DNA from: Natrarchaeobius oligotrophus
GTDB taxonomy: Archaea; Halobacteriota; Halobacteria; Halobacteriales; Natrialbaceae
NCBI RefSeq assembly: GCF_003841465.1
Contig: NZ_REFZ01000003.1
Coordinates: 1-64,000, forward strand
Reading direction: 5' to 3'
DNA: 64,000 nt
In this document: positions 1 through 64,000 of the stretch, one piece after another
Numbering within the stretch: position 1 is the first letter of the stretch
Layout of the letters: the number at the start of each line of letters is the position of its first letter
Notes under the pieces: generated by a model
What the model saw: the letters and a program-made list of their open reading frames with translations, nothing else
What the model was told of the DNA's origin: nothing
The model's database searches: none
Position numbers and translations under genes: made by a program

Positions 1-140
1 GAGAAAAATCCCGACAGCGCGATCAGGACCACCACCGCGAGCGCGCCGAAGATCGTCACCGTCGACTCCTCGACCTGGAGGCCCACCACCGGAACCTCGT
101 ACGCGGCAATCACCACCTCGACGGGGAGCGAAAACGCCAT
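1..140 (-). CDS. CNNM/DUF21 transporter, N-terminal part
   Basis: Minus-strand reading from an ATG at 138-140 runs off the window edge, so only about 46 residues are visible. They give a short hydrophobic N-terminus followed by a membrane segment with the residues ALAVVVLIALSGFFS. The LSGFFS motif at the start of the first membrane helix is typical of the DUF21/CNNM domain found in HlyC/CorC-type proteins, usually followed by paired CBS domains and linked to Mg2+/Co2+ handling. The rest of the protein lies outside the window, so the assignment rests on this motif and on position. It is divergent from the glutaredoxin gene, about 100 bases away. Confidence 0.55.
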   Translation of the reverse strand, partial: MAFSLPVEVVIAAYEVPVVGLQVEESTVTIFGALAVVVLIALSGFF

Positions 141-241
141 CGATGGTGGTGATTGGAGTCGGACCGGTTAACCGTTTACCATCTTCGGCGGACGTCGGAG
201 TCGACGACACGTTTACCCGGCCGTTTCCCGAACGAACGCAC

Positions 242-559
242 ATGAGCGATCGTTCCGATCCGCCGATTACGTTCTACCGGCTTCAGGGCTGTCCGTACTG
301 CGAACGCGTCACCCGGACGCTCGAGGAGTACGACCTCGCGTACCGCTCGCGGTTCGTCGAGCCGTTGCACTCCGACCGCGACGTCGTCAAGCGCGTCGCC
401 GGCGTCCGGACGGTTCCGGTGATCGTCGACGAGACGACCGGCGTCACGATGGCCGAGAGCGCCAACATCGTCGACTACCTCGAGTCGACGTACGGCGAGA
501 ACGGAAGGCTGGAACCGGCGGCTGGCGAGCACCAAACGACGGCGGAGGGCGACGACTGA
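242..559 (+). CDS. Glutaredoxin-like thiol reductase
   Basis: A 105-residue protein with a thioredoxin fold. A CPYC redox centre (QGCPYCERV) sits near residue 18, the cis-proline loop is TVPVIVDE and the C-terminal helix is ESANIVDYLES, as in glutaredoxins and GST N-terminal domains. It would reduce disulfides or mixed disulfides in the cytoplasm. I chose the ATG at 242 because family members begin a few residues before the first beta strand; an upstream in-frame ATG at 143 would add an unrelated extension. The stop overlaps the next start (TGATG), so it is translationally coupled to the redoxin and the two probably work together. Confidence 0.85.
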   Translation: MSDRSDPPITFYRLQGCPYCERVTRTLEEYDLAYRSRFVEPLHSDRDVVKRVAGVRTVPVIVDETTGVTMAESANIVDYLESTYGENGRLEPAAGEHQTTAEGDD

Positions 560-1074
560 TGCCCGAGTTCGACGTCGTCTCCCTCGGATCCGCGGACGCG
601 CCCGAGGCGGGCGATCGTGCACCGGATTTCACCCGACCGCTGGTGAACCGCGAGTACTGGGAGGACCGCACGCTGTCGGAACTGGCGGGCGAGTCCGACG
701 GCCCGACGATTCTCGTCTTCACGCCGATGATCGGCTCGTTTCTCGCGACGTACCTGTGGGAGGAACTGGCCGAGCGCGGCTGGGACGAGCGTGCGGGCCA
801 GGTCGTCGGCGTCACGGCGGCGAACCCCTACGGAGTCAAGCGGTTTCTCGAGGACGGCGAGTATTCGTTCTCGCTCTTTGCCGACCCCGGAAACGGCGTC
901 GCCGAGTCGTACGACCTCGCCCACGACCTCGACGGCATGGCCGGCGTCGGCGAGCCACGCGTCGCGCTCTTCGCGCTCGCGTCGGATCTGACCGTCGAGG
1001 CGTCCTGGATCGCCGACGAGTGGCCCGAGTTTCCCGACTACGACGGCCTCGAGGAAGCGTTCGACCTCTCATAG
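559..1074 (+). CDS. Redoxin-domain protein without cysteine
   Basis: A 171-residue protein with the AhpC/TSA (peroxiredoxin) outline: GDRAPDF near residue 18, a beta strand TILVFTPMIGSF near 49-60, and the later strands SFSLFADPGNGVAESYDL and GEPRVALFAL. At the place where peroxiredoxins carry the peroxidatic cysteine (P-x3-T-x2-C) this protein reads TPMIGSFLATYLW, and no cysteine occurs anywhere in the chain. Classical thiol peroxidase chemistry is therefore not expected. It may have a binding or chaperone role, or depend on the coupled glutaredoxin, whose stop codon it overlaps. The fold assignment is good; the biochemical role is unknown. Confidence 0.75.
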   Translation: MPEFDVVSLGSADAPEAGDRAPDFTRPLVNREYWEDRTLSELAGESDGPTILVFTPMIGSFLATYLWEELAERGWDERAGQVVGVTAANPYGVKRFLEDGEYSFSLFADPGNGVAESYDLAHDLDGMAGVGEPRVALFALASDLTVEASWIADEWPEFPDYDGLEEAFDLS

Positions 1075-1145
1075 CTGCCTGATCGCGGTTCCGATACCTC
1101 GTTCCTTCGTCGAACGATCCTCCGGCCAGTGATCGGTTCGCCCGG

Positions 1146-1700
1146 TTAGACGTCGTCCATCGAGGCCCGTCCTCCGTCGTCGTCGAAGACGTCCGTTCCG
1201 TCCCGACCGTTCGTAAACGTCACGCGAACCGTTTCGGGGTCCCAGTCGCTCTCGACGCGGACCAGCCGCGCCTGCGGTGCCCAGTCGTCGGTCTCTCCCC
1301 GCCGCCGGATGCAGACGTAACAGTGGACGCGGGCGTCCTCGCGGACGACGTGGGTGACGCGCGCGTCGCTCGAGCGGCTCGAGGAGCCGACGACGACGCC
1401 GACCGCGAACCCCTCGTCGAAATCCGTTTCGTCGATGCGCTCTCGGTCGTCGCTCGACAGCGCGACGTCGGCCTCGGCCGCGAACTCCGCCGGCGGCTCG
1501 AACCGGTCGACGTGTTCCGCCTCCGTCGCCAGTATCGCCCGGTCCCGGCCGATCCACCCGCCGAGGGACTGCAGTTCCAGCGCTTCGTACTCGAGTCGGT
1601 CGGCGCGAAACGACGGCCGGGAACACGTCGTCGGAAGGCCCGCCGCACAGCCGGCGAGCGTCGTCGTCCCGACCGCAGCGAGGAGGGCGCGGCGGCGCAT
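1146..1700 (-). CDS. Secreted lipoprotein, unknown function
   Basis: A 184-residue protein starting MRRRALLAAVG with a lipobox LAGC ending at about residue 18, so a lipid-anchored exported protein; the Arg run suggests Tat export, usual in haloarchaea. The mature part is acidic, mixed alpha/beta, with no catalytic motif I recognise. It contains a CYVC pair near residue 136. The start at 1700 is fixed by the signal peptide. It is convergent with the redoxin gene and divergent from the Sua5-type gene, so it is probably transcribed alone. Confidence 0.7.
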   Translation of the reverse strand: MRRRALLAAVGTTTLAGCAAGLPTTCSRPSFRADRLEYEALELQSLGGWIGRDRAILATEAEHVDRFEPPAEFAAEADVALSSDDRERIDETDFDEGFAVGVVVGSSSRSSDARVTHVVREDARVHCYVCIRRRGETDDWAPQARLVRVESDWDPETVRVTFTNGRDGTDVFDDDGGRASMDDV

Positions 1701-1829
1701 ATCGAGACCGTCGTCGAGCACGAGTAAGTGTCTTGTCGTGTCTCGGTCGGGCGTGGGCGCGTCTCGTCCCGTATTGCTCCGTCGACCGTAGACGGTACGC
1801 TTTTGCCCGCGACGCCGCCACGCGTAGGT

Positions 1830-2423
1830 ATGGAGCCGGACGACATCGATCGGGCCGCGGCGACGATCCGCGAGGGGGGGCTGGTCGTCTACCCCACCGA
1901 GACCGTCTACGGACTCGGCGCGGACGCGCTCGATCCCGACGCCGTCGAGCGCGTCTTCTCGATCAAGGGGAGGGATCGATCGAAGCCGGTTTCGCTCGCC
2001 GTTCCCCGATTCGAGGCGGCGCTCGAGGCGGGCTACGTCAGCGCGACCGAGCGAGAGCGTCGGTTCGCCGACGACTTCCTCCCCGGTCCCGTCACCCTCC
2101 TCTGTGAACGCCGGGACGTCGTCCCGGACGCCCTCACCGCTGGCCGCGACCGGGTGGGGATTCGCGTCCCCGACTGCGAACCAGCGCTCGCGTTGCTCGA
2201 GCGCGCCGGCCGACCGATCACGGCGACCAGCGCGAACGTAAGCGGCGAACCGAGCGCCCGCCGCGTCCCGGAAATCTCCGAGTCGGTTCGCGACGCCGCG
2301 ACGGTGCTCGACGGCGGTGAGACGCCGGGAACCGAGAGCACCGTCGTCGACCTCTCGACGGGGACGATCCACCGCCGCGGCGCGCTGGCAACGGACATCG
2401 AGGCGTGGATCGGCGACCGGTAA
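1830..2423 (+). CDS. L-threonylcarbamoyladenylate synthase (YrdC/Sua5)
   Basis: A 197-residue YrdC-domain protein. Visible motifs are GGLVVYPTETVYGLGADA near residue 14, the KGRDRSKPVSLAV loop, the FLPGPVTLL segment, GIRVPDC and the ITATSANVSGEPS motif near residue 130. The enzyme makes threonylcarbamoyl-AMP from Thr, bicarbonate and ATP, the first step towards t6A at position 37 of ANN-decoding tRNAs; the KEOPS complex does the transfer. Only the YrdC domain is present, without the Sua5 C-terminal domain, so it is TsaC-sized. The ATG at 1830 is right for the family; the longer reading frame upstream is out of family. Confidence 0.92.
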   Translation: MEPDDIDRAAATIREGGLVVYPTETVYGLGADALDPDAVERVFSIKGRDRSKPVSLAVPRFEAALEAGYVSATERERRFADDFLPGPVTLLCERRDVVPDALTAGRDRVGIRVPDCEPALALLERAGRPITATSANVSGEPSARRVPEISESVRDAATVLDGGETPGTESTVVDLSTGTIHRRGALATDIEAWIGDR

Positions 2424-2557
2424 CTCGAGCGACGCGCGATCCGCCACGAGGCGGTTGATGCGGCGAGGATCGTTCGGTCGATCCGTTCGCACTCGGGGTT
2501 TCGACGGACGCCCTGAAGGAGGGAGGCGACTCTTCCGACGGGGCGACCGAAGTTCGG

Positions 2558-3573
2558 TCAGAGCCCGACGCTTCCGACGAGCAGTAACGCGAGCAGGATG
2601 GCCGCGAGAACGAACCCGATCGCCAGCGGCACGTTCTCTCTCGCCTTTTCGTGGAGCGCCATCCCCTCGTACTCCTCGCGAAACGCCTCGAGGTTCCCCT
2701 CGTCGAAGAAGTACTTCGTCTTCAGCGCGAATCGCTCGGTGACGGCACAGCCGGTACAGACCGGCTCGCCCTCGAGGCGCTCCGTGCGGACGTGGTCGCC
2801 GCAGTTGAGACTGCCGCAGTTGTCGCAGTAGGTGATTTCGGCGTCCGCCGTCCCGCAGTGGACGCACCGCCGGAAGTCGTTCGTCACGACGGCGCGCTCG
2901 CGACCCGCGGCGACGTACTCGTACCGGTAGTCGTACTCGCCGAGCGACAGCGTCGCGTCGACGCGCGGGAGGGAGACCGGATCGATCGAGCGAACGGTCA
3001 CGTCGGATCGATTCGGCGTGCAGGTCTTCTCGTAGTCGACGTTGTTATCCCCGGTGTAGTGGACGGTCTCGGTGTGGATCGCCCGGAGCTTGTCGATCGC
3101 CCACTCCTTGTAGGCCGTCTCGGTCCGGCCGAACCGCGTTCGGGAGACGTCGTCGAAGCGCTCCTCGAGGTCGGGTCGACGATCTTCGAGGTCGATTCGC
3201 GGCCCGTCGTGGTTCTCGACGAGCGACCGAATCGGGCCGCTCGCGACGCGAGGGCGGTCGTCTCGTCCAGCCGGTGGACGACGCCGACCGACGTCTCGAA
3301 GGTCGCGTTCGTCCGGGCGGTCACCGTCACGACCGGCTCGAACTCGAGGGTTGCGTCGGGGTCGGGGATCGACGCCGGCTCGAGGTTGGCGACGTCCGCG
3401 ATCGCGTCGACGAGGGGCGCGCTCGAGCCGTTCGTCGGATGGATGGGCCGGAACCCCTCGTCGCAGAGGATCTCGATCCGTCCGTTGTAGAGGTTCATGC
3501 CGATGTCGTCGCCGATCTCCCGGAGGTCGGCGCCGTTGATCGGTAGCGACCACCTGTTCACCGCGTTGGTCAT
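2558..3573 (-). pseudogene. Zinc-ribbon membrane protein, frameshifted
   Basis: Two minus-strand reading frames join into one protein. The N-terminal part begins at the ATG at 3571-3573 (MTNAVNRWSLPI) and runs to about 3240; the C-terminal part continues in another frame from GPIRSLVENHD. The break lies in a short G/C run at about 3232-3241 and would be healed by adding one G. The C-terminal half has two zinc-knuckle pairs (CVHCG, CDNCGSLNCGDH, CTGC) and one C-terminal membrane helix, so a cytoplasmic or exported head anchored by its tail. The family is unknown to me. It could be a real inactivating mutation or a sequencing error. Confidence 0.6.
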
Positions 3574-3978
3574 GGACGTCCCCGTCTTCGGTTCGGAAAT
3601 CGCCGTCGACAAAATATCGCGATACGTGGCGTCAAAGGCGGCGATATAGCCGTTGCGATCAACGGACGCCGGTCATCTTGTGCGCTCGTGATTTTGGGAG
3701 CCAACGTGCTTTCGCCCGTGTCAACGGAGGGCGATCCAACCGAGATGTTCTCACATCGGTGTTGCTGTTTAGGTTTTGTTTATGATATATTTATAATCCC
3801 TAATATTTTAATATGTATATTATACATTAATAGATGGAAGAAAATAAACCATCCTATGTAGATGGTAGAGCGATATGCTAAGCATAGATTCAAGCAGATG
3901 ATCCAACATTATTATACATTATTGACTTAATTAAATAGGGATAAGAAATAATATAATTCCATTCGTCGAATTTACTCG
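3574..3978. other. Intergenic: left edge of the AT-rich island
   Basis: From about 3750 the base composition switches abruptly from GC-rich to AT-rich and stays so to about 5098. No gene is seen in this stretch. It holds a perfect inverted repeat at 3813-3827 (ATGTATA-T-TATACAT) whose half-sites match the one at 10919-10937, and a likely archaeal TATA box at 3947-3958 (AATAATATAATT) spaced about 27 bases from the ATG at 3979, which suggests a leaderless transcript for the halocin-like gene. Confidence 0.5.
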
Positions 3979-4968
3979 ATGTCTGAAGATAGAGATGTGG
4001 TGAACCGGCGAAAAGTGCTAAAAAAGAGTGCCACCAGCACGGGTATTGGCATTATTGGGTCGAGTCAGTCAGTCTTTGCGGCAAGGAACACGAAATCAAA
4101 TGAGCAGAAACAGTTAGAGAAATTGGATGAGGTACAGTTAATCCTTAACGAACTTGAGGAGGAGAAATTACCTGGCATAGAAAAGTTTGAAACGATTGAA
4201 TCCAACTCAAGTGATGTTGTATTAACAAAGGTTGAATTCCCTTACGGGACAATGAGAGTTGGGAAGGTTGGCAATACCATAGAAGCTGCATTTGAATTTT
4301 CTGACAGTGAAAATAGCAATATATACAGCAGTAAACCTCCTAAAAAATACCGAGAAATTCCTGGAGAAGGCGGTTGGTTGTTGTCAGATGGTGATGAGAT
4401 CGTGTTCCGCCGAAATGCAACTAGACAAGAGCAAGAGGCTGCTCTTGCTGAGTCCTCTCTTGAAGAAGATGAAGTAGTAGACGTTTACGCGGAATCTGGT
4501 ATTGCTGGTCTCAAAATACTTTCCGTTGACGAGTCTGGAGATGAATTCGAAGTAAAAGAGTATATTGTACATTCAGACAGTGATTCTGCCTCTATTGTCT
4601 CCACTGAAATATCATCTTTAAAAGATACGGAACTCATTGCACACAGTTCTGCTTCTTCTGATGATCTTTCTACAAATGTTACGCACAACAGCGTCCCGGA
4701 TCCAAGAGATATCGCAGAAGAATTTATCGAATCAGAGAGTATCGATGATCCAGTGTACGATTGTGGCACCCAACTTACATGGTGCGTACGAAGTATCGCT
4801 GTCACTACCTCATCATGCGCTCGATGCGCACCAGGTTGTCTCGGAAGTCCGACTGGTGTTGGTGCGGCAATCTGCGTTATTTGTGTCCTTGCTACCTGTT
4901 CTCACCTTATAACTGGAGGTGTGTGTATTGCTGCTATGGACTGTTTAGATGAAAACGGACATATATAG
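3979..4968 (+). CDS. Halocin C8-like microhalocin precursor
   Basis: A 329-residue protein. Residues 8-35 form a Tat-type signal (NRRKVLKK then a weakly hydrophobic stretch ending VFAA). Residues about 36-255 are an acidic, cysteine-free propeptide. The last 70 residues hold all ten cysteines of the protein (262, 269, 280, 283, 287, 299, 302, 307, 316, 322), with Gly/Ala-rich hydrophobic spacing. This matches the known halocin C8 precursor: Tat signal, N-terminal immunity part (HalI), and a C-terminal ten-cysteine peptide antibiotic of about 76 residues. Sequence identity to HalC8 looks low, so function is inferred from architecture. Codon use is AT-rich, unlike its neighbours, indicating transfer. 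No dedicated transporter or regulator gene lies beside it. Confidence 0.7.
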   Translation: MSEDRDVVNRRKVLKKSATSTGIGIIGSSQSVFAARNTKSNEQKQLEKLDEVQLILNELEEEKLPGIEKFETIESNSSDVVLTKVEFPYGTMRVGKVGNTIEAAFEFSDSENSNIYSSKPPKKYREIPGEGGWLLSDGDEIVFRRNATRQEQEAALAESSLEEDEVVDVYAESGIAGLKILSVDESGDEFEVKEYIVHSDSDSASIVSTEISSLKDTELIAHSSASSDDLSTNVTHNSVPDPRDIAEEFIESESIDDPVYDCGTQLTWCVRSIAVTTSSCARCAPGCLGSPTGVGAAICVICVLATCSHLITGGVCIAAMDCLDENGHI

Positions 4969-5496
4969 AATCGTTACTTCTCAGGCTTATCTGGCACTCT
5001 CTAGTTCAACATCTTTTGATGGCGTCTATCTGTCAGCGCCCACTCATCAAGATACCGTCAATTTTGTTGTGTGCTATAGTAATTAAACTTCTAATTCCTC
5101 GGCTTCCTGCTCCGACTGGGTTACGAAATCTGGGAGGTCCGCGACAAGCGAGACGCCTCCGCGACGCTGCAGACGATCGGCGTCTACATCGCCGTCGCCG
5201 GCGTCTTCGTCCACGTCCTCCAGCTCGTGATGCGGTACGTCCTCTCGCAGGACTAGCGGTCAGTTCGCTACCGGCGCTCGTCCTCGAGTCACTCACCTCG
5301 CGCCGACTCCGTTCGGGTCGTGTGGGCTCCGTTCGTGCGACGGAAATCGACGTCTCCGTCGATCGTCCGCGTGATCGCGTCCTTTATCCGTGCAGATCTT
5401 ATATAGTGGTTATCCGATCGCCTGCGACCCGCGAGGAGTCTCGTCGGCGGTCTACGGGTTCCGCTACAGCGGACGTTGCTATCCCCTCTTCGCACC
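4969..5496. other. Intergenic: right edge of the AT-rich island
   Basis: The AT-rich island ends at about 5098. The next 150 bases hold the truncated gene tail annotated separately. From 5257 to 5496 I see no gene. A TATA-like box (CTTATATAGT) at 5398-5407 is the best promoter candidate for the histidine kinase, leaving a leader of about 60-70 bases. I found no clear direct repeats that would mark the island's insertion ends. Confidence 0.4.
5095..5256 (+). pseudogene. 3' remnant of a membrane-protein gene
   Basis: The frame from 5095 to a TAG at 5254-5256 reads as good haloarchaeal protein: a charged loop (YEIWEVRDKRDASATLQ), a membrane helix (TIGVYIAVAGVFVHVLQLV) and a short tail. The frame is closed by TAA at 5092-5094, exactly where the sequence turns AT-rich, and there is no start codon. 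It looks like the last 50 or so codons of a gene whose front was lost when the AT-rich segment arrived. The family is not recognised. Confidence 0.55.
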
Positions 5497-7434
5497 ATGA
5501 GCCATCCAATCCACCGCTCGAGTGACGAGCTGCTCGGACTCGAGGCCGGCCTCGAAGCGCTTCAGAACAGCCCGGAGTTCGGCGGGCTCGTCGAGCCGGT
5601 CTCCGAACACGAGTCCTGCGATCACCTGGCGTTCATCTACGACTCGCAGTCCGAACAGTTCGCGACCGCGATTCCGTACATCAAACACGGACTCGAACGC
5701 GGAGAACGCTGCGTCTACATCGCCGACGAGAACGATACGTCGGAAGTGCTCGACGCGCTTCGCGAGGCCGACGTCGACGTCGACGACGCACTCGAGTCGG
5801 GCGCGCTCGTCGTGTACACCGCCCAGGACTCGTACCTCCGTAACGGCGCGTTCGATCCCGACGAGATGATCGAGTTCATCTCGGAGACGATCGAGGAGGG
5901 ATCGACCGAGTACGCCGGGGTTCGGATCACCGGCGAGATGACGTGGGTGTTCGGCGACGATCCGCCGCTCGCGGAACTCGTCGAGTACGAAGGAAAGCTC
6001 AACGAACTGCTTCCGGAATCGAACGGGATCGCCCTCTGTCAGTACAACCGCACGGCGTTCTCCGCGGAGATCATCCGCGACATCGTCAAGACGCACCCGC
6101 ACCTGATCTACGACGGCACGGTCTGTCAGAACTTCTACTACACGCCGCCCGAGGAGTTCTTCGGTCCCGATCAGCCCGAACGCGAGATCGATCGCATGAT
6201 GGGGACGCTCCTGGATCGGACGAGAGCGCGCGTCGAACTCGAGAACCACCAGCAACACCTCGAGCACCAGACCGAGATCGCGGCCGATCCGGATCGCTCG
6301 TTCGACGGGAAGCTTCAGGACCTCTTCGAACTGGGCTGCGATCGGTTCGATCTCGAGCTGGGAGGGCTGGCAAAAATCGATCCGGCGAGCAACACCCTGG
6401 AAGTCGAAGCGGTCAGCGCCGAGAACGACGCGATCCAGCCCGGTGCGGAGTTGTCCCTCTCCGAGACCTACTGTCGCGCCACCGTCGCGAGCGAGGAGAC
6501 CAAGGACGTGGTCGATCCCGTCGCCGACGGCTTCGCGGATACGCAGTCGTACGCGGAGTTCGGCTTCGAGACATATCTCGGCACTCGAATCAAGCTCGAG
6601 AACGCGTCCGATCGAACGTTCTTTTTCGTCTCTCCGGAGTCTCGCGATCAGACGTTTCCGGACGCCGACCGGGCGTTCCACCACCTGATGGGGCAGTGGC
6701 TCAAATACGAACTCGAGCAGAGACATCACGAGCGAAAACTCGAGGCGTCGAACGAACGACTCGAACAGTTCGCCTACGCCGCCTCACACGACCTGCAAGA
6801 GCCGCTCCGGATGGTGACGAGCTACCTGCAACTCCTCGAGAATCGGTACGGCGACGCCTTCGACGAGGACGGCGAGGAGTTCCTCGCGTTCGCCGTCGAC
6901 GGCGCCGACCGGATGCGCGAGATGATCGACGCGTTGCTCGAGTACTCGCGCGTCGATTCCACGGGCGAACCGTTCGAGCCGGTGGAACTCGACGTCGTCC
7001 TCGGAGACGTGCTCAACGATCTTCAGGTTCAAATCGACGAGACCGACGCGACGATCACGACCGAGCAACTTCCCCGCGTGATGGGCGACAGCAGCCAGCT
7101 TCGCCAGGTCCTTCAGAATCTGATTACCAACGCGATCACCTACAGCGGCGACGAACCGCCGCGGGTTCACGTCGACGTCGAACGACGGGGGCGCGAGTGG
7201 GTTCTCTCGGTGGCGGACGACGGAATCGGGATCGATCCCGACGATCACGACCGCGTGTTCACCGTTTTCGATCGGTTGCACAGCCGCGACGAGTACGAGG
7301 GGACCGGCATCGGGCTGGCGCTGTGTCGGCGAATCGTCGAACGCCACGGCGGCGAGATCCGGCTCGAGTCGGAGCCGGGCGAGGGTTCGACGTTTTCGGT
7401 CACGCTTCCGGCGGTCGACGCTCGCGATCGGTAG
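5497..7434 (+). CDS. Sensor histidine kinase (MEDS-GAF-HisKA-HATPase)
   Basis: A 645-residue soluble kinase with no membrane segment. Residues about 38-215 are a MEDS (DcmR-type) sensory domain (HLAFIYDS..., FATAIPYIKHGLERGERCVYI). A coiled linker follows, then a GAF-like domain at about 266-405 with cysteines 281 and 326. A HisKA domain lies at about 421-490 with the phospho-accepting His431 in ASHDLQEPLRM, and a HATPase at about 530-640 with the N box (LRQVLQNLITNAITYSG), G1 (DDGIGI) and G2 (GTGIGLALCRRIV). It should autophosphorylate in response to a cytoplasmic ligand or redox signal. No response regulator lies next to it, so the partner is elsewhere. I chose the ATG at 5497 over an upstream start because it begins the conserved region. 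Confidence 0.9.
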   Translation: MSHPIHRSSDELLGLEAGLEALQNSPEFGGLVEPVSEHESCDHLAFIYDSQSEQFATAIPYIKHGLERGERCVYIADENDTSEVLDALREADVDVDDALESGALVVYTAQDSYLRNGAFDPDEMIEFISETIEEGSTEYAGVRITGEMTWVFGDDPPLAELVEYEGKLNELLPESNGIALCQYNRTAFSAEIIRDIVKTHPHLIYDGTVCQNFYYTPPEEFFGPDQPEREIDRMMGTLLDRTRARVELENHQQHLEHQTEIAADPDRSFDGKLQDLFELGCDRFDLELGGLAKIDPASNTLEVEAVSAENDAIQPGAELSLSETYCRATVASEETKDVVDPVADGFADTQSYAEFGFETYLGTRIKLENASDRTFFFVSPESRDQTFPDADRAFHHLMGQWLKYELEQRHHERKLEASNERLEQFAYAASHDLQEPLRMVTSYLQLLENRYGDAFDEDGEEFLAFAVDGADRMREMIDALLEYSRVDSTGEPFEPVELDVVLGDVLNDLQVQIDETDATITTEQLPRVMGDSSQLRQVLQNLITNAITYSGDEPPRVHVDVERRGREWVLSVADDGIGIDPDDHDRVFTVFDRLHSRDEYEGTGIGLALCRRIVERHGGEIRLESEPGEGSTFSVTLPAVDARDR

Positions 7435-7494
7435 CCCAGTCCAGTTCGTTTTTCAACGCCATCCGCTCGGTCTTCGGCTCCCGTCGCTTTCCGA

Positions 7495-8391
7495 TCACCC
7501 CTCGAGGTGATCGAGCAGTACCGCCGAGACGCGATCCGGGTGCTCGTGGACGACCCAGTGGGTCGCGTGGGGAAACCGCGCGAGCGTCGCGTCCTCGCAG
7601 TACTCGAGGCTCGTCGGAGCGAGTTCGGGAACGAGCGCCTGGTCGTTCTCTCCCCAGACGATCAGCGTCGGCTGGGCGACGCGCTCTCGCGGCGGCTCGT
7701 CGTAGTGTCGGGCGCGCGCCCGGTACCAGTTGATCGCCGCGGTCAGCGCACCGGGTTCCGACCAGGTGCGACGATACCGTTCGAAATCCGCCTCGTCGAA
7801 CGCGCCGTCGTTCGCCGGCTCCCGCATCGAGGTCACCAGCGCGTCGAAGTCGTTTCGCGCCAGCGCCCACTCCGGAAACCGCGGGAGCTGGAAGACGAAC
7901 GCGTACCAGCTCTTCGAGAGCTGTCTCGGACTCGAGCGAAGGGTTCGTTCGAACGCCGTCGGGTGTGGTACGTTGACGATTCCGAGGCGGTCAACGACTC
8001 CGGGGTGGCGAAGCGAGAGGTCCCAGGCGATCGCCCCGCCCCAGTCGTGGCCAATGACGTGGGCTGTCTCTCGACCCTCGGCCTCCACGAGCGAGGCGAC
8101 GTCCGCCGAGAGCGCGGACGTGCGGTACGATCGAACGCCATCCGGCCTGTCGCTCAGGTTATACCCTCGTTGATCCGGAATCAGCACGCGGTAGCCGGCG
8201 TCGACGAACCGGCCGACGTACTCGGACCACTCGTACCAGAACTCCGGAAATCCGTGGAGCAAGACGACGAGCGGATCGGCCGAATCGCCCGCCGCGACGG
8301 CGTGGAGCGTGACGCCGTTGGCGTCGACGAACCGACGCTCGGCCGACGGGACGTCCGGAAGCGGCGCGTTTGCCTGTCTCGATTCGGTCAT
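7495..8391 (-). CDS. Alpha/beta hydrolase, epoxide-hydrolase type
   Basis: A 298-residue alpha/beta hydrolase. The oxyanion motif is HGFPEFWYEW near residue 46. The nucleophile elbow is GHDWGG, with Asp rather than Ser, as in epoxide hydrolases and haloalkane dehalogenases. The acid is likely Asp in WGENDQAL and the base His in HATHWVVHEHPD. The HGFPE motif and the tyrosines in the cap region (for example NWYRAR) favour soluble epoxide hydrolase. The substrate is not evident. An alternative ATG at 8433 would add 14 residues; I prefer 8391. It is convergent with the kinase gene, so transcribed separately from it. Confidence 0.85.
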   Translation of the reverse strand: MTESRQANAPLPDVPSAERRFVDANGVTLHAVAAGDSADPLVVLLHGFPEFWYEWSEYVGRFVDAGYRVLIPDQRGYNLSDRPDGVRSYRTSALSADVASLVEAEGRETAHVIGHDWGGAIAWDLSLRHPGVVDRLGIVNVPHPTAFERTLRSSPRQLSKSWYAFVFQLPRFPEWALARNDFDALVTSMREPANDGAFDEADFERYRRTWSEPGALTAAINWYRARARHYDEPPRERVAQPTLIVWGENDQALVPELAPTSLEYCEDATLARFPHATHWVVHEHPDRVSAVLLDHLEG

Positions 8392-8463
8392 CTCGTTTCC
8401 CCGTACTCTTTCGTCCGAGGCGTCATAAGACAACCCAATTTCTCGAGGATCGAACGGCGCGCG

Positions 8464-9171
8464 TTACGCCGGTTCGGATTCACTTTCGCGTGATCCGGCT
8501 TCGCCCTCGAGCGACGTCGCTTCGTCGAGCAGGGCGACCGCGATGCGTCCCGAGACGTGCGCGAACGCGTTCATGACGTGTAAAAACAGCAGGCCAGCGA
8601 CGACCCCGACCACCAGCGCGGCGAGCGCCTCGGGGAGCGTTTCGATCGACCACGCGATCGGCTCGGAGTTGACGGTGACGAACTCGACCTCGTGGGGGTA
8701 CCGAAGGGGCGACGTCGCCAGCGAGAGAACGGTGGCCAGCACGAACAGGAACGCGAGCGCGACGATTCCGATCCAGGAGCGCAACACCAGAAAACTCACG
8801 CTCTGCCAGGTCGACGGCGCGTCGAGGTAGCGTTTCAGCGTCTCCCACGGACCGGTTTTCGACGAGGAGCGAGCGTCCTCGGGCCGCTGCAACTCGAGGT
8901 CCAGCAACGCGTTCGCGAGGACGCGCTCGAACCCCGCGAGAACCCGAGAACAGATGACCGCAACGAGCAAGATTGCGACGCCGACTCCGACGACCGAGAG
9001 GATCGCGCCGAAGACGAAGCCGAACACCAACAGGAAGCCGTACGCGAACCCGAGCGGGATCGCGAGCAGGAGGTACCCCAGATTCGCGTACGTCCGACGC
9101 TCGAGGACGACCCCGACGAGGTCGACCGCCGAGAAGCCGCCGGTGCGTTCTGAACTCGTCGACGGGGACAT
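8464..9171 (-). CDS. Putative membrane sensor-domain protein
   Basis: A 235-residue membrane protein with the layout of the haloarchaeal putative sensor domain (Pfam PF13796). It has an N-terminal RRTYANLGYLLLAIPLGFAYG segment, two pairs of long membrane helices, and an extracytoplasmic loop between about 150 and 185. The C-terminus is a short acidic tail. In bacteria such domains precede histidine kinases; here the domain stands alone. It lies 72 bases upstream of the hydrolase gene on the same strand and could be cotranscribed with it. The function is not known. Confidence 0.7.
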   Translation of the reverse strand: MSPSTSSERTGGFSAVDLVGVVLERRTYANLGYLLLAIPLGFAYGFLLVFGFVFGAILSVVGVGVAILLVAVICSRVLAGFERVLANALLDLELQRPEDARSSSKTGPWETLKRYLDAPSTWQSVSFLVLRSWIGIVALAFLFVLATVLSLATSPLRYPHEVEFVTVNSEPIAWSIETLPEALAALVVGVVAGLLFLHVMNAFAHVSGRIAVALLDEATSLEGEAGSRESESEPA

Positions 9172-9433
9172 ACTCGAGAGCTGTCGCCGTACTAACCTGA
9201 GTGTTGCGTTAGACGAAGTCCCTGCGCTCGCGTTCGTAACCGCCAGCCTGAACGCGGATCAATACGGTTCGCGGTTCGGTGCGGGTGGTGAAATCGTGCG
9301 TGGGTTCGACGCCGATCGGCTCGAGTTCGATCGAACCGCTCGAAACCGACGGCCGAACGTCGGCGTCGAGCGCGTAGACAGATCGAACGCGGCGGGCGAT
9401 GGAGTAGGAACAGGTGCGATCGACGTAGGAACA

Positions 9434-9525
9434 GATTCATACGGATTGCTGTAACGATTTACCGGCGCAACCGCCGCACGGGTCGCGGTTGCGCCGGAAA
9501 TGACTTACAGTAAACCGTATCAGTC
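9434..9525. repeat. 92-bp palindromic element, copy A
   Basis: A long imperfect inverted repeat. The outer arms (acggattgctgtaa at 9441 against ttacagtaaaccgt ending at 9519) and the inner arms (accggcgcaaccgc against gcggttgcgccgga) nearly pair throughout. The same consensus arms, beginning GACTGAGACGGATTACTGT, recur at 47427, 49743, 52595 and 57511. This copy lies about 23 bases after the 3' end of the minus-strand aminotransferase gene. The rest of the 377-base gap 9172-9548 shows no gene. Confidence 0.75.
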
Positions 9526-9548
9526 GATCTGTGACCGGGCCGGCGGTA

Positions 9549-10910
9549 TCAGGCCCGCGCCGCGGCCGACCCGGTCGCGGCGATCGCCTCGAGGAAGAGT
9601 CCGATCCCGAGTTCGATCTCGCGCTCGGTCGAGTCCAGCGGCGGCAGCAGCCGGATGGTCTTCTTTCCGCAGCCGAGCGTGAGCAGCCCCCGCTCGAGTG
9701 ACTCGGCGACGACGGCGTCGCGGCGCTCGGGCGTATCGAACGTCACCGCGAGCATCAGTCCCTTCCCGCGAACGTCCTCGACGTGGTCGGGCGCGTCGTC
9801 TCGAAGCAGTTCTTTCGCCTGCTCGCCGCGGTCGGTCGCGTTCTCGAGCAGGTCGTACTCCGCGATGGCCTCGAGCGTGAACGCGCCCATCATCGAACCG
9901 AGCAGATCGCCGCCGCCGAACGTCGAGCCCAGTCTGTTCTTCTCGTCGGGGAAGACGTCCGCGTTCGAGATCGTCGCGCCGACGCGCAACGCCTTCGCGC
10001 TGGCGATGACGTCGGGTTCGATCGGGTAGTGGTCCGAGGCCCAGATCTCCCCGGTTCGGCCGACGCCGGACTGGATCTCGTCGACGACCAGCGGGATGTC
10101 GTACTCGTCGGTGACCGCACCCACCTCCTTCATGAACGCGTCGCTGGGAAATCGGTAGCCGCCGACGCCCTGGATCGGCTCGAGGACGACGAACGCGATT
10201 TCGTCGGGATCGACGTAACCGCCCTCGGGTGCGAGCGCGTTGCGTAGCCGCGAGCCGCCGTCGGCGAAGAAGCCGCAGTCGCAACTGGCCGGCTCGCACG
10301 CGCGGTCGACACAGAACGGAACCGTCTCGATTCCGGCGATCTCGGGATAGTGTCTGGTGTAGACCTCCTTGGATTTCGTCACCGACAGCGCGCCGAGCGT
10401 GCGCCCGTGGAAGCTTCCCGCGAACGCGACGCCGTACTTCGCGGGCGCGCGACGGTCGTGGCTGATCTTCATCGCGTTCTCGATCGCCTCCGCGCCGGAG
10501 TTCGAGAGGAAGACGGTGTCCATCCCGTACTGACTCGAGACCGCCGTCAGTTGCTCCATCAGGTGACTCGAACCCGGCACCGACGATTCGTCGGGCGTCG
10601 GACCGGCTCCGAAGTACATGTCCTGTCCCGCGATCTTCAGGGGGTCGACGAGGTCGAACTCCTCGAGTTTCTCGAGGATCTTCTCGTTGTTGTATCCGAG
10701 CGGGGCGGCACCGATGTGACAGGTGAAATCCAACAGGACGTTCCCGTCGACGTCGGTGACGAAGGGGCCGTCGGCCGCACGGGTGACGTCCCAGACGAAC
10801 TCGTGTGAGTACTCGCTGGGAGCCGCGTTCCGCCCGTGGAACTCGACCCACTCGCGTGCGTTCGGACCGGGGAACGCGCTCACGTCGGGCTCCGCCGTAT
10901 CCCTATCCAT
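9549..10910 (-). CDS. Class III aminotransferase (PLP)
   Basis: A 453-residue fold-type I PLP enzyme. Visible are the NSGAEAIENAMKIS helix that binds the cofactor phosphate, FAGSFHGRTLGALS, the EPIQGVGGYRFP strand, VVDEIQSGVGRTG with the Asp that contacts the pyridine nitrogen, and the Schiff-base lysine in SAKALRVG. Members of this class transfer omega-amino groups (GABA, ornithine, lysine, diaminobutyrate, beta-alanine) to 2-oxoglutarate or pyruvate; the substrate cannot be read off. An unusual cysteine-rich loop (CVDRACEPASCDCGFF) sits mid-protein. Its neighbour upstream on the same strand is a BCCT transporter, and a second aminotransferase lies 5 kb away, suggesting an amine catabolism block. 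Confidence 0.88.
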   Translation of the reverse strand: MDRDTAEPDVSAFPGPNAREWVEFHGRNAAPSEYSHEFVWDVTRAADGPFVTDVDGNVLLDFTCHIGAAPLGYNNEKILEKLEEFDLVDPLKIAGQDMYFGAGPTPDESSVPGSSHLMEQLTAVSSQYGMDTVFLSNSGAEAIENAMKISHDRRAPAKYGVAFAGSFHGRTLGALSVTKSKEVYTRHYPEIAGIETVPFCVDRACEPASCDCGFFADGGSRLRNALAPEGGYVDPDEIAFVVLEPIQGVGGYRFPSDAFMKEVGAVTDEYDIPLVVDEIQSGVGRTGEIWASDHYPIEPDVIASAKALRVGATISNADVFPDEKNRLGSTFGGGDLLGSMMGAFTLEAIAEYDLLENATDRGEQAKELLRDDAPDHVEDVRGKGLMLAVTFDTPERRDAVVAESLERGLLTLGCGKKTIRLLPPLDSTEREIELGIGLFLEAIAATGSAAARA

Positions 10911-10937
10911 ACACAGATAATGTATACGTTATACATT
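10909..10937 (-). promoter_or_regulatory. Palindromic operator at the aminotransferase start
   Basis: A perfect inverted repeat at 10919-10937 (AATGTATA-CGT-TATACATT) lies directly before the aminotransferase ATG, between its probable TATA region (about 10934-10942) and the start codon, so a bound protein would block initiation. It is overlapped at 10909-10918 by ATACACAGAT, a ten-base word found again at 12889-12898 upstream of the BCCT gene, and with one change at 17567-17576 upstream of the second aminotransferase. Confidence 0.5.
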
Positions 10938-11089
10938 AAAACTTGTTATAGATGTTCGTACCGGTTCGACCGACGGCGGGGATCGGACCGGGTGCGAACG
11001 CGCTCGGAGGCCGTCTCGAGGGGTGATCGACGCGAGAGACGGGCGACGAAACCGAGGGATCGAACAGTGACGAAGCGAGGAATGGTGGG

Positions 11090-12751
11090 TCAGTCGTCGC
11101 CCGGTTCGGCGCTCGCTGCAGGCTCGTCGCGCCGGTCACGGCCCGATCCGATCAGCACCGTTTCGTCCTGGAGCAACACGCGGCCGCGGTTGGCGCTGAA
11201 GTTTTTGATCAGCGAGACCATCGCGAGGAAGCAGACGAACGCGAACGGTGCGCCGGTGATGATCGCCGCCTGCTGGAGCGCGCCGACGCCGTGTTCGCCG
11301 CCGAGGATCATGAGGATCGCCGCGGTCATTCCGAGGATCAGTCCCCAGAAGACGCGGTTGATGTTCGACGGCTTCGCCTTCCCGCCGGTGGTCATCATGG
11401 AGACGGCGAGCGTCGAGGAGTCCGCCGACGTGATGAAGAACGTCGTCACGAGGATCATGAACGCGAAGATCAGCAGGGTACCGATCGGGATCGAGAGCCC
11501 GAGAACGGAGAACTCGAGGGCTTCGAACAGGATAAATCCGGAAACCTCCGCGCCGGCGTCGCCGGCGAGAACGGCGCCGAAGTCGGCGACGCCGTTGTGC
11601 TGGGCCCAGACGGCGGTTCCGCCGACGAACGTGAACCACGGAATCGTCGCGGCGGAGGTCGCCACGATGCCGGTGAACGCGACTTCGCGAACGGTTCGCC
11701 CCTTCGAGATGCGGGCGATGAACAGTCCCGCGAACGGCGACCACGAGAGCGCCCACGCCCAGTAGAAGACGGTCCAGGTGTTCATCCATCCCGTTCCACC
11801 CTCTTCACCGGCGCCGGTGAAGAGGCTCATCGACACGAAGTCGGAGACCATTCCGCCGGTCGCCTGCGTGCCGAGCAGGATCAGAAACAGCGTCGGTCCG
11901 GCGACGAACGTCGCGAGCATGAGCGCGACGAACAGCACCATGTTGAAGTTCGAGAGCCGGCGGATCCCCCTGTCGACCCCGAGCACCATCGAGATCGTAA
12001 ACAGGAGCGTCATGGTCGTCACGACCAGCAGGATACCGGTGTTACCGAGGTCGATTCCGAACTGGAAGTCCATGCCGGTGACGAACTGGCTCCCGATGAA
12101 GCCGAGCGAGGTGGCGACCCCGCCGATCGTCGCGAACACCGCGAGGATGTCGATGATCTTCGCGGCCGGCCCGTCGAGGTTCTCGCGCCCGAGCAGCGGC
12201 GTCAGCGCCGACGAGACACGCAGCGGGACGTTCTCGTAGTTGTACGCGAAGTAGCCGATCGCGATCCCCATTATCGTGAACACCGCGAGCTGGGGCAACG
12301 CCCAGTGGAACAGCGTCTGCTGAACCGCGATCGACATCGCTTCGCTCGAGCCGCCGCTGACGTCGAACAGCGGTGACGGGGTATCGTAGTAGAACAGGGC
12401 CTCGGTCGGACCCCAGAACACGACGCCGGCGGCGAATCCGGCGGAGTACAGCATCGCGAAAAACGAAAAGAAGCTGTACTCCGGATCCTCGTCTCCCATC
12501 TTGATCTTGCCCCACGGACCGAGGATCAAAAACAGGAGGAAGACGACGATCAGGAAGACGATCACCAGCAGCGCCCAGTTGAGGTACTCGATGACCGCGT
12601 CGTGGACGGTTTCGATGCCGCCGGCGACGTAGCCCGGATCGATGAAGAACGCGACGATCACCGTGACCGTGAGTATCGCGCCGAACGCGAAGACGACTGG
12701 ATCGAGTTCCTCGAAGAACCGACCGACCGCGCCCTCCTCTTCGGCGCTCAC
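11090..12751 (-). CDS. BCCT-family betaine/choline/carnitine transporter
   Basis: A 553-residue secondary transporter with twelve predicted membrane helices. The family signature WTVFYWAWALSWSPFAGLFIA followed by ARISKGRT is present near residue 340. The glycine-rich stretch of helix 3 reads SAGFAAGVVFWG and carries no GMGIG-type sequence, so coupling ion and substrate cannot be assigned from it. Such carriers import quaternary ammonium solutes such as glycine betaine using Na+ or H+. The acidic C-terminal tail is short, so osmosensing of the BetP kind is doubtful. It lies just upstream of the aminotransferase on the same strand, about 180 bases apart, and could feed that pathway or supply compatible solute. 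Confidence 0.92.
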   Translation of the reverse strand: MSAEEEGAVGRFFEELDPVVFAFGAILTVTVIVAFFIDPGYVAGGIETVHDAVIEYLNWALLVIVFLIVVFLLFLILGPWGKIKMGDEDPEYSFFSFFAMLYSAGFAAGVVFWGPTEALFYYDTPSPLFDVSGGSSEAMSIAVQQTLFHWALPQLAVFTIMGIAIGYFAYNYENVPLRVSSALTPLLGRENLDGPAAKIIDILAVFATIGGVATSLGFIGSQFVTGMDFQFGIDLGNTGILLVVTTMTLLFTISMVLGVDRGIRRLSNFNMVLFVALMLATFVAGPTLFLILLGTQATGGMVSDFVSMSLFTGAGEEGGTGWMNTWTVFYWAWALSWSPFAGLFIARISKGRTVREVAFTGIVATSAATIPWFTFVGGTAVWAQHNGVADFGAVLAGDAGAEVSGFILFEALEFSVLGLSIPIGTLLIFAFMILVTTFFITSADSSTLAVSMMTTGGKAKPSNINRVFWGLILGMTAAILMILGGEHGVGALQQAAIITGAPFAFVCFLAMVSLIKNFSANRGRVLLQDETVLIGSGRDRRDEPAASAEPGDD

Positions 12752-13285
12752 GAGTGCTCACCCCGACGATTCGAGCGGTTCGGTAGCGTTCTACGACACC
12801 AACCCCGACTGCCGTTTGCCATGCTTCGTAATGGCATACCGAAGTCGATGTGAGGAATTGGTATAAATATTTCCTTTTCGTAACCGAGATACACAGATTG
12901 TGTTTATTAAGTTCGGTTGCTGACGGTAACACAGACTACGCTCTCTCGTTGGTTTTTCCGTCCGCGCTGGAAAGAGAAGCCGTCTCTACGGCGGAAACGC
13001 GCTCGAACCAGCTCCTACGACGTTCGGATACGTCGGACGTCGTGGCAAACGTCAGTCGATAGTGGGCGTTCGTTCAACCACATCTCGAATCGGTCGCACG
13101 AAGCGTCGAGCGCACACGAATCGAACGAAATCGGGGTCAGCTTCTGCTCGGGACGTCGTTCGACGGACACGGTCGAGAAGCGCCAAATGGAGATCCTCAA
13201 GGGCTTTACCTGGCGAAATAAGACGATACAGGAGAGCGAAAACGATAATCGAAACGGCCGGAGTCGGCGACGAGTCCGTCGAGAG
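12752..13285. other. Intergenic with BCCT promoter
   Basis: No gene is seen here; the frames that stay open have non-haloarchaeal composition. On the minus strand an AT-rich box around 12858-12873 (AAATATTTATACC) is the likely TATA element of the BCCT gene, giving a leader of about 80 bases. Upstream of it an inverted repeat ACACA-GAT-TGTGT at 12891-12903 overlaps the word ATACACAGAT shared with the neighbouring aminotransferase promoters. Confidence 0.4.
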
Positions 13286-13933
13286 TCAGTTCGTGAGTTC
13301 CTCGAGTTTCCGCTCGCGCGCCGCTGCGCTTTCCGTGACGCGGTCGGTGTACTCGTCGACCCGATCTTTGATCTCCTCGCGGGTCGCCTCCGGCGAGAAT
13401 TCGTCGGACATCGTTAGCAGTCGAACGAACGCCCGAAGTTCCTCGTCGGTCAGCTGTGCGAACTCCTCGTTCTCGAGTTTCTCGATCACCTCGTCGACGT
13501 CGATCTGACCGACGGGATCGACGTTGAACTCGACGTTGACCATCCGGTAGTTCGAGCCCGCGAGACGCTGTTCAGCCTTGCCGACGCCCTCCGAGAGCAT
13601 GTCCTTGAACGGCGTGTGATACCCCATCGTTCCGAGATGGAGGAAGGCGAGCATGTCCGTGATTCCCTGCGTGTAGGCGTCGCGCTCTTCGTCGTCGGGA
13701 TCGAAGACCGTGTTCCGGTCGCGCTCTTCCATGTACTCGAAGAGGATGCTGAAATCGAGAATCGCGTTCCGGACACGCCGGCGGATACGGTTTCGTTTCT
13801 GTTTTTTCGAGTGGTCGGTGTAGTCCGTCTTCCGACCGAGCAGAAAGTCGCGGTCGGAGGGTGTGAGAATACCGCGCGGCCGATCGGCGTCCGCTGCGGC
13901 GCGGAGGGACTCCGGCACGTCGTCCTGGCTCAT
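13286..13933 (-). CDS. Uncharacterised haloarchaeal protein, 215 aa
   Basis: An acidic, all-alpha soluble protein. The N-terminus has an ILTPSDRDFLLG motif followed by a basic stretch (KKQKRNRIRRRVRNAILDFSIL) that could bind nucleic acid; a similar LTP-x-DR-x-FL-x-G plus Arg-rich helix start occurs in several haloarchaeal regulators. The C-terminal half is helical and charged, with DELRAFVRLLTMSDEFSPEATREEIKDRV. It has no membrane segment and no catalytic motif. It stands alone, with more than 280 bases of gene-free sequence on either side. I do not know its function. Confidence 0.75.
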   Translation of the reverse strand: MSQDDVPESLRAAADADRPRGILTPSDRDFLLGRKTDYTDHSKKQKRNRIRRRVRNAILDFSILFEYMEERDRNTVFDPDDEERDAYTQGITDMLAFLHLGTMGYHTPFKDMLSEGVGKAEQRLAGSNYRMVNVEFNVDPVGQIDVDEVIEKLENEEFAQLTDEELRAFVRLLTMSDEFSPEATREEIKDRVDEYTDRVTESAAARERKLEELTN

Positions 13934-14216
13934 ACAGGGTACACGGGTAGCACCCGAATTAACCCTTCTGATCCGGAAAACGTGACGAGGTTTGGACAGG
14001 TTCTCCGGACGTGGGCGTGTCGACGTGCCGTCGGTCGATGACTCGCAGTGGCTCCGCGGGAGCGCCCGAAGACGGACGTATCGTCGGCGGCGAAGTCGAT
14101 CGCGGAGGGAACAACGAGAACGGAAAACAGCGTCGACGACGAAGCCACTCGAGAGAAAGACGTCAACCGAACGTCGTTCGAGGCCGATTCCCGCGCCAGG
14201 ACGGTGACACTCCGAT

Positions 14217-15497
14217 CTACGGCTCGCGTCGGGAACACTCGAGAACCGCGTCGCTCAGTACGGAAACGCCGATCTCGAGGCTCTCTTCGTCGACGTCGAA
14301 CGTCGGGGTGTGGTGGTTGGTCGGGTGATCGGTGCCGACGAGAAGGTAGGCAGCTAGCCCGCCCGACTCGTTGACGCGCTCCATGAGGTAGGTGACGTCC
14401 TCGCTGCCGCCGAACTCGGCGGTCTCGATCACGTCGTCGACCCCGGTCGTGCCCCTCGCGACCGCGCCGACGAGGTCTCTGAGCGCGGGATCGCTGTCGA
14501 CGCGGGGCGACTCGCTGATCACCCGCGGAGTGACGTCGCAGTCGTGCATCTCCGCCGCGGCGTACAGCACCCGCTCGAGTTCGGTCCGCGTGTACTCCAT
14601 GAGCGCCGTCGTCTCGCCGCGAACCTCCGCCTCGAGGGTGATCTCTTCGGCGACGACGTTGCTCGCGGTGCCGCCCTCGATCCGGCCGACGTTCACCCGG
14701 GTCATTCCGTCGCTGTGGCGCGGAATCGCGTAGGCGTTCTGGATCGCGGTCGCGGCGGCCTGCATCGCGTTCGCCCCCTCGTTCGGCGCTTTTCCCGCGT
14801 GCGCGCTCGCCCCTTCGAACGTCACCGTCAGGTGTGCCATCGCCAGCGGCTTCTCGACGCCGGCGACGACGGTGCCCGTCGGGTTGCCGAGGCCGACGTG
14901 GACGGCAAGCAGGTAGTCGACGCCCTCGAGGTAGCCGCCTTCCGCCATCGCCTTCCCGCCACCCGAAATCTCTTCGGCGGGCTGGAAGAACGTCGTGAAC
15001 GTGCCCGCGAACTCACTGTCTTTGACCGCCTCGATCGTCCCGAGCGCCATCGCGATGTGGGCGTCGTGACCGCAGGCGTGCATGTAGCCGTCGTGCTCCG
15101 ATCGGAACCCTTCGGCTGCGGGCCGGTGGTCCGGATCGTCGGATTCGGGAAGCGAGATGCCGTCCATGTCGACCCGGAGCGCGACGTGAGGGCCCTCTCC
15201 TCGGTCGACGACCGCGACGACGCCAGTGTGACCGTCCGCGGTCCGATCGAGGACGTCCGGCCGGACGCCCGCCTCGCGTGCGCGCTCGAGCCAGGGCTCG
15301 AGTTCCTCCACGTCGGGAACCGCCATGCGGGCGTCGGTCGACAGCACCTCCCGACCGACGGCGATCTCGTCGACGCCGATCCGCTCGAGTTCGGAGACGA
15401 TACGGTCGGTCGTCCGAAACTCGCGCCAGCCGGGTTCGGGGTGGCGGTGAAACGCCCGCCGAAGGTCGGTCAGCCTGCGTCGTACGTCGTGGGACAT
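14217..15497 (-). CDS. M20-family amidohydrolase
   Basis: A 426-residue metallopeptidase-fold protein of the M20D group (aminoacylase, indole-3-acetyl-amino-acid hydrolase, AbgA/AbgB type). Motifs: FHRHPEPGWREFRTT near residue 15, the metal-binding HACGHDAHIAMALG, FFQPAEEISGGGKAM with the catalytic glutamates, and a C-terminal TDHPTNHHTPTFDVDE. It would cleave an N-acyl or amide bond of an amino-acid conjugate in the cytoplasm. I chose the ATG at 15497, since the conserved domain begins a few residues later; 15524 is the alternative. Placement among aminotransferases and RidA suggests it releases an amino substrate for them. Confidence 0.88.
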   Translation of the reverse strand: MSHDVRRRLTDLRRAFHRHPEPGWREFRTTDRIVSELERIGVDEIAVGREVLSTDARMAVPDVEELEPWLERAREAGVRPDVLDRTADGHTGVVAVVDRGEGPHVALRVDMDGISLPESDDPDHRPAAEGFRSEHDGYMHACGHDAHIAMALGTIEAVKDSEFAGTFTTFFQPAEEISGGGKAMAEGGYLEGVDYLLAVHVGLGNPTGTVVAGVEKPLAMAHLTVTFEGASAHAGKAPNEGANAMQAAATAIQNAYAIPRHSDGMTRVNVGRIEGGTASNVVAEEITLEAEVRGETTALMEYTRTELERVLYAAAEMHDCDVTPRVISESPRVDSDPALRDLVGAVARGTTGVDDVIETAEFGGSEDVTYLMERVNESGGLAAYLLVGTDHPTNHHTPTFDVDEESLEIGVSVLSDAVLECSRREP

Positions 15498-15741
15498 CCG
15501 TTCCGGGCTAGGGAGAGGAACCACTTAATGCTGATCGATACGCGAATACTGTGTACGCCGACGGGGCGGAGACGACGTCCGCGGTCGATTCACGGATTCC
15601 GTCCGTGACGATTCGATCCCGAACGATGCGTCGATACCCGCACTTCGAATACTGAAAATCGGCTGCCGTATCCGGGTGGTGCCGCCGCCGTCGACGATCG
15701 GCACCCGCGAACGAGCGACGGCCGTACACGGAATCCGAACG

Positions 15742-16131
15742 CTACCCCAGATACGCGATGGCGTCCATCTCCACGCGAACGTCCTCGGGAAGTCGCGAAA
15801 CTTCGACGCAGACGCGAGCCGGCGGTTCGTCCGCGAAGTTCGCGCCGTAGGCTTCGTTGACGCGCTCGTAATCCGAGAGATCGGTCAGGTAGACGGTGAC
15901 TTTGACGACGTCCGCGAGGCCGTCACCGCCGGCCTCCTCGACGACCGCGGCGACGTTCTCGAGGACGCGGTCGGTCTGGGCCTGAATGTCGCCGTCGACG
16001 GGCCCGCCGGTCTCTGGATCGACCGGCCCGTACCCGGAGACGTAGAGCGTGTCACCGGCCCGAACGCCCTGGGAGTAGGGGTTGTCGCTGCGCGGTGCGC
16101 CGTCGGTTTCGATGGGGTGTGTGTCGGTCAT
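15742..16131 (-). CDS. RidA-family enamine/imine deaminase
   Basis: A 129-residue YjgF/YER057c/UK114 protein. It has PYSQGVRAGDTLYVSGYGPVDPETG near residue 18, the trimer-forming middle strands, a VKVTVYLTDLSDYERVNEAY helix, and the active-site arginine in PPARVCVEVSRLP followed by VRVEMDAIAYLG. RidA proteins hydrolyse reactive 2-imino or enamine intermediates released by PLP enzymes. It starts 14 bases after the stop of the class III aminotransferase on the same strand, so the two are probably cotranscribed. Confidence 0.92.
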   Translation of the reverse strand: MTDTHPIETDGAPRSDNPYSQGVRAGDTLYVSGYGPVDPETGGPVDGDIQAQTDRVLENVAAVVEEAGGDGLADVVKVTVYLTDLSDYERVNEAYGANFADEPPARVCVEVSRLPEDVRVEMDAIAYLG

Positions 16132-16145
16132 GAGCGAGCGGAAGT

Positions 16146-17510
16146 TCAAGCCGCCTCGTCGGCGTGATCGATCGCCTCGAGGACGACGTCGAGGGCGGTT
16201 TCTGCCAGTTCGTGGGTGAGCACGAGCGGCGGGAGGAACCGAAGGACGTTCCCGTGTCTGCCGGCGGTCCAGACGAGCACGCCGCGTTCGAAGCAGTACT
16301 GCTGGACCGCGTCGACGAAGTCGCCGTCCGGTTCGCCGTCTTCGTCGACGAACTCCGCGCCGATGAACAGGCCCGCGCCCCGAACCTCTCCCAGTCGCTC
16401 GCTCGGGGCCTCGCGAAGTCGCCCACGGATGTACTCGCCGAGGTCTCGCGCGTGGGCGAGAAGATCGTGTTCCTGGATGTACTCGATGGCGCGAGTGCCG
16501 GCTCGCATGCCGACGACGTGGCCGCGGTAGGTGCCGGCGTGGTCGCCCGATCCCCACGTATCGAGGTCCTCGTGGTAGATCGTCGCCGAAAGCGGGAAGC
16601 CGATCCCGCCGAGCGCTTTGGCCGAGGTCATCACGTCCGGCGTGACGCCCGCCCAGTCGGCGGCCCACCACTCGCCGGCGCGTCCAAGGCCGCTCTGGAT
16701 CTCGTCGAAGACGAGCGGGAGTCCGTTGTCGTCGGCGATGTCGCGAAGTCCCTGCAGGAATCCCTCCGGAGGCGTGACGATCCCGCCCTCGCCCTGAATC
16801 GGTTCGACGACGATGCCGGCCGGATTGGCCAGCCCGCCGTACGGATCCTCGACGATCGCCTGAACCTCCTCGAGCGCGTGGTCGACGGCCGCGTCGGGCG
16901 ATTTGTCTTGTCGGAACGGGTATGGATACGGGGCGTGGACGACGTCGGGCAACAGCGGGGTGTAGCGTTCTTTGAAGCCTTTGTTCGAGGTGAGACTCAT
17001 CGCGCCCGATGTCGGGCCGTGGTAACCGCCCCGGAAGGCGACGAGGCCGGTGCCGCCGGTGTTGTACTTCGCGAGTTTGATCGACGCCTCGATCGCGTCG
17101 CTGCCGGTCGGCCCGCCGAAGACGACGCGGTTTTCTCCGCGGAGGCCATCGGGGGCGATCTCGTCGAGTTTCTCGATCAACTCGAGGCGAGCCTCGGTCG
17201 GGAAGTCGACCGTGTGGACGAACTTGTCGGCCTGCTCGTGGACGGCCTCGAGAACGTAGGGGTTCGCGTGGCCGACGTTGAGGACGCCGATACCGGCGAA
17301 CATGTCGATGTAGGTGTTGCCGTCGGCGTCGCGGACGGTCGCGCCGCGTCCCTCTTCGAACGCGATCGGAATGTCCTCGGGGTAGGCGACCGCGCTGCTG
17401 TCGATCTCGCGTTGTTTCTCGAGCAACGACCTGGTCTTCGGTCCCGGTACGTCGTCGACGGTCGGTGCGTCCTCGTAGTGGAGTTCGTCGATCGGCGGTC
17501 CTGCCGTCAT
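16146..17510 (-). CDS. Class III aminotransferase (GABA/ornithine/diaminobutyrate type)
   Basis: A 454-residue PLP enzyme. Motifs are [20 protein letters not shown] for the phosphate site, [51 protein letters not shown], and the Schiff-base lysine in [16 protein letters not shown]. It resembles 4-aminobutyrate, ornithine and diaminobutyrate:2-oxoglutarate aminotransferases; which substrate applies is not decided by the sequence. RidA follows it on the same strand, and proline dehydrogenase is divergent. An ornithine-to-proline or GABA route would fit the neighbourhood, but this is inference. The ATG at 17510 begins the usual N-terminus. Confidence 0.88.
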
Positions 17511-17529
17511 ACCTAGGTCCAGGTGAAAC

Positions 17530-17576
17530 AGATACTAATAATTTGTCCACAGTATCTATGAAGCACATATACAGAT
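17530..17576 (-). promoter_or_regulatory. Promoter region of the second aminotransferase
   Basis: On the minus strand a TATA-like AAATTATTAG at about 17536-17545 sits about 30 bases before the ATG, giving a short or absent leader. It lies inside an inverted repeat of AGATACT (17530-17536) and AGTATCT (17551-17557). Further upstream, 17567-17576 reads ATATACAGAT, one change from the word ATACACAGAT in front of the other aminotransferase and the BCCT gene. Confidence 0.4.
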
Positions 17577-17712
17577 ATTGAATACGGTTTGGTCGATCGG
17601 GGCCGAGGCGTAGATCGGTTCGCAGTCGGTCCGCGCTCGAGGAGCGACGAGCGATCCAATTTCGGTGAGGGAAGTACGAAACGACTTACGTTCGGCTCGT
17701 GATGTCTGGAAT

Positions 17713-18564
17713 ATGATTCCGCCGATCGCGAACCGGTTCGTCGCGGGGGAGTCCCCCGCGGTGGCGCTCGACCACGTCAGACAGATCAATCAGCGAAACG
17801 TCGGGGCGATCGTCAACCTGCTCGGCGAGCACTACGAGGAGCGGCCGCCGGTTCGCTCCGACGCGGCCGAGTACCGGGCGATCGCCGGCGACATCGCGGG
17901 TTCGAATCTCGACGCCTGTCTCTCGGTCAAACCCTCCCAGCTGGGGCTCGATATCGGCGAAGACGTCTTCCGGGAGGTGCTCGAGGACATCGTCGAGACC
18001 GCCGTCGATCGGGACGTCTTCGTCTGGATCGACATGGAAGATCACACGACCACCGACGCGACGCTCGACGCGTTCGAAGACCTCGCGCGGGAGTACGGCA
18101 CCGACGGGTCCGACGGACGCCTCGGCGTCTGCGTGCAGGCGAACCTGAAACGGACCCGCGACGACATCGAACGCCTTGCGGACGTCCCCGGAAAGGTCCG
18201 GTTCGTCAAGGGCGCGTACGACGAGCCGGCCGACGTCGCCTACGACGGGTCCGACCGTGTCAACCGCGAGTACGAGGCGCTGCTCGAGTACGCGTTCGAA
18301 CAGTTCGACGGCGGCATCGCGGTCGGCAGCCACGATCCGGCGATGATCGATCACGCGATCGACTGCCACGACGAGTACGGCACCGACTTCGAGATCCAGA
18401 TGCTCATGGGCGTCCGCGAGGACGCCCAGTACGACCTCGCGTCCGAGTACGACGTCTGGCAGTACGTCCCCTACGGCGGCCGCTGGAAGTCGTACTTCTA
18501 CCGGCGGGCGACGGAGCGAAAGGAGAACCTCCGGTTTGCCCTCCGTGCGATTTTCGGCCGGTAG
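17713..18564 (+). CDS. Proline dehydrogenase
   Basis: A 283-residue flavin-linked PRODH-barrel protein of the short archaeal/actinobacterial type. It begins MIPPIANRFVAGES. It carries SVKPSQLGLDI, FVWIDMEDHTTTDATL, the VRFVKGAYDEPADVAY strand, and the substrate-binding YDVWQYVPYGGRWKSYFYRR near the end with its two arginines. It oxidises proline to pyrroline-5-carboxylate using FAD, passing electrons to the membrane. The ATG at 17713 is preferred; an upstream GTG would add 16 unrelated residues. It is divergent from the aminotransferase. No P5C dehydrogenase is visible in the window. Confidence 0.92.
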   Translation: MIPPIANRFVAGESPAVALDHVRQINQRNVGAIVNLLGEHYEERPPVRSDAAEYRAIAGDIAGSNLDACLSVKPSQLGLDIGEDVFREVLEDIVETAVDRDVFVWIDMEDHTTTDATLDAFEDLAREYGTDGSDGRLGVCVQANLKRTRDDIERLADVPGKVRFVKGAYDEPADVAYDGSDRVNREYEALLEYAFEQFDGGIAVGSHDPAMIDHAIDCHDEYGTDFEIQMLMGVREDAQYDLASEYDVWQYVPYGGRWKSYFYRRATERKENLRFALRAIFGR

Positions 18565-18665
18565 GCGAAATTCGACGGCGGTGGGATAACCGCGAGCAGC
18601 CGGCGGACGAGAGCCCCGGAACCCAAAGGGAAGGGCTCATTAGTCCCTGGTGTGAGTCAGAGAAC

Positions 18666-19376
18666 ATGGCTTCGTGGAAGCGGGACTTCGCCAGCGGGCT
18701 GATCGTCCTCGGCCCGATTCTCATTACTCTCTACGTCATCTACTGGATCTACGGGCTCGTCGCCGGGGTGACCCCCGGACTCATCCTCGAGGCCGAGGCG
18801 CTCGAGCCGTTCGTTCCGGGCGACGGCGACCAGGCCCAGCAGACGCGCGAACAGCTCGCCCAGTTTCTCCGCGTCATCGTCACGCTGACGGTTTTTATTA
18901 TTCTCACGCTCTCGGTCGGCTACCTCATGCGGACGACGGTCGGCGGGTTGGTCGAGCGGGTCGTCGATAACGTCGCGAACCGGGTACCGGTGATGCGGGT
19001 CGTCTACAATGCCTCGAAGATGGCCGCAGAAACCGCCTTCGGCGAACAGGAGTCGCTACAGACGCCGGTCAAACTCGAGGTCTGGGAGGGGCTCCGAATG
19101 ACAGCGTTCAAAACCGGCAAAGTGACCGAGGACGGACGCCAGGTGCTGTTTCTGCCGACGTCGCCGAACATCACGACGGGATTCGTCATCGAGGTCGAAT
19201 CAGATCGAATCGAGGAACTCGACGAGGACGTCGAAGACGCCCTCACTCGCGTCCTGAGCGCGGGATTCGGCGACGCGGACCGAACGCGCGGGATGGACGC
19301 CGGCGTCTCCATCGACGTCGTCGACGAGGCCACGGCCGGCAAGCGAAACGAAAAAGCGGACGCCGACGACGACTGA
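18666..19376 (+). CDS. DUF502 membrane protein
   Basis: A 236-residue protein with two membrane helices (about 10-35 and 70-92) and a cytoplasmic or external beta-rich domain. The family marker is FLPTSPNITTGFVIEVESD near residue 165. The C-terminal tail is very acidic and rich in Lys/Asp. The function of DUF502 proteins is unknown. A TATA-like sequence (TCATTAGTCC, about 18635-18644) sits at leaderless distance from the ATG, so it is probably transcribed on its own. Confidence 0.85.
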   Translation: MASWKRDFASGLIVLGPILITLYVIYWIYGLVAGVTPGLILEAEALEPFVPGDGDQAQQTREQLAQFLRVIVTLTVFIILTLSVGYLMRTTVGGLVERVVDNVANRVPVMRVVYNASKMAAETAFGEQESLQTPVKLEVWEGLRMTAFKTGKVTEDGRQVLFLPTSPNITTGFVIEVESDRIEELDEDVEDALTRVLSAGFGDADRTRGMDAGVSIDVVDEATAGKRNEKADADDD

Positions 19377-19515
19377 TCGCCAGGCAGGGGAGAAACCGAG
19401 CCGGGTTCGACCCCAGTTTCGAGCGTTCGGTTGCCGACTCGGCGTCGAAGGCGACGGGCGGAAGTTACAGCGGTAGCGAGACGAAAGCCCACCGGATTTC
19501 GCCGTAGTGAGGGCG

Positions 19516-20445
19516 TCAGACGTAGGTGAACCACTCGTCGTACTCGTCGGTCTCGCGCTCGACGACCTCGAAAAAGCGCGACTGGACCTCCTCGGTGATC
19601 GGACCGCGCGAGCCGTCGCCGACGACGACGTTGTCGACTTTTCTGATGGGCGTCACCTCGGCGGCGGAGCCGGTAAAGAACAGTTCGTCGGCCGTGTTGA
19701 GTTCGCCCCGCGAGATCGAGACGTTGTCGTGGACCGTGTAGCCGAGGTCCTCCGCGAGCGTGATCACGGTGTCGCGGGTGATGCCGTCCAGGATCGACTC
19801 GGAGAGACCGGGCGTGTAGATCTCGCCGTCGCGAACGAGGAAGATGTTCTCGCCGGGGCCTTCCGCGACGTTCCCCTCCTTGTTGAGGACGATCGCCTCG
19901 GCGTAGCCGTTGCGTCGAGCCTCCTCGCCGGCGAGCATGCTGTTGACGTACAGACCCGTCGTCTTCGCGTTCGTCGGGATCTGGCTCGAGGCGTGCTTGC
20001 GCCACGAGGAGATCATCACGTCGATCCCCCGTTCGATGGCCTCCTCGCCGAGGTAGGCTCCCCAGGGCCAGACGGCGATCGCGGTTTTCGTCGGGCAGTT
20101 CCGCGGACTCACGCCGAGGGAGTCGTAGCCGTAGAAGGCGATCGGACGGATGTAACACGAGGGAAGTTCCTGACGACGGATGAGTTCGATCGTCGCCTCG
20201 GTGAGTTCTTCCACCGTGTGGTCGATCTCCATCTCGTAGGGCTTTGCGGACTGATAGAGCCGCTCTAGGTGCTCTTCCCAGCGGAAGATCGCGGGCCCCT
20301 GTGCCGTGTCGTAACAGCGGGCTCCTTCGAACACCCCGCTTCCGTAGTGGAGTCCGTGCGTGAGCACGTGGATCTGCGCCTCGTCCCAGTCGACGAACTC
20401 GCCGTCCATCCAGATCGTGTCGACGTCCATCTCGTCGAATCCCAT
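19516..20445 (-). CDS. ilvE: Branched-chain amino acid aminotransferase
   Basis: A 309-residue fold-type IV PLP enzyme. Visible are HGLHYGSGVFEGARCYDT near residue 30, YIRPIAFYG, SSWRKHASSQIPTNAKTTGLY containing the Schiff-base lysine in NAKTTG, NSMLAGEEARRNGYAEAIVLN, and GPGENIFLV. It interconverts Leu, Ile and Val with their 2-oxo acids using 2-oxoglutarate, the last step of branched-chain biosynthesis. The start at 20445 has a TATA-like box (ACTTAGTA, about 20472-20480) at leaderless distance. No other ilv genes are near. Confidence 0.93.
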   Translation of the reverse strand: MGFDEMDVDTIWMDGEFVDWDEAQIHVLTHGLHYGSGVFEGARCYDTAQGPAIFRWEEHLERLYQSAKPYEMEIDHTVEELTEATIELIRRQELPSCYIRPIAFYGYDSLGVSPRNCPTKTAIAVWPWGAYLGEEAIERGIDVMISSWRKHASSQIPTNAKTTGLYVNSMLAGEEARRNGYAEAIVLNKEGNVAEGPGENIFLVRDGEIYTPGLSESILDGITRDTVITLAEDLGYTVHDNVSISRGELNTADELFFTGSAAEVTPIRKVDNVVVGDGSRGPITEEVQSRFFEVVERETDEYDEWFTYV

Positions 20446-20523
20446 GATCGAGTGTGTTGAAAGCCACCGTACTAAGTGTTCGCGATTTTCGAGCGCGACC
20501 GAGTCGAAATTTGCCAGCCGCCG

Positions 20524-22560
20524 TCAACCGCGTCGGCCGAATCGGAACGCCTCGAGGACGACTGCGACCGATCCGACGACGGCGACCGCGATCGCGCCGA
20601 ACTGGAGTCCGATCACGAACGGCGAGTCGGTCGCACCCACCTGGTGGTCGTCGTGATCGTGATCGTCGTGATGGTCTACGTCCTCCACCGCGTGATCGCC
20701 GTGGTCGTAATCGCCGGAGGGGACAACGGTCGCGTCGAACCACTCGCTGACGAACTGCCCGTCCGGTGAGGCGGTGACTCGAAGCGCCCACGGGCCGTCG
20801 TCCGGAAGCGACTGGACCGTCGCGTACGTGCCGTCGTCGGTCTCCTCGAGTTCGAACTCGATGGTCGCGTCGCCGTTCACCGCGTCCGCGAGTACCCTGA
20901 CCGTGCGATCGGAGTCGAGGAGGTCGCCGTCGCGGACCGCCGTGGCCTCGACCGCGTCGCTACCGCCGGGATCGTTCGAGAACGCAACCTCGAAGACGAT
21001 CGGCTCTTCCGCCTGGAGGAGGAATCGGTCGTCTCCCTCCGCCGTCGACCGCACCTCGGCGGGGATCGCGAGCAGCGTCACCGCGACGTCGTCGCCCTCG
21101 CGTTCGATCGCAGCCGTCGACGGACCGTCGTCACCGCCGACGACGGCGGCGGTCGGCGCGGACGTCAACAGCCCGGACAGCAACAGGACGACGACGAGCA
21201 CGACGACCTCGAGACGAACCGTCCGCGCGAACGTGACGATCGAACCGGTAGGGGACTCGAGTCGGCGCAGGAGGACGAACCGGGTGAGTCCGCCGAGGCC
21301 GAGCGCCAGCAGGACCAAAAGCGTCTTCGCCGAGAGCGAGCGGCCGTACAGGGTGTCGGCGAGGGCGGACGCGGAGGGGACGTGCCAGGCGGCGAGGACG
21401 AACCCCGTCGCGCCAGCGAGGGTGACCCCGGAGAGCGCGAGCAGCGAGTAGCGTCGGACAGTGGCGGCCGCCGCCGCCGTTCGTTCCTCCCGGTCGGTCG
21501 CGCGCAGGGCCGGCACCGCGACGAGCGCGAGGACGACGAGGCCCCCGACCCACAGGCCGGCACCGCCCACGTGAGCGACGTCGACGGCACCACCCTGCAG
21601 TCGATCGACGGCCGTCGCCGAGTGACTGGTCCACCCGACCGTCACCGCGACGACCGTCGCACCGAAGGCGGTAGCGGCCAGCCACGTCCGGCGAGAGAGC
21701 GCGCCGAGAACCGCCGCCGCGAGCACCCCACAGAGTGCGATCGCCGCCGCGAGCTGTACGAGCCACGTGCGACCGAGCGGCGTCTCGAGGAACAGCCCGA
21801 GCGTCTCGATCGAGAGCGGCCCGATCGACGCCGCGCGCGCGAGTCCGAGCCCCAGCGCCGACGCGAACAGGAGAACGCTCGCGCCGGCGAGGACGCGCGT
21901 CAGTCGACGGTCGACGACGCGCGTCGGACGCGCGGGTGAATCCAGCCGGCGAACGACCGGATAGACCGCGACCGCCGCGGTGATCGGTCCGCCGACGAGA
22001 CCGACGAGCGCGACCAGCACCAGCCCCTTCGAGCCGACCGCGAGCATCGACAGCTCCTCGTCGGGCCCCTCGTCGTCCTCGTAGGACTCGAGAACGGCGT
22101 CCCGATCCAGCGGTTCGTCGCCGACGCTGAAGAAAAACGAGCCGGAGGTCGTGTGGCCGTCGTCGGCGAGGACCTCCCAGTCGACGGCGTACATTCCCTC
22201 GACGTCGTCCGCGTCCTCGAGCGGAACGGAGACGACCCGTGCGTCGTCCGGATCGACCGCGGCGTCACCGCTTATCACTTCGCCGTCGGGGTCGGTGACG
22301 GTTACGTCGGCGACCTGTACGCCGTCGCCGGAGAACGAGAGCGTCACCGCGTCGGGGAGTTCGTCGACCTGTTCTGCGTTTGCGGGATCGGACTCGCTCA
22401 GGTACGCGTGGGCGGCGATCGGGGTCGCGACGCTCGCGAGAGCGAGTATCGAAAGCGCCACGACGACGAGAACCAGCGAGGTGCGGATCGCTCCGGTCGC
22501 TCGCGTCGGTTTCGACGCGTCGCGGTGCGAACGACGACCGACGGGTCCGCCTTCGCGCAT
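20524..22560 (-). CDS. CopC-CopD fusion copper protein
   Basis: A 678-residue membrane protein. A signal/anchor helix at about 27-50 precedes a CopC domain that starts HAYLSESDPANAEQ, whose N-terminal His is a copper ligand in the family, and includes DWEVLADDGHTTSGSFFFSV. Residues about 175-480 form the CopD polytopic domain (WTSHSATAVDRLQGGAVDVAHVGGAGLW in parts). A C-terminal extracytoplasmic domain of about 120 residues follows. It ends in a His/Asp-rich stretch (YDHGDHAVEDVDHHDDHD) before a final membrane helix. It probably handles copper at the membrane. The start lies 3 bases from the stop of the upstream lipoprotein gene, so one operon. Confidence 0.88.
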   Translation of the reverse strand: MREGGPVGRRSHRDASKPTRATGAIRTSLVLVVVALSILALASVATPIAAHAYLSESDPANAEQVDELPDAVTLSFSGDGVQVADVTVTDPDGEVISGDAAVDPDDARVVSVPLEDADDVEGMYAVDWEVLADDGHTTSGSFFFSVGDEPLDRDAVLESYEDDEGPDEELSMLAVGSKGLVLVALVGLVGGPITAAVAVYPVVRRLDSPARPTRVVDRRLTRVLAGASVLLFASALGLGLARAASIGPLSIETLGLFLETPLGRTWLVQLAAAIALCGVLAAAVLGALSRRTWLAATAFGATVVAVTVGWTSHSATAVDRLQGGAVDVAHVGGAGLWVGGLVVLALVAVPALRATDREERTAAAAATVRRYSLLALSGVTLAGATGFVLAAWHVPSASALADTLYGRSLSAKTLLVLLALGLGGLTRFVLLRRLESPTGSIVTFARTVRLEVVVLVVVLLLSGLLTSAPTAAVVGGDDGPSTAAIEREGDDVAVTLLAIPAEVRSTAEGDDRFLLQAEEPIVFEVAFSNDPGGSDAVEATAVRDGDLLDSDRTVRVLADAVNGDATIEFELEETDDGTYATVQSLPDDGPWALRVTASPDGQFVSEWFDATVVPSGDYDHGDHAVEDVDHHDDHDHDDHQVGATDSPFVIGLQFGAIAVAVVGSVAVVLEAFRFGRRG

Positions 22561-22563
22561 CGG

Positions 22564-23817
22564 TTATCGCGTCCGTCCGGTGTATCCGGTTCCGGAGTCG
22601 CCGACGTACTGGACGGTGTCGACGCCGTCGCCGACCTCGACCTGCTCGACGAGTTCCCGTTCGGTCATGTCGATCACGGCGACCGTGCCGTCCGCGTCAG
22701 CAGGGGTAAAGAAGTAACCGCCGCCCGAAACGCCCGACCGATGGAGGTGGTGTGCGTCGTCCGGACGGACGATGTCGCCCGCGTCGAGACGAGTCACCTC
22801 CTCGAGTTCGTCGAGGTCGACGACGACCGCCTCGGGAGTCATCGTGTTCGCGGTGAATCCGTAGAGGGTTCCGTCGGCCTCGTAGTACCGCAGCGCGTCC
22901 GGTCCGCCGTCGATCGAGATGGAGCCGATCTCCTCGTTGTCGTCGTCGGTGACGTCGAGTACGCGAATTTCGTCGCCGTCTAACACGCCCATGCGCTCCT
23001 CGTCGGGGGTGAGGTACATCCCGCCCGAGAAGTCGAGCTCGTCGACGATCTCGTTCGCGTCGGTATCGACGACGGCGGTGACGTCGCCGTACTCGAAGTA
23101 CGCGAGTCCGTTTTGGGGACTGTAGGCTTTGTAGTGGGTTCCGCCCTCGTCGCCGAGTTCGATCGAGTCGGATCGTTCGTACGCCTCGAGATCGATGACG
23201 TGGACCGCGGGGTCGTTCACGTTGGTCGCGTACCCCGTCGACCCGAAGTCCTCGTGATAGAGCAGTTTCCCGTGACCCTCGCCCTCGAGTCCGGCGTCGA
23301 CCGTCTCGGCGACGTCGTGGGAGTCGGTGTCGATGACGTAGAACGTCCCCTCGTCGTCGGCGTGCGCCCAGATCTCGTCGTCGTTGGGGTGGTAGATGTG
23401 GGTCGCACCCGGGCCGATGTCCACTTCCGAGACGATCTCGCGCGAGTCGGTGTCGATCACGAGCACCTGATTGAGCGAGTCGTCGATGGCGAAAATCTGT
23501 GCGTAGTCGTGCGTGATCTGCGTATCTCCCCAGTCGCGGCCGTCGATTCCGTCGGTGAGCACGTCGACGACCTCGCCTTCGTCCGGATCGACGATCGCGA
23601 CGGCGTCCGGTGCGAACGCGTAGGCGAACCCCTCGCTGCCCTCGCCGTCACCGGTTTCACCGTGATCGTGATCTCCGTCGTCGCTCCCGTGATCGTCGTG
23701 CTCGTCGTTCCCGTTTCCGTTTCCCTCTCCGTTGCCGCCCAGACAGCCGGCGACGGCGATCGCGAGTCCGCCACTCACTCCCTGCACGAACCGCCGTCGT
23801 TTGACGGGATCACTCAT
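22564..23817 (-). CDS. His-rich beta-propeller Tat lipoprotein
   Basis: A 417-residue exported protein. A Tat signal with KRRRFVQG and lipobox VAGC lies at residues 6-25, followed by a Gly/Asn linker and a His/Asp-rich segment (DEHDDHGSDDGDHDHGE) likely to bind metal. The remainder is a repeat of short beta blades with VIDTDS, VVDTDA and HVIDLE motifs, as in YVTN/surface-layer beta-propellers. It is translationally adjacent to the CopC-CopD gene and shares its His-rich character, so a metal-binding or metal-sensing surface partner is a fair inference. The exact ligand is unknown. Confidence 0.8.
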   Translation of the reverse strand: MSDPVKRRRFVQGVSGGLAIAVAGCLGGNGEGNGNGNDEHDDHGSDDGDHDHGETGDGEGSEGFAYAFAPDAVAIVDPDEGEVVDVLTDGIDGRDWGDTQITHDYAQIFAIDDSLNQVLVIDTDSREIVSEVDIGPGATHIYHPNDDEIWAHADDEGTFYVIDTDSHDVAETVDAGLEGEGHGKLLYHEDFGSTGYATNVNDPAVHVIDLEAYERSDSIELGDEGGTHYKAYSPQNGLAYFEYGDVTAVVDTDANEIVDELDFSGGMYLTPDEERMGVLDGDEIRVLDVTDDDNEEIGSISIDGGPDALRYYEADGTLYGFTANTMTPEAVVVDLDELEEVTRLDAGDIVRPDDAHHLHRSGVSGGGYFFTPADADGTVAVIDMTERELVEQVEVGDGVDTVQYVGDSGTGYTGRTR

Positions 23818-23964
23818 GTGCGATATTTCCCGCTCCTCCGCGTATTTATTTCTGGTTCGATCCTCGAAAAGATGCGTGACTGGACGGATACAGACCTCGA
23901 TTATCTGAGACGAAAGCGCCGACGAAATTCAGTTCACAGCGGAATCAGTGAGATCCGACGATCC

Positions 23965-24492
23965 TTACTGGGCTCGATGCCCGCTCTCGAGCAACTCGTC
24001 GACGAGTCTGGTGAACCGATCCAGCAACCGATCGGGAACCGTCGGCTCGACGGCCCGCAACAGCTCGGCGGTGCGCTCCGGTTGTGCGAGTCGAAGCGAT
24101 ACCTGATTTCGTTCGTCGTAGGATTTTTCGACGATCCCTCGTTCGACAAGTCGATCGAGGTGGTACTCGAGGGTGCTCCGAGCGACCTCGAGGTCGGCGG
24201 CGACGGTCGCGGGGTCGATCGGTTCGCGTTCGATCAGGTGGACGACGATCTCTCGCGTCGTCTCCCGGCGAAACAGCGCCAGGGCGGCGCGCTCCCACTC
24301 GTCGTACTCGGGCGGGTAGTAGTGGGTTCGTCCGTAATACTCTCGTCTGACGAGGTCGTTCGCCTCGATCAGTCGGCGGACGTGGTACTGGATCTGTCCC
24401 GGGGCGAACTCCGACTCCCTGACCAGTTCGTTGAAGTGGATGCCGGCGTTCGCCCGAACGTGTGCTTCGATCTGTCCTCGTGTATCGCTCAT
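23965..24492 (-). CDS. Tandem winged-helix transcription regulator
   Basis: A 175-residue protein with two winged-helix domains in a row. The first is at about 5-65 (GIHFNELVRESEFAPGQIQ, YHVRRLIEANDLV), the second at about 75-140 (TREIVVHLIEREPIDPATVA, LEYHLDRLVERGIVEKSY). There is no ligand domain. This twin-wHTH layout is common in haloarchaeal regulators of small operons. It lies 147 bases upstream of the His-rich lipoprotein/CopCD genes on the same strand and may regulate them or be cotranscribed. ATGs at 24492 and 24498 are both possible. Confidence 0.82.
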   Translation of the reverse strand: MSDTRGQIEAHVRANAGIHFNELVRESEFAPGQIQYHVRRLIEANDLVRREYYGRTHYYPPEYDEWERAALALFRRETTREIVVHLIEREPIDPATVAADLEVARSTLEYHLDRLVERGIVEKSYDERNQVSLRLAQPERTAELLRAVEPTVPDRLLDRFTRLVDELLESGHRAQ

Positions 24493-24900
24493 GGGCATCG
24501 GAGTGGGTGAGTACGCGGACCTAGCCGTTCGTCACTGATAACCGCTTGCGACCGTTCCCGGCCGATGAGAACGGGTCATATGACGGGCGGCGACGATGGA
24601 ACGGCCCCGCCCGCGGCCGGCGATCTGATGATCACGCCGGCGGAGGTTCAGCTCCGACGCGTTCTGTCGATCCCAGCGTGGAATGCGTCGCCCGTATCGA
24701 GAGGCTGGGTTCCACTCGCGCGCGAGCGTGTGCCAGCTCGAGATGAAAATCAAACGGATTATTCATAGTATATCATATTTCGAGCGGGGATAATCTTGTA
24801 TCCGCCCTGCTATTCACAATTATAGACCTATCTTTTGGTAAAAATACCTATGTAACTATAAGATAATTATATTACTGTTGGGAACATCCGTTGGAATGTG
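24493..24900. other. Intergenic, AT-rich second half
   Basis: The first 250 bases show nothing convincing; open frames there are short and lack support. From about 24765 the sequence turns AT-rich. A TATA-like box (ATAATTATAT, 24863-24872) lies about 30 bases before the small gene at 24901, implying a very short leader. Inverted motifs such as GGATAATCTTGTATCC (24789-24804) could be regulatory, but this is unsupported. Confidence 0.35.
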
Positions 24901-25035
24901 ATGTCCGACAAAGACACCATGAAAGATTACCTCGCAAAGCACCCACGAATGATCGGCGTCCTGTTCACCCTGTTCGTCCTGCTCAGTCAGGCGGGCACGG
25001 TCGTCGCAGGAACCAACAGCCAGATGGGACCGTAA
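24901..25035 (+). CDS. DUF7503-like small membrane peptide, 44 aa
   Basis: A 45-codon gene from ATG 24901 to TAA 25033-25035, encoding a short charged N-terminus (MSDKDTMKDYLAKH), the motif PRMIGVLFTLFVLLSQAG forming one hydrophobic helix, and a small polar tail (TNSQMGP). The KHPRMIGVLFTL...LLSQAG pattern is one I recognise from tiny haloarchaeal proteins (DUF7503-type), of unknown function. The helix ends VVAG, so it could be a signal peptide releasing a short tail, or a membrane anchor. It is convergent with the CHAT protease gene, 63 bases away. Confidence 0.75.
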   Translation: MSDKDTMKDYLAKHPRMIGVLFTLFVLLSQAGTVVAGTNSQMGP

Positions 25036-25098
25036 GTTCGAGGGTGAGTTAACTCAAGCAGGAAGCGACGCACTTGTTCTAATACGAATTACTCGGTA

Positions 25099-27174
25099 TT
25101 ACTCGAGAATAGCCGGGCCGATACCGTCGTTCCAGTGAAGCGTACCATCCGTGAGTATCGGTAGCTCCGTCCAAGTCAAGTATTCGTGAATCGGTCGATC
25201 CTCGACGACTGTGGCTGGCGTGACCCCTGGTGTGAGATGTCGATCCGCGACTGACTCGAGATCCGAAGCGGTCGACGTTCCAAGTTTGAACTCTTTCGTG
25301 GAGTAGGTTCGAATCCCGAAACTAAACGTGTCCTCGTCGTACCGGTCAAGTTCAATAAGCCCAGGTGCGCCACCGTCTGATTGAGCGATGTCCGCTGAAC
25401 CGTCGCCAACGATGAGATACTGGTCACCAAGGGCAGTGTTCTCCTGGGCAATTTCGAGTGCTCCCCGAAGCGGGAATCCGCGATTGAGCAACCGGGCCAT
25501 CGTTTCGCCCGCCTCGACCGCGTCTTCGTTCACGACGTCGCTGTACGTACTCACACCACCGAACGCACCGCGCCGAGTCAATGCGAGTCCCTGTTCGTAC
25601 GAACGACACGCGTTCAGGAAGAAAACGCCGAGATCGACCGATTCGAGTTCTCTCACGTCCAGGTCGCCGTCGGAACATCGGATTCCGTCCTCGGTCGCGT
25701 GTCCGATATAATGAAGAAAGTCGTAGCCGCCGTCGGTGAGTAACGATGCAAGACGATTCGATTCGACGCCGAACTCTGAGTGAATTTCGAACGGGAGTTC
25801 GTCGCGGATACCGTAGGTATCCCCGAGAATGTCGTGCTCGTCGATCATGCGCACGTCGTTACAGACGAGGAGGATCTCGATCGATTCGTTGCGCTCATCG
25901 CGGACCAGTTGGTTTTGATACGCCTCGATTGTCGCCTTGGACGCGTTGTGCGGAACGTTCTTCCCAAACCAAGCGTGTTCGATCGATTCGTCCGTGACGT
26001 CGGGGACGACGAACGTCGATCGCTCGTCGAACGACGACGGCGATCGATAGTCGGTCGTCGATCGGACCAGGCCCGCGTTTGCAGTCTCCGGCCGAGGAAG
26101 CGTATTCGGCGTTTGGCCGCGAGCCTCGCGGACGATCCCGAGTTCGTTGACGACGAACGGCAGTACTTCGATACTGGCTGGTTCGTCCGGTACGTGCGCC
26201 GTGAGGGGCCAGCGCGGGACGTGGGGTTCGAGCAGTTCGTACGGAACGTCGAGAAAACGTTCCAGGCGAACGTCGAGGGACTCGTCGTACGTCTCGGAGA
26301 GATCGAACGGAAGCTCGTCCTCCAGGATCGAGCGCTCGAGGAGATCGTACTGAAAGATTCCTTCCGTCCTGGCGAGACAGTCGAGGAGGAAAAAGCGCTT
26401 CAACAAGTTGGCGATCTCGTCTCCGAGGGCACCATTCGATCCAAGAGGACGTTCGAACCGGGACGTCTCGAGTCGTGGTCTCTCTCCGGTTTCGATCGTT
26501 GCACCAAGAAAAAAGGCGAGCGGCGTTGCCTGATAAATCGCCAGATACTCCCTCGGTACAATTAGCTTCACGTCGCTCGACGGTCGGTCAATGTCTGATG
26601 GTACACTCAGTTCCTCACCGAGTTCGATCAACGGCGGATGGCCGCGGAGCGTCGGCCAGGTCCGCTCGGGCGACGTCGTTTTCAGTGCGGACGGGAGCAT
26701 CGAGACGGCCTCTGCAATCGAGTCAACGTCGGGTAGCGTCGTTATCGTTCCTGCCGGACGGTCGTGGGGTGACCTGGCGCCGAGTTCGACCGTTTCCGTC
26801 CCATCGAACGAGATACGCACCGACGAAAGCCCGATATCGATCGTACCCGGGCAGTCGACGCGAACGTAGAGTTTGATCGGGGCGCTCAAACCGATGAACT
26901 GTGTTCCTCCCTCGAGCGAAGCCGTTTCTCCGACGTCGAAGTTCGACACTGCCTGTCCAGTCTCGTCGTGAAGTGTCGCAGCGAAGTGTTGATCGAAGAA
27001 TAGTTCATTCGTCTCGATCGGTGACGACGTATCGACCGGGAACGGGAATTCGTCGCTTTCGGTCGGAGTAAGCGAAACAGGTTCGGACGTTCGGATCTGG
27101 AGGTGGCGCTGCTCGAGCGGATCGTGAACCTCGAGCCCAGCGGGGTCTGCGGTTTCTTCGAACTCGATCGTCAT
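25099..27174 (-). CDS. CHAT-domain caspase-like protease
   Basis: A 691-residue soluble protein. The C-terminal CHAT domain (about 430-640) has the catalytic pair His492 in LHYIGHATEDG and Cys523 in VFFLNACRSYEQG, then RRGAFGGVSTYSDVV and a helix. The long N-terminal region (1-430) is mixed alpha/beta with no TPR repeats; its first 130 residues look like beta sandwich. CHAT proteins are cysteine peptidases of clan CD, some in immune or cell-death systems such as the TPR-CHAT/Csx29 partner of type III-E CRISPR. A good ribosome binding site (GAGGAG) lies just before the ATG. The target is not known; the convergent 44-residue membrane peptide is the only close partner. Confidence 0.85.
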   Translation of the reverse strand: MTIEFEETADPAGLEVHDPLEQRHLQIRTSEPVSLTPTESDEFPFPVDTSSPIETNELFFDQHFAATLHDETGQAVSNFDVGETASLEGGTQFIGLSAPIKLYVRVDCPGTIDIGLSSVRISFDGTETVELGARSPHDRPAGTITTLPDVDSIAEAVSMLPSALKTTSPERTWPTLRGHPPLIELGEELSVPSDIDRPSSDVKLIVPREYLAIYQATPLAFFLGATIETGERPRLETSRFERPLGSNGALGDEIANLLKRFFLLDCLARTEGIFQYDLLERSILEDELPFDLSETYDESLDVRLERFLDVPYELLEPHVPRWPLTAHVPDEPASIEVLPFVVNELGIVREARGQTPNTLPRPETANAGLVRSTTDYRSPSSFDERSTFVVPDVTDESIEHAWFGKNVPHNASKATIEAYQNQLVRDERNESIEILLVCNDVRMIDEHDILGDTYGIRDELPFEIHSEFGVESNRLASLLTDGGYDFLHYIGHATEDGIRCSDGDLDVRELESVDLGVFFLNACRSYEQGLALTRRGAFGGVSTYSDVVNEDAVEAGETMARLLNRGFPLRGALEIAQENTALGDQYLIVGDGSADIAQSDGGAPGLIELDRYDEDTFSFGIRTYSTKEFKLGTSTASDLESVADRHLTPGVTPATVVEDRPIHEYLTWTELPILTDGTLHWNDGIGPAILE

Positions 27175-27387
27175 GTCTCCTCGTGATGAGTTAGTGATCC
27201 ATTCGTGTGCACCGGTAAAAAGGGTGGCATCGGATCGAACGCTGTGTCGTCGTCACGCGGAGGCCGAGATCGACCGGGGTGAGAACTCGTAGGAACTATC
27301 GGAGGCGTCCAGAATTTCCAGTGATGAACCGAGACTCGGCGTCGAAAGTCGGACTTCGATACCTCCGGTTGGCTCCGATACTCCCTC

Positions 27388-28551
27388 TCAGCCGTCGTCC
27401 GTCGTGGTTGCGGACGAAAGCGACCGGAACGCGGTCGTCGGGAACCGCGGTTCGATCGCGCTCGGCCGTCGACCCGTGCCGTTGGCCGGCAGCGGCACGC
27501 GCTCGATCACTCCCCGATCGGCCAGTTCGTACAGAAACCGCTTGACGGTCCCGGCGGTCAGCGACGAACGCGACGCGATCTCGTCGGCGACCTCGCGAAT
27601 GGGCCGATCGTCCGAGTCGATGGAGACGAGGTGCGAGAGAACCTGCTGGCGCGTCTCCGAGAGCGCGAGCGTCCGATCCACGTGAACGCCGTCCTCCGGA
27701 ACCGCCGCCTTGGCTCGCTCGAGGTGGTCCGGTTCGATGCGGTCGGCGCCCTCCTCGCGTGCGTACGCCGTCGCCGCGAACACCGCTGCGAGCGCGTCGT
27801 GGGCGTTTCCGTCCGCCCACATGGCGAGGTTTCGGACGGACTCGTGGTCGATGACGCCCGGCGCGAGCGCGGTCGACGTCCGATCGGTGACGACGTCCAC
27901 GAGTTCGTGGTGGCGGTACGGCGGCACGGAGACGGTCGTGGCGCTCCAGTCGTCGGGCGGCATCGCCCCGACCGCCACGGGCGAGACGCTGTCGTCGACG
28001 GGCTCGAGCAACTCGCAGACGCGGTCGTACGCGAGGGTCTCCGGCTCGTCGTGGTGGTCGATCGCGACGACGGCTCGGCGGTCGTGGCGGGCGAGTCGAT
28101 CGCACAGCCGGTCGTGAAGTGCGCCGGTTCCGATTCCGCTTTCGGGGACCGGTTCCGGCGAGATCACGGACAGGAGCGCGCGATAGAACGCGAACGAGCT
28201 CCCGACGCGGCGGGCGTCGACGTAGACGAACCACGTCGTCGGTTCGGTGCGTTCGCCGCGGGTCGTCGTCCGAATCGACTGGCTGGACTCGCCGAACCGG
28301 TCGTTCATCGCGTCGAAGAGCGCGACGACGATGGCCGACGTTCCGGCTCCCGGCGGCCCGACCACCGCGACGGGTGACGGCAGCTCGCCGTCGAACACCG
28401 GCTCGAGCGCGTCGAGCAGCTGTTCGAGGACGGGGCCGCGGCCGACCGGCTCGGGTCGGTGGACGACCGGACTGAGGTGGTCGTGATCGACGACGACTCC
28501 CTGGTCCTTGTGTGCGGATCGTCGCCGGGCGATGCGTTCCTGGAGGTTCAT
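27388..28551 (-). CDS. Orc1/Cdc6-like AAA protein, degenerate Walker A
   Basis: A 387-residue protein with the Orc1/Cdc6 plan: N-terminal basic stretch, RPEPVGRGPVLEQLLDALEP, AAA domain, and a C-terminal winged helix (about 300-375) with a recognition helix around SLTAGTVKRFLYELADRGV. The P-loop reads GPPGAGTSAIV, where a Thr replaces the invariant lysine, and Walker B is degenerate (VVAIDHHDE). ATP-driven origin licensing is therefore unlikely; it may be a DNA-binding regulator. Its ATG overlaps the glpC stop by four bases (ATGA), so it is translated with the glycerol-3-phosphate dehydrogenase operon. Confidence 0.8.
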   Translation of the reverse strand: MNLQERIARRRSAHKDQGVVVDHDHLSPVVHRPEPVGRGPVLEQLLDALEPVFDGELPSPVAVVGPPGAGTSAIVVALFDAMNDRFGESSQSIRTTTRGERTEPTTWFVYVDARRVGSSFAFYRALLSVISPEPVPESGIGTGALHDRLCDRLARHDRRAVVAIDHHDEPETLAYDRVCELLEPVDDSVSPVAVGAMPPDDWSATTVSVPPYRHHELVDVVTDRTSTALAPGVIDHESVRNLAMWADGNAHDALAAVFAATAYAREEGADRIEPDHLERAKAAVPEDGVHVDRTLALSETRQQVLSHLVSIDSDDRPIREVADEIASRSSLTAGTVKRFLYELADRGVIERVPLPANGTGRRPSAIEPRFPTTAFRSLSSATTTDDG

Positions 28552-29924
28552 TCGTCGGTCCCCGTCTCGACGAGCGCCGCCTCGAGCACCTCGAGGGTGT
28601 GGGTGATCTCGTAGCCGGTTCCGTGTTCCATCTGCATCGAGCAGGTCGGACACTCCGTGAGTCCGGCCTCGGCGTCGGCGTCGGCCATGTGCTCGAACAT
28701 CTCCTCGCCGATTTTCATCGACGTCTCGTAGTTTTCGGCCTTCCAGCCGTACGTCCCCGAAATCCCCGAACAGGAGTCCCCGACGTCGTGAACGTCGACT
28801 CCGTCGATCGCGCTCATCACTTCGATCGTCTGTCCATTGAGACCCTGATTACGTGAATGACACGGTGCGTGGTAGGCGAACGAATCGAACTCGTCGTCGA
28901 CGGACGTCCCCGCGAGTTCGGCCTCGAGGTCCTCGTGGACGCGGAGGTACTCCACGGCGTCCCAGGTGGTTTCGGCGACGGTCTCGGTGTCGGCGAAGTC
29001 GAACAGCTCCGGATACTCCTGTCGGATCGACATCGAACACGAGCTACAGGAGGCGACGACGTCGGCTCCGTCCTCGATGGCCGCGGCGAGTTCCGCGACG
29101 TTCGTCTCCGCGGCCCGCCGGGCGTCGTCGAGCATGCCGTTTGCGAACATCGGCGTACCGGAACACCGCTGGTCGGGGACCAGCACCTCGTAGCCGAAGT
29201 GCTCGTAGACCCGAACGAGGGCTTTGGCGACCTCGGGCGTGTTGTAGTTCGCGTAGCAGCCGTGGAAGTACGCGATGCGCTTTTCGGCGTCGTCCGCGTC
29301 ACCACCGCGCTTTGCTCGCGCCTCCCGCGCTCGCTTTTTCGAGGCGGCGTTGCCGCCTCGCGTTTCCCACCACTCGCGAAACGTCTCCGTCGCGAACTCG
29401 GGGAACTCCCGTTCGCTCGTTACGCCGAGCAGCTTCTCGCCGATCCAACGGGTGATCGACAGTCCCATCACGGCGTTCGCGGTCCTGGGGAACGTCGACG
29501 CAAGCGGCGCGAGTCGACGGTAGTTTGCGAGCATCCGGTTGCGGAGGTACTCGCGCGAACGTTTGCTCATCCGCTCGTCGACGTACTCGCCTCGAGCGGT
29601 GTTGTGCATCTGTGAGAGCGGCACCGACGACGGACAGGCGCTGTCACAGCGCATGCAGTTCGAGCACTTCATCACCGACTCGTCGACGTCGCGATCGTCC
29701 TGCCGTTTGAGCCGCCACTGTTCCGGTCCCTGGAACTTCGGCCCCGGGAACTCGTCGTCGACCGCCGCGACGGGACAGTTGGTGTCGCACGTCGAACACT
29801 TGTAGCAGTTGTCCGCCCCCGGCCGGAGGTCCATCTCCTCGGCCTCCGGAAACACCTGGATCGGCTCGAACTCGTCGGTGCTCCCGTCCGGTGCGTCGTC
29901 GATCGATCGTTCTGCGTCGCTCAT
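28548..29924 (-). CDS. glpC: Anaerobic glycerol-3-phosphate dehydrogenase subunit C
   Basis: A 458-residue iron-sulfur protein. Two ferredoxin-like clusters are CYKCSTCDTNCPV and CSNCMRCDSACPS near residues 40-105. Two CCG-type (heterodisulfide-reductase) cysteine domains follow, with YFHGCYANYNTP, CSGTPMF, ASCSSCSMSI, APCHSRNQG and CSGISGTYG. It links GlpAB to the membrane quinone pool. The stretch around residue 190-215 is rich in Arg/Ala/Lys and contains a perfect DNA hairpin (29340-29360), possibly an in-frame insert. It is the third gene of glpABC; the start lies 103 bases after the glpB stop, with a small gene-free gap. Confidence 0.93.
   Translation of the reverse strand: MSDAERSIDDAPDGSTDEFEPIQVFPEAEEMDLRPGADNCYKCSTCDTNCPVAAVDDEFPGPKFQGPEQWRLKRQDDRDVDESVMKCSNCMRCDSACPSSVPLSQMHNTARGEYVDERMSKRSREYLRNRMLANYRRLAPLASTFPRTANAVMGLSITRWIGEKLLGVTSEREFPEFATETFREWWETRGGNAASKKRAREARAKRGGDADDAEKRIAYFHGCYANYNTPEVAKALVRVYEHFGYEVLVPDQRCSGTPMFANGMLDDARRAAETNVAELAAAIEDGADVVASCSSCSMSIRQEYPELFDFADTETVAETTWDAVEYLRVHEDLEAELAGTSVDDEFDSFAYHAPCHSRNQGLNGQTIEVMSAIDGVDVHDVGDSCSGISGTYGWKAENYETSMKIGEEMFEHMADADAEAGLTECPTCSMQMEHGTGYEITHTLEVLEAALVETGTDE
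29340..29360. repeat. 9-3-9 hairpin inside glpC
   Basis: CGAGGCGGC-GTT-GCCGCCTCG is a perfect nine-base stem with a three-base loop. It has the same geometry and nearly the same stem sequence as the first hairpin of the insert at 53094 in tnpB (CGAGACGGC-GAA-GCCGTCTCG). It lies in a stretch of glpC coding for a low-complexity Arg/Ala/Lys segment between the N-terminal ferredoxin part and the first CCG domain, so it may be part of a tolerated in-frame insertion. Confidence 0.5.
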
Positions 29925-30027
29925 TGTCTCACCTGAATCAGTCGATTGCGGTCGGCGTCGGTCGGCGGCCGTCCGCGCGGGTCGGTCGATCCCGGAGCTC
30001 GTCCGCGGACCGACGAGTCGGCCTCGA

Positions 30028-31341
30028 TCATCGGCTCACCTCCTCGGCGGCCCGGGTCCCGGCGACGTATCCCGTCGCGATCGAGACGCCCGCACCCGAT
30101 TTCTCCGCCGCGAAGTCGTACCCCCCGAGGACGGCACCGGCGGCGCGCAGGTTCGAAAACTCCGGCTCCCCGTTCGGATCGAGCGGTCGGAGGTCACGAT
30201 CCGGCTCGAGGCCGAAGCGCGCGTACGGCTGTTCCCCGAAGACGTCGTCGACGAACCAGTCGTAGCGGTCGTCGGCCTGTGGAACGTGACAGTCGAAGAT
30301 CGGCTCGAAGACGCCATCGCGATCGGATTTGACGCCCTTTCCGACCAGTCCGCCGGTCGCGAGCACGTACTGGTCCGCGCGGTGGGGAATCTCGCTGCCG
30401 TGGCGGTCGACGACGACGTGATCGATCCGGTCGCCGTCGGACTCGGACGCGCCCCCAGCGACCAGCTCGTAGTCGATCACCGGAACGCCGGCGGTCACGC
30501 GAACGCCGTCGTCCGAGAGCGCATCGAACAGCACGTCCTCGAGTCGCATCCCCGCCAGGCTGGGCGGCCCCGTCGGCACCTCGAAGACGTCGACGCCGAG
30601 GGCGTCCGCGAGGTACGACCGGACTTCCGCCGGGCGCTCGTCGCCCAGGACGGCGGGAAAGCCGATCCGGGATTCCTCCCCGAGGCGCGCGTCGACGGCA
30701 GTCGCGAGGGCCGTCCGAGCGCCCATCCGCCGACCGCTCGTCCGGACCCGTTCGTCTTCGTCCAGGAGGTGTGCGTACCTGACGAGCTTCGCGTCGTCAC
30801 GGTCGATCCCCGGAAACGAAACCGTCTCGCCCCGTGTGGAAAACGGGACGCCGGCTGCCTCGAGGTGACTCGCCGAACGCGGCGCGTCGAACGCCGGGAG
30901 CGTCTCGAAGCCGACAAACAGCGCGTCGCGCTCGTCGCTCGCCAGGCCGGCCGCGGTCGCCGCGGGGTACCTGGCGGTGGGCTTTACGGTTCCCCCGGCC
31001 GTCGGAACGAGCGCGTTCCTGTCGGTGTGGTTCCCCGCGTAGGCGTCGCCCGCGACGCCGTCGAAAAACGACAGCGCCTCGCGAACGGCGTCGACGCCGA
31101 CGCGACGGTACGGGTGACTCTCGGGGAGGTTCACAAGCGCGTCGAAGGGATCGACCAGCGGTCCATCGCCGTCCGGCCCGTACCCGAGGACGTCGATCAG
31201 CCCGCTCGCGTGACGCAGCGTGCTCTGTTTGTACGTGACGAGGCGGACCCGCGCGTCGGGATCGGCGTCTTTGGCCGCGAGCGCCGCCGTCGCGCCCGCG
31301 AGTCCGCCGCCGACGACGAGCACGTCGTCCTCGATCGCCAT
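30028..31341 (-). CDS. glpB: Anaerobic glycerol-3-phosphate dehydrogenase subunit B
   Basis: A 437-residue flavoprotein. It starts with a dinucleotide-binding GGGLAGATAALAAKD motif, followed by STLRHASGLIDVLGY typical of GlpB, and ends with a second flavin-binding segment (LGGYDFAAEKSGAGVSIATG, VAGTRAAEE). In the GlpABC complex it carries flavin and couples GlpA to GlpC during oxidation of sn-glycerol-3-phosphate to dihydroxyacetone phosphate. Its ATG immediately follows the glpA stop codon without a gap, so the two are cotranscribed and probably translationally coupled. Confidence 0.93.
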   Translation of the reverse strand: MAIEDDVLVVGGGLAGATAALAAKDADPDARVRLVTYKQSTLRHASGLIDVLGYGPDGDGPLVDPFDALVNLPESHPYRRVGVDAVREALSFFDGVAGDAYAGNHTDRNALVPTAGGTVKPTARYPAATAAGLASDERDALFVGFETLPAFDAPRSASHLEAAGVPFSTRGETVSFPGIDRDDAKLVRYAHLLDEDERVRTSGRRMGARTALATAVDARLGEESRIGFPAVLGDERPAEVRSYLADALGVDVFEVPTGPPSLAGMRLEDVLFDALSDDGVRVTAGVPVIDYELVAGGASESDGDRIDHVVVDRHGSEIPHRADQYVLATGGLVGKGVKSDRDGVFEPIFDCHVPQADDRYDWFVDDVFGEQPYARFGLEPDRDLRPLDPNGEPEFSNLRAAGAVLGGYDFAAEKSGAGVSIATGYVAGTRAAEEVSR

Positions 31342-33015
31342 CTATCGCCCTCCGTGGTCGAACGCGGCGTACTCGAGCGGTTCCGCCGCGTCGGCTGGAT
31401 CCTCGTCCCGGTTCATCGTCGTCGCAAACAGCGCGTAGTTGAGCATCGCCTGCGAGAGCTGTTCCCCCCAGAGGGCGTGTCGCTGGCCCTTCCAGCGCTC
31501 TTGAATCAGTTCGTCGAGCGCCGCCCTGGCCGTCGGTTCGTCGTACTTCGGGTGGAGTTCGTTCGCCATCGGGCCACAGCAGAAGCCGCCCTGGCAGTTT
31601 CCCATCGACGCGCGGGTCCGTATGCGAACCGCGTTGAGATCCGAGCCGGACTGAGACACTGCGTCGCGAACTTCCGCGCGGGTGACCCCCTCGCAGGCGC
31701 AGATCACCGGATTCGCCTCGTCGGTCTCGAGCACCTCGCGCGAGCGGCTTCCGAGTCGCTGCTTGCTCCGGCGAGCGATCGGCGATCGGAGCCCGAAGTC
31801 GTCCATCCCCTCCTCGAGAATCTCGAGATTCTCGCTTCCCGGTAGCGGTTCCGTCGCGGTCGCACAGGAGGCGTTCACGCCGAGTTTCTCGCAGACGTGA
31901 TCGGAGATCTCCTCGGCCATCGCCCGGTAGGTGGTGAACTTGCCGCCGACGATGCTCGTGATTCCCGCGACGCCGTCGCGCTCTGCGTGGTCCAGCAGGA
32001 AGAAATCGCGCGTGATGTCCGTCGGATCTCGCGTATCCCGCTCCGGCGGTTCGTACAGCGGTCGAACGCCCCAGAACGAGCGGATCGTTCTGGCCTCCGT
32101 GAGGATGGGAACGAGTTCCGAGAGCGTGTCGATCATCGCGTCGACCTCCCACTCCTCCTCGGGGTAGTCGTCCGGATCGGACACCTCCTCGTCGGTCGTC
32201 CCGAGGATCGCCGTCGTCTCGTGTGGGACGATGATGTCGGCGTCGCCTTTGGGCCGACAGCGGTTGATGACGGTGTCGACCTGTCGCACGTTCATGATCG
32301 TCATCACGCCCTTCGACGGACGAACCTCGACGTCGAGGTCGGCCATCGCCCCGATCCGGCCGGCCCACGCGCCGGTGGCGTTGACGACGTACTCGGCGGT
32401 GATCTCCTCGGTACTTCCCGGCGTTCGGTGGACGCGCGTTCCGGGCCCCGAGTCGTGGCGCACCTCGACGCCGTAGACGTCGTCGCCCTCGCGCAGCAGG
32501 TCGATCACCTCGGCGTGCGTTTCGATTCGCGCGCCGTGAGCGCGCGCGTCGATCGCGTTCGCCACGCAGAGTCTGAAGGGATCGACCGCGCCGTCGGGGA
32601 CTTCGATCGCCCGTTTCACGTCCGTCGCGAGATACGGTTCGACCTCGCGGGCTTCCCGTCCGGAGAGAACCCGCGCGGGTATGTCGCAGGCGCGACAGCC
32701 CTCGAGTTTTTCCTCGAAGTACGCGTCGCTGTCCTCCGGGCGCTGGACGAACAGCCCGCCGGTCAGTTCGACGCAGTGGCCGGCGATCTCCCGGAGGATC
32801 TCGTTTTCCTCGATACACTCGGTCGCGCTCGCCCGATCGGAAACCGCATAGCGTCCCCCGCTGTGCAAGAGGCCGTGCATCCGGCCAGTAGTTCCGTCAG
32901 TGAGATTGCCCCGCTCGACGAGGGTGACCTCGAGGCCGCGCATCGCCAGATCCCGGGCGATTCCGCAGCCGGTCGATCCCCCGCCGACGACGAGGACGTC
33001 CGTATCGGTTGCCAT
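31342..33015 (-). CDS. glpA: Anaerobic glycerol-3-phosphate dehydrogenase subunit A
   Basis: A 557-residue FAD-dependent oxidase of the DAO family. The N-terminus has [19 protein letters not shown] and [20 protein letters not shown]. The substrate region holds [11 protein letters not shown] and [18 protein letters not shown]-terminal BFD-like [2Fe-2S] domain has [11 protein letters not shown] and a second pair in [11 protein letters not shown]. It is the catalytic subunit that oxidises glycerol-3-phosphate. It is the first gene of the glpABC operon and divergent from glpK. A TATA box and a palindrome lie just upstream, giving a nearly leaderless mRNA. Confidence 0.94.
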
Positions 33016-33024
33016 CCCGTTACC

Positions 33025-33057
33025 GGAACCTTGGTTCCCCCATCCTTTATTTTATCG
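33025..33057 (-). promoter_or_regulatory. glpA promoter with palindromic operator
   Basis: On the minus strand a TATA element (CGATAAAATAAAGG, 33044-33057) sits about 30-35 bases before the glpA ATG. Between them lies a perfect 14-base palindrome, GGAACCTTGGTTCC at 33025-33038, spanning the expected transcription start. A repressor bound there would block glpABC transcription. In other haloarchaea a DeoR-type GlpR represses glycerol genes; whether this is its site is inference. Confidence 0.55.
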
Positions 33058-33230
33058 GTGATGCCCCACCACCCATAACAATTGGTCGGACGACCCCGGA
33101 ACGCCTGCTCATCGCGACCGCCGACCGAAGTCGACGCAACGGTCGAGCGCTCTCCGGGCCGTTCTCGACGATTTTGCGGCGGTGGGGATCGGTCGCGCGT
33201 CCGACGGACGCGGATCGCGGGTATGCGAAC

Positions 33231-33315
33231 GTTTATAACGATCGTCGAAACCATTTACCAGTAATATGGAACCAGCAGTAAATATAGCTCGAGGCGGCCC
33301 TCCGGGTGGGAAGCG
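33231..33315 (+). promoter_or_regulatory. glpK promoter and possible leader peptide
   Basis: A TATA box (GTTTATAACG, 33231-33240) predicts a transcription start near 33261-33266. An ATG at 33266 opens a 17-codon frame (MEPAVNIARGGPPGGKR) whose TGA at 33317-33319 overlaps the GTG start of glpK (GTGA). Because haloarchaeal ribosomes load efficiently on 5'-terminal start codons, this leader could be translated first and glpK by reinitiation. It is equally possible that glpK is read directly from a short leader. Confidence 0.45.
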
Positions 33316-34854
33316 GTGACCGACGAGACCTACGTCGGCGCGGTCGACCAGGGGACGACCGGGACGCGGTTCATCGTCTTCGACCACGGCGGCCGGGTCG
33401 TCTCGAACGCCTACGAGACGCACGAACAGCGGTATCCGGAGCCTGGGTGGGTCGAACACGATCCGCTCGAGATCTGGGAAAATACGAAAGCCGTCATCAC
33501 GCGCGCGCTCGGGCAAGCCGGTATCGCCCCCGAACAGCTCGAGACCATCGGCGTGACGAACCAGCGGGAGACGACGGTGCTGTGGGACGCCGACACTGGC
33601 ACCCCCGTCTACAACGCGATCGTCTGGCAGGACCGGCGAACGACCGAGCGCATCGAACGCCTGGAAGAAAACGGCGCGGTCGAGGCCATCCGATCGAAGA
33701 CCGGCCTCGAGCCCGACGCCTACTTCTCCGCGACGAAAGCGGAGTGGTTGCTCGAGGAGGCCGATCCGATCAAGATGGAACGCGCCCGGCCCGCGGACGT
33801 CCGCGACCGCGCCGAGCGCGGCGAGGTCCTGTTCGGGACGATCGACAGCTGGCTGATCTACAACCTCACCGGCGAGCACGTCACGGAAGTGACTAACGCC
33901 TCGCGGACGATGCTGTACAACGTTCACGACCTCGCGTGGGACGACGAACTTCTCGAGACGTTTTCGATCCCCAGAGCGATGTTGCCCGACGTGCGCCCCT
34001 CGAGCGACGACGAGACGTACGGGACGACCGATCCCGACGGATTTCTCGGGGCGGCAGTGCCCGTCGCAGGGGCGCTCGGCGACCAGCAGGCGGCGCTGTT
34101 CGGCCAGACCTGCTTCGATCCCGGCGACGCGAAAAACACCTACGGCACCGGCTCGTTCTTCCTGATGAACACCGGCGAGGAGGCCGTCGCGTCCGACCAC
34201 GGTCTGCTCACGACGATCGGTTTCCAGCGTTCGGGCGAGCCCGTTCAGTACGCCCTCGAGGGAGCGATCTTCGCCACCGGAGCCGCAATCGAGTGGCTCG
34301 AGGACGTCTCGCTGATCGACGAGCCGTCCCAGACCGCAGAACTCGCCCGGAGCGTCGACTCGACCGACGGCGTCTACGTCGTTCCGGCGTTCACCGGCCT
34401 CGGAGCGCCCCACTGGGATCAGCGCGCGCGAGGGACGATCGTCGGCATGACCCGGGGGACCCGCAAAGAGCACATCGTCCGCGCGACCCTCGAGTCGATC
34501 GCCTACCAGACCCGCGACGTCGCCGAGGCGATGGAGGCCGACTCCGGCATCGAGATGACCGCGCTGAAAGTCGACGGGGGAGCCGTCAAGAACAACTTCC
34601 TCTGTCAGCTCCAGTCGGACATCATCGGCACGCGGATCGTTCGGCCGGTCGTCGACGAGACGACCGCGCTCGGGTCCGCCTACGCCGCTGGCCTGGCCGT
34701 CGGCTACTGGGACGACCTCGAGGAGCTGCGCAGCAACTGGCGGGTCGACCGCGAGTTCGACCCCGAGATGGACGAAGACCTCGCGGACGAGCGCCACGAG
34801 CGCTGGAGTCAGGCCGTCGATCGCTCGCGCGACTGGGCTCGAGACGAACGGTGA
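33316..34854 (+). CDS. glpK: Glycerol kinase
   Basis: A 512-residue FGGY-family kinase. It starts YVGAVDQGTTGTRFIVFDH (ATP site), with TNQRETTVLWD, NAIVWQDRRT, the FGTIDSWLIYNLTG segment, GALGDQQAALFGQ, NTYGTGSFFLMNTG and the C-terminal DGGAVKNNFLCQLQSDI signature. It phosphorylates glycerol to sn-glycerol-3-phosphate, the substrate of the divergent glpABC enzymes; glycerol from Dunaliella is a main carbon source in brines. The GTG start at 33316 is the only one fitting the family N-terminus. Confidence 0.96.
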   Translation: MTDETYVGAVDQGTTGTRFIVFDHGGRVVSNAYETHEQRYPEPGWVEHDPLEIWENTKAVITRALGQAGIAPEQLETIGVTNQRETTVLWDADTGTPVYNAIVWQDRRTTERIERLEENGAVEAIRSKTGLEPDAYFSATKAEWLLEEADPIKMERARPADVRDRAERGEVLFGTIDSWLIYNLTGEHVTEVTNASRTMLYNVHDLAWDDELLETFSIPRAMLPDVRPSSDDETYGTTDPDGFLGAAVPVAGALGDQQAALFGQTCFDPGDAKNTYGTGSFFLMNTGEEAVASDHGLLTTIGFQRSGEPVQYALEGAIFATGAAIEWLEDVSLIDEPSQTAELARSVDSTDGVYVVPAFTGLGAPHWDQRARGTIVGMTRGTRKEHIVRATLESIAYQTRDVAEAMEADSGIEMTALKVDGGAVKNNFLCQLQSDIIGTRIVRPVVDETTALGSAYAAGLAVGYWDDLEELRSNWRVDREFDPEMDEDLADERHERWSQAVDRSRDWARDER

Positions 34855-35028
34855 CGCGGTTTCGATCGCTTCGAGCGTCGACTCCTCGGGCTCGTCGAGA
34901 TCACCGGTGGCTGTCGGCTCTCGGCGACGTTCTCGGGTCGAACCGACGCGCGCCTCGAGTCGACCTACCAGACGAACGAACGGTTCCGCTTTCGGAACGT
35001 TTGATACCGTCTGTCTGAAACCTCCACC

Positions 35029-36186
35029 GTGACTCGCGCCCGCCTGTTCGCCTCCCTCTGTGGCCTGGTGTTCTTTCTCAATCTCGCCAGAATTATCTTC
35101 GCGCCGCTGCTCGACGTCTTCATCGCGGAGTTCGGGATCGGTGAGGCGACCGCCGGGCTGATCGTGACGCTGGCGTGGGTCGGCAGCGCGTCGCTCCGGC
35201 TCCCGACCGGGTGGCTCCTCACGAAGGTACCGCGCCACCACATCGTTCTCGCGTCCGGCACGATTCTCGCGGTCTCGTCCGCGATCGCCGCGACCGCGAC
35301 GACGGTCCCGCACCTGATGGCCGGGGCGTTCTTCATGGGCATCGCGTCGGGCGTCTACTTCGTCTCGGCGAACCCCCTGCTGAGCGAACTGTATCCCGAA
35401 CGCGTCGGGCGCGCGATGGGGATCCACGGCGGCGCGAGCCAGATCGCGGCGGTGATCGCCGCCCCGCTGGTCGCGCTCACGCTGTTCGTCGACTGGCGGC
35501 TCTCGCTGTGGACGATCGCCGTCGGCGCGGCGCTGGTGACGATCTACACCTGGTTCGCCGCGAAACGAACCGAGATGCCCCGGGCTGGTGAGGCCGACCG
35601 CGACTTCGTCGCCGGCGCGCTCTCGGAGTGGCGACTCATCGTCACCGCGCTCGCGCTCGTCGGCGCGACGGTGTTCGTCTGGCAGGGCGTGTTCAACTTC
35701 TACGAGCTGTACATGCAATCGAAGGGGCTCTCCGGTCGACAGGCGTCGGCGATGCTCACGATCGTCTTCGTCGCCGGCGTCCCCTCGTTCTACGTCGGCG
35801 GCGACCTCGCCGACAGGCTCCCCCACGTCCCCTACCTGCTGGGCATCGTCGGCACGTTCTCCGTCTGTCTGTTCGCGCTGACGCTGGCCGAAGGCCTGCT
35901 CGCGATGGTCGCACTCTCCGCGATCGTCGGCTTCGTCATCCACGTGCTGTTTCCCGCGGTGGACACCTACCTGCTCGATACGCTGCCCGATTCGACGCGA
36001 GCGAGCGCCTACGCCGTGTTCAGCTCGGTCTGGATGCTCACGCAGGCGCTCGGCTCGTCCGTCCTCGGCGCGTTCATCGAGGGCGGATACACCTACGACG
36101 GCGTGTTCGCCGCCGCCGCCGCCTTCCTCGCCGCGTCGGTGGTCGTCCTCACCGCCCTCGAGCGGGCGGGGCGACTGCCGAGTTGA
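35029..36186 (+). CDS. MFS transporter
   Basis: A 385-residue twelve-helix major facilitator protein. It has the loop 2-3 motif LPTGWLLTKVPRHH, FFMGIASGVYFVSANPLLSELYPERVGRAMGIHG in helices 4-5, and in the second half GGDLADRLPHVPYLLG. It resembles NarK/CynX-type and sugar-phosphate antiporter relatives; the substrate is not clear. It follows glpK by about 170 bases on the same strand and could move a glycerol metabolite, though it has its own TATA-like box (GTTTGATACC, about 34999-35008) close to the leaderless GTG start. Confidence 0.85.
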   Translation: MTRARLFASLCGLVFFLNLARIIFAPLLDVFIAEFGIGEATAGLIVTLAWVGSASLRLPTGWLLTKVPRHHIVLASGTILAVSSAIAATATTVPHLMAGAFFMGIASGVYFVSANPLLSELYPERVGRAMGIHGGASQIAAVIAAPLVALTLFVDWRLSLWTIAVGAALVTIYTWFAAKRTEMPRAGEADRDFVAGALSEWRLIVTALALVGATVFVWQGVFNFYELYMQSKGLSGRQASAMLTIVFVAGVPSFYVGGDLADRLPHVPYLLGIVGTFSVCLFALTLAEGLLAMVALSAIVGFVIHVLFPAVDTYLLDTLPDSTRASAYAVFSSVWMLTQALGSSVLGAFIEGGYTYDGVFAAAAAFLAASVVVLTALERAGRLPS

Positions 36187-36340
36187 GCGGCGGCGAAATC
36201 CGAATCGCTCGAAGTGCAACGGGTCGGTGGCCGAAACCGTGCCGGTTGACGACGTCAGATCTCGAGTTCGATTCGCGATCGAGAACGCGAAAGCGAATCG
36301 TCCGACGACAGTCAGAGACGCGTTCGGCCCGCGGAGACCG

Positions 36341-36605
36341 TCAGTACGTCTCGACGTCGACTCCGGGCGGTTCGAAATCGTCGACGGTTCGCGTGAAGAC
36401 GGGTTCGTCCAGTACGTCGGCCGCCGCGGCGATCTGTGCATCGTTCCATCCGATTCCGCTGTCGACACCCGCGGCGTCGTCCGCCGCCGCGAGAAGTCTA
36501 CCCGCGACTCGAGCGATTTCCTCGTCGGTGTCTATCAGACGGAGCTACGAAGTTCGCACCGACGAACTGAGCGACCGTGCTGGTGAGCCGCTCACGACGA
36601 GAGAT
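36341..36605 (-). pseudogene. PIN-domain (VapC-like) toxin remnant
   Basis: Read on the minus strand, the region gives the C-terminal half of a VapC-type PIN protein: LRLIDTDEEIARVAGRLLAA, then GWNDAQIAAAADVLDEPVFT and RTVDDFEPPGVDVETY, ending at a stop at 36341-36343. The WNDAQIAA and TRTVDDFE motifs carry the conserved acidic residues of PIN nucleases. An in-frame TAG (36545-36547) interrupts the frame, and the N-terminal part with the first catalytic Asp is missing. No antitoxin gene is beside it. This is a dead toxin fragment. Confidence 0.65.
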
Positions 36606-36642
36606 GCGACCGCTTTAGGCTGCTCGTCCCCGACGTGGGAGT

Positions 36643-37323
36643 ATGACAGCCGATCCGCCGCTCGTGCTCGACGTCGACGGGACCCTGACCCGCCCCGACG
36701 CCTGGGGGATCGATCCGCGCATCTTCGATCCGATCCGCGAGTGGGACGGCCCGATCGTGATCGCCACGGGAAAGGCCTTCCCGTATCCGATCGCTCTCTG
36801 TCACTTCGCGGGCATCCCCGAGCTGGTCGTCGCCGAAAACGGCGGCGTCGTCTACACCGGCGACGACGTCTTCGTTACCGCCGACCGGGCGGCCGCGCGC
36901 GCCGTCGCCGAGGCCTACCGCGACGCCGGCTACTCGCTCGGCTGGGGCGACGAAGACACCGTCAACCGCTGGCGCGAGACGGAGGTCGCCGTCAGCAGGG
37001 ACCAGCCCCTCGAGCCGCTTCGCGAGATCGCCGCCGACCACGGCCTCGAGGTGGTCGACACCGGCTACGCCTACCACGTCAAGGATACGACGCCGAACAA
37101 GGGCGACGGCGTCGTCCGGATCGCAGAGCACGTCGGGTTCGATCCGGGCGACGCCGTCGCCGTCGGCGACTCCGTCAACGACGTCTCGACGTTCTCGGTC
37201 GTCGGCCGCAGCTTCGCCGTCGCCAACGCGGACGACGACGCGAAAGACGCCGCCGACGAAGTGCTCGAGGACGCACACGCCGACGGCACGCTCGCGGTGC
37301 TCGAGCGCGTTCGAGGGTCGTGA
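36643..37323 (+). CDS. Phosphoglycolate phosphatase, archaeal HAD type
   Basis: A 226-residue HAD-superfamily hydrolase of the Cof/TA0175 type. Motif I is LVLDVDGTLTRPD, motif II IATGKAFPYPIAL, the lysine of motif III lies in TTPNKGDGVVRIAEH, and motif IV is AVGDSVNDVSTFSVVG. The cap is the C2b kind (VVAENGGVVYTG). It would dephosphorylate 2-phosphoglycolate or a related small phosphate in the cytoplasm. A TATA-like GCTTTAGGC about 30 bases upstream of the ATG indicates a leaderless transcript. Confidence 0.9.
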   Translation: MTADPPLVLDVDGTLTRPDAWGIDPRIFDPIREWDGPIVIATGKAFPYPIALCHFAGIPELVVAENGGVVYTGDDVFVTADRAAARAVAEAYRDAGYSLGWGDEDTVNRWRETEVAVSRDQPLEPLREIAADHGLEVVDTGYAYHVKDTTPNKGDGVVRIAEHVGFDPGDAVAVGDSVNDVSTFSVVGRSFAVANADDDAKDAADEVLEDAHADGTLAVLERVRGS

Positions 37324-37369
37324 GTTACTCAAGTTTGAGGGTCGTGAGTTACTCAAAATCGATTTTGAG
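37313..37369. repeat. 20-bp direct repeat and 18-bp palindrome
   Basis: A 20-base sequence ending GTGAGTTACTCAA occurs at 37313-37332 and again at 37337-37356; the first copy contains the phosphatase stop codon. Each copy holds the small palindrome GAGT-T-ACTC. The second runs into a perfect 18-base palindrome, CTCAAAATCGATTTTGAG, at 37352-37369. It lies 65 bases before the ArsR-type gene, so it may be an operator cluster for that regulator, a terminator of the phosphatase gene, or both. Confidence 0.6.
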
Positions 37370-37433
37370 CGACGGAAGTAGTTACGTACGCCGGGATCGA
37401 ACGGGGAGGTAACGACCACCGCCGCCCCGATCC

Positions 37434-37895
37434 ATGTCACGACTCCTCCCCACGACGTCGAACGCGTCGACCGACCGGACGGGCCAGCCGTCCCTGCTGT
37501 GTATCGACGACGACCGAACGAGCGAAGTCCTCGCCGCGCTCTCGTCGGAGACGGCCCGGACGATCTTCCGGGAACTGAACGACCGTCCGTTGACGGCGAC
37601 GGCGCTGGCGGACCGCCTCGAGATGTCGATCCAGAGCGTCAGCTACCACCTCGAGAACCTCTCTGCGGTCGGCCTCATCGAGGTCGCCGACACCTGTTAC
37701 TCCGAGAAAGGTCGCGAGATGGACGTCTACACCGTCTCCTCGGAGCCGCTGGTGTTGTTTCTGGGCACCGAAGACGACCAGCCCGGCCTCCGGGTGGCGT
37801 TCAAGAACCTCGCCGTTGCGGTCGGTCCCGTTTCGATACTCATCGCCCTCTGGGAGACGCTGGTCCGACTCGTCGGCTCCGACGCGAGCGGCTAA
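37434..37895 (+). CDS. ArsR-type winged-helix regulator
   Basis: A 153-residue protein. Residues about 30-95 form a winged helix: EVLAALSSETARTIFRELND, the recognition helix region SIQSVSYHLENLSAVGLIEV, and a wing with VYTVSSEPLVLFLG. The C-terminal segment (about 120-146) is hydrophobic (LAVAVGPVSILIALWETLVRL) and may dimerise or touch the membrane. A strong ribosome binding site (GGGGAGGT) lies 22 bases before the ATG. Palindromes immediately upstream suggest self-regulation. It precedes a membrane protein gene on the same strand by about 70 bases. Confidence 0.8.
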   Translation: MSRLLPTTSNASTDRTGQPSLLCIDDDRTSEVLAALSSETARTIFRELNDRPLTATALADRLEMSIQSVSYHLENLSAVGLIEVADTCYSEKGREMDVYTVSSEPLVLFLGTEDDQPGLRVAFKNLAVAVGPVSILIALWETLVRLVGSDASG

Positions 37896-37967
37896 CGGAG
37901 GCGGATCGTGTCGTCTCCAGATACATTCCGGAGCGTTTATGATTTCTGGCGCGGGCGTCTCGAGCGG

Positions 37968-38783
37968 ATGGTCGATCGAATCGAGCGCCGCGAGGACGTC
38001 GACGGCTGTGCGTGCCTCGAGTGTCGGGGCGTCAGCGCGGGCGTCACGCGGCGGCGAATCGGCGACGTGCTCCTGTGGGCCGTCGGCGTGCTCCGTAACC
38101 GGCGCTCGATTCTCCTCGTCTTTCTCGCGGTCGCCGCCGTCCAGTTCGTCGGGTTCGTCGGACCGCCTGCAGTCGAAGTCACGCTCAGTTTCGTCGTCTT
38201 CACGGGCGGTCTGTTCGCCCGCAGCTACGCCGGGACGATCGTCGCGGGCGAACTCGTCGACCGACGATACGCGCCGACGACCGCGGCGGCCCACGCGCTC
38301 CGTCGGCTGCCGGCGGTGGTCGCGACGCTGCTTTTCACGTTCCTTTCGACGATGGCTCTCACCGTCGTCGGCGTGCTCGCGGGGGCCGCGGTGCTGTTCG
38401 CCGACTCGCCGGTCGTCACCGCCGCCGGAATCGTCGCGCTCGCCGTCACCGTCGTCCTCGTGATCGTCGTCCTCGTCAAGTTCATCCTCGCGCCCGAGGC
38501 GGTCGTCGTCGGCGGTTACGGACCGATCGCCGCGCTCGCCGTGAGCTGGGGACTCGTCTCGTTCCGACGGCGGACGACGATCGTGCTCGTCAGCCTCGTC
38601 GTCGCGATCGCCACCGCATTCGCGATCACCGAGATCAGCGCCGCCACGGCCACCCACCCCGTCGTCGGCTCGCCGCCGACGCGGCTGGTCGTCCTCGCGG
38701 GAAGCTCGCTCGCGACGTACCTCTCCGGCGCGATCACCGCGATCGTATTCGCACACCTCTACGTCCAGCGGATTCTCGAGTGA
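37968..38783 (+). CDS. Multi-spanning membrane protein, unknown
   Basis: A 271-residue membrane protein with about six to seven predicted helices after a cysteine-bearing cytoplasmic N-terminus (CACLEC). I chose the ATG at 37968 because a TATA-like box (GCGTTTATGAT, 37933-37943) sits at the leaderless distance; an in-frame GTG at 37908 would add 20 residues. The family is not recognised, although the layout resembles haloarchaeal DUF proteins of the DUF4013/YciC kind. It follows the ArsR-type gene, so it may be its target. Confidence 0.7.
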   Translation: MVDRIERREDVDGCACLECRGVSAGVTRRRIGDVLLWAVGVLRNRRSILLVFLAVAAVQFVGFVGPPAVEVTLSFVVFTGGLFARSYAGTIVAGELVDRRYAPTTAAAHALRRLPAVVATLLFTFLSTMALTVVGVLAGAAVLFADSPVVTAAGIVALAVTVVLVIVVLVKFILAPEAVVVGGYGPIAALAVSWGLVSFRRRTTIVLVSLVVAIATAFAITEISAATATHPVVGSPPTRLVVLAGSSLATYLSGAITAIVFAHLYVQRILE

Positions 38784-38972
38784 TCGGCCGTCCGACGCGA
38801 GCGGTCGAAATCGATCGGATCGGCGCTTCCGGTCGGGCCGCATCCGGCGCAGACGACGATCGAACTCGTGGACGTGATCGGTATCGCCCCCTCGTCGTCG
38901 ATCACGAGATCGCGGTCGGATTCGCGCTCGAGACGGCCGTCGCCGCTCGAGTTCGAAGGGCGCGATCCGGCG

Positions 38973-40385
38973 TCAGTGATCGTGGTCGTGGTCGTGATCG
39001 TGGTCGTGTCCGTGGCCGCCGTCGCTCGCCTTGCCGAGATCGCCGCCGGCGACGAGCGCGTCGTGGTCGCCCTCGATCATGTCCATGTTCTTGAGCGTGT
39101 CTCGCTCTTCGAACTCCTCGACGGCGTTCAGCAGGTCCTCCTGGGTCAGTGTCGTCCGATCCTCGGTCAGCGCCTCGAGGACGGCCTCCCGGAGCACCAT
39201 CCGGAGGTCGCTGCCGGTCAGGCCCTCGGTGATCTCGGCGATGAGCTGGGGATCGAACTCCTCGATTCGCATCTGGCGGGTGATGACCCGGAGGATGTCC
39301 GTCCGCATGTCGTAGTCGGGTTTGGGAAAGTTGATGATCTCGTCGAAGCGCCGCCAGGCCGCGTCGTCGAGTTGGTCTGGATGGTTGGTCGCGCCGATCA
39401 GCAAAACGTCGTCTTCGATCAGCGAGATGTTGTCGATGCTCTTGAGCAGCGTGTTGACCGCCCGCTTCAAGGCGGCGTGTTCGTCGCTTCGGCGGGTCTT
39501 GGCGACGAAGTCGAACTCGTCGATGAACAGAATACACGGAGAAAGTCGCTTCGCCACCTCGAAGGTCTTGTCGACGTTCTTTGCGGTTTCGCCCAGGTAC
39601 TGGGAGGTGATCATCGAGAGTTTGACCTCGACGAACGGCAGGTCCATGTCCCGCGCCAGCGCCTGTGCGGTCGAGGTCTTGCCGGTGCCCGGCGGGCCGA
39701 CGAACAGCAGTTTCCCGATCTCGCGCAGCCCGATCTGTGCGAGGTAGTCGCGGTGTTCGATCGCCTTGGAAATTTTGTCGATCTCGGCCTCCTGTCCGTC
39801 GGTGAGCACGAGGTCGTCGAGCGTGATGTCGACCTCCTCGGGCGCGCGAACCTCGACGAGGTCGAGCATCTCCTCGTCCTCTTCGTCGTCGAAGTACTCC
39901 TCGAGCAGGCCGTCGATCCAGACGCGGTCGGCCTGGATCGGCCGGTTTCGATCGCGAGCCTCCTCGTGGTCGACGTCGAACGCGGAGCCGTACTCGTCGT
40001 GTTCGTCGAAGTGTTTCGCCAGCGTGGGATTCTCGCGCAACCGTTCGTCGTCGGCCCGCTCGACGAACCAGCGCTCGGCCATCCCCTGCTCGGCGAGCGT
40101 AACTGTTCCGGAGAACTCGTCGCGCTCGGTGAACATCAGCTCCGAGACGGCGTCCCACGGCTGATCGACGCCCGTGGCCGCCCGCGCGGCGCTGTTGGTC
40201 GCCGACAGCGGTCGACTGATTCCGGAGCGATCGGGTGCCCCCTGACCGCCGTCGCCGTCGCCGCTCGCGGTCCAGAATACCTGGCGAAACGACGGCGGTA
40301 AATCGTTCTCGTCCAGCGTCCTGTCGTCCGAATACACGCTCGTCGTGAGCAGAAACTCCACGACATCGAGCGCCGCATCACTCAT
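38973..40385 (-). CDS. AAA ATPase with a His-Asp tail
   Basis: A 470-residue classical AAA protein with one ATPase domain. Walker A is VGPPGTGKTSTAQALARD, Walker B CILFIDEFDFVAKTR, sensor 1 LLIGATNHPDQLDDAAWRRFDEI, followed by the four-helix lid and arginine fingers as in proteasome/FtsH-type ATPases. The first 170 residues are an acidic domain of unknown fold. The protein ends in an alternating His-Asp run (GHGHDHDHDHDHDHDH) that should bind Ni, Zn or Co. The ATG at 40385 begins the conserved protein. Its substrate is unknown; it stands alone between two convergent/divergent genes. Confidence 0.88.
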   Translation of the reverse strand: MSDAALDVVEFLLTTSVYSDDRTLDENDLPPSFRQVFWTASGDGDGGQGAPDRSGISRPLSATNSAARAATGVDQPWDAVSELMFTERDEFSGTVTLAEQGMAERWFVERADDERLRENPTLAKHFDEHDEYGSAFDVDHEEARDRNRPIQADRVWIDGLLEEYFDDEEDEEMLDLVEVRAPEEVDITLDDLVLTDGQEAEIDKISKAIEHRDYLAQIGLREIGKLLFVGPPGTGKTSTAQALARDMDLPFVEVKLSMITSQYLGETAKNVDKTFEVAKRLSPCILFIDEFDFVAKTRRSDEHAALKRAVNTLLKSIDNISLIEDDVLLIGATNHPDQLDDAAWRRFDEIINFPKPDYDMRTDILRVITRQMRIEEFDPQLIAEITEGLTGSDLRMVLREAVLEALTEDRTTLTQEDLLNAVEEFEERDTLKNMDMIEGDHDALVAGGDLGKASDGGHGHDHDHDHDHDH

Positions 40386-40530
40386 TCGGTCCACGTACTC
40401 ACTACACGCTCTTAACAGCGTCGTCCTGTCGTTCGCCCGACTGTCAGCGTCACCCGTCGTCCAACCACCGCGTTGGGCTCGTCCGGGTAGCGGCACAACG
40501 GTTTTCGTCCATCGGCTCACACACAGTGAT

Positions 40531-40899
40531 ATGAACGTCCTAGTGGGTCTCGGCGGCAGCGACGAATCGGACAAGACGCTCCGGCGGACGATCGAGCGAA
40601 CGCAGGAGGTCGGCGACGAGTTGACGGTGGCCGTCCTCGAAAAACCCGAGACGAAACGCTCACAGGACGAGATGTACGACGTCGCAGCGCGGCTGCTCGA
40701 GAACGAACGCATCGACGCGGAGATCGTTCGCCTCGAGGGCGATCCGGGCAGCGCGTTGGTCAACTACGCCGAACAGGGCGAGTACGACCAGCTGGTGATC
40801 GGCGGCGGCACGCTGAGCCCGATGGGGAAGATTCAGCTCGGACCGATCACCGAGTTCGTCCTGTTGAACGCCCCGACGACCGTCAAACTGGTTCGATAA
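40531..40899 (+). CDS. Universal stress protein, short type
   Basis: A 122-residue UspA-fold protein: MNVLVGLGGSDESDKTLRRT at the start, an ALVNYAEQGEYDQLVIGGG strand, and SPMGKIQLGPITEFVLLNAPTTVKLVR at the end. The ATP loop G-2x-G-9x-G(S/T) is only partly kept (GGGTLSPMGKIQLGPITEF), so nucleotide binding is uncertain. Role in stress survival is inferred from the family. It lies 2 bases from the acetyltransferase gene, so the two form an operon. Confidence 0.85.
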   Translation: MNVLVGLGGSDESDKTLRRTIERTQEVGDELTVAVLEKPETKRSQDEMYDVAARLLENERIDAEIVRLEGDPGSALVNYAEQGEYDQLVIGGGTLSPMGKIQLGPITEFVLLNAPTTVKLVR

Positions 40900-40901
40900 C
40901 G

Positions 40902-41468
40902 ATGACGAGAACGCGAACGTACCCCGACGAGTCCGTCGGTTCGTTCCCGTCACCCCCGTCGACGTTCGAGGATCGCGACGGTCGGGCCATCGAGGTCCGG
41001 GTTCCCGAGCGATTCGACGGCGACGCCCTCGAGGACGTCGTCGAGATGTACGTCGAGTTCGATCCGACCGATCGCGCCCAGGGGATTCCGCCGACCGGTC
41101 GCGAGCGGATCGAAACCTGGCTCGAGGCCATCGCCGATTACAGCGTCAACGTCGTCGCCTCCCACGGGACCGACGCGATCGGCCACGCGATGCTCGTCCC
41201 CGACGTCGACGATCCCTCGTCGCTCGAGGACGCCGCCGACGCCGAGTGGGAGCTTGCGATCTTCGTCCTGCAGGAGTACCAGCGAGCCGGCATCGGAACG
41301 GCGCTGCTCGAATACCTCCTGGGTCACGCCAGCGACGTCGGCATCCGCCGCGTCTGGCTGACCGTCGAGCGCTGGAACCAGCCGGCGATCGCCCTCTACG
41401 AGCGCGTGGGCTTCGAGACGACGGGGGCCGAGAGCTTCGAACAGGAGATGGCGATCAAACTCGAGTAG
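40902..41468 (+). CDS. GNAT N-acetyltransferase
   Basis: A 188-residue GNAT-fold protein with an N-terminal extension of about 30 residues. The acetyl-CoA binding motif A is LAIFVLQEYQRAGIGTALLEYLLGHA, the following strand is GIRRVWLTVERWNQPAIALYERVGFE, and the C-terminus ends in an EQEMAIKLE strand. It should acetylate an amine or protein amino group. The substrate is unknown. It is cotranscribed with the preceding universal stress protein, 2 bases apart. The link between USP and acetyltransferase recalls bacterial USP/Pat pairs but is only inference here. Confidence 0.88.
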   Translation: MTRTRTYPDESVGSFPSPPSTFEDRDGRAIEVRVPERFDGDALEDVVEMYVEFDPTDRAQGIPPTGRERIETWLEAIADYSVNVVASHGTDAIGHAMLVPDVDDPSSLEDAADAEWELAIFVLQEYQRAGIGTALLEYLLGHASDVGIRRVWLTVERWNQPAIALYERVGFETTGAESFEQEMAIKLE

Positions 41469-41522
41469 TTACGCCGGTTCGAGGCGACCTTCTCCGACGG
41501 GGGCGTTCTCCGCTCGAGGATA

Positions 41523-41984
41523 TCAGACGGAGAGAACCGGCTGACTCGCGTAGGAGAGGACGTACTCGGCGGCTTTCTCGAGGACTTCGGCGGAGGCGGC
41601 GTCGGTGACGGACTCCCGTGGCAAGACGATGAAGTCCGCGTCGATCGCGTCGGCGGTGTCGAGAACCACGTTTCCGGGGTGGCGGGTCTTTCGGCTTTGC
41701 GAAAAGCCGTCGTCGACCGACGTCGAAAGCCCGACGTCGGCGTCGGCCGCGGCCTCGCCGACGTCGTCGAAAAACCCCTGGGTGTTCTCCGCGACTGCGT
41801 TTTCGTCGACGGTTCCGGCGTCCATCCCGCGCACGACGCCCCGTCCGAGCACGTACAGCGCGTGAACGGACGCCTCGTAGCGATCCGCGACGGCGATTGC
41901 GTACTCGACGGCGGTGGCGGACTCGTCGCTCCCGTCGACCGGCGCGAGAACGGTGTCGACGGAAAACGGCTCGCTGTCGTCCAT
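41523..41984 (-). CDS. Universal stress protein, lacking the ATP loop
   Basis: A 153-residue USP: FSVDTVLAPVDGSDESATAVEYAIAVADRYEASVHALYV at the start and ADFIVLPRESVTDAASAEVLEKAAEYVLSYASQPVLSV at the end. The ATP-binding loop (G-2x-G-9x-G-S/T) is missing, so it belongs to the non-ATP-binding group. A short insert around residue 110 (SQSRKTRHPGN) replaces the usual turn. It is convergent with the acetyltransferase gene and divergent from another USP gene, so three USP genes lie within 2 kb. Confidence 0.85.
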   Translation of the reverse strand: MDDSEPFSVDTVLAPVDGSDESATAVEYAIAVADRYEASVHALYVLGRGVVRGMDAGTVDENAVAENTQGFFDDVGEAAADADVGLSTSVDDGFSQSRKTRHPGNVVLDTADAIDADFIVLPRESVTDAASAEVLEKAAEYVLSYASQPVLSV

Positions 41985-42082
41985 ACGAGCCAGTGTGTGG
42001 TCCGACCCAAAAAACCCTCCCCCGCCCGGCCGCGGCGGAACGATCGGGAGCGTTTAAGCCGTCCCGGACGCAATTCGGGGGC

Positions 42083-42535
42083 ATGTTCGATACGGTCGTG
42101 GTGGCCACGGACGGCTCCGAGAGCGTCAAGCGGGCCGTCGACGTCGCGCTGGATCTGGCCGAACGCTTCGAAGCCGACGTCCACGCGCTCTCCGTCGTCG
42201 ACGCGAGCGAGGTCGACGCCTCGCCCGAACAGCTCCGGGAGGAGCTCCGAACCGCTCTCGAGACCCACGCCGACGCCGCGCTGGCGACCGTAGAAGGTCG
42301 CACCGACCGGCCGGTGACGACGGCCGTCCGCGAGGGCCGACCGGCGGTCGAGATCTGCGAGTACGCACGAGACGTGGACGCGGCTCTCATCGCGACGGGA
42401 ACCCGCGGACGCCACGGCGAGAACCGCCTCCTGCTCGGCAGCGTCGCGGAACGGATCGTCCGAACGTCGCCGGTGCCCGTGTTGACGGTTCGACAGCTCG
42501 CGCCGACGGGTGGGGAAGCCGCGGCCGACGCCTGA
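42083..42535 (+). CDS. Universal stress protein, ATP-binding type
   Basis: A 150-residue USP with the full pattern: MFDTVVVATDGSESVKRAVDVALDLAERF, VREGRPAVEICEYARDVDAALIATGTRGRHGENRLLLGSVAERIVRTSPVPVLTV in segments. The loop GTRGRHGENRLLLGSV matches the ATP-binding G-2x-G-9x-G-S motif, so it should bind ATP, unlike its divergent neighbour. It may act as a stress-induced nucleotide-binding switch. It is transcribed alone; an ATG at 42083 begins the domain exactly. Confidence 0.92.
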   Translation: MFDTVVVATDGSESVKRAVDVALDLAERFEADVHALSVVDASEVDASPEQLREELRTALETHADAALATVEGRTDRPVTTAVREGRPAVEICEYARDVDAALIATGTRGRHGENRLLLGSVAERIVRTSPVPVLTVRQLAPTGGEAAADA

Positions 42536-42624
42536 TCCGCCCGCGCCGTTTCGGTCGTATAATTGAAACCGTACTGACACTCGAGATCGGCGGTTACTTC
42601 CCCCGTCGCCGCGGACGGCGGTGT

Positions 42625-43863
42625 ATGTACGACGAACTCATCGACAGCAGCGACTTGTCGATCGCCCGCAAGTCGGTCCTGCCCGGCACCGGGTTCTTTC
42701 TTCCCGACACGCTCGAGGAGGACCTCGAAGACGAACGGACGGAAGCGGCGCTCGAGGGGGCAGACGTCGCCGTCATCGCCGATTCCGACGCGGACGGTCT
42801 GGCCTGCGTCGCGCTGATCCGGGAGGCCTACGACGACGTGTGCACCGTTCCCGAACCGGCCGTCGACGCGGGCGGGACCGACGGCGAGCGATCCGAAAAC
42901 GCCGCGGCGGACGAGGTCACCGCCGTCGACGAGGCCGAAAATCCGCTCGAGGAGCCCGAGTCGACGCCTCACTCGGTCGCGCTCGTACCGGCGAGTCCCC
43001 ACGACGTCGAGGACGCGCTGGCTCGCGTCGCGGAGTACGGCACGGAGGGGGTCGACCTCTACGTCTGCGACCTCTGTCCGGACAGGTACGAGTACGTCGA
43101 CGACGAGCTCGACGCCGCGCTCGAGACCGCCGACCGGGTATCGTGGTACGACCACCACCAGTGGGGCGAGGACGTCGCCGACGCCGTCCGCGACGCCGGC
43201 GTCGATCTCGTGGTCGGCGACTCCGAAGAAGAGTGCAGTGCCGACGTCGTCTACCGATCGCTCGAGTACGAGTTCGATCCGATGTACGAGGAGCTGGCCG
43301 CCGTCACGCGGGATCACGACCTCTGGCTGCGCGAGGATCCCCGGAGCGACGACCTGGCGGATTACGCCTACTGGACCGATCCCGCGGAGTACGTCGAAGT
43401 CGTCCGCGAGTACGGCGTCGACCTGCCCGCGTGGGTCGAGGAGTTCATCGCCAACCGTCGCGTCGAAAAGGAGGCGCTGATCGAGCAGGCGGTCGCCCGC
43501 GCCGAGTTTCGCGAGGTCGGCGAGTACACCGTCGGCGTCACCTACGGCCGGTGCTCGCAAAACGAGGTCGCCGAAGCGATGCGCGAGAAGGGCGCCGACG
43601 CCTCGGTGATCGTCAAACCCGCCGGCTCGGCGTCGATCCGCGGCACCGACGCGTTCGAGCGCTGTCACGAGGTCGCAGGGCGGGTAAACGGCGGCGGCCA
43701 CCCGAAAGCGGCCGGCTGTAAACCCGACATCTACGACGACATGCTCGACTACGCGACCCACTGGACCTCTCGCGGCGCCGTGACCAAGCGAGTCATCCTC
43801 GACGCCTTCCAGGCGGTCGTCGACGCGGCGGACGAGGACGGCGACTCGAGCGACGCCGAGTGA
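42625..43863 (+). CDS. DHH/DHHA1 phosphoesterase
   Basis: A 412-residue protein of the RecJ-like archaeal DHH family. Motifs: VAVIADSDADGLACVALIRE near residue 50, DLYVCDLCPD, VSWYDHHQWGED with the DHH signature, VTRDHDLWLRED, and the DHHA1 motif NGGGHPKAAGC near residue 370. Metal-dependent exonuclease or oligonucleotide/cyclic-dinucleotide phosphodiesterase activity is expected; the substrate is not decided. An acidic insert of about 35 residues (near 85-120) separates the first two motifs. Transcribed alone towards the aglM gene. Confidence 0.88.
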   Translation: MYDELIDSSDLSIARKSVLPGTGFFLPDTLEEDLEDERTEAALEGADVAVIADSDADGLACVALIREAYDDVCTVPEPAVDAGGTDGERSENAAADEVTAVDEAENPLEEPESTPHSVALVPASPHDVEDALARVAEYGTEGVDLYVCDLCPDRYEYVDDELDAALETADRVSWYDHHQWGEDVADAVRDAGVDLVVGDSEEECSADVVYRSLEYEFDPMYEELAAVTRDHDLWLREDPRSDDLADYAYWTDPAEYVEVVREYGVDLPAWVEEFIANRRVEKEALIEQAVARAEFREVGEYTVGVTYGRCSQNEVAEAMREKGADASVIVKPAGSASIRGTDAFERCHEVAGRVNGGGHPKAAGCKPDIYDDMLDYATHWTSRGAVTKRVILDAFQAVVDAADEDGDSSDAE

Positions 43864-43921
43864 CGGTCGGTCGCAGGACGAACCCCAAAATAACTAACGC
43901 AGACGCACCGTTGGGAGAGCC

Positions 43922-45262
43922 ATGCAGGTTTCCATCGTCGGAAGCGGCTACGTCGGGACGACCGTCGCCGCCTGTCTCGCGGATCTCGGCCACGACGTCG
44001 TCAACGTCGAGATAGACGAGGACGTCGTCGACGCGATCAACGCGGGCGAGGCGCCGATCCACGAGTCGGGCCTCGAAGAGCGGATCGCCGAACACGCCGG
44101 CTCGAGGCTGCGGGCGACGACCGAGTACGCCGCGGTTCGCGACACCGACCTCACGTTCCTCTGTCTGCCCACGCCCACGACTGCGGCCGGCGGTCTCGAC
44201 CTCGCACCCATGCGAGCCGGCGCCGAGATGCTCGGCGGCGCGCTCGCGGAGAGCGACGGCGACCACCTCGTCGTCGTCAAGAGCACCGTCCTCCCCGGAA
44301 CGACGGAGGACGTGATCGGTCCGATTCTCGAGGACGAGTCCGAAATGCAGGTCGGAGGCGGGCTCGAACTCGCGATGAACCCGGAGTTTCTCCGGATGGG
44401 AACGGCCGTGCGGGACTTTCTCGAGCCCGATAAGATTGTCGTCGGCGCGACGAGCGAGGACGCCGCCGCCACGATACGGGAACTGTACGACCCGATTCTC
44501 GAGGGGGACGCGCGCGCCGAGACGGACGGCGACGGCGAATCCGATTCGATCCGACGACCGGCGCTCGTCGAGACCGGCGTCCGGGAGGCCGAACTCATCA
44601 AGTACGCCAACAACGCCTTCCTCGCGTCGAAGGTATCGCTGATCAACGAGCTCGGAAACGTCGCCAAGGAGTACGGCGCGGACGCGTACGAGGTGCTCGA
44701 GGCCGTCGGCCTGGACGACCGGATCTCCGAGAAGTTCATGCGCTCCGGGCTCGGCTGGGGCGGCTCCTGCTTCCCGAAGGACGTCGACGCGTTGCGTGCC
44801 GGGGCGCGCGAGCAGGGATACGAACCGGAGCTGCTGGACGCGGTCGTCGCCGTCAACGACGCACAGCCCCGGCGACTGGTCGACCTCCTCGAGAGCCACG
44901 TCGATCTCGAGGGAACGCGCGTCGCGGTCCTCGGGCTGGCGTTCAAACCCGGAACGGACGACGTCCGCGAGTCGCGCGCGCTCGACGTGATCGAGGCGCT
45001 CCTCGAGCGGGGCGCGCGGCCGGTCGCCTACGACCCGGTCGCGGTCGACAACGTCCGAGAGGCCCATCCCGACCTCGAGGTCGAGTACGCCGACTCGGCC
45101 GAGGGCGCGCTCGAGGGCGCGGAAGGGGCGGTCGTCGCCACCGACTGGCCCGAGTTCGAGGAGCTCTCGTTCGCGGGGATGGCCCGCCGCGTCCTCGTCG
45201 ACGGTCGCCGGATCGCGGTCGACGAGGACGACCTCGAGGTGTACGAGGGGCTGACGTGGTGA
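43922..45262 (+). CDS. aglM: UDP-glucose 6-dehydrogenase
   Basis: A 446-residue NAD-dependent enzyme of the UDP-glucose/GDP-mannose dehydrogenase family. The Rossmann motif is VSIVGSGYVGTTVAACLADLG, with STVLPGTTEDV, the AELIKYANNAFLASKVSLINE helix, the catalytic cysteine in GWGGSCFPKDVDAL, and the C-terminal GLAFKPGTDDVRES. It oxidises UDP-glucose to UDP-glucuronate. In Haloferax volcanii the enzyme AglM supplies hexuronic acid to the N-glycan of the S-layer; the neighbouring aglJ-like gene supports the same role here. A loop of Asp/Glu near 200 is a haloarchaeal insert. Confidence 0.92.
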   Translation: MQVSIVGSGYVGTTVAACLADLGHDVVNVEIDEDVVDAINAGEAPIHESGLEERIAEHAGSRLRATTEYAAVRDTDLTFLCLPTPTTAAGGLDLAPMRAGAEMLGGALAESDGDHLVVVKSTVLPGTTEDVIGPILEDESEMQVGGGLELAMNPEFLRMGTAVRDFLEPDKIVVGATSEDAAATIRELYDPILEGDARAETDGDGESDSIRRPALVETGVREAELIKYANNAFLASKVSLINELGNVAKEYGADAYEVLEAVGLDDRISEKFMRSGLGWGGSCFPKDVDALRAGAREQGYEPELLDAVVAVNDAQPRRLVDLLESHVDLEGTRVAVLGLAFKPGTDDVRESRALDVIEALLERGARPVAYDPVAVDNVREAHPDLEVEYADSAEGALEGAEGAVVATDWPEFEELSFAGMARRVLVDGRRIAVDEDDLEVYEGLTW

Positions 45263-45285
45263 GGGTACCGCCCATCCGATCCCCC

Positions 45286-45629
45286 GTCGTGAGTGCCGTC
45301 GTCGCAGCCATCGGTATCGTCCGCACGTTTCGTCTCGGACGACGTCGTCTCGAATGTCGTCTCGAATGTCGTCTCGAATGTCGTCTCGAATGCCTCGAGC
45401 GCCTCCTGCTGGCGTTCGCCGAGTCCGTCGTTGGACTCGATCGGGATCGCTCGACGAACGGTTCGAGTTCGTCCACCTCCTCGTTCGGTACCGTCCCGAA
45501 CGTCGCCTCCCAGTCCGGCTCCCACTCGTCCGGTTGATCGACGAGATCGGTAAAACGTTCTCTTTCACGCTTTCGCGCCCGCAATCGCTCGTAGACGTCT
45601 TCCCGAAGACCGATCGTCTTCGTCCCTGT
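45286..45629 (-). pseudogene. VapB-like antitoxin, decayed
   Basis: On the minus strand the sequence GTKTIGLREDVYERLRARKRE followed by SFTDLV-like FTDLVDQPDEWEPDWEATFGT is the start of the common haloarchaeal VapB-type antitoxin (DUF7557-like). The codon where ATG belongs (45627-45629) reads ACA, and no other start is in frame. The second half (NDGLGERQQEALEAFE) continues in another frame after a shift near 45435-45445. The tail is replaced by a 12-base tandem repeat. No toxin gene is beside it; the nearest PIN remnant is at 36.4 kb. Confidence 0.65.
45344..45391. repeat. 12-bp tandem repeat, four units
   Basis: The unit GTCGTCTCGAAT is repeated four times without mismatch. On the minus strand, in the frame of the decayed antitoxin's second half, it codes for FETT repeated four times. 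The length is a multiple of three, so slippage would keep the frame. It is likely a recent replication-slippage product in a gene no longer under selection. Confidence 0.9.
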
Positions 45630-45731
45630 GGTTTGTGCGCATAAAGACGTTTTTCCGGCCGAATTTCACTACTGACGGCGAGGAGGTCGGCATCAGTATC
45701 CTTTTACAGTCCGGCCAACGAGTGGCTGGCG

Positions 45732-46748
45732 ATGGACAATGGCGAAATCCGCGCGGATTCCCTCGAGCGCGGCGGGGAGGTCATCACGATGACCGAGCGG
45801 ACGCGCGAGATTTCTGCGGACGAGGTCTGCGTCCTCGTTCCGACCCTCGACGAGGCGGCCACGATCGGCGACGTCATCGACGGCTTTTACGAACAGGGCT
45901 ACGCGAACGTGGTCATCGTCGACGGAAACTCCGACGACGACACGCGCGAAATTGCGAGCGACCGCGGCGCGCAAGTGCTGGTTCAGTCCGGCGACGGAAA
46001 AGGCCAGGCCGTTCGCGAGGCGCTCGAGTACGTCGACGTGCCGTACGTTCTGATGGTCGACGGCGACGGCACCTACGATCCCGCCGACGCCGACCGGATG
46101 CTCGAACCGCTCTCGCGCGGCTACGAACACGTCATCGGCAATCGGTTTGCGGACATGGACGACGACGCCATGCGCGCGCTCAACGGCTTCGGAAACCGGC
46201 TGATAAACCGCTCGTTTCGGTTCATCCACGGTGCGGATTACGACGACATTCTCTCGGGCTACCGGGCGTTTACGACCGATTCGTTCGAACGGCTCTCGCT
46301 GGATTCGGATGGCTTTACGATCGAGACGGAGCTGGCCGTCGAGTGTGTAAAACACGGCGTCGACACCGCGGTCGTACCGGTCAGTTACAGCGCCCGGCCC
46401 GAAGAGTCCGAGACGAACCTCCACCCGGTCAAAGACGGCGGGACGATCATCTTCGCGCTCTACTCGCTGGCCAAGACCAACAACCCGCTGTTTTACTTCG
46501 GAAGCCTCGGCGTCTCCGGCATCGTCTCCGGCGGATTCGTCGCCGCGTACGTCCTCTGGCGATGGATCCAGTACGGAGCCGGCCACGAGATACTGGCGCT
46601 CGTCTCGGCCGCCGCGATCTTGCTCGGCGTCCAGTTACTCATGTTCGGCGTCCTCTCGGACATGCTCGTTACGCTCCACCGCGAACAGCGTCGGCGTCTC
46701 GAGCAGATCACGCGCGAGACGAACGGGCGGGACCGAGACGGCGAGTGA
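45732..46748 (+). CDS. aglJ: AglJ-like dolichol-phosphate glycosyltransferase
   Basis: A 338-residue GT2-family enzyme. The catalytic domain has VCVLVPTLDEAATIGDVIDGF, VVIVDGNSDDDT, GKGQAVREALEYVDVPYVLMVDGDGTYDP with the metal-binding DGD, and the DILSGYRAF and ETELAVECVKHG motifs. Two membrane helices end the protein (FYFGSLGVSGIVSGGFVAAY; ILALVSAAAILLGVQLLMF). This fits AglJ of Haloferax, which puts the first sugar on dolichol phosphate for S-layer N-glycosylation. It lies near aglM. A TATA-like box (TCCTTTTACA, 45699-45708) places the ATG at 45732 as leaderless; an internal ATG at 45789 is an alternative. Confidence 0.88.
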   Translation: MDNGEIRADSLERGGEVITMTERTREISADEVCVLVPTLDEAATIGDVIDGFYEQGYANVVIVDGNSDDDTREIASDRGAQVLVQSGDGKGQAVREALEYVDVPYVLMVDGDGTYDPADADRMLEPLSRGYEHVIGNRFADMDDDAMRALNGFGNRLINRSFRFIHGADYDDILSGYRAFTTDSFERLSLDSDGFTIETELAVECVKHGVDTAVVPVSYSARPEESETNLHPVKDGGTIIFALYSLAKTNNPLFYFGSLGVSGIVSGGFVAAYVLWRWIQYGAGHEILALVSAAAILLGVQLLMFGVLSDMLVTLHREQRRRLEQITRETNGRDRDGE

Positions 46749-46805
46749 ACGGGACGATCAGTCCCGCGCCGCTTCGGAGGACGGCAACCGGTTCGTCGCC
46801 GCCGG

Positions 46806-47135
46806 TCAGAACGGAAGCATCGAGCGAACCTGGCGAAAGACGCCGCCCGAGTTCTCCTTCCGGTAGGCTTCGAACGGTTCGTGCAACTCGTTCAGAAGAA
46901 CCTGGCGCGATCTGAACTCGGTTTCGTCGACCTCCGCGAGCATCTCGCCGAGTGCAACGTCGTTGCCGTGGACGTCGTACGGAACGCGCTCCTGGCCGAG
47001 TTCGGTCGCGACCTCGTCTTTCGTCGCCGGAAAGGAGAGATCGGCGTCTTTGAGGCGGGCGTCGAGGGCTGCGATCCCGAACTCCACACTCCTTGGTTCG
47101 TCGTCGTCTCCGCTCGATGGTGGCCGGACTCCCAT
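46806..47135 (-). CDS. DUF5789-like small conserved protein
   Basis: A 109-residue acidic protein beginning MGVRPPSSGDDDEPRSVEFG. It contains the LSFPATKDEVATELGQERVPYDVHGN segment and a C-terminal helix ending FRQVRSMLPF. The LSFPAT/xVPYD pattern is shared by haloarchaeal proteins grouped as DUF5789; no function is known. It is divergent from the CopG-like gene, 87 bases away, and convergent with aglJ. The ATG at 47133-47135 fits the family start; longer frames upstream would read into the divergent gene. Confidence 0.75.
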   Translation of the reverse strand: MGVRPPSSGDDDEPRSVEFGIAALDARLKDADLSFPATKDEVATELGQERVPYDVHGNDVALGEMLAEVDETEFRSRQVLLNELHEPFEAYRKENSGGVFRQVRSMLPF

Positions 47136-47222
47136 ACACACCCGTTGGGAGTCCGGTATGAAAATCGCTACGACCCGCGGTCCGTCGACACGCATTTGGG
47201 TCCTGCGACGGAGTACCGACAT

Positions 47223-47432
47223 ATGACCGAGTACACGACGGTTTCGATCCCGAAGGATCTGGCCGAGCGCGTCGAGGAGACGATCGAAGGAACGAGCTTC
47301 CAGAGCACGAGCGACCTCGTGCGGTTTCTGTTGCGCAGCATCGTCATCCAGCACCAGAAAGAGGGTGAACTCACCGAAGCCGAGTTCGAAGAGATCACCG
47401 AACAGCTTCGGGGACTCGGCTACCTCGACTGA
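47223..47432 (+). CDS. Ribbon-helix-helix (CopG-like) regulator
   Basis: A 69-residue protein: TEYTTVSIPKDLAERVEETI makes the DNA-binding beta ribbon and first helix, and SFQSTSDLVRFLLRSIVIQ the second helix, the usual MetJ/Arc/CopG pattern. A short acidic C-terminal helix follows. It probably binds DNA as a dimer. No toxin gene accompanies it, so a stand-alone regulator is more likely than an antitoxin. Its last codon and TGA stop (GAC TGA) lie within the left end of palindromic element copy C. Confidence 0.85.
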   Translation: MTEYTTVSIPKDLAERVEETIEGTSFQSTSDLVRFLLRSIVIQHQKEGELTEAEFEEITEQLRGLGYLD

Positions 47433-47522
47433 GACGGACTACCGTGACTGTGTACCGGCGCGCCCGAACCGAGTCCCCGGGTGCGCCGGAACGGCTCACT
47501 GCAGTCCGAACGTCCGCTCGTC
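47427..47522. repeat. 92-bp palindromic element, copy C
   Basis: Begins GACTGAGACGGACTACCGTG and holds the core GTACCGGCGCGCCC paired with GGGTGCGCCGGA; the right arm is decayed. The left end contains the last codon and the stop of the CopG-like gene. The following stretch 47523-47797 has only one weak small frame (47599). Confidence 0.6.
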
Positions 47523-47598
47523 GGGTCGTGGACGCGACCGAGGGCGACCCGAGGCTTTTCCGTCTCGAGGTACCTAGAGTCGACTGGAGGCGATCTCC

Positions 47599-47718
47599 GT
47601 GCCACACGTTCCGAACTTTCCATCGGAGGAGTCGGACGACGAAACCGAGTCGAACCGGGGCAGTATCATCGACCGGATCATCGACGACGGAAACTGGCCG
47701 ACGCCGAGTGGCGGGTGA
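47599..47718 (+). CDS. Possible small acidic protein, 39 aa
   Basis: A GTG-started 40-codon frame reading (V/M)PHVPNFPSEESDDETESNRG followed by SIIDRIIDDGNWPTPSGG. The composition is haloarchaeal and the sequence is not low-complexity, with a helix (SIIDRIIDDG) at the centre. There is no clear promoter or ribosome binding site. It could be a real short protein or the remnant of a longer one. Function unknown. Confidence 0.3.
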   Translation: MPHVPNFPSEESDDETESNRGSIIDRIIDDGNWPTPSGG

Positions 47719-47797
47719 ACGGCCGTCGGCCGACCTCCCGATCGAGTTCGCTTTTTCCCGGCCTCGCGTCACCGACGGCCCGAGGCGGCCACAGCGC

Positions 47798-48220
47798 TCA
47801 CCCAGAAAGCGACTGCGACGGCGGTTGTGCGTCGACGATTTCGAGTGGGTGGCGCTGGCCGTCGCGGCCGAACGCGGCGAACGAATCCTCGTCGGCGGTC
47901 CAGGGTGGAACGGCGACGAAGATCACCTGCGCGAGGTCGTCCCGCTTGGTCACCTCGAGCTCCCGGACGGGGTGGGAGACGAACTGACCTTGCGCCTGCC
48001 GCGCCGGCGTCGAGAGGTCGACGCCGAAAACGGCGTTGACCGAGTTGCCGGGATCGGGAAGGAAGAAGTCGGTGAAGACTGGTGTGTCGGGCGGAAGCGC
48101 GTCTGCTCCCTCGAGTTCGCCGGCCGGTGTCACCGAGACGCCGGTCGTCACGCGATCCGGATCGGAGTCGCTGGCCAGATCGAGGAGGACGTCGACAAGC
48201 GCACGCGTGATGTAGACCAT
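47798..48220 (-). CDS. Conserved haloarchaeal protein, 140 aa
   Basis: A soluble, mainly beta protein starting MVYITRALVDVLLDLASDSD. It has TPVFTDFFLPDPGNSVNAVFGVDLSTP, FVSHPVRELEVTKRDDLAQVIFVAVPPW and a Pro-rich C-terminus. The order of strands around FGVDLSTP and FVSHP recalls JAB/MPN-like folds, but the metal-binding His-x-His motif is not evident, so I leave it unassigned. It stands alone upstream of tRNA-Asp on the same strand. Confidence 0.75.
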   Translation of the reverse strand: MVYITRALVDVLLDLASDSDPDRVTTGVSVTPAGELEGADALPPDTPVFTDFFLPDPGNSVNAVFGVDLSTPARQAQGQFVSHPVRELEVTKRDDLAQVIFVAVPPWTADEDSFAAFGRDGQRHPLEIVDAQPPSQSLSG

Positions 48221-48541
48221 AGGGAGCGTACGCCCGGCACGTAGTTAGTGGTATGCCTCGTCTGCGTGACCAGTTCGGTCGCCGACCGAAACGACTCGAG
48301 CGAGCTGTCGGAGATCGACACCGAATTCGCCAGACGGCCCGGACGGCGGACGTCTCGAGACGGACCGTGATCGCGAAAACACACTCGAAGCGACTCGAGA
48401 AGTGTCGGAGCGGGATTCGACAACTCCCCAGAACCCGCTCGTAGAACCTCGGTATCGTTCAAATTCCTCGGTGGCGTTTCGCTGCCGTCGTCGCTCGCTC
48501 GTCGCTGTACTCCTCGCTCTCGAGTTGACGGCAGCAGAAGA
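48221..48541. other. Intergenic, no gene seen
   Basis: This 321-base stretch between the 140-residue protein and tRNA-Asp has a small plus-strand frame (48253-48444) rich in Arg and Thr without codon bias or promoter, which I do not accept as a gene. On the minus strand the sequence before 48220 would hold the promoter of the preceding gene. Confidence 0.4.
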
Positions 48542-48614
48542 CGCCCGGAGCGGGATTTGAACCCGCGTCACGACCGTGACAGGGTCGTATGATGGGCCAC
48601 TACACCATCCGGGC
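48542..48614 (-). tRNA. tRNA-Asp (GTC)
   Basis: Reading the minus strand, GCCCGGA (48614-48608) pairs with TCCGGGC to form the acceptor stem with discriminator G at 48542. The D arm follows (GTGTAGTGGCCCATCAT), then an anticodon stem ACGAC/GTCGT with the loop CCTGTCACG giving anticodon GTC, and a T arm GCGGG-TTCAAAT-CCCGC. No intron and no encoded CCA. It decodes aspartate, the most used acidic residue in these proteins. Confidence 0.96.
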
Positions 48615-48783
48615 AGCAACACAGCGTTGCCCGGACTGGCTCTTAAGGGTTTTGCTCCGTGATTCCCGCGCTGGCGCTGGCCGAACCGACGCTTCGGGCC
48701 GGCCCATCGACCTCGAGTCGGTCGGCTCCGGAGTCGCCGTCGACGGGGAACACCCTTTATGTGGCGGGCCAAAAAGGGAACCG

Positions 48784-49641
48784 ATGAGCGATGGATCGCG
48801 AGCGGAGAACGCGGCGATGCGCGTGACGCTCCTCGGCACCGGCGACACGACCGGCACGCCAACCGTCGGCTGCGACTGCGAGACGTGCGGGCTGGCGCGC
48901 GACCGCGATCTCGAGCGAACGCGATTTTCGGTTCACGTCGAAAACGAGCGGACGGACGAGTCCCTGCTGATCGACTGTAGCCCCGACTTCCGCTACCAGT
49001 TTCTGCGAGACGACGTCTCCCTGCCGGACGCCGCCGTCATCACGCACATTCACTTCGACCACCTCGACGGGCTGGGGAACGCGTTTCGGATCTTCGACTC
49101 CCTCGACGTGTACGCGGCGAACGAGACCGACCCCGCCACGGGCGAGAGCGTCGCGGAGACGGTCTCCTCGAAGTACGATTACCTCGAGGCGGTGACGGTT
49201 CGGCCGACCGAGCCGCTCGCGTCGACCGCGATCTGCGGGTTCGACGTCACGTTGGTTCCCGTCGACCATCCGCCGTTCGTCTGTTACGGGCTCGCGATCG
49301 AAGACCCGTTCTCGGGTGCGAAGCTCTCGCTGTCGGGCGATACGAGCTACGACGTGCCCGACTCGTCGCGGGAGGTGTTGGCCGATCCGGACCTCTTTCT
49401 CGCGGACGCGATCGTTCCGGCGCACCTCTGTGAGTACCATCCGCTCGGCGGTCGACACGAGGGCGACGACGGCGTTCCCCGGACGTTCGGAACGAAACAC
49501 ATGACTCGAGAGGGCGCGCTCGCGCTCGCGGACGATCTGAACGCCGAACGAACGCGGCTGGTCCACGTTGCGCACTTCTACCCGGCCGACGAAGCGTTCG
49601 AGGAGCCGCTCGCGCTCGACGGTGAGGAGTACGTTCTCTGA
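48784..49641 (+). CDS. MBL-fold hydrolase, PhnP-like
   Basis: A 285-residue metallo-beta-lactamase-fold protein. After MRVTLLGTGDTTGTPTVGC comes a CDCETCG zinc pair as in PhnP. The metal site is THIHFDHLDGLGNAFRIFDS (HxHxDH), with VPVDHPPFVCYG, SLSGDTSYD and VHVAHFYP completing the ligands. Phosphodiesterase activity (PhnP-like or tRNase-Z-like) is expected; the substrate is unknown. A TATA-like box (CCTTTATGTG, 48754-48763) puts the ATG at 48784 as leaderless; a longer upstream frame crosses tRNA-Asp and is wrong. Confidence 0.88.
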   Translation: MSDGSRAENAAMRVTLLGTGDTTGTPTVGCDCETCGLARDRDLERTRFSVHVENERTDESLLIDCSPDFRYQFLRDDVSLPDAAVITHIHFDHLDGLGNAFRIFDSLDVYAANETDPATGESVAETVSSKYDYLEAVTVRPTEPLASTAICGFDVTLVPVDHPPFVCYGLAIEDPFSGAKLSLSGDTSYDVPDSSREVLADPDLFLADAIVPAHLCEYHPLGGRHEGDDGVPRTFGTKHMTREGALALADDLNAERTRLVHVAHFYPADEAFEEPLALDGEEYVL

Positions 49642-49742
49642 TGCGGTGACACGACGGTTCGTGCGATCGCGTTGGTCGGTCTACCGAACCGGTTCCCTCG
49701 CCTGAACCGGTCGCGATCGTCACAGTCGCTCGAGCCGACGGG

Positions 49743-49832
49743 GACTCAGACGGATTACCGGAACGATGTACCGGTGCACCCGCCGACTGGCTCGCGGTCG
49801 CTCCGGACGGTTGGCAGCGGTCGGTATCAGCC
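49743..49832. repeat. 92-bp palindromic element, copy D
   Basis: Begins GACTCAGACGGATTACCGG and carries the core GTACCGGTGCACCCGCC paired with a weakened right arm ending GGTATCAGCCG. The right end overlaps the 3' end of the minus-strand DUF5787-like gene: the element's inverted (G)GCTGATACC supplies that gene's TGA stop at 49827-49829. Confidence 0.65.
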
Positions 49833-50822
49833 GAACCGATCCAGCCCCGACTGCCGTCGTCGCTTCCCCGCCGGATCGGCGACCCAGGACGTCCGCCGGT
49901 CGCGCTCGGCGTCGAGGTCGATCGTCGACGCAGGGGCCGGTTCGTGGCCCGGACAGGCGGGCCCACACTCCGAATCGGCGTGGACCGCCCGCCCCGCCCA
50001 GCTGCAGTGAGGGAGCGTGGCGCCGTCGGATTCGGCCGGCTCGCAGGCGGCACACGCCGGAAAGTCGTACGTTCGCCACCCTTTTCCGTACGCGCGCTCC
50101 GCGAGCCGTCGGCGAGCGCGAACTTTCTCCCCGGCCGAGACGACGGCGATCTCGGTGCGCCCAGGTCGGTATTCGAGCGGCTCGATCCCGGGCCCGTCGA
50201 CCGGCAGCGACGTCGGTTCACGGATCACCTCGATCTCCAGACCGGTCGGCTCGTCCCGGTGAACGCGCCAGACGCCAACCGCCTCGGGAATCCGGTTCAG
50301 GTGCGCCCGCGTCACGTAACTCTCCGTCGCGAGAACGACCTCGTCGACCAGCGCGAGACTCGCGTCCGTTCGTAGCTGGGCCTCGAGGTCGCCCGGCCGA
50401 TCGAGGTCCGGTTTGTTCTCGATGCCGACGATACGGTCGTACCACCGCGGGTAGCGCGCGACCTGGCGGACGTACTCGCGGCCGTTTCGAAGCTCGCGCT
50501 CGAAAAAGCCGATCTCGATCGCGCGCTCGGTCGCCCGCCGGGCGTGGTCGGGGTGGCAGTCGAACGCGGTCTTCCAGTAGCGCGCCCTGCCGGTGCCGAC
50601 GTCGGATTCGATCGCCGCGTCCGGAATCGCCTCGCTCGTGATCGACGTTCGGTCGCCGAAGTCGGGTCCCGGTTCGACCAGAACGACGTCGAGGATACGG
50701 CCGCCGGGATCGGCGACGCTCGCCCCGAGCTGGCGGGCGACGATTCTCCCGGAATCGCTTCCGTCGCGATCCCGCCGCTCGAGGTGGGCACACAGCTCGA
50801 GTTCGAACGCGAACTCGGACAC
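49827..50822 (-). CDS. DUF5787-like protein with zinc cluster
   Basis: A 331-residue soluble protein. The N-terminal half resembles a restriction-endonuclease-like fold found in haloarchaeal DUF5787 proteins: FAFELELCAHLERR at the start, RYPRWYDRIVGIENKPDLDRPGDL with a possible (D/E)-x-K site (ENKPD), and QLRTDASLALVDEVVLAT. The C-terminal part has cysteines and a histidine (PACAACEPAESDG, HCSWAG, CGPACPGH) able to bind zinc. I use the GTG at 50822, which begins the conserved protein; 50864 is an alternative ATG. Nuclease function is inference. Downstream of a small membrane protein on the same strand. Confidence 0.72.
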   Translation of the reverse strand: MSEFAFELELCAHLERRDRDGSDSGRIVARQLGASVADPGGRILDVVLVEPGPDFGDRTSITSEAIPDAAIESDVGTGRARYWKTAFDCHPDHARRATERAIEIGFFERELRNGREYVRQVARYPRWYDRIVGIENKPDLDRPGDLEAQLRTDASLALVDEVVLATESYVTRAHLNRIPEAVGVWRVHRDEPTGLEIEVIREPTSLPVDGPGIEPLEYRPGRTEIAVVSAGEKVRARRRLAERAYGKGWRTYDFPACAACEPAESDGATLPHCSWAGRAVHADSECGPACPGHEPAPASTIDLDAERDRRTSWVADPAGKRRRQSGLDRFG

Positions 50823-50860
50823 GGTCGACCGAAGGGACGCCGGCGAGAAAAGGACCGCGG

Positions 50861-51286
50861 TCACCCGTCAGCGGGCGACGACGGCTGCGAATCGGCGTCG
50901 CGTTTCGGCCGTTCGAAGCGGCGACCGCTCGGGGAAGTCGTCGCGTCGGCGCTCGAGCTGTCGCCGGTAGCGGCGCTCGCTGACCGCGCAGTACCACCGT
51001 TCGAAGGGATCCCCGTCGGCCGCTCGTCGCGGCGGCGTTTTCGATTTGCCAGCGCGCGGCCCGCCGTCGGGACGCCGACGGCGACCATCACCGCGGCGAC
51101 GAGCGCGGCCGCGCTGACCGTGACGACCGACCCTCCGACGAGGTCGAACGTCCAGTACGCACAGAGGCCGGCGACGAGGACGATCCCCGTGCTCGCGGCG
51201 CTGATCAGCAGTTCGGAGAGCGGATCGTCGGGAGAACCCGCGCCGTCGGCGCGGGGAGGGACGGACGTGGGTGGGTTCTGTCGCAT
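50861..51286 (-). CDS. Small two-helix membrane protein
   Basis: A 141-residue protein with two adjacent membrane helices (about 26-47 and 51-72: LLISAASTGIVLVAGLCAYW; VVTVSAAALVAAVMVAVGVP), then a basic loop (RALANRKRRRDER) and a long Ser/Ala/Asp tail of low complexity. Positive-inside reasoning places the tail in the cytoplasm. The family is unknown. The stop lies 39 bases before the DUF5787-like GTG, so an operon is likely. Confidence 0.65.
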   Translation of the reverse strand: MRQNPPTSVPPRADGAGSPDDPLSELLISAASTGIVLVAGLCAYWTFDLVGGSVVTVSAAALVAAVMVAVGVPTAGRALANRKRRRDERPTGIPSNGGTARSASAATGDSSSADATTSPSGRRFERPKRDADSQPSSPADG

Positions 51287-51440
51287 CGGTCTTCGTTCGA
51301 ACGGAGGTCGCCGTCGGGAATAAGTGTAATCTGAAAATCATTTCTGTTGGCAATCGAACTGAAACTCGTTTCAGTACGGCGAACGGGCGATCCTCTTCGG
51401 AGCAGTTGCCACCGTCGGAGAAGAGGAGGCTGCACCGACG

Positions 51441-52367
51441 CTACCGGTCGGTTTCGACGCTCGTCTCGAGGACGTTCAACTCGCCGTCCATCGCAACGCT
51501 GAGGCGGTCCGCGCCGACCGGGATTCGGACCTCGAGTCGGTACGGGTCGCGCTCGAGGACGCGAGTGTATCGATCGGAGACGCACCAGGGAAGCGTCCAG
51601 TACGGTCGCTCGTCCAGGTGGACGCCGCGTTCGCGATGGAAACCGACGACCTCGGAGTGATCGAGCAGTCGGAGGCCGACCGTCGAACAGAGCGCGTGGC
51701 CGCACTGGCGACACTCGTGGTCGACGCGGACACCGACGCCGAGACAGCACTCGCCGTCTTCGACGATGGTCGACCCCATCCGGCCGTTGCACTCCGGGCA
51801 GACGCCGTCGGCCGCGAGACAGTGCAGGTGTCGCACGCGGTGATCGAACGCCTCGGCGATCTCTTCGGGCGTGCGGTCGTTCAGCCCGCCGGGTGGAAAC
51901 GGATACTCCCCGTGTCGCTGTCCGCAGTCGAGACACGCGATCGTGAACTGTTCGTCCCGGTACGACGCCCGCAAGGGGCCACCACAGGAGACGCACGCCC
52001 CCGTCACCTCGAACGGCTCGAGCGTCGGCGACTCGGTGAACGAGCCCGCGAGGATCGATCGGACGACCTTCTCGCCGGCGTGTCTGAACTCGTAGCCGCC
52101 CGCGCCGCCGTCGGGGGTTCCGTCGACCTTCCTGACGAAGTGGCCGGTGAGCTGCTGGAGGTGGTAGTTGAACTGCGCCGAGTCGCGCACGCCGACCGTC
52201 CGCCGAAGCTCGGAGAACGACACCGGCTGCTCTTCGGCCGCCCACAGCGCCTCGAGAATCGCGAGCCTCGTGTCGTTGCCGATCAGCGCGAACGCGTCAG
52301 CCGGATCGAGACAGTCGGTGCACTCGAGGAGGCTCCGAGAGCGATCCACGTGGTCCGTTCGGCTCAT
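51441..52367 (-). CDS. ArsR-type regulator with zinc-binding C-terminus
   Basis: A 308-residue protein. The first 110 residues are a winged helix (ALIGNDTRLAILEALWAAEE, FSELRRTVGVRDSAQFNYHLQQLTGHFV, a wing, EFRHAGEKVVRSILAG). The remainder has zinc-knuckle pairs: CVSCGGPL with CLDCGQRHG, CPECNG, and CRQCGHALC, typical of the haloarchaeal wHTH/zinc-ribbon regulators (DUF7351-like). It is likely a transcription regulator with a structural zinc region. The ATG at 52367 is preferred over one 39 bases upstream. An AT-rich stretch at 52390-52440 could hold its promoter. Confidence 0.85.
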   Translation of the reverse strand: MSRTDHVDRSRSLLECTDCLDPADAFALIGNDTRLAILEALWAAEEQPVSFSELRRTVGVRDSAQFNYHLQQLTGHFVRKVDGTPDGGAGGYEFRHAGEKVVRSILAGSFTESPTLEPFEVTGACVSCGGPLRASYRDEQFTIACLDCGQRHGEYPFPPGGLNDRTPEEIAEAFDHRVRHLHCLAADGVCPECNGRMGSTIVEDGECCLGVGVRVDHECRQCGHALCSTVGLRLLDHSEVVGFHRERGVHLDERPYWTLPWCVSDRYTRVLERDPYRLEVRIPVGADRLSVAMDGELNVLETSVETDR

Positions 52368-52594
52368 GCGCTGCCGTTGGACGGCTGCAAGGATAATCGT
52401 TCGCACAAACGCATTTTTGTAATCCTTCTGTTACTAGTGGCGAGGTAGTTGACATTTTCCGAGCGGGAAGGCGGTGACTCGTCGTTGCCCGTCTCGGGGT
52501 CGACGGAACGATCGCGGTCGAGGCCCCCGGTGCGATCGGTCGATCGCGTCGTCACCGAACGCGCCGTTGTCCGTCGGGCTCGCCGTCGCGAACC

Positions 52595-52680
52595 GACTGA
52601 GACGGACTGGCGACCGTCGGTACCGGTGGAATCGCCACCGGTAGGGCTCCCACCGAGGTACAGTTACGGAAGAACGAGGA
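52595..52680. repeat. 92-bp palindromic element, copy E (degenerate)
   Basis: Starts GACTGAGACGGACTGGCGACC and keeps the core GTACCGGTG at 52620-52628, paired with CACCGG by a short palindrome (CCGGTGGAATCGCCACCGG). The right arm (TACAGTTACGG) is only loosely like the others. It ends where the IS1341-type element begins, so the IS may have entered beside or into it. The surrounding gap 52368-52809 has no gene. Confidence 0.5.
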
Positions 52681-52920
52681 GAAAGCCTCGCGCTTTAGCG
52701 CGGGGATGAATCCGACAATGCATTTCGCAACCCACCGTCGATAGCATCACTGGATATTCCACGTCACAATATCCATGCATTCAAGTAACTATCTCTACAT
52801 TGGTTACGTATGGCGAAACAGGTCGTCACACGCACTTACACTGCTTCCATTCGGAATCAGCAACAGGTGACTGACGACCTCGACGCCCTTGGGTTCGCCG
52901 CCAGTAAACTCTGGAACGTC

Positions 52921-52976
52921 CTCAGAAATCAAAGATTTCTGATGGGCTGCACAAGAGCTCCGCTCTTGTGAGCGTC
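52921..52976. repeat. Double-hairpin insert 1 in tnpB (56 bp)
   Basis: Two perfect hairpins in tandem: TCAGAAATC-AAA-GATTTCTGA (52922-52942) and CACAAGAGC-TCC-GCTCTTGTG (52950-52970), each a nine-base stem with a three-base loop, separated by seven bases. The insert is flanked by GTC on both sides (a possible three-base duplication). Removing 56 bases restores the TnpB frame across SKLWNV-GRWTI. Confidence 0.85.
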
Positions 52977-53093
52977 GGACGGTGGACAATCAGTCGCGTC
53001 TGGGACGAAATCGACTACATCCCAGAACACCAAGAACTCACCGCGTATCTCAAGAGCCACGAACGCTACGATGACCTGCATTCTCAGTCAAGT

Positions 53094-53151
53094 TCGTTCG
53101 AGACGGCGAAGCCGTCTCGTGATGCCAATGAGCTTCGCTCATTGAGCACAG
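53094..53151. repeat. Double-hairpin insert 2 in tnpB (58 bp)
   Basis: The same design as insert 1 with different sequence: CGAGACGGC-GAA-GCCGTCTCG (53099-53119) and CAATGAGC-TTC-GCTCATTG (53126-53144), separated by six bases. Removal of 58 bases restores the frame from HSQSS to RILQELAEAF. The exact borders may differ by one or two bases. The first hairpin is close in sequence to the one in glpC at 29340-29360. Confidence 0.82.
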
Positions 53152-54379
53152 CGAATCCTTCAAGAACTCGCTGAGGCGTTCAACGGCTGGTACGGCAAAC
53201 GACGCAACGGAGACATACGAGCGAACCCGCCCGGCTACCGTAAGCACGGTGACGAACACCCACGAAGCACGGTCACGTTCAAAGCCGCTGGATTCAAACT
53301 CGACACCCAGTACAACCGGGTCAGACTCTCCAAAGGCTCGAATCTGAAAGAATACTGGTCGGACTTCATCCTCTGTGAGTACCAAACTCGTCCCGACGTT
53401 GACCTCTCCACCGTGGAGAACGTTCAGCAAGTCCGAGCGGTCTGGACGGGTGACGAGTGGGAACTCCACTTCGTCTGCAAAGTCGAGATAGAGGTGTCCG
53501 AGTCGCCCGGCGAGAAGACGGTGGGCGTTGACCTCGGTATCAACAACTTCGCTGCGCTCGCCTACGAAGGCGGTCACAGCGAGCTGTACCCACTCAACTG
53601 CTTGAAGCAGGACGACTACTACTTCAGTAAGCGGATTGCACAGTGTGACAACTCGGATTCCGAGCAGGCCACGCGGTTGAATCAGAAGCAATCGACTCGA
53701 CGCACTCACTACTTCCACACGCTCTCCAAGCAGATTGTCCAGCGGTGTGTTGAGGAAGGTGTTGGAACGATCGTAGTGGGTGATCTCTCCGGCATCCGTG
53801 AGGACGAGGAGAACGGCGAGTCGAAGAACTGGGGCAAACACGGTAACCTCGACCTGCACTCATGGGCGTTCGATCGCTTCACTGATCTGCTCGAATACAA
53901 GGCCGAGATGGAAGGTATCACGGTTGAGCAAGTGTCTGAGCGTGATACCTCAAAATCGTGTTCGTGCTGTGGTCGGGAACGCAAAGCCAACCGTGTTGAG
54001 CGCGGGTTGTACGTGTGTGATGAGTGTAAGACGGTGGCGAACGCGGACGTGAACGGTGCTGAGAACATTCGACAGAAAGTATCTCCGAGTCCTGCCGAGG
54101 ATAGGAGTAACGGCTGGTTGGCACAGCCATCGACGTTCCTGTTTGACAAGGAAACTGGTGCGTTCGCACCTCAAGAACAGGTCACGTCGTAAACCACAAT
54201 ATCCCAACGCGGTCGGGAATCTTCGCCCTTCAGGGCGGAGAGGATGTCAAACCAGCCCGTATGACTCGTCGCCGTGAAAGACCGCACGCGAAGACGATCC
54301 CGGGCGACTCGAGCGGGGTCAGAACAGTAGGTTTATCAATCGCACGGCGGAACTGCTATCTAAGATTACTCACCGTCTT

Positions 54380-55618
54380 ATGGCAGACAAACAACAACCG
54401 GAGGTGAACATCGGGCTCGTCGGTCACGTCGACCACGGCAAGACGACGCTGGTGCAGGCACTGAGTGGCTCGTGGACCGACCAGCACAGCGAGGAGATGA
54501 AACGCGGTATCTCCATCCGCCTCGGCTACGCCGACGCGACGTTCCGTCACTGTCCCGGCGTGGACGAGCCCGAGTGCTACACCGTTTCAGCGGAGTGTCC
54601 CGACGGCTCCGAGAGCGAGCCGTTGCGGACAGTGTCGTTCGTCGACGCCCCTGGTCACGAGACCCTGATGGCGACGATGCTCTCGGGTGCGTCGCTGATG
54701 GACGGCGCGGTGCTGGTGATCAGCGCCAGCGAACCCGTCCCCCAGCCCCAGACCGAAGAGCATCTGATGGCGCTCGACATCATCGGTATCGACAACATCG
54801 TCATCGCCCAGAACAAAATCGACCTCGTCAGCGCCGATCAGGCCCGACAAAATTACGAGGAGATCCAGGAGTTCGTCGAGGGGACCGTCGCCGAGGACGC
54901 GCCGGTCGTCCCGATCTCGGCGGGCCAGGAGGTCAACGTCGATCTGCTGATCGGAACGATCGAGGAGGAGATTCCGACGCCGGATCGCGATCCGGACGCA
55001 GATCCGCGGATGCACGTCGCCCGCAGCTTCGACATCAACAAGCCCGGAACGACCGCCGAGAACCTCGCCGGCGGCGTGCTCGGGGGCAGCCTCGTCCAGG
55101 GCGAACTCGAGGTCGGCGACGAGATCGAGATCCGTCCCGGCCGCGAGGTCGAGGAGGGCGGCCGCTCCGAGCACGTCCCGATCGAGACGACGATCCGTTC
55201 GCTCCAGGCCGGCGGCGAGACGGTCGACAGCGTGACTCCGGGTGGGTTACTCGGCGTCGGAACCGGTCTCGACCCCTCGCTGACGAAAGGCGACGCGCTG
55301 GCCGGTCGAATCGCCGGACCGCCCGGGACGCTGCCCCCGACGTGGGAGCAGTTCACGATGGAGGTCGACCTCCTCGATCGGGTCGTCGGCACCGACGGCG
55401 GCGAAGCCGGCGAGATCGACGAGATCAGCACCGGCGAACCGCTGATGATGACGGTCGGAACGGCGACGACCGTCGGCGCGGTCACGAGCGCCCGACAGGG
55501 CGAATGTGAGGTCAACCTCAAACGGCCGGTTTCGGCCGAGCCGGGTGCGAAGATCGCGATCAACCGCCGAATCGGCGCGCGCTGGCGGCTGATCGGACTG
55601 GGAACGTTGCAGGGCTAG
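54380..55618 (+). CDS. eif2g: Translation initiation factor IF-2 subunit gamma
   Basis: A 412-residue GTPase. G1 is [11 protein letters not shown], the switch region with zinc-type cysteines holds [22 protein letters not shown]3 is DAPGHET, G4 NKID, and domains II and III follow with [11 protein letters not shown] and the C-terminal [14 protein letters not shown]. It carries Met-tRNAi to the small subunit with the alpha and beta subunits. A TATA box (GTTTATCAAT, 54331-54340) lies between the IS end and the gene, leaving a leader of about 18 bases. It heads an operon of translation and transcription genes. Confidence 0.96.
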
Positions 55619-55640
55619 GTTCGATGACCGAGTACAGAGA

Positions 55641-56078
55641 ATGAGTACGCGGGTCGCCCTCGACACGAGCGCGCTGATGATGCCGGTCGAACTCGACGTC
55701 CGGGTGTTCGACGAACTCGACCGGCTGCTCGGCGGTGCGCCTCGAGCGCCGGACGACGGGGCGGACGAACGGTCCGAAGCGGACGGGTTCGAGCCGACGA
55801 CACCCCAGTCGGTCGTCGAAGAACTTCGACGCCTCTCCGAGAAGGGAGGGACGGAGGGAACCGCGGCGAACGTCGGCCACGATCTGGCGACCGAACGCTG
55901 TCTCGTCGTCGACACCGAGGCGTCGTACGCCGACGACGCGCTGGTCGAACTCGCCCGCGAGGGTACCGTCGATTACGTCGTCACGAACGATCGCCCGCTG
56001 CGCGACCGGATACTCGAGACGGATGTACCGGTAATTGCATTACGCGGGAGAAACAAGTTAGCGATCACTCGACCATAG
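55641..56078 (+). CDS. PIN-domain protein (Fcf1/VapC9 type)
   Basis: A 145-residue PIN nuclease-fold protein. The acidic residues sit in RVALDTSALMMP near the N-terminus, PQSVVEELRRLSEKGG in the middle, and DTEASYADDALVELA plus VVTNDRPLRDRI towards the end. This stand-alone form is conserved between eIF2-gamma and Rpo7 genes in archaea, where it is thought to act in rRNA or RNA processing rather than as a toxin. An acidic haloarchaeal insert lies near 35-50. It starts 22 bases after eif2g and ends directly before rpo7. Confidence 0.88.
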   Translation: MSTRVALDTSALMMPVELDVRVFDELDRLLGGAPRAPDDGADERSEADGFEPTTPQSVVEELRRLSEKGGTEGTAANVGHDLATERCLVVDTEASYADDALVELAREGTVDYVVTNDRPLRDRILETDVPVIALRGRNKLAITRP

Positions 56079-56648
56079 ATGTACAAACGGGTCAGATTGA
56101 AAGACACGGTGGAAGTACCGCCCGAGGAGCTCGGCGACGTCTCGCCGAACCTCGTGAAGCGACTGCTACAGGACAAACTCGAGGGGCGCATGGACGAGGA
56201 GGTCGGCAGCGTCGTCTCCGTCACCGAGGTCCACGACATCGGGGAGGGGACGGTGCTTCCGAACCGACCCGGCGTCTATTACAAGGCCGACTTCGACGCC
56301 GTCACGTTCGATCCGCAGATGCAGGAGGTCGTCGACGGCACCGTCGTCGAGGTCGTCGAGTTCGGCGCGTTCGTCGGGATCGGCCCCGTCGACGGCCTGT
56401 TACACGTCTCACAGATCAGCGACGAGTACCTCGCTTACGACGCCGAAAACCAGCAGCTGGCCTCGAACGAGTCCAGCCGGACGCTCGGAGTCGACGACGC
56501 CGTCAGAGCTCGCATCGTCACCAAGAGCATCGACGAGCGCAACCCGCGCGACTCGAAGATCGGGCTCACGGCCAAACAGCCGGGGCTCGGAAAACACGGC
56601 TGGCTCAAAGAAGATCACGAGAAACAGGAAGCGACGGCGGGTGAGTAA
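56079..56648 (+). CDS. rpoE1: RNA polymerase subunit Rpo7 (E')
   Basis: A 189-residue subunit. The N-terminal RNP-like domain reads MYKRVRLKDTVEVPPEELGD and the C-terminal S1 domain has VVDGTVVEVVEFGAFVGIGPVDGLLHVSQISDEYLAYD. With Rpo4 it forms the stalk of RNA polymerase that binds nascent RNA and helps open the promoter. The ATG follows the PIN stop with no gap (TAG-ATG), and spt4 begins 2 bases after its stop, so the three are coupled. Confidence 0.96.
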   Translation: MYKRVRLKDTVEVPPEELGDVSPNLVKRLLQDKLEGRMDEEVGSVVSVTEVHDIGEGTVLPNRPGVYYKADFDAVTFDPQMQEVVDGTVVEVVEFGAFVGIGPVDGLLHVSQISDEYLAYDAENQQLASNESSRTLGVDDAVRARIVTKSIDERNPRDSKIGLTAKQPGLGKHGWLKEDHEKQEATAGE

Positions 56649-56650
56649 CG

Positions 56651-56848
56651 ATGGTTGCCGATCGTCTCGTCTGTCGAGAGTGCCACCGGGTCAACGATCC
56701 GGACAACGAAACCTGCGACGCCTGTAACTCGTCGTCGCTGACCGAGGACTGGGCCGGCTACGTCGTCATCGCCCACCCCGAAGAGAGCCGGATCGCCACC
56801 GAGATGCAGGTGACCGAACCCGGCGCGTACGCGCTCAAAGTCCGGTAG
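56651..56848 (+). CDS. spt4: Transcription elongation factor Spt4 (RpoE'')
   Basis: A 65-residue zinc protein: CRECHRVN and CDACNSSSLTEDWAGYVVI supply four cysteines, then EESRIATEMQVTEPGAYALKVR. It pairs with Spt5 (NusG homologue) on the RNA polymerase clamp to raise processivity. The gene is immediately after rpo7, the usual archaeal order, with 2 bases between. Confidence 0.95.
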   Translation: MVADRLVCRECHRVNDPDNETCDACNSSSLTEDWAGYVVIAHPEESRIATEMQVTEPGAYALKVR

Positions 56849-56859
56849 GCGGAGCATCC

Positions 56860-57516
56860 GTGACGCGAAACGACGATTCTCGGGGCGACCGCGAGCGCTC
56901 GCGGGAGTCGGCGCCGGAGGCCGATACGAACAGCGAGCGCAATAACGGGAGCGACCGCGTTCCCGAACCCGAGCGGCTGCTGGTTCTTCCCGACGAGCTT
57001 CGCCACGAGCTCAAAGAGCCGATGGGACCGATCGAAACCGACGCCGACAGCCTCATCGCGCGCGTCGAGGGACCGTTGATCGCGGTCGGCGACGTCGTCA
57101 CCTACCACCTCCTGCAAGCGGGCCGACCGCCGGACGTCGCTGTCGTCGACGAGCGAACCGAACGCGAGGCCGTCGACGGCGAGATTCGCGAGGCGGTCAC
57201 TGCCGAAACGCACGTCGAGGTCGCCAATCGGCCGGCCGAACTCTCCGAAGACGTCGTTCGGGCGCTGCTCGAGGGGCTCGCGGCCGAGGAGCCGACGACG
57301 ATCCTGGTCGACGGCGAGGAGGATCTGGTCGCGCTGCCGGCGATCGCCGCCGCTCCCGACGGCGCGAGCGTCGTTTACGGCCAACCCGGCGAGGGAATGG
57401 TCCACGTCGAGGTCACCGACGACGCGCGGGCGGCTGTCCGGGCGCTGCTCGATCGTTTCGAGGGCGACCTCGAGCGGTTCTGGTCGCTGCTCGAGAAGAC
57501 GCCCGCCGAGGACTGA
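56860..57516 (+). CDS. GTP-dependent dephospho-CoA kinase (DUF359)
   Basis: A 218-residue protein of the DUF359 family (PF04019), shown in archaea to phosphorylate dephospho-CoA with GTP in the last step of CoA synthesis. After a haloarchaeal acidic extension of about 35 residues come LLVLPDELRHELKEPMGP, VEGPLIAVGDVVTYHLLQAG, DVAVVDERTERE, TILVDGEEDLVALPAIAAAPDGASVVYGQPGEGMVHVEV in segments. It starts with GTG at 56860, 11 bases after spt4, as in other archaea. Its final Asp codon and TGA stop lie within the left end of palindromic element copy B. Confidence 0.92.
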   Translation: MTRNDDSRGDRERSRESAPEADTNSERNNGSDRVPEPERLLVLPDELRHELKEPMGPIETDADSLIARVEGPLIAVGDVVTYHLLQAGRPPDVAVVDERTEREAVDGEIREAVTAETHVEVANRPAELSEDVVRALLEGLAAEEPTTILVDGEEDLVALPAIAAAPDGASVVYGQPGEGMVHVEVTDDARAAVRALLDRFEGDLERFWSLLEKTPAED

Positions 57517-57602
57517 GACGGATTACTGTCCCGATGTACCGGTGCACCCGCCGCCCGTGTCGCGGGTGGGCCGGAACTGACGGACGGTAAACCGTATGAG
57601 AC
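57511..57602. repeat. 92-bp palindromic element, copy B
   Basis: The best-preserved copy with A: starts GACTGAGACGGATTACTGT, inner arms GTACCGGTGCACCCGCC and GGGTGGGCCGGA, right arm GGTAAACCGTATGAGAC, whose inverse is the left end. The left end contains the last codon and stop of the dephospho-CoA kinase gene. The gap to 57756 holds no other feature besides the promoter below. Confidence 0.75.
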
Positions 57603-57723
57603 GGTCTGTTGTGACGATGGGGAGAGACGACCGAAGGCGGTTGACAGCCTCGCCGAAACCGGCGGACGGATATCCGCGTGAGACGTGACGGCCGAAGGCG
57701 ACGGGACGACGACCGTCCACCAG

Positions 57724-57734
57724 ACTATTTATCG
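57724..57734 (+). promoter_or_regulatory. TATA box of the flavoprotein gene
   Basis: ACTATTTATCG at 57724-57734 lies about 27 bases before the ATG at 57756, the spacing of a haloarchaeal leaderless promoter, and supports that start. Confidence 0.5.
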
Positions 57735-57755
57735 ACGGACGTGAACGTGAGAGAC

Positions 57756-58847
57756 ATGTACGATTTCGTCGTCGTGGGGGTCGGGCCGACCGGGGCCCGG
57801 TTCGCACGACGGGCCGCCGAAAAGGGGTTCGACGTCCTCGCACTCGAGAAAGGGCGGATCGGCAAGCCCCTGGCCTGTTCGGGACACGTCAGCACCGACG
57901 TCTGGGAGTTCACGGGCCCGGGTGCGCGGGAGACGCTGTTTCAAAACGAGATCCACGGCGCGCGCTTTCACGTCGGCGGACCGCACAGCGACGCCTACCC
58001 CTTTTACAAGCGCGAAGTCGCCTCCAACGTGATCGACCGGGTCGGACTGGATCGCCACCTCGCTGACCTCGCCTGCGAGGCGGGCGCGGACGTCCGCGAG
58101 CGTCACACCGTCACCGAGGTGTGCGAGCGTCGTGACCGGGTCGAGGTAGTCGTCAGCGGGCCGGACGGTACGGACCGGTTCGAGGCGAGGATGCTCGCCG
58201 GCTGCGACGGCCCGCGCTCGCGGGTCCGCGACGAACTCGAGTTGCCACAGCCGGGCGAGTTGTTACACGGCGTGCTCGCGTTCTCCGACGAGGGCGATCA
58301 CGCCGATTTCGTCGACGTCCACCTCACCGCACCGACGTTTTTCGCCTGGCGGATCCCCCGTGGCGAGGCGGGCGTCGAGTACGGGCTGGCGGCCCCGCCC
58401 GGCGTCCAGGTGACGAAGCACTTCGAGGAGCTGGTCGACGGCTACGAGATCGACGTCTCGCACCGGTGTTCGGGAGCGATTCCGATCGGGCCGCCGGATC
58501 GCGTGACGAGTCGGCGAACGTTTCTGCTCGGAGACGCGGCGGCCCAGACGAAACCGTTCACCGGCGGCGGGATCCTCTACGGGATGACCTGTGCCGACCA
58601 CGCCGCCAGGGAGATCGATCCCGAACGACCGGCGACGCTCGCCGCGTACGAACACGCCTGGCGCGACGACCTCGAGCGCGAGATGGAACTGGGCCACCTG
58701 ATCCGTCGGGCGTACTCGCTTTCCGAGCCCGTCCAGCACGTGGGACTGGGCGCGCTCTCGGGCGAAATCGGCGTCCACATGGACCGCCCAACGTCGCTCG
58801 CTTCGCCGGCGCACCTGAAGGCGCTGCTCTCGCGGCTGCGACCGTGA
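57756..58847 (+). CDS. Geranylgeranyl reductase-family flavoprotein
   Basis: A 363-residue FAD protein. The N-terminal motif is YDFVVVGVGPTGARFARRAAEKG, with LACSGHVS near residue 45 (a CxGH-like motif of the family), LAGCDGPRSRVR in the middle, and the second FAD motif TFLLGDAAAQTKPFTGGGILYGM towards the C-terminus. This matches digeranylgeranylglycerophospholipid reductases and related enzymes that saturate isoprenoid chains of archaeal membrane lipids and quinones. Which isoprenoid is reduced here is not certain, since haloarchaea carry several paralogues. Confidence 0.88.
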   Translation: MYDFVVVGVGPTGARFARRAAEKGFDVLALEKGRIGKPLACSGHVSTDVWEFTGPGARETLFQNEIHGARFHVGGPHSDAYPFYKREVASNVIDRVGLDRHLADLACEAGADVRERHTVTEVCERRDRVEVVVSGPDGTDRFEARMLAGCDGPRSRVRDELELPQPGELLHGVLAFSDEGDHADFVDVHLTAPTFFAWRIPRGEAGVEYGLAAPPGVQVTKHFEELVDGYEIDVSHRCSGAIPIGPPDRVTSRRTFLLGDAAAQTKPFTGGGILYGMTCADHAAREIDPERPATLAAYEHAWRDDLEREMELGHLIRRAYSLSEPVQHVGLGALSGEIGVHMDRPTSLASPAHLKALLSRLRP

Positions 58848-58971
58848 GCCGCTCGCAGTCGCGTCGACGCTCGCATCTAGCAGGTGCATCCGAACCCCGT
58901 CGCGTCGATAGTCGGCTACGGCGGCCGCCCAAACGACAGACGCAAGAGGGCGGTCGCACAACGACCGCGCA

Positions 58972-60441
58972 ATGACCGGCTGGCAGTCGGCCGCGGTGTC
59001 GTCCATTGCGAGCGTGCTCGAGCGTCTGGGCGTCATCGACGCCGAGCGGTTCCGTTCGACGATGGATCTCGCGTGGCCCCGCGTGATTACGGGGTTCGCG
59101 ATCATGTCCAAACAGACGGCCGACCTCGCGATGGTCGGCCTCGCCGTTGGCACCGCCGGGACCGCGGGACTCGCGTTCGCGCTCGCGTACTGGGGAGTGG
59201 TGTCGATGCTGGGGCTCGGACTGGCCGGGGGGACCGTGAGCCTCGTCTCGCAGAACTACGGCGGCGAGGAGACCGAACGCGCGTCGGTCGTCGTCACGCA
59301 GAGCGTCGTGCTCGCGGTGGCCTTCGCCGTCCCGATCGTGGTCGTCTTCCTCACGGTTCCCGATCAGTTAATCGGGCTCCTCGGTGCGGGACCCGACTCA
59401 CTCGCCCACGGCAGCACGTACCTCGCGTTCGTCGCACCGGCGGTCCTGTTCGAGATGCTGAACCTGATCGCCAGTCGAACCTACACGGGCGTCGGCGACA
59501 CATTTACCGAGATGGTCGCTCGAGCCGGCGGTGCCGTCCTCAACGTCCTCCTCAGCGGCGTCCTCATCTTCGGGTTCGGGATGGGTGTCGCGGGCGCGGC
59601 GATCGGCACCACCGTCTCGACCGGAATCGTGACGCTCGTTCTCGGCTGGGGAATGGTCGGACGCGCCTACGGCCACCTCGGAATGGAGGCGAGTCCCGTC
59701 CCGATCACGCGATCGGGACTGGGATTCGAGCCCTCGGTCGTCTCCCAGCTAATCGAGATTTCCGCACCCGAGATCGGTCGACGGCTCGCCCAGGGCGTCG
59801 TCGTGTTCCCGCTGCTGTGGATCGCCGCCTCGTTCGGGCCGGTGATCGTCACGGCGATCGAAGTCGGTCGCCGCGTCCGGGACCTCTCGAACAGCGTCAA
59901 CTGGGGGCTCTCGCTGGCCTCGAGTTCGCTCGTCGGCCAGCACCTCGGTGCCGGCGAAGAAACGGAGGCGGGTGCCTACGGCGCGGCGATCGTTCGGCTC
60001 GCGGTGGTGGTCTACACCGCCATCGCCGTCCTCGTCGTCGTCTTCGCCGAGCCGATCGCATCGCTGTTCGTCTCCGGCCCGGAGGAAGTGTCACAGGCCG
60101 CGATCTTCGTCGCCGTCGGGGCGATCAGCGCGATCGGGATGGGAATCGACGGCACCTCCGCGGGCGTCCTCCTGGGGGCCGGCGACACCAGGCTTCCCTT
60201 CGTCGCCTCGCTCGTCGGCCGCTACGTGTTCGCGCTGCCGGCCGCCGCGCTCGGGCTGGTGACGCCGCTGGGTGTCACTGCGCTCTATCTCGCGCTGTTG
60301 CTCGAGACGTACGTCCCCGGCGGCATCAACTACTGGCTGTTCCGCCGCGGACGATGGAAGGTGGTGAGCCGACGGTACCGGCCGTCCGCCGCGTCGGCGT
60401 CTTCTCCCGAGTCCGACGGGGACGCCGGTCCGGACTCCTAG
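58972..60441 (+). CDS. MATE-family multidrug exporter
   Basis: A 489-residue protein with twelve predicted helices in two halves: DLAMVGLAVGTAGTAGLAFALAYWG and SLVSQNYGGEETERASVV in the first, SSSLVGQHLGAGEETEAGAYG and GAGDTRLPFVASLVGRY in the second. MATE carriers export cationic compounds in exchange for Na+ or H+. The C-terminus is a short Ser/Pro-rich tail. It lies 124 bases after the flavoprotein gene on the same strand. The ATG at 58972 is the family start. Confidence 0.9.
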   Translation: MTGWQSAAVSSIASVLERLGVIDAERFRSTMDLAWPRVITGFAIMSKQTADLAMVGLAVGTAGTAGLAFALAYWGVVSMLGLGLAGGTVSLVSQNYGGEETERASVVVTQSVVLAVAFAVPIVVVFLTVPDQLIGLLGAGPDSLAHGSTYLAFVAPAVLFEMLNLIASRTYTGVGDTFTEMVARAGGAVLNVLLSGVLIFGFGMGVAGAAIGTTVSTGIVTLVLGWGMVGRAYGHLGMEASPVPITRSGLGFEPSVVSQLIEISAPEIGRRLAQGVVVFPLLWIAASFGPVIVTAIEVGRRVRDLSNSVNWGLSLASSSLVGQHLGAGEETEAGAYGAAIVRLAVVVYTAIAVLVVVFAEPIASLFVSGPEEVSQAAIFVAVGAISAIGMGIDGTSAGVLLGAGDTRLPFVASLVGRYVFALPAAALGLVTPLGVTALYLALLLETYVPGGINYWLFRRGRWKVVSRRYRPSAASASSPESDGDAGPDS

Positions 60442-60532
60442 TACCGCCTCTCACGCGGCCGCTGTCCGTCGGTTCCGGCACGCCCGGAGCGGGCTACGGT
60501 CCCGCCGATACGTCGACACAGCAGCGCTCGTA

Positions 60533-60928
60533 TCAGGAGTCCGATCCGATCACGCCGCAGGCGATCGCCGTCGGATCGACGATCTGCTCGCCGTCGACGG
60601 CGTCCGGCGCGAGTAACAGCACCGTCTCGTCGGGCATCCGTTCTTCCACCCGAACCGGACGGCCGAGTCGGTCCTCGAGATCCTCGCGGTCGTCGAGGTC
60701 GGCTTCTCGCTCGAGCAGGCTGTCAGCGTTGGCTCGCGAGAGCACGAACACGAGATCACCCGGCGGCACGTCCTCGCTCTCGGCCGTCTCGAGCAGCGTC
60801 GACAGCGAGCCGGGATCGACCCCCTCGAGCGATCGGATCGTCACGCGCTCGGTGTCCGAGCCGGCGGCGTCTTTCGACTGCGTGCGAACCCGCGAGACGA
60901 GCGCCGCGAAGTCGGTACTCGAGTCCAT
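60533..60928 (-). CDS. Conserved haloarchaeal protein, 131 aa
   Basis: A soluble acidic protein: MDSSTDFAALVSRVRTQSKD, then ESEDVPPGDLVFVLSRANADSLLE, a charged helix (READLDDREDLEDRLGRPVRV) and a C-terminal strand pair (ETVLLLAPDAVDGEQIVDPTAIACG). The R-x6-GRPVRV turn resembles KH-like RNA-binding domains, but this is weak. Not recognised as a known family. Convergent with the MATE gene. Confidence 0.65.
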   Translation of the reverse strand: MDSSTDFAALVSRVRTQSKDAAGSDTERVTIRSLEGVDPGSLSTLLETAESEDVPPGDLVFVLSRANADSLLEREADLDDREDLEDRLGRPVRVEERMPDETVLLLAPDAVDGEQIVDPTAIACGVIGSDS

Positions 60929-61117
60929 ACGGACGCTGGAACGCGGACGGCCGTCAGGCTGCGGCCGGCGGGTTCCGGTCGTCGAAATCCCGTCCGACCC
61001 CTGACGATCGAGGCTCGCTCCGTCCCGCACGCGCGTCCGGCGCGCTCGGACGTCGGCCGCTCGCAGGGCCGTCAGTGCGAGGCGACGGCGAACGGAAGAG
61101 CGTGGCGGTCGCGGCGG

Positions 61118-62641
61118 TTACAGGAAAAACTGATAGTAGTACGGGCTCACGAATCCCTCGACGAAGCCGGCGATCGCGAGCAGAATTCCGACGCCGACGA
61201 GCACCCAGAACGCCCGCTCGAGCGCGTCCGCGAACTCCTCGCGGTCGAGGCGACCGCGGAACGTCCGCCAGCCGACGACGCCGAGCCAGAGTCCGAGCGC
61301 GCTGGCGACGAAGATGGCCGGAATCTCGAATATTCCGTGCGGGACGACGAACGCGAGCAGTTCCATCGGCTCGACCTCGAGGCGCGAGAGCGAGCCCATC
61401 ATCACGCCGTTGAACAGTAACGACGCGAGCGCGGGGACGACGAGGGCAACGCCGCCGTAGGCCGTCGTGATCGCCACCAGCCAGTTGTTTCCGAAGAACT
61501 CGAGCGCCGCGGCCGGCGCGACGTGCCCCTCGAGTCGCGCGGCGATCGAGGTTTCGATTTCGCCGGCGACGGGATCCGCGAGCCGCCAGCCGACCCAGAA
61601 CGAGCCGACCGCGAGGACGACGACGAGCGCGTGGATGCCGGGCGTCTCCCGGACGAACGCGATCATCTCGGACCAGCCGCGTCGGATCCCGTCCCGAAAC
61701 TGCGTCCGAACCGATCGCTCGGGGGACGGGGGTGGCGACAATCTGTCACGGTAGCCGCCGTACAGGGCGGTCTTCAGCAGGTCCAGTGCGGGCAACAGGA
61801 TCGCGACCGAGACGAGCGAGGTGAACGCGACGATCTCGACCATCACGAGCAGGCTCGAGACGACCGAAATCGCCAGAAGCGAGCCGACCGAGATGACGTA
61901 GTAGAAGCCGGCGTCGATCGGTCGCCGCCGAACGAAGCCGGCGGTGTTGACGAGCGATCGGAGGATTCCCGCGTCGTCGACGACGACCGCTACCGGCGCG
62001 AACGCGAACAGCGCCCGGACGACTGCGAGCACGGCAATCAGGGCGAGCATCAGAAGCAACGCGACCAGCACCGAGAGGATCGGCGAGGCGATGGCGAGCG
62101 CGACGGAGGCGAACAGCGCGAACGCACCGATCGCGAGTATCGCGACCCACCACAGGACGAACTCGAAGATCGCGAGGCCGAGAAACCGCAGCGAGTACCG
62201 GCGGACGCCCGCGATCCCCGCCGCCGTCCCGCGTTCGTTCCGGAGACGCGCCTCGCAGGCGGCCAGTTGGCCGGCCGAGACGACGACGTAGAGGACGAGT
62301 ATCGTGAGAATCGTCGCGACGATCGTCGCGGCTGCCAGGGCGACGATCGGGAGCGTCACGACCTGCTCGACGATCGGTTCGAACTGCAGCGCCCACTCTT
62401 CGAACGCCTCGTCGCCCGCGTCCGGATCGGGCGGCGTCGTATCGATTCCCGCGAGCTGATCCGTCAGCCCCTCGAGCCGGCCGGTTGCCTCGAGGTATGC
62501 GTAGCCGATCAGCAGCCCGAAAAACAGGAACACTCGGGCGATTGCGGGGACGGCTGCGCCGAGCAGATACAGCGGGAGGAGGTCGCTCGGTCGACGACGA
62601 AGCGTCGCGACGACGGCGGAGACGGCGTCTGAAAGGACCAT
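61118..62641 (-). CDS. Membrane protein with SpoIIM domain
   Basis: A 507-residue membrane protein. The N-terminal two thirds form a polytopic region with about seven helices (LLPLYLLGAAVPAIARVFLFFG; DAGFYYVISVGSLLAISVVS). The last 180 residues match the stage II sporulation protein M / DUF95 domain: FGNNWLVAITTAYGGVALVVP, FNGVMMGSL, and the signature PHGIFEIPAIFVASALGLWLG. SpoIIM-like proteins in archaea have no spore role; they are linked to membrane remodelling or transport. The fusion with the N-terminal DUF4013-like half is common in haloarchaea. Confidence 0.82.
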   Translation of the reverse strand: MVLSDAVSAVVATLRRRPSDLLPLYLLGAAVPAIARVFLFFGLLIGYAYLEATGRLEGLTDQLAGIDTTPPDPDAGDEAFEEWALQFEPIVEQVVTLPIVALAAATIVATILTILVLYVVVSAGQLAACEARLRNERGTAAGIAGVRRYSLRFLGLAIFEFVLWWVAILAIGAFALFASVALAIASPILSVLVALLLMLALIAVLAVVRALFAFAPVAVVVDDAGILRSLVNTAGFVRRRPIDAGFYYVISVGSLLAISVVSSLLVMVEIVAFTSLVSVAILLPALDLLKTALYGGYRDRLSPPPSPERSVRTQFRDGIRRGWSEMIAFVRETPGIHALVVVLAVGSFWVGWRLADPVAGEIETSIAARLEGHVAPAAALEFFGNNWLVAITTAYGGVALVVPALASLLFNGVMMGSLSRLEVEPMELLAFVVPHGIFEIPAIFVASALGLWLGVVGWRTFRGRLDREEFADALERAFWVLVGVGILLAIAGFVEGFVSPYYYQFFL

Positions 62642-62716
62642 ACCGGAGAGACGGACTAATCTCAGTTAAACGAACCTATCGGAGACGGTACGTGAGAGGC
62701 GTCTCGCTCGAGCCGG

Positions 62717-62986
62717 TCAGTTGAACGTTCGATCGTCGAACCGATCGCCGTCCTCCTCGTCGATTCCGCCGGAGAGCCGCGGCGTGAATCCGCCGGTGAG
62801 GATAACGGCGACGACGATCAGCGCCGCCGCGAGGACGACGTAGTCGGCGCTCGGCTCGTAGCCGGCGAGTCCGGCGCCGGTCGAGACGACGAAGATGGTC
62901 ACCGCGAAGACGACCGTTGCGAGGAGACCGATGACGACGATTCCGACGACGCTCGCGAGGAGCCCCTTCAGGATGCGACGGATCAT
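62717..62986 (-). CDS. Small membrane protein, 89 aa
   Basis: Two membrane helices (about 5-37 and 48-68) in an 89-residue protein, starting MIRRILKGLLASVVGIVVIG and ending in an acidic tail (GGIDEEDGDRFDDRTFN). The family is not known. It lies between the SpoIIM-type gene and the MBL-like gene on the same strand, with gaps of 75 and 90 bases. Confidence 0.65.
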   Translation of the reverse strand: MIRRILKGLLASVVGIVVIGLLATVVFAVTIFVVSTGAGLAGYEPSADYVVLAAALIVVAVILTGGFTPRLSGGIDEEDGDRFDDRTFN

Positions 62987-63076
62987 GACGTCGCGTGCGG
63001 CTTCGCGGGCGGGATACGTAGTGATTGCGTGTTCGGACGACGGAGTCGCCCGGCGGCGACCCCGCGGTCGTCGTGG

Positions 63077-63793
63077 TCACGACCGCATCGCCGCGAACAG
63101 CGCGCGAACCTGGCTCGGTCCGTTTTCGACCACCGCACGGGGAAGTCGTCGCCTGGAGACGGCCAGCGCGTACTCGAGCGCTCGCGTTGCCTCGTCGAAG
63201 ACGCCCTCGCCGTGGCCGACGAGGACGCGCTCGGGTTCGAGGTCGGCCAGGCGGTCACGCGGCGGGTTCACCCGCCGGATCACGCCGGTTCCGAGTCGCT
63301 CGTCGCCGACGGTGTACGTGGGCGCCGTCGCGAGCGACTCGGGGACGTACAACGTGGCGTCCGCCTCGCGGTACAGCATCGCCTCCGACCACCCCGGCAT
63401 CGGTTCGCATCGCCGCAGTTCCAGCCCCGCGTCACCCGTTCCCGGTCGATCGGCGAACCGTTCGACGGACGCCTCGAGTCGCGCTTCGACTCGATCCATT
63501 CCGGGCCAGTCCGGAACCGACACGGGCACGTCGTACCGTCGAGCGAACCGATCGGCGTCTCTCGCGTGCCAGTTGAAACAGACGAGAACGCCCGCAACCG
63601 TTCCGAGTTCGTCGATCCGGTCGTCGACGTCGGGTGCCCAGAGCGGATCAACGAGCCAGACGCCGTCGTCACAGCGAACGGCGTGACTGGCTCGCTTCGC
63701 CCGCTCGCCGGGGTGGGCGATCCAGCCGAACCCGTCCGCCCAGCGATCGGTCGGTTCGAATCCCGCCGCGTCGGTCCGATCGTAGATGACCAT
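63077..63793 (-). CDS. MBL-like protein with degenerate metal site
   Basis: A 238-residue protein with the strand order of the metallo-beta-lactamase fold: AVRCDDGVWLVDPLWAP, VAGVLVCFNWHARDADRFARRYDVPVSV, TLYVPESLATAPTYTVGDERLG, ERVLVGHGEGVFDEATRALEYAL. The usual HxHxDH reads NWHARDADR, with only part of the ligands left, while the later VGHGEG is kept. Metal catalysis is doubtful or uses fewer ligands. Function unknown. It begins at ATG 63793; nothing is seen in the following 170 bases except the end of the next gene. Confidence 0.75.
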   Translation of the reverse strand: MVIYDRTDAAGFEPTDRWADGFGWIAHPGERAKRASHAVRCDDGVWLVDPLWAPDVDDRIDELGTVAGVLVCFNWHARDADRFARRYDVPVSVPDWPGMDRVEARLEASVERFADRPGTGDAGLELRRCEPMPGWSEAMLYREADATLYVPESLATAPTYTVGDERLGTGVIRRVNPPRDRLADLEPERVLVGHGEGVFDEATRALEYALAVSRRRLPRAVVENGPSQVRALFAAMRS

Positions 63794-63966
63794 CCTCCTC
63801 GACGTTCGGACGTCACTACCAGTACAGTTTCGAAACGCGTAACGAACGCAGCTCGAACTGACGACCTACTCGGTGGGAAACAGGTGTAAAACGAAAAAGT
63901 ACGGCAGGGAAACGGAGTGGTTCGCCGGGGAAACGCCTCCGCGAATCGGAGCGACCGGAGGGTCGC

Positions 63967-64000
63967 TCAGCCGAGGAGGTACCGAAGCTTCGGGTACCGC
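63967..64000 (-). CDS. C-terminal end of an unidentified gene
   Basis: The minus-strand frame running in from beyond the window ends RYPKLRYLLG at a TGA (63967-63969). Only ten residues are visible, not enough to identify a family. Confidence 0.4.
   Translation of the reverse strand, partial: RYPKLRYLLG

Follow-up and report, generated by a model that had tools for sequence, protein, structure and literature searches.

A probable Tat-exported antimicrobial precursor of Natrarchaeobius oligotrophus from a family separate from halocin C8, with tail cysteines that vary in nested pairs

The window analyzed here, the first 64,000 nucleotides of contig NZ_REFZ01000003.1 of Natrarchaeobius oligotrophus, contains a gene at 3979-4968 (plus strand) whose 329-residue product is best explained, with reasonable though far from full confidence, as the Tat-exported precursor of an antimicrobial peptide belonging to a family separate from halocin C8. 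About 60 members of this unnamed family, all with a common layout, occur across six families of Halobacteria. The new element is the cysteine pattern of the C-terminal tail, in which pairwise gain and loss of cysteines describe a nested ladder.

The gene is real: it is an open reading frame with an ATG start (the coordinates include the stop codon) and it has about 60 relatives. A TATA-like stretch, AATAATATAATT, read by eye at 3947..3958 (plus strand), lies 21-32 bases upstream of the ATG and is a candidate element placed as for a leaderless haloarchaeal transcript. The protein begins with a Tat signal (about residues 1-34, 3979..4080, plus strand) carrying the motif NRRKVLKK, in which the twin arginine R10-R11 is unchanged across an alignment of 34 relatives; the cleavage point is a presumed one. 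Tat models matched 9 of 19 relatives and gave no match for the window protein itself, nor did NCBIfam and Pfam scans of that protein. The signal is followed by an acidic, cysteine-free propeptide (residues 35-261, 4081..4761, plus strand), putatively the maturation or self-immunity part, in which residues 35-255 include 50 acidic and 20 basic residues and zero cysteines. The remainder is the cysteine tail (residues 262-329, 4762..4965, plus strand), for which four helices and nested disulfides are predicted from co-loss analysis and AlphaFold2. The cysteines of the precursor are found only at residues 262, 269, 280, 283, 287, 299, 302, 307, 316, and 322, so that all ten fall within its last 68 residues. 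The tail has a GRAVY of 0.88 and a mass of about 7.1 kDa. As about 60 proteins with 20-45% identity share this layout, it is evidently not a product of chance.

An earlier note on the window had recognized the two-part design, in which a cysteine-free propeptide behind a Tat signal precedes a ten-cysteine tail of about 70 residues. This design holds up, with a propeptide that is acidic and a tail that is hydrophobic. The cysteine spacing that it gave (6-10-2-3-11-2-4-8-5) is exact, and its coordinates and composition were also right. It had further seen no transporter or regulator beside the gene, and the neighbors are indeed an Mrr-type endonuclease gene that is truncated and one encoding a MEDS sensor histidine kinase, with neither a protease gene nor an accessory gene adjoining.

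The gene sits in an AT-rich insert (3666..5094) that was delimited by composition and by flanks that both match congeners. Its GC content is 0.43 (0.34 at third codon positions) versus about 0.65 in the surroundings. Three congeners have an uninterrupted membrane-protein gene of about 232 codons, of which the window retains two pieces with the AT-rich DNA between them: a decayed piece at 3547..3665 (plus strand; 69% to L094:2438-2557 of a congener) and the last 52 codons plus the stop codon at 5095..5257 (plus strand; 87-91% to the three congeners). As the three congeners keep the gene intact and the window has only these two pieces, the insertion is specific to the window genome among the four genomes compared. 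The uninterrupted genes and the GC contrast bear out the earlier proposal of a foreign origin, and the insert is taken to be foreign on these sequence grounds. Neither direct repeats nor mobile-element ends were found at its borders. The Mrr-type gene is a truncated, frame-broken pseudogene (2558..3612, minus strand) that lacks the catalytic-domain part and gave no Pfam match; the intact copy in the congener (L094:734-2152) has Mrr_cat at 3e-24.

Relatives of the window protein were found in 17 of the 125 genomes of its own taxonomic family (itself included). A profile search of the class gave convincing scores (rows under E 1e-10) in about 36 of 391 genomes from six families, and further members came from two families that were searched whole. 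The collection of 64 distinct proteins or fragments consists almost entirely of sequences in which the RR signal is followed by a propeptide about 200 residues long and then by a cysteine-bearing tail. In public records the members are called "hypothetical protein" or "twin-arginine translocation signal domain-containing protein". The genome-contig search gave one named relative, from Natronolimnohabitans sp. A-GB9, and no relatives were found in viral contigs and phages. Members average a lower GC content than their flanks (51 of the 64 collected) and tandem members are frequent (L099, L105, L085, and L124). We counted this mobile, tandem, AT-rich habit toward an antimicrobial reading, along with the members on the plasmid of a halocin producer and the recurrent neighbors described below, and counted against it that no member has an experimentally assigned function and that the window gene lies apart from any protease or accessory gene. 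Note that two loci have propeptides that stand apart from a tail. L150:1185-1721 (minus strand; G073) is a propeptide-only ORF of 178 residues, and L151 (plus strand; G054) has a propeptide ORF at 1588-2142 with the tail in a separate ORF at 2200-2445. Such ORFs represent either gene decay or immunity proteins that stand alone.

In the mechanism that we propose, the folded precursor would exit the cell by the Tat route and a protease would then cut just ahead of the first tail cysteine, at about residue 255-261, to free a peptide of about 7 kDa that is neutral and hydrophobic. For cuts between residues 254 and 262 the expected mass is about 6.7-7.7 kDa, and five disulfides would lower it by 10 Da relative to the reduced peptide. 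The freed peptide would consist of four short helices held by five nested disulfides that link helices 1 and 4 and helices 2 and 3 in a saposin-like manner, and its target would probably be the membranes of related haloarchaea. The acidic propeptide may keep the peptide harmless or bind it afterwards, so that a single gene would also provide self-immunity. Alternatively, the tail could remain on the propeptide as an anchor to the surface or membrane, or as a domain with a structural or adhesive role, and have no antimicrobial action. The hydrophobicity of the tails (median GRAVY 1.07 over 60 tails) and the lack of a known cleavage site are in keeping with such a role, which we nevertheless consider unlikely, given that several members have charged or proline-rich extensions past the tail and that the distribution, which is patchy and includes tandem and plasmid-borne genes, is more in character for a weapon than for a housekeeping part.

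The antimicrobial reading draws on the resemblance to halocin C8 (halC8/proC8), which is likewise made from a single gene encoding a Tat signal, a cysteine-free acidic propeptide, and a hydrophobic C-terminal peptide that has ten cysteines and a mass of about 7 kDa. The HalC8 propeptide is the immunity part (PMC11509114). In size, charge, and hydrophobicity the window tail and propeptide equal those of HalC8, whose peptide as read from L133 has a GRAVY of 0.89 and a mass of 7.4 kDa. The earlier note had taken the window gene for a divergent halocin C8 and had named a profile search against halocin C8-type domains as a check; that assignment did not survive the search. The TIGR04449 model (halocin_C8_dom, 24 bits) gave no match to the window protein at E 10, none in 19 family members (the window protein and the 18 first relatives), and none in 9 more distant members. 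The window genome has a true halocin C8-domain gene elsewhere (L035:4019-4960 on contig C24, with the domain at C24:24750-24947), which served as the positive control and scored 32.5 bits in a direct scan. The domain was found by search in 30 of the 125 genomes of the same taxonomic family.

Homology hidden in the propeptide or the tail was considered and rejected. Comparison of 45 with 20 propeptides without their Tat signals by hhalign gave a probability of 0.4%, tail profiles of the window family and HalC8-type proteins gave 0.5% and 4.5%, and the only alignment between profiles was over the Tat signal. The twin-arginine signal of the halocin C8 family is present in the window family (the invariant RR, plus the Tat models in relatives) whereas a HalI-type propeptide is not, as judged by the 0.4% value. 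The halocin C8 tail (69-76 residues) is matched in its number of cysteines, ten, but its spacing (2-7-3-7-13-7-8-8-5) differs from that of the window. Moreover, unlike halocin C8, the window family varies in cysteine number from 8 to 14, in nested pairs. A distant place within the halocin C8 family is thus improbable: the shared layout, size, charge, and cysteine number, together with the palindromic spacing of some HalC8-type tails (7-11-3-11-3-11-7 in the L035 gene), which is compatible with the same nested topology, would favor it, but it is opposed by the missing TIGR04449 matches, the low probabilities for both halves, and the different cysteine spacing. At the level of profiles, kinship to HalC8 is absent, and the window protein is best placed in a separate family that is HalC8-like by design.

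The cysteines of the tails were assigned to twelve positions by spacing alone, blind to pairing. The commonest full tail is C1-3-C2-2-C3-(6-11)-C4-2-C5-3-C6-11-C7-2-C8-4-C9-(6-9)-C10-2-C11-2-C12. All 59 tails having at least eight cysteines have an even number. Pairing was tested in 42 well-mapped, non-redundant tails, 29 of which lack cysteines, and 28 of these 29 lack exactly nested pairs. The lost pairs were 2+11 (16 tails), 6+7 (5), 4+9 (4), 1+12 (3), and 5+8 (3), and cysteines 3 and 10 were never lost. Among the 10,395 perfect pairings, the nested pairing (1-12, 2-11, 3-10, 4-9, 5-8, and 6-7) is the single best, with 2 mismatches versus 8 for the next best. When all tails were used, the poorly mapped included, it was still the single best (30 versus 34); 10 aberrant tails fit the twelve-position scheme poorly. 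On a tree made from the propeptides only, there are 12 changes counting one cysteine per pair (1, 5, 0, 2, 1, and 3) and the nested pairing requires 2 discordant changes versus a median of 23; support on the tree is modest and the fair count is about a dozen events. The sole exception is the tail at L008, which diverges after C7 and may be decayed.

These comparisons indicate that the cysteines are gained and lost as coupled, fixed pairs, which are presumably disulfides. As the window protein is of the type that lacks C2 and C11, its predicted disulfides are 262-322, 269-316, 280-307, 283-302, and 287-299. Binding of metal or iron-sulfur clusters by the tail of an exported redox or metal-handling protein would suit the CxxC and CxxCxxC patterns of the tails, the very weak Fer4 matches in two members (E 0.15-0.35), and a Tat route that carries folded, cofactor-bound proteins, but is very unlikely. 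The cysteines disappear in twos, as far-apart pairs (2 with 11, 4 with 9), and not as sets of four ligands; the tail is hydrophobic, is poor in charged residues, and has no histidine that is conserved; and there is no operon with redox genes. Upon application of the same pairing method to HalC8, the nested order tied with several others, there being too little variation. In a HalC8-type tail at L049:453-1292, cysteines 3 and 8 are missing and either end has an additional cysteine. These changes would be in line with a nested ladder in HalC8 as well, although the cases are too few for a decision.

AlphaFold2 modeling of the window protein gave a mean pLDDT of 48.8 over its full length, with values of about 50-80 in the propeptide between residues 40 and 200 (helices followed by a beta sheet). 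The tail had a mean of 65.5, with helices at 258-274, 280-288, 294-307, and 314-325. The models are of low to moderate confidence owing to an alignment of only three sequences. Each predicted tail helix has one cysteine group, as required by a ladder that pairs the outer two helices (1 and 4) and the inner two (2 and 3). Cysteine co-loss and helix positions both support the nested order, the bonds themselves being predicted. Searches with the propeptide and tail models gave no fold matches worth naming, and the tail (modeled at a pLDDT of only 65.5) matched nothing in the PDB by sequence or fold. Pfam SapB gave no match, and no known antimicrobial was matched by sequence or fold, which we counted against the antimicrobial reading together with the model confidence and the tails that fit the twelve-position scheme poorly. 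As such matches are absent, the saposin-like character is one that we infer from topology.

Saposin-like proteins have a nested disulfide order (1-6, 2-5, and 3-4), and the order predicted here resembles that of NK-lysin and the saposins, although with five to six predicted disulfides rather than three. The window family also differs from these peptides in coming from an archaeal Tat precursor and in the absence of any sequence or fold match to them. Saposin-like peptides such as NK-lysin and the saposins have four to five helices, interhelix disulfides, and membrane activity, and helical antimicrobial peptides are postulated to act on membranes (PMC6072434). Unlike the window family, those helical antimicrobial peptides are cysteine-free and have neither Tat export nor a large propeptide.

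We tentatively propose, at somewhat less than even confidence, that the family is a second, unrecognized class of single-gene archaeal antimicrobials, in which disulfide-ladder, saposin-like peptides would be made from Tat-exported precursors encoded on plasmids and small inserts in at least six families of Halobacteria and would differ by whole disulfide rungs, with HalC8 perhaps alike by topology alone. If so, archaea would have evolved disulfide-stapled saposin-like weapons separately from the bacterial ones, which are free of cysteines. Although halocins have been called nearly universal, genes are known for few of them, and the family offers about 60 halocin candidates, one set of which is on a plasmid of a known producer of halocin HA3. 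The nested pairing amounts to a precise predicted map of the disulfides, and the rung-by-rung loss of cysteines would be a rare case of evolution showing disulfide pairing ahead of any structure.

The HA3 producer, Haloferax larsenii NCIM 5678, is listed as making a halocin of 13 kDa (PMC11509114), and its plasmid pHl5678-1 (NZ_CP078064.1; L198 and L199) encodes five family members and one HalC8-domain gene; WP_258303480.1 is a plasmid-borne member of the family. As the plasmid also has this HalC8-type gene and no published sequence of HA3 was found, we do not assign HA3 to a gene. A membrane protein containing QPEYTGENRC is encoded near 6 of 31 window-family loci and 2 of 21 HalC8-type loci. 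The places at which it recurs beside genes of either kind are L023, L099, L113, L114, L115, L119, L144, L147, and L199. The association exceeds a rough expectation, but nearly all of the family's genomes have several copies; the protein was therefore rejected as a dedicated immunity gene and remains a lead only. M48/HtpX metalloprotease genes also recur beside members, WP_258303652.1 among them. One adjoins a member on pHl5678-1 (L198), another lies at L106, and the others occupy a chromosomal site that three genera share (L100, L102, and L108).

Follow-up and report, generated by a model that had tools for sequence, protein, structure and literature searches.

Very small double-hairpin elements in IS200/IS605 tnpB genes of haloarchaea

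Two double-hairpin inserts in one tnpB gene

The window, the whole 64-kb stretch of Natrarchaeobius oligotrophus DNA analysed here, contains an IS1341-type tnpB gene of the IS200/IS605 group (52810..54192, + strand; Pfam OrfB_IS605 and Cas12f1-like_TNB) that is interrupted twice; its intact homologues (L067-L071, L074 and L075) have uninterrupted frames of 433 aa. Insert 1 (52919..52974, + strand) is a 56-bp element of what we call family A, identified from empty sites, covariation and copies in relatives; it follows AACG and reads TCC[hp]TGGGCTG[hp]AGCG, hp being a hairpin. Insert 2 (53094..53148, + strand), a 55-bp element of family B', lies between CAAGT and CAGCG and reads TCGTT[hp]TGATGC[hp]AGCA; it is delimited by a unique empty-site border and occupies a site shared by 12 independent tnpB genes. 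In stem-loop-stem lengths, insert 1 has 9-3-9 hairpins at 52922..52942 and 52950..52970, spaced by 7 bases, and insert 2 a 9-3-9 hairpin at 53099..53119 and an 8-3-8 hairpin at 53126..53144, spaced by 6 (all + strand). An earlier note on this DNA had described paired hairpins breaking tnpB, and all four are indeed present and perfect. It had also given the inserts as 56-58 bp long, which alignment with insert-free homologues corrects to 56 and 55 bp, and had called their stems unrelated, which is mostly so, the exception being GAGCTYCGCTC, common to the second hairpins of both. Across the window these inserts are the sole close pairs of stems of at least 8 bases with 3-base loops, and 40 Markov-randomised windows yielded none. 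Neither insert has a match in Rfam, whose only hit nearby is sot0042, the omegaRNA/sotRNA at the 3' end of tnpB (54077..54241, + strand), intact here.

Insert-free homologues supply the empty sites, TGGAACG/TCGGACGG for insert 1 (the slash marking the insertion point; TGGAACG/TCGG occurs in at least five homologues) and CAGTCAAGT/CAGCGAGTCC for insert 2. Insert 1 has CGTC at both ends and a border that can be slid by up to 4 bases; for insert 2, alignment with insert-free tnpB homologues allows a single border only and shows no target duplication. Joining the flanks without the inserts gives an uninterrupted TnpB frame. The earlier note had expected this, together with intact catalytic residues; RuvC motifs I (GVDLG) and III (NADVNGA) bear it out, and motif II, with GDL and not E, does not. 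Glutamate (E) is the textbook residue of motif II, and the window's TnpB (53413-54192) reads VVGDL there, the canonical Glu being absent, as it is from most of 51 haloarchaeal TnpBs compared. In sense-strand copies of family A, a GTG close to the right end (at 52968 in the window, and in L250, L256 and L269) is in frame with the downstream TnpB and could, to judge from its placement, act as the start codon of a truncated protein.

Families, conserved structure and distribution

Judging by sequence comparison, both inserts probably belong to a set of very small, non-autonomous mobile elements that is spread across the haloarchaea. The shared plan is an element of ~45-60 bp with two hairpins, stems of 8-10 bp, loops mostly of 3 nt, a short linker and 1-7 outer bases, linker and outer bases both being conserved. 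Of 119 related genomes, 73 have a BLAST match to insert 1 and 59 one to insert 2, and a sequence-independent scan of the loci retrieved for adjacent hairpins brought out about 100 distinct double hairpins in several families: family A, CG/TCC[hp]TGGGCTG[hp]AACG/; family B, G/TCGTT[hp]TGATGA[hp]AACCA, with a tnpB variant, B', that ends in AGCA; family C, TCTGCTC[hp]TCGCATGGTC[hp]CTA; family D, ACG/T[hp]GCC[hp]ACG/; and further families beside these. The earlier note's proposal of minimal non-autonomous elements consisting of almost nothing but two hairpins has thus gained both further copies and empty sites. Neither of the findings that it had named as counting against itself, a lack of other copies or empty sites and the presence of the same segments in frame in intact relatives, has appeared.

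What is conserved in these elements is their structure. Among 28 family A copies, 95.6% of stem cells are paired and 9 of the 18 pairs are altered on both sides, with 52 doubly changed cells against 15.5 in shuffles (0 of 500 shuffles reached the observed value); family B behaves similarly, with 9 of 19 pairs. Outer bases and linkers are near-invariant, inner stems and loops vary, and the stems drift in compensatory pairs.

The exact family A pattern occurs at 39 loci in 84,980 species genomes, 38 of them in haloarchaeal records. The one remaining record, L259, is a 3.3-kb contig under a Syntrophomonadaceae (bacterial) MAG, with a haloarchaeal-type tnpB that carries a family A element, and is probably mis-binned. 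Plasmid matches are all haloarchaeal, matches within the phylum are almost confined to the one order, and a phage collection gave no match to the elements. In the 464 kb of the N. oligotrophus genome sampled, there are 7 double hairpins against 1.4 expected, and five of the 7 lie in tnpB, several of the stretches having been chosen for known copies; with so low a density, it is not itself a high-copy host. Three copies of insert 2 lie at the tnpB site on three of its contigs. Genome G321, by comparison, has 37 double hairpins in 400 kb against 2 expected (the stretches again partly chosen). Its loci L203-L222 are intergenic mosaics of several families, such as cgtc[ATCAGAACGC..]tggc[TCACGAGAGC..]acgcc beside family B and a GCCGGCGC/GAGGGACC family. 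In another genome (G082), different double-hairpin elements are strung together, five in L285 (in mixed orientation) and four in L288, each meeting the next at ACG, and at L065:1554-1683 five perfect hairpins stand in a row within 130 bp.

Insertion sites and the fate of TnpB

Exact empty sites are available for about 50 copies, and insertion is precise, with no target duplication wherever the border is unambiguous. Borders are unique for families B' and C and ambiguous by 2-4 nt for A and D; a short target duplication is possible in family A, which has CGTC or CG at both ends. Family A copies were found by pattern, with tnpB ignored, and 36 of the 39 lie inside IS200/IS605 sequence at about six sites, which bears out the earlier note's suggestion of a preference for such transposon genes. 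Six of the 36 are sense and fifteen antisense within tnpB, fourteen are in the tnpB 3' end/omegaRNA of remnants and one is at an IS end, most tnpB assignments resting on a TnpB profile match and a few, together with the fourteen 3'-end cases, on shared flanking sequence. The Rfam sot0042 match spans the element in L254, L148 and L275, and PATE-like remnants elsewhere have their omegaRNA split by a family A copy. Further targets are the 3' end of tnpA and the near-terminal palindromes of IS605, and elements also insert at one another's ACG ends, which builds arrays.

The same positions are hit repeatedly. Insert 2 lies at the identical nucleotide in 12 scattered tnpB genes, which on a tree of 51 tnpB genes require 12 independent gains, each carrier being closest to an empty relative. 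Copies are 100% identical over 71 bases in tnpBs of ~60% protein identity, and within ~6-10 nt of insert 2 the flanking sequence is already that of the recipient's clade. At the insert 1 site, another genome (L044) carries a family D element. The tnpB copies L183 and L184 of N. oligotrophus itself (C1 and C14) belong to different tnpB clades and both contain insert 2; each also has a nonsense change at one shared tryptophan codon, TGG to TGA in one and TGG to TAG in the other.

The frame is shifted by most insertions in tnpB; two sites are exceptions, with an element length divisible by three and an open TnpB. Pattern matching gave 64 family A copies, 52 of them outside a site that we call T3 and 12 at T3. 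Of the former, 51 measure 56 bp; of the latter, 11 measure 57 bp and are in frame, and their translation adds 19 residues (such as VHKSDSSCAAHQKSPISED) to an otherwise normal TnpB; in Salinigranum marinum a T3 carrier lies beside an intact tnpA (once). With dN/dS of 0.07-0.26 among T3 carriers, these TnpBs are under purifying selection. At the second in-frame site (T6), a 60-bp copy adds 20 residues. The frame is otherwise open in 10 of 14 insert 2 carriers checked, several carriers having stops or frameshifts, and nonsynonymous to synonymous codon changes number 131:343 on carrier branches against 106:360 on empty sister branches. That most frame-shifted tnpBs keep otherwise intact frames, with no clear decay along their branches, is explained by recent insertion.

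Mobilisation, rival explanations and known systems

From the precise empty sites and recurrent positions we infer that the elements are mobile. In the model that we favour, to which we give a probability of about 0.6, an element would travel as hairpin-folded, single-stranded DNA that an enzyme acting in trans cuts and rejoins beside a short target, NCG/ in the case of families A and D. This mobiliser would most likely be a transposase of HUH/Y1 type, like those of IS200/IS605 or like TnpA_REP, that recognises the folded hairpins and a few unpaired bases. A preference for IS605 may arise because IS605 DNA passes through a single-stranded stage or because the element rides on the spread of IS605; the elements would work like REP dimers (REPINs) parasitising IS605. 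Transposases of the IS200/IS605 and REP kinds read hairpins together with the tetranucleotides at their foot (PMC6006769), and IS605-type elements insert without duplicating their target (PMC3119063); single-strand HUH chemistry would fit the absent target duplication, the short target, the conserved foot bases and the insertion into transposon DNA. Occurrence in both orientations within tnpB is unexpected of a strictly strand-specific mechanism unless both strands are active. A test of 20 other carrier genomes left 10 without a PF01797 match, several of them high-copy, and this draft genome shows none either, which speaks against a simple 'resident TnpA' model. A search that was not exhaustive found no Y1 gene with ends matching the elements, those near some tnpA genes look like insertions, and inspection by eye gave no convincing pattern of IS608-like base pairing between guide and cleavage site. 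A bolder picture, which we offer tentatively, is of ~55-base, structure-defined selfish DNA that occurs throughout the haloarchaea and homes to a few exact positions in IS200/IS605 tnpB and omegaRNA, is moved by an enzyme other than a resident Y1 TnpA, and has its length tuned to the TnpB frame at tolerated sites.

The earlier note had likened the inserts to PATEs, and in the strict sense they would be PATEs or MITEs of IS200/IS605, that is, fused IS605 ends moved by that element's own TnpA. Such an origin would suit the haloarchaeal host, the unduplicated target, the placing of hairpins close to either end and the short oligonucleotide that precedes the insertion point, and 52-bp, terminal-only PATEs are known in Haloquadratum (PMC3119063). 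We nevertheless think it rather unlikely: the hairpins are mostly 3-5 nt from the borders, near-terminal IS605 palindromes (such as CCCCGCCCTGAAGGGCGGGG) look unlike the element stems when compared by eye at these loci, the elements are themselves inserted into those palindromes, the scanned tnpA loci showed no solo family A half at their ends, and Y1 TnpA goes undetected in many carrier genomes. Transfer from one tnpB copy to another through homologous recombination, or through descent of the IS, with no insertion by the element itself, would account for the copies at T5, whose flanks are alike and which probably travelled with a PATE-like carrier; part of the copies at T3 and T4 may likewise be related by descent, those at T3 from few events. 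As a general explanation it is quite improbable, given that all 12 insert 2 carriers are nearest to an empty relative and that flanks match the recipient clade so close to an insert that is identical across distant tnpBs.

Two further proposals concern what the inserts do to TnpB. TnpB might still be made, the inserts being spliced out of the mRNA or bypassed by ribosomes in the manner of T4 gene 60 and mitochondrial byp elements; the otherwise open frames and the little-different codon changes on carrier and empty branches agree with this, but recent insertion accounts for such frames, several carriers have stops or frameshifts, an in-frame length at T3 would be pointless if the insert were skipped, and the same families occur in non-coding DNA and antisense to tnpB. 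We therefore judge splicing or bypass highly improbable. Least credible of all is a host device for silencing IS605 transposons, as proposed for SMR-A in Haloquadratum and raised by the earlier note. It would explain the strong concentration in IS200/IS605 genes and ends and the frames broken by most tnpB insertions. It is weakened by the in-frame copies at T3 and the second site, where TnpB is intact, selected and once beside an intact tnpA, and by genomes with many copies in intergenic arrays; selfish spread, moreover, explains the pattern with no benefit to the host.

If the model of mobile double-hairpin elements moved in trans is right, they would be among the smallest mobile elements known in archaea. 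As their sequence is largely free to change while two hairpins form, what an HUH-type enzyme reads becomes directly testable, and the repeated return to the same tnpB nucleotides offers a natural system for studying target choice and conflict between a transposon and its parasite. For annotation there is a warning: many tnpB 'pseudogenes' of haloarchaea are genes with no more than a 55-56 bp insert in them, and some TnpBs contain a translated palindromic insert of 19-20 aa.

The open literature, most subscription journals lying outside the scope, gave no description of these haloarchaeal families, and several known systems resemble them in part. Fungal mitochondrial double-hairpin elements (PMC2800124) have the same plan of two adjacent hairpins inserted in genes without target duplication, but are organellar. 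Rickettsia palindromic elements (PMC10969869) are likewise translated in frame within protein genes, as at T3 and T6, but are ~150 bp long and lie in many unrelated genes, whereas the in-frame inserts here are of 57-60 bp and in tnpB only, most copies being out of frame. Nearer to hand are the Haloquadratum elements (PMC3119063), haloarchaeal and without target duplication. SMR-A, whose mobilisation is unknown, also targets IS605-type transposons and their near-terminal palindromes, and insertions into IS605/PATE near-terminal palindromes are found here in L071, L125, L172 and L290; its description sets it apart as ~110 bp with prominent terminal inverted repeats, against units of 53-60 bp here, although abutting inverted pairs of units, ~110 bp, do exist. 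PATEs have IS605-like ends and 20-50 bp from terminus to palindrome, whereas the present elements are double hairpins of 45-60 bp with 1-7 nt, mostly 3-5, and also lie in tnpB coding sequence.

REPINs/BIMEs with RAYT (TnpA_REP) share the arrangement of two inverted hairpin units as one small element and the conserved foot bases, and the family B half-site GTGGTT[hp] resembles the REPIN GT[AG]G tag; they differ in that no RAYT or REPtron association was found here (in a non-exhaustive search) and in that family A is mainly inside IS605 and not intergenic. By analogy, the closest known kind appears to be the CGTC-tagged REP superfamily (Di Nocera et al. 2013, PMC3733652). Its dimers are bacterial, archaea being unnamed in that paper, have CCA tails that the haloarchaeal elements do not, and have loops of 4-5 nt and spacers mostly of 20-100 bp, compared with mostly 3-nt loops and 3-11 bp here; IS605 targeting and recurrent exact sites are unreported there. 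They are alike in having stems of 8-9 bp with variable sequence, in forming head-to-head heterodimers, in lacking a dedicated transposase and in placing some copies in frame inside genes. They carry CGTC (variants TGTC and CCTC) at the outer foot, just as family A begins CGTCC[hp]; the tag marks the left side of nearly all family A copies, their right half having CGTT and family B GTCG/GTGG instead.
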